6,971 nucleotides of DNA from Bdellovibrio sp. Lineage in GTDB: Bacteria > Myxococcota > SpSt-1050. Location of the stretch: assembly GCA_020725805.1 (NCBI GenBank), contig DYEF01000007.1:1-6971 (forward strand), read 5' to 3'. The translations under genes were made by a program, and so were the position numbers. Shown one piece after another: positions 1-6,971 of the stretch. The notes beneath the pieces are model-generated. The model was not told the DNA's origin, did not search any database, and saw nothing but the letters and a program-made list of their open reading frames with translations. The stretch's first letter is position 1; the number at the start of each line of letters is the position of its first letter.

Positions 1-132
1 AAAAGGGATATGGGATAATGGGAGGTGAGTGGATAATATGCAGTGAAATCAACAGGTTAGAACTAATTCTACCTGGCACCGGGGGTTAGTACCTAAGGTT
101 ATACCTGAGATAAGAGCACCAGTGGTTCCCGT

Positions 133-161
133 TTGACATAAAATTATATATGTGATACAAG
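133..161 (+). promoter_or_regulatory. Sigma70-type promoter of the lipoprotein/TlpA operon
   Basis: A perfect -35 box TTGACA (133-138) is followed by a 17-base spacer and a -10 box TACAAG (156-161, 4 of 6 consensus bases). The -10 box is preceded by TG one base upstream (153-154), which makes it an extended -10. Transcription would start near 168 and leave a leader of about 24 bases carrying the Shine-Dalgarno site AAGGAGG (178-184). This is seen directly, but promoter activity is inferred. Confidence 0.65.
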
Positions 162-191
162 TTTGCCAATCTTTTATAAGGAGGAACTTTA

Positions 192-818
192 ATGAAGATG
201 CTTGGTGTTTTGCTTGCGTGTTCTGTTTTCTTTTTTGTAGTTGTTTCGTGTGTGAGTGTTCAGCCGCAAAATATTTCTGCCTCGGCAAACCGTGCAATGA
301 TGCCTGACTGGGTGAAGAAGATGAATTGTAAAAAATCATCCGAGGTAAAACCCAATATGATTTGTGCTGTAGGTATGGTTACAGCAGACTCGGAAGATGC
401 CGCAAGGTCACTTGCAGAAGATAACGCCAAGGTCAAACTCCTCACTTTTATAAATGAATCAGTTGCCACATCCTCTGGTTCCCAGACATCTATTGGTCTC
501 AACAAGACAGCAAACTCAGGCGGGGCAGAGGGGTCTGTGTCAGGTATGGTAGGGGGAAAAGCTGCAGGAACAATATCGACATCATCCGAAGGTATTTCTC
601 AGAGCAAAACAACATCAGTCTCTACTGTAACAAAGATCGAAAATATTGCCGGTATTGAATATGTTGACTATTTCTGGGATATAGACGGGAAAAAGGCATA
701 TGTAATCGCTACCGTTTCGATAGAAGGATTAAGAGGGGCTATAGAAAAGGCGCTTACAGAACCGGCCCAGAGAGAGAATGCATACAAACTTCTCGGGGTT
801 GAGCCTCAGAAGCAGTAA
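192..818 (+). CDS. LPP20-like outer-membrane lipoprotein
   Basis: This 208-residue protein starts with a lipoprotein signal peptide. A hydrophobic stretch (residues 3-19) ends in the lipobox V17-V18-S19-C20, so Cys20 would be lipidated. Residue +2 is Val, not Asp, which by the E. coli rule favours the outer membrane. The mature part has the pattern I associate with LPP20-like lipoproteins: a P-x-W near the start (P38-D-W40), an 'AVGM' strand (59-62), then an Ala-rich helix (DAARSLAEDNAKVKL, about 69-83). Residues about 91-147 are very rich in Ser, Gly and Thr and almost free of large hydrophobics. They are followed by a hydrophobic/aromatic strand (YVDYFW) and the typical 'KKAYVIATVSI' strand (168-177). 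Two mature cysteines, C46 and C58, could form a disulfide. The start is fixed by AAGGAGG seven bases upstream and by the signal peptide. It is first in a three-gene operon. The family's role is poorly known and I assign no specific function. Confidence 0.8.
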   Translation: MKMLGVLLACSVFFFVVVSCVSVQPQNISASANRAMMPDWVKKMNCKKSSEVKPNMICAVGMVTADSEDAARSLAEDNAKVKLLTFINESVATSSGSQTSIGLNKTANSGGAEGSVSGMVGGKAAGTISTSSEGISQSKTTSVSTVTKIENIAGIEYVDYFWDIDGKKAYVIATVSIEGLRGAIEKALTEPAQRENAYKLLGVEPQKQ

Positions 819-827
819 ATCTTTTTT

Positions 828-1925
828 ATGAAAAAGATTCCTTTCATTCTTTTGGTAATACCATTATTATCCTGCATATCTTCAGGACAGCAGGCGAAAG
901 TGGTTCCGCAGAATCAGGAGACTTTTCAGACAAAACATCAGAGTGCGGCGGTGGTAAAGAAGATTACATATCAGGAAGTCCGCCTGAAATACCCGAAAGA
1001 AAAATTTTTAATAGCCATAGCAGAGATGAAATCTTCTCAGGAAGAGGCAAGATCAGCTGTAAAATCAGATATATCTTCCCAGATCAGGTCTTCAATTAAA
1101 TCGAGCAGCCAGACAATTATACAGCACTATGTTCAGGACACAAAGAGCTCTTCAAAACACGATCAGGTTAAAAATACGATTGAAAACACCGAGTTTGAAC
1201 ACGCCGAAATGATAAAGGTGGACGAAGGTCTGAGTGGCAGGGATGACTCGGGATTTTATGCGGTCGCATATCTGCAGACAGATGAGGTAGTCCCAGTCTT
1301 TATTATGGAATATGAAAAGTCTGCATCTCTCTTCCGGCCTCTTGCTCATGGAGCGCTTAAAGAAAAAGGTATATCTGTCTTCGCAAACCATTACAAAAAA
1401 ATAAGTGAGGAGAATGCAAAGATGGCCAGGATTGCCCTGCAGATTCAGGCACTCTCCGGTAAACCCTTTCAGGATTTCCTCAAGGATATGGATCTTTTCA
1501 ATAAGGTAACGGCAAAAAAGGCGGCTATTATATCGCAGCTGCAGATTTGTCTTACCATAAAAAGTAATATGGACAGTTCGTCAGAGCTGAAAATAAGTCA
1601 GATAGTTACAGATGCAATAAGTCTGACAGGTGTGCCTGTAGCACAGGGTAAGAGATGCTCCGGTACGGTGAGTCTGGCAGTCAATTCACAGACTGAATGC
1701 AAGGAAGGACGTTTGGGACCCGTATGCCTGATGAGTATTGAGGGGTCGCTGACAGACCAGTTGACAGGTGAAAAACTTACGGATTTTTCTTATCCGAATT
1801 CGTTCAAAGGTGTTCACGGAAGCGATACTGAAAAGGCCAAGAAGAACCTTATCGATAATCTGACGAAGGATAAGATAGTTAAACTGGTTGCCGAACCGGT
1901 AAAATCAGTATTACCGGCAGAATAA
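828..1925 (+). CDS. Lipoprotein with LPP20-like N-terminal half
   Basis: This 365-residue protein has a short lipoprotein signal peptide (MKKIPFILLV...) with lipobox L13-L14-S15-C16; the +2 residue is Ile, compatible with outer-membrane sorting. Residues 45-160 repeat the logic of the upstream gene's product: a 'FLIAIAEM' strand (60-67), an Ala-containing helix with Ser-rich continuation (70-110), then 'GFYAVAYLQTDEV' (142-154). I read this as a divergent LPP20-like domain. Residues 160-240 look mainly helical. The C-terminal 125 residues form a separate domain with four cysteines (C241, C277, C291, C300) that could pair as two disulfides in the periplasm. The gene starts nine bases after the previous stop. 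The nearby upstream sequence is T-rich and has no clear Shine-Dalgarno site, so translation probably depends on coupling to the upstream gene. The signal peptide supports this start. The exact function is unknown; lipoprotein status is well supported, family assignment only moderately. Confidence 0.75.
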   Translation: MKKIPFILLVIPLLSCISSGQQAKVVPQNQETFQTKHQSAAVVKKITYQEVRLKYPKEKFLIAIAEMKSSQEEARSAVKSDISSQIRSSIKSSSQTIIQHYVQDTKSSSKHDQVKNTIENTEFEHAEMIKVDEGLSGRDDSGFYAVAYLQTDEVVPVFIMEYEKSASLFRPLAHGALKEKGISVFANHYKKISEENAKMARIALQIQALSGKPFQDFLKDMDLFNKVTAKKAAIISQLQICLTIKSNMDSSSELKISQIVTDAISLTGVPVAQGKRCSGTVSLAVNSQTECKEGRLGPVCLMSIEGSLTDQLTGEKLTDFSYPNSFKGVHGSDTEKAKKNLIDNLTKDKIVKLVAEPVKSVLPAE

Positions 1926-1935
1926 AGAGGTATTT

Positions 1936-2496
1936 ATGAAAAGATTTTTCGGATTACTTTTTGTGTTTTTTATGTTCGCTCAATCGGTTGGTGTATCGGA
2001 AGAGCCGAAGAAAGAACCTGTTAAATCAGAGACAGCCCAGAAGTCAGGGGAGGCAGTGGTATCGAAGTCCGCTCCATGGTTTGCAGCGTGGGATATGAAT
2101 GATAAGGTTATCAATTCCAAAAACATCTTTAGTCCGAAGACCAGACGTGTAGTTCTCGTATTCTTTGCAACCTATTGCAAACCCTGTATAGCAGGACTTA
2201 AGATCATCGCAGAAAACAGGGAAAAGTTTGAGGCAGCAAATATAAGAATTGTTCTGGTCAATTATATGGAGGAGAAGGCTGTTGTACAGGAGTTCCTTCA
2301 GAAGCACAATCTGGAATCCTTCTCTGTTTTGTGGGACAAGTTCGGAAAGGTCTCCGAGAAGTTCGGCGTCCTGAATACGGGCGAAAACGGGGTGGTTGGT
2401 TCATTGCCGAAAACGGTCGTTATAGAGAAAGACGGTAAGGTGGCAAGAATAATAGGGAAGGAAGGAGAGGATTACGTAGACCTCATTGTCAAGTAA
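1936..2496 (+). CDS. TlpA/ResA-like exported thiol-disulfide oxidoreductase
   Basis: This 186-residue protein has an N-terminal hydrophobic signal segment (residues 4-20; probably a cleaved signal peptide, possibly a membrane anchor), then a charged linker (21-45). A thioredoxin-fold domain follows (about 46-186). The active site is C81-K-P-C84 in the context VLVFFATYCKPC, typical of the TlpA/ResA/DsbE group. The cis-proline expected opposite the active site is P158 (SLPKTVVI), followed by the usual 'EKDGKVARIIG' hairpin. These proteins reduce or isomerise disulfides of exported partners, for example in cytochrome c maturation. No cytochrome gene is visible here, so the substrate may instead be one of the two cysteine-bearing lipoproteins upstream; that is inference. 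The Shine-Dalgarno sequence AAAGAGG lies five bases before the ATG, overlapping the end of the previous gene's stop codon region. It is the last gene of the operon. Confidence 0.85.
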   Translation: MKRFFGLLFVFFMFAQSVGVSEEPKKEPVKSETAQKSGEAVVSKSAPWFAAWDMNDKVINSKNIFSPKTRRVVLVFFATYCKPCIAGLKIIAENREKFEAANIRIVLVNYMEEKAVVQEFLQKHNLESFSVLWDKFGKVSEKFGVLNTGENGVVGSLPKTVVIEKDGKVARIIGKEGEDYVDLIVK

Positions 2497-2504
2497 GCCT
2501 GAAA

Positions 2505-2526
2505 GAAACAAGTAGTTGTTTTTTTT
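2505..2526 (+). terminator. Weak AT-rich hairpin with T-tract after the TlpA-like gene
   Basis: GAAACAA (2505-2511) can pair with TTGTTTT (2516-2522) around a GTAG loop, and eight T residues run from 2519 to 2526. The layout is that of a Rho-independent terminator, but the stem has only one G-C pair, so termination would be inefficient at best. Some readthrough into the wzc-like gene is likely. Confidence 0.3.
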
Positions 2527-2543
2527 GCATTTCGTGATAATAT
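2516..2543 (+). promoter_or_regulatory. Possible promoter of the wzc-like gene
   Basis: TTGTTT (2516-2521, 3 of 6 bases) is followed after 16 bases by TAATAT (2538-2543, 4 of 6), with TG one base upstream (2535-2536) giving an extended -10. It lies in the 70-base gap before the wzc-like gene. The match is poor and the region is simply AT-rich, so this is a weak candidate overlapping the weak terminator. Confidence 0.3.
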
Positions 2544-2558
2544 TTTAAATCTGTGTAC

Positions 2559-2563
2559 GGGAG
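2559..2563 (+). promoter_or_regulatory. Ribosome binding site deciding between two adjacent ATGs
   Basis: The only plausible Shine-Dalgarno sequence is GGGAG. It lies three bases before the first ATG (2567) but six before the second, immediately following ATG (2570). Spacing favours the second, so the mature reading may begin one codon later, at residue 2. Confidence 0.5.
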
Positions 2564-2566
2564 TAG

Positions 2567-4801
2567 ATGATGACGGAAGATACGAATCTCAGAAATACAG
2601 AAATTGCACCGGAGGAACAGGAACAGGCTCTGGACCTGAGGGAACTCTGGATAGTCATACTGAAGAGAAGATGGGCTATTACTATGTTCTTTCTCACTGT
2701 TATGACTATTGTAATGATTTATACTCTCAAACAGCCCAAGATATATCAGGCCACAGCGTCAATCGTTATTGAACCTCAGGCACCCGAGGTTCTCTCAGGT
2801 GTAAGAGAGGTGGTGGACCTCGGAACAGGCGGATACTGGACCAACAAGGAGTTTTACGAGACACAGTATAATATCATAAAATCGCGTGCAATTGCAAAAA
2901 GGGTCATCGAGAAACTCGGACTCGACAAGGATTCCCATTTTCTGGGACTGGATGTAGTAAAGGACCCAAAAGAGAGAGAGGCCCTTGCCAAAAAGGTGGA
3001 CCCGGTAAAAAAACTCATATCCAAGATTACCGTGGAACCTGTCAAGAATTCCAGAATGGTTTATATAAAGGTGGAAGATACGAATCCCGAGTTTGCGGCA
3101 CTTCTTGCCAATTCCATTGCAAATGCATATATGGAGGCCAATCTTGATATAAAACTCGATGCGACAAGAAGTGCGGGAGACTGGCTCTCCGACCAGCTGC
3201 AGGACCTGAAAGAGAAGGTTGAGAAATCCGAATCGGCCCTGCACAACTTCAAGAAGGAACACAATATTCTCTCTGTATCCCTCGAAGACAATCAGAATAT
3301 GCTCTCCCAGAGACTTAGGAGTCTTTCGGAGGCGCTCAATAAGATGGAGGTGCAGAAGATAGAACTCAAGTCGATGAGAGATATAGTACTGAAGGTGCGG
3401 GATGACCCCTCGAAGATAGACTCCCTTGATATGGTCTCCCAGAACTCCCTGATTCAGAAGCTCAAGGAAGAGTATGTAAAGACGAGGAGTACATTTCTGG
3501 ATATCGCGGAAAAATACGGAGAGAAGCATCAGAAGTATCAGGTAGCAAAGAAACAACTCGAACTTGTCGAATCAAATATCAGACAGGAGATGAACAACAT
3601 CATTGCAAGTTTTGAAAACAAATACACCGCCATTGTCAATACCATAAATGAACTAAAGCGGTCTATCGAGGAGACGAAACAGCAGGCGATGGACCTGAAT
3701 AAGCTGGAAGTTGATTATATCAAACTCAAACGGGATGCAGACAACAACCTCAATCTCTATCAGATAGTACTCAAGAGACAGAAGGAGACCGACCTGACGG
3801 GTCTTCTGAAGGCAAATAATGTCAGGAAACTGGATAATGCCCTTGTCCCCACAGTGCCGATAAAGCCGAAACTCAACATAAATCTTCTCATAGGTGCTCT
3901 TATTGGCATTTTCGGTGGTATTGCGCTCGCATTTTTCCTGGAGAGGGTCGATAACACCATCAAGACACAGGAAGATATCGAAAGGTATCTCAAACTCCCG
4001 TTTCTGGGTCTCATTCCCCTTATCAAGGAGGACGATGTAAAGACTCTCGAACAGAAGGGGATACCGAAGGACCTGTTTATCACCGAATTCCCCAAGTCCT
4101 CCGTTGCCGAAAGCTGCAGGGCAATAAGGACAAATCTGATGTTTCTGAGCGCAGAAAAGAGGATAAAGGCCATAGTCGTGACAAGTGCCGGACCTCAGGA
4201 CGGGAAGACGATTACCGCTACATCTCTCTCGATTTCACTTGCACAGACCGGCAAGCGTACACTTATAGTGGATACAGATATGAGGAAGCCAAGAGTTCAC
4301 AAGGCATTTGGTGTTGAGAACTCAAACGGTATTTCCAATTACCTTATCAGTGATGTCTCGCTTGCGGATGTGGTGCGTCCTACCGGTATAACCAATCTCT
4401 TCGTCTGCCCCTGCGGACCGATTCCGCCGAATCCTGCCGAACTTATGTACACACAGCGGTTTAAGGAGTTTGTAAGAGAGGCGAAGGAATCGTTTGATAT
4501 AGTCATCTTTGATTCTCCCCCCGTTGCCGCTGTTACGGACGGAGTGGTAATCTCCAAATTAGTCGACGGTGTGATTATTGTAGGTAAGGCAAAGAAGACA
4601 ACCAGAAATGCCCTTTTACAGGTAAAGAAACAACTCAAGGATGTCAATGCACATATAATAGGTATGATTCTCAACGAGATCGACCTCGAGAGCAAGGAAT
4701 ACAATTATTACTATTACTCGTACTACTACAGACATTACGGTTACTATTACGGCGCTGATAAGTATGAAAAAGAGAAGAAAAAGAAGCTTATCGGACTATG
4801 A
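2567..4801 (+). CDS. wzc: Wzc-type polysaccharide co-polymerase with BY-kinase domain
   Basis: This 744-residue inner-membrane protein should control chain length and export of an extracellular or capsular polysaccharide and autophosphorylate on tyrosine. The domains run in the usual order. They are a Wzz-type N-terminus (about 20-70) with a first membrane segment (36-54), a periplasmic region (55-437) with long coiled coils (about 205-270 and 320-390), a proline motif (P428, P431, P434) and a second membrane segment (438-458). A cytoplasmic kinase follows. It has an E-x2-R-x2-R motif (E515, R518, R521), known in BY-kinases for oligomer contacts, then Walker A AGPQDGKT (541-548), Walker A' TLIVDTDMRKP (565-575) and Walker B DIVIFDSPP (644-652). 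The tail (712-733) has 13 tyrosines in 22 residues, the expected autophosphorylation cluster, and ends in a Lys-rich stretch. All key residues are present and length fits a fused Wzc. No Wza, Wzx/Wzy, glycosyltransferase or Wzb-like phosphatase gene is in the window, so the substrate polymer is unknown. Symbol by family likeness. Confidence 0.93.
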   Translation: MMTEDTNLRNTEIAPEEQEQALDLRELWIVILKRRWAITMFFLTVMTIVMIYTLKQPKIYQATASIVIEPQAPEVLSGVREVVDLGTGGYWTNKEFYETQYNIIKSRAIAKRVIEKLGLDKDSHFLGLDVVKDPKEREALAKKVDPVKKLISKITVEPVKNSRMVYIKVEDTNPEFAALLANSIANAYMEANLDIKLDATRSAGDWLSDQLQDLKEKVEKSESALHNFKKEHNILSVSLEDNQNMLSQRLRSLSEALNKMEVQKIELKSMRDIVLKVRDDPSKIDSLDMVSQNSLIQKLKEEYVKTRSTFLDIAEKYGEKHQKYQVAKKQLELVESNIRQEMNNIIASFENKYTAIVNTINELKRSIEETKQQAMDLNKLEVDYIKLKRDADNNLNLYQIVLKRQKETDLTGLLKANNVRKLDNALVPTVPIKPKLNINLLIGALIGIFGGIALAFFLERVDNTIKTQEDIERYLKLPFLGLIPLIKEDDVKTLEQKGIPKDLFITEFPKSSVAESCRAIRTNLMFLSAEKRIKAIVVTSAGPQDGKTITATSLSISLAQTGKRTLIVDTDMRKPRVHKAFGVENSNGISNYLISDVSLADVVRPTGITNLFVCPCGPIPPNPAELMYTQRFKEFVREAKESFDIVIFDSPPVAAVTDGVVISKLVDGVIIVGKAKKTTRNALLQVKKQLKDVNAHIIGMILNEIDLESKEYNYYYYSYYYRHYGYYYGADKYEKEKKKKLIGL

Positions 4802-4821
4802 TGAATATTTGCCGTGTATTA

Positions 4822-4848
4822 TTGACAGAGAAAGTTTCGGGATATATT
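4822..4848 (+). promoter_or_regulatory. Promoter of the small basic protein gene
   Basis: A perfect TTGACA (4822-4827) is followed by TATATT (4843-4848, 5 of 6 bases) after a 15-base spacer, or by TATTTT (4845-4850, 4 of 6) at the optimal 17-base spacing. Transcription would start around 4855 and give a leader of about 40 bases. It lies wholly in the gap after the wzc-like gene, which suggests the small gene is expressed independently. Confidence 0.55.
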
Positions 4849-4859
4849 TTTTCACCAGC

Positions 4860-4880
4860 CGGGGTTTTACCCGCATAAAA
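4860..4880 (+). other. Two mutually exclusive small hairpins in the leader of the small gene
   Basis: CGGG (4860-4863) can pair with CCCG (4870-4873). Alternatively, TTTTA (4865-4869) can pair with TAAAA (4876-4880) using CCCGCA as the loop. The two stems exclude each other and end just before the Shine-Dalgarno site. Both are short (4-5 bp), so a regulatory role is only a possibility. Confidence 0.2.
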
Positions 4881-4895
4881 CAAAAGGAGGATTAA

Positions 4896-5003
4896 GTGGC
4901 AAGGTCCAAGAGTAAACACAGACTTATGAAAATGAAGAGAAGGATAAAACACAAGAAGAAACTTAAAAGGCTGAAGAAGGCGAATAAAGTCAAGACCAAA
5001 TAA
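4896..5003 (+). CDS. Small, highly basic protein (35 residues)
   Basis: A GTG start at 4896 lies five bases after an excellent Shine-Dalgarno sequence AAAAGGAGG (4882-4890). The frame encodes MARSKSKHRLMKMKRRIKHK followed by 15 more residues (including KLKRLKKANK) and stops at TAA (5001-5003). More than half of the residues are Lys or Arg, with no acidic residue, no Cys and almost no aromatic residue. Such composition is typical of rRNA-binding proteins. The sequence recalls tiny ribosomal or ribosome-associated proteins, for instance the AURKAIP1/COX24 (mS38-like) pattern of 'KKRRxKhKKxKRLKK', but I cannot assign it to a family with certainty. The strong ribosome binding site, own promoter and clean intergenic placement argue that it is real despite its size. 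A DNA- or RNA-binding role is the obvious inference. It stands between the wzc-like and DUF6178-like genes, neither of which explains it. Confidence 0.75.
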   Translation: MARSKSKHRLMKMKRRIKHKKKLKRLKKANKVKTK

Positions 5004-5004
5004 A

Positions 5005-5023
5005 AATCTGAAGAATTCAGATT
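5005..5023. terminator. Perfect 8-bp hairpin after the small gene
   Basis: AATCTGAA (5005-5012) and TTCAGATT (5016-5023) form a perfect stem with a GAA loop, two bases after the stop codon of the small gene. On the + strand no T-tract follows. On the - strand the stem is followed by TTTTT (complement of 5002-5006). It may be an mRNA 3'-end stabiliser or a weak terminator; it is not a canonical Rho-independent terminator for the + strand. Confidence 0.35.
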
Positions 5024-5043
5024 GAAAACTGCTGCTTAAATCA

Positions 5044-5073
5044 TTGTTATAAAGATACAACTTTGCGTATTAT
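5044..5073 (+). promoter_or_regulatory. Promoter of the DUF6178-like gene
   Basis: TTGTTA (5044-5049, 4 of 6 bases) and TATTAT (5068-5073, 5 of 6) are separated by 18 bases. Transcription would start near 5080, leaving a leader of about 24 bases with the Shine-Dalgarno sequence AGAGGGAG (5091-5098). Confidence 0.45.
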
Positions 5074-5103
5074 ATTTTCTCCTGAATTTCAGAGGGAGAC
5101 CTG

Positions 5104-6900
5104 ATGAAAATTACTATTAAAGAACCGCAGGCACTCACATTTGAGGAGTTCGAAAAACTTTCACCCGAGGAAAAACTCCTTCTGCTGCCTCTAATGCCTC
5201 CGAAAAAGAGGTTTGACTTTCTGACAGATTCAAGAGATGCGGGAGCTCTTGTAAAGGCGTCTCCGGTGGTTGACCTTATTGTAACGGTTAAAGAGGTAGG
5301 TCTCGAAGGGGCGGGCGCTCTTCTCGCCCTGTGTGACAGTGAACAGATACAGTATTTTATGGATATGGATACCTGGGACGGATACAGGTTTGACAAGGAA
5401 CGTGCCCACAGATATCTGATGGTCTTGAGGGAATGGGACAGGGATGTGCTCAGGGAGAAATTCAGCGGGCTCGACTACGAACAGCAGCTTATATACTTTC
5501 TAGGTGATTTTAAGGTCTTTCTTGCAAAGGAGGATTTTGACCCTGATGAGGGTATCCCAGAAGATAGTTTTACAATTGACGGTGTATATTACATTTCTCC
5601 GGCCCGTGACGAGGAAGATGAGATCCGGTGTGACGAAGAGAAAATTCTTCTGACCAAAGAACTTCTGACCCTTATTATGGAAACCGACAGAAATCTGTAC
5701 CTGAGACTAGTGGAGGGGATGAGACAGGAGCTGTATTCCGTGCTCGAAGAGGACCTTTATCGTGTAAAGTCTTCGAGAATAACAGAGCTCGGTTTCTACG
5801 AATATGACGATGCAATTAGGCTCTATTCGGAGCCCACCAATATTAAGAGGGAGATTATCCCAAAGAGGGTTGAGCAGTTCTCGTACTCGAGGCTGCCGGT
5901 CAGGTATGTAAGAGATATAAAGCCGCTGGACGAGGGTCTGGAATCAATCGATGAGAGAACGGCACTCGAAATTCTCTTCGAAATACAGATTCTTATAAAC
6001 CGCCTTATAGTTGCCGACAGGCTCGATATGTTCGAGATAGAATCGCTTAAGCTCTCTTCCGAAAAGGTCAAATCACTTCTGAGGCTAGGACTTGAGGTAA
6101 TGACTTCAGAGATGGGTATATCTAACTCCGAGGCAATGAAAAATTACTATGTAATCGATATATTCAGACACGGCTATAAAAAGCTGAAATTTATAAGAGA
6201 TGATGCCAGAAGAATCAGGTCTGTGCATCAGTATCTGCGGCTTGTTGAACTCCCGCAGTATTTCGAATATCTTTTAAGGATAGCCGCTACTAACTTTGCA
6301 GAAATTGACATGAGAGAGATATTTTCAGATGCATATTCGGAGTATCCGCAGTCCCTTTCGGAGGTGGAAAAGCTCAGTGAACTGCTCCGGGAACTGGAGG
6401 CATCTCTGGATATCATCATCAGGTGTTTTGATGTTACGGTTGAAGATATCGGGAAATCTGACTTTAAGGGTACAAATATCCCGTCAGATTCGAAGCCCAC
6501 ACTGTTCAACCTCCTTATGACTCCGGTTGCTAATAATTATTTGGGGAAAGGCTTCAGGTATCAGCCCATTAAAAGTGATGAACTCGAATCTTTATGCAGG
6601 CTCTCTTTTGTTAAAAAAGACGGCGGGATATATTTGTCGGAAGATTTTCTGAAAGACCTTGAAGATAATCTCTTTTCGAAGATAAAGGAGAATAATCCCG
6701 GGTACCAGTACGCCCGCAGAATAATGGGAAGAGTGCTCGAGGAATTTATATCCGAACTAGGATATATCGATGATTTTTCTTCTCTAAAACCTGAATTTAT
6801 CAGCATAATAACCCTTCGTAAACCCGATTTTTATGTAACTGCAACGTCAAAATGTTACATTTCTGCAAAATTAAAATGTTACATTTTTCGGCTTCATTGA
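5104..6900 (+). CDS. DUF6178-like protein of unknown function with a replaced C-terminus
   Basis: This 598-residue soluble, mostly helical, acidic-looking protein has no signal peptide, membrane segment or catalytic motif that I can name. Several blocks match my memory of DUF6178: 'ALLALCDSEQIQYFMDMDTW' (72-91), 'YFLGDFKVFLAKEDFD' (131-146), 'FTIDGVYYISP' (156-166) and 'EEDLYRVKSSRITELGFYEY' (215-234) with following 'DDAIRLYSE'. That family has no established biochemical function. The start is supported by AGAGGGAG five bases upstream. The natural family end seems to be reached near 'LKPEFISIITLRK' (about residues 561-573). From V578 onwards the reading enters a repeat array (TSKCYI/AKLKCYI), so the last ~21 residues and the stop codon appear to be foreign, supplied by a putative insertion sequence end. 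The protein core should be intact, so it may still function. Family assignment rests on recalled patterns, not on a search. Confidence 0.75.
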   Translation: MKITIKEPQALTFEEFEKLSPEEKLLLLPLMPPKKRFDFLTDSRDAGALVKASPVVDLIVTVKEVGLEGAGALLALCDSEQIQYFMDMDTWDGYRFDKERAHRYLMVLREWDRDVLREKFSGLDYEQQLIYFLGDFKVFLAKEDFDPDEGIPEDSFTIDGVYYISPARDEEDEIRCDEEKILLTKELLTLIMETDRNLYLRLVEGMRQELYSVLEEDLYRVKSSRITELGFYEYDDAIRLYSEPTNIKREIIPKRVEQFSYSRLPVRYVRDIKPLDEGLESIDERTALEILFEIQILINRLIVADRLDMFEIESLKLSSEKVKSLLRLGLEVMTSEMGISNSEAMKNYYVIDIFRHGYKKLKFIRDDARRIRSVHQYLRLVELPQYFEYLLRIAATNFAEIDMREIFSDAYSEYPQSLSEVEKLSELLRELEASLDIIIRCFDVTVEDIGKSDFKGTNIPSDSKPTLFNLLMTPVANNYLGKGFRYQPIKSDELESLCRLSFVKKDGGIYLSEDFLKDLEDNLFSKIKENNPGYQYARRIMGRVLEEFISELGYIDDFSSLKPEFISIITLRKPDFYVTATSKCYISAKLKCYIFRLH

Positions 6901-6971
6901 TTTTCATATAACTGCCTCACTATATTCTTTTACTATCCCTGATTTTGTTTTGCAAAGTCTTTTTCCTTTGT
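6834..6971. mobile_element. Putative insertion sequence end (IS21-like terminal repeats), partial
   Basis: The segment begins with TGTAAC (6834-6839), followed at once by two adjacent 24-bp direct repeats with palindromic cores and then a T-rich non-coding stretch to the window edge. IS21-family elements start with TG and carry multiple repeated transposase-binding sites of about this size near their ends, so this arrangement fits one end of such an element. The composition changes sharply from the coding sequence of the DUF6178-like gene, whose frame runs into it. No transposase gene is visible. Short open frames reach the edge on the - strand but cannot be identified. Alternatives are a different transposon family or a regulatory repeat. 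The exact boundary could differ by a few bases. Confidence 0.45.
6839..6886 (+). repeat. Two contiguous 24-bp direct repeats with 13-bp palindromes
   Basis: Unit 1 (6839-6862) and unit 2 (6863-6886) both start with CTGCAA and end with AAAATGTTACATTT; they differ at three of 24 positions (units' positions 7, 8 and 10). Each contains the perfect palindrome AAATGTTACATTT centred on a T (6850-6862 and 6874-6886). A lone inverted half-site ATGTAAC lies at 6833-6839. Because 24 is a multiple of three, the repeat is also visible in the protein as two KCYI blocks. A protein binding array is the likely meaning. Confidence 0.9.

Follow-up and report, generated by a model that had tools for sequence, protein, structure and literature searches.

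The locus analyzed here raises the question of whether a frame of just 35 codons, situated between two long genes, is a real gene and, if so, what kind of protein it encodes. Tiny ribosomal proteins, such as bS22, bL37, and bL38, tend to surface late, usually only upon ribosome imaging. An earlier note on the window (i.e., the whole stretch of 6,971 nt analyzed here) had described an overlooked gene for a 35-residue, very basic protein and read it as RNA-binding and perhaps ribosomal. We followed up this description with homology searches, estimates of selection, structure prediction, and comparisons with known small ribosomal proteins.

Gene, product, and flanking sequences

The gene occupies positions 4896..5003 of the forward strand, and the frame translates into VARSKSKHRLMKMKRRIKHKKKLKRLKKANKVKTK, ended by TAA. 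Of the features described earlier, the following were confirmed: a GTG start, the Shine-Dalgarno sequence AAGGAGG (4884..4890, forward strand) 5 nt before it, the TAA stop, and a product devoid of aspartate and glutamate. Lysine (14) and arginine (5) account for 19 of the 35 residues (54%), while the calculated pI is ~12 and the molecular weight 4344. The same-genus relative has the Shine-Dalgarno sequence as well (aaaaggaggactcaGTG). As the codon directly preceding the GTG is an in-frame TAA, no start other than the GTG would preserve the conserved N-terminus. Codons 1–10 (4896..4925, forward strand) read M-A-R-S-K-S-K-H-R-L and, based on alignments, carry the family signature MA[R/N]SKSK[H/Q]xR, with leucine at residue 10 in the window protein vs. 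arginine in > 90% of the family members. AlphaFold2, run with single-sequence input, predicted one helix spanning residues 5–34 (mean pLDDT 94.7). Common gene callers apply a minimum of 90 nt, which the 105 coding nt exceed.

A promoter-like site (TTGACA-17-TATTTT, 4822..4850, forward strand) that matches the consensus at 10 of 12 positions had been claimed as the gene's own promoter. The sequence is present, but such sites are not in excess in the window (14 found vs. 12.4 ± 3.4 expected from shuffles), and no TTGACA-type site occurs at the locus of the same-genus genome (L068), where the gene begins 37 nt past the upstream gene; a promoter of its own is therefore not supported. Upstream lies a Wzz/tyrosine-autokinase (exopolysaccharide) gene (2567..4801, forward strand) and downstream a DUF6178 gene (5104..6900, forward strand; Pfam PF19676, E 2.8e−84), and both are the neighbours in the same-genus genome too.

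Selection and conservation in close relatives

The same-genus copy (L068) reads VARSKSKHRRMKMKRRIKYKKKLKKLKKAKQAVLK, starts with GTG, has AAGGAGG at 5 nt and is flanked by the same two neighbours, so that both the frame and its Shine-Dalgarno site are kept at the syntenic position. Between this copy and that of the window synonymous sites are saturated (pS 1.08) and pN is 0.17, while in 51 pairs of closer relatives the pooled pN/pS was 0.37, with pS > pN in 49 of them. Purifying selection acts on the protein. The earlier note had named the loss of the syntenic frame and the lack of protein-level selection as grounds for abandoning the gene, and it came through on both.

A short ORF between two genes could also be a leader peptide, or an upstream ORF that regulates the gene behind it, and in the window an 8-bp perfect inverted repeat without a T run (AATCTGAA-gaa-TTCAGATT, 5005..5023, forward strand) follows just past the stop codon. 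This explanation is very improbable and largely refuted, as the amino acids are kept despite the saturated synonymous sites, the neighbours vary between lineages, and the repeat was not seen downstream of the gene in the same-genus relative.

Distribution of the family

In 58 relatives, short ORFs that are homologous to the gene and share its N-terminus already emerged from a single-sequence search. In the profile search, one copy was found in ~135 of the 195 genomes of the host phylum, probably Myxococcota (raw count 136, minus L069 in G026, a copy that lacks a start codon). Of the 149 good-quality genomes in the phylum, 113 had a single copy, and in one family this was the case for all 18 good genomes; in several other families the profile search found no member, which makes the distribution patchy. 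Alignments showed M1, S4, K5, S6, and K7 to be conserved columns, with mostly A2, H/Q8, and R10 in addition. The conserved signature is thus the N-terminal SKSK[H/Q]xR, and not the 'KKKLKRLKK' core that the earlier note had read as pointing to RNA binding.

Outside the phylum, the profile recovered 15 credible members with a proper start in 14 family-level lineages (e.g., MARSKSGRVRRRTLIHQQQKRRLKRKKQTLKKTA, preceded by taaggaggtgattga), so that 'lineage-specific', the earlier wording, proved too narrow. Nine of these 15 were compared with their own shuffles using a myxococcotal-only profile: they scored 24.6–53.3 bits, eight of them were reached by none of 1000 shuffles and the ninth (L156) by 5 of 1000. 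For the other six (L131, L132, L134, L135, L145, and L148) the basis is the profile E-value together with the start and the Shine-Dalgarno site. At least 5 nt matched the Shine-Dalgarno sequence ahead of 45 of 60 phylum members (window included) and of 14 of the 15 outside members, vs. 9% for background ATG/GTG codons. Besides L069, the member counts leave out L157, which was not assignable, and L129/L149 (G195), which have an internal stop. In the latter, a likely member (contig C84, near 77713–77805), the fifth codon is TAG vs. AAG in the others (MGRS*SKQRIIRNRIRLNWKRRKKRKKAAEG...): the copy may be broken, the sequence erroneous, or the stop recoded, in a genome that is 59% complete.

A chance ORF in a stretch biased towards basic residues would be conceivable for just 35 codons. 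Homologues across the phylum and in other lineages, their starts and Shine-Dalgarno sites, and purifying selection refute this reading, to which we assign a practically negligible probability. The single-copy homologous ORFs throughout the phylum, together with purifying selection and strong Shine-Dalgarno sites, make 4896..5003 more than a chance frame: it is a real gene.

The family comprises highly basic, single-helix proteins of 29–60 residues (rarely longer) with the signature M[A/P][R/N]SKS[K/G][H/Q]xR, and has no curated model. Scans of 39 members against Pfam and NCBIfam gave no credible match to any curated model, while in control scans both collections recognised bS22 and bTHX, and Pfam also eL41. 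Consequently, none of the families suggested earlier (AURKAIP1/COX24, which is bS22, as well as bTHX and bS21) found support. PHROGs returned weak single-member matches only, no chain among the PDB sequences was matched by the family profile, and single-sequence searches gave nothing credible. No description of the family was found in the open-access literature. A phage- or plasmid-borne origin was considered as well and rejected, as tblastn with one Myxococcus-like member as the query returned no match from either phages or plasmids.

Gene neighbourhoods across the family

Some members sit among translation-related genes: between hflX and leuS in two genomes (L131, L153), ahead of rplU-rpmA-obg in one (L135), and two genes downstream of an rRNA-methyltransferase-like gene in L071, all identified by eye in simple ORF calls and without a background rate. 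The neighbours in the window (exopolysaccharide kinase and DUF6178) are non-translational, and across the phylum a Peptidase_S58 gene is the neighbour met most often; its recurrence suggests that much of the phylum shares a conserved neighbourhood unrelated to translation. Gene context gives modest backing to a ribosomal reading. At numerous loci of the phylum (L074, L078, L089, and L096 among them) the Peptidase_S58 (DmpA-type) gene was located directly upstream.

In two lineages (L132, L147) the small gene is directly preceded by a gene for a protein of ~350–380 aa, and in L132 the two genes share 13 nt. The N-terminus of this larger protein (MAKKKSRSTNIARKREKRNRNRKSRQKQ...) is strongly basic and ribosomal-protein-like; the L132 protein, the one that was scanned, had no Pfam match.

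Proposed function

We propose, with a probability of roughly 0.6, that the members of this family are small structural ribosomal (rRNA-binding) proteins. In favour are the protein-level selection, the synteny kept within the genus, and the credible members outside the phylum; tiny size, extreme basicity, a single copy, an M-A or M-P N-terminus, and near-universality within lineages all fit tiny ribosomal proteins. The predicted helix is very basic and RNA-binding-like, and the gene is single-copy and nearly universal within its lineage (113/149 in the phylum, 18/18 in one family), with some other families lacking it. From these properties we infer rRNA binding and incorporation into the ribosome. 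The data are best explained by a small ribosomal protein, which upholds the general reading of the earlier note; the specific families it had suggested do not share in this support.

Mechanistically, once the initiator methionine has been removed, the conserved N-terminal SKSK[H/Q]xR tip, together with the Lys/Arg faces of the one long helix, may insert into an rRNA pocket, which they would neutralise and brace in the manner of bS22, eL41, and bTHX at their respective sites.

Against a ribosomal role speak the patchy distribution, the non-translational neighbours in the window, and the PDB search without a profile match; moreover, a helix rich in Lys/Arg would bind RNA or DNA whatever its origin. 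The main rival is a nucleic-acid binder outside the set of structural ribosomal proteins: a mini nucleoid or histone-H1-like protein, an RNA chaperone, or a factor that binds the ribosome conditionally. A single, extremely basic helix would suit any polyanion, the Ala/Lys/Pro C-terminal tails of some members (L074–L080, L090) resemble H1-like tails, and the distribution is patchy. We nevertheless regard such a function as unlikely, because the strict single copy, the conserved N-terminal motif with its specific Ser/His positions, and the translation-gene neighbours of some members fit the ribosome better.

If the ribosomal proposal is true, one more ribosomal protein would be added, with a wide yet patchy distribution; even if the protein is non-ribosomal, a conserved family without a curated Pfam or NCBIfam model gets defined. 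The definition was made from sequence alone; with its signature, any genome can be screened, and ribosome maps or proteomes of Myxococcus-type bacteria can be checked for the protein.

Comparison with known small ribosomal proteins

bTHX is a tiny, basic protein of the 30S subunit with a limited distribution. The family resembles it (PF17070, TIGR04560) in being tiny and basic, but its members match neither model while the control does, and against the family profile bTHX scored lower than the median shuffle of itself; an identity with bTHX was thus rejected.

The N-terminus invites a comparison with bS20 (PF01649), which begins with MAN[T/I]KSAxKR, superficially as in MANSKSKxxR, and the bS20 model TIGR00029 matched two members weakly (best E 0.18). 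Unlike bS20, which is a three-helix protein, the family members lack helices 2 and 3. A bS20-derived fragment was rejected on three grounds: a normal bS20 is present in 26 of the 28 carriers tested, including the window's genome, where the bS20 gene (L178) is separate from the family member; there was no Pfam match; and bS20 N-termini scored mostly within the shuffle range against the family profile (the best was reached by 33 of 1000 shuffles). One genome estimated as 100% complete (G323) has a family member (L156, MARSKNKQKKKSLDFKRKRTRRIQRKK...), yet no bS20 match was obtained in the search.

bL37 and bL38 are recently discovered small or overlooked 50S proteins of some phyla (PMC10618245, PMC10085706). 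The point of difference comes from the PDB search as a whole, in which no chain matched the family profile.

A further parallel to be weighed is bS22. A divergent bS22 (uS22/mS38/eL41-type) in the h27/h44/h45 pocket of the 16S rRNA, too diverged for the models, would share the size, the basicity, and the predicted helicity, and the site may be free in the phylum, since no COX24_C/bS22 was found above cut-off in 189 of its genomes. Sequence is moreover a weak arbiter here: the family profile scores bS22 no better than bS22 shuffles, but actinobacterial vs. Bacteroidota/Borrelia bS22 profiles likewise fail to find each other beyond composition, and a profile-profile alignment of the family with bS22 (hhalign) gave one meaningless column. 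Against this, PF08213/NF047430 had no match to the 39 members at E ≤ 10, while the bS22 proteins of M. smegmatis and of a genome outside the phylum (G224) matched PF08213 above its cut-off, and alignments A2 and A3, set against COX24 loci, lack the GSVxKxRRxK[M/I]xxHKxxK signature. G224 has both a family member (L130) and a canonical bS22 (L207, MGSVIKKRRKKMRKHKHKKLMEKMRHKKKK), on contigs that agree in tetranucleotide use (r 0.87). Identity with bS22/COX24 was rejected given this co-occurrence and the lack of a Pfam or NCBIfam match, and we consider the divergent version doubtful, more so than a non-ribosomal nucleic-acid binder. That the family is a previously undescribed ribosomal protein, placed at an rRNA site which no known ribosomal protein occupies and found alongside both bS22 and bS20 within one genome, is a tentative extension of the ribosomal proposal to which we give slightly less than even odds.

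Among known systems, the family resembles bS22 (PF08213, NF047430; mitochondrial mS38; functional analogues eL41/aL41), which is ~30–36 aa long, basic, helical, often GTG-started and unannotated, and binds an rRNA pocket (PMC10085706, PMC10618245). The family differs in its motif, an N-terminal SKSK[H/Q]xR vs. the VxKxRRxxMxxHK of bS22, and in a longer, variable C-terminus. Both bS22 and eL41 are 55–65% basic helices within an rRNA cavity (PMC10085706, PMC10618245; see also PMC6582356), and the bS22 of Borrelia, with its GUG start resembling the GTG of the window gene, was likewise unannotated and was discovered only from cryo-EM density (PMC10618245).
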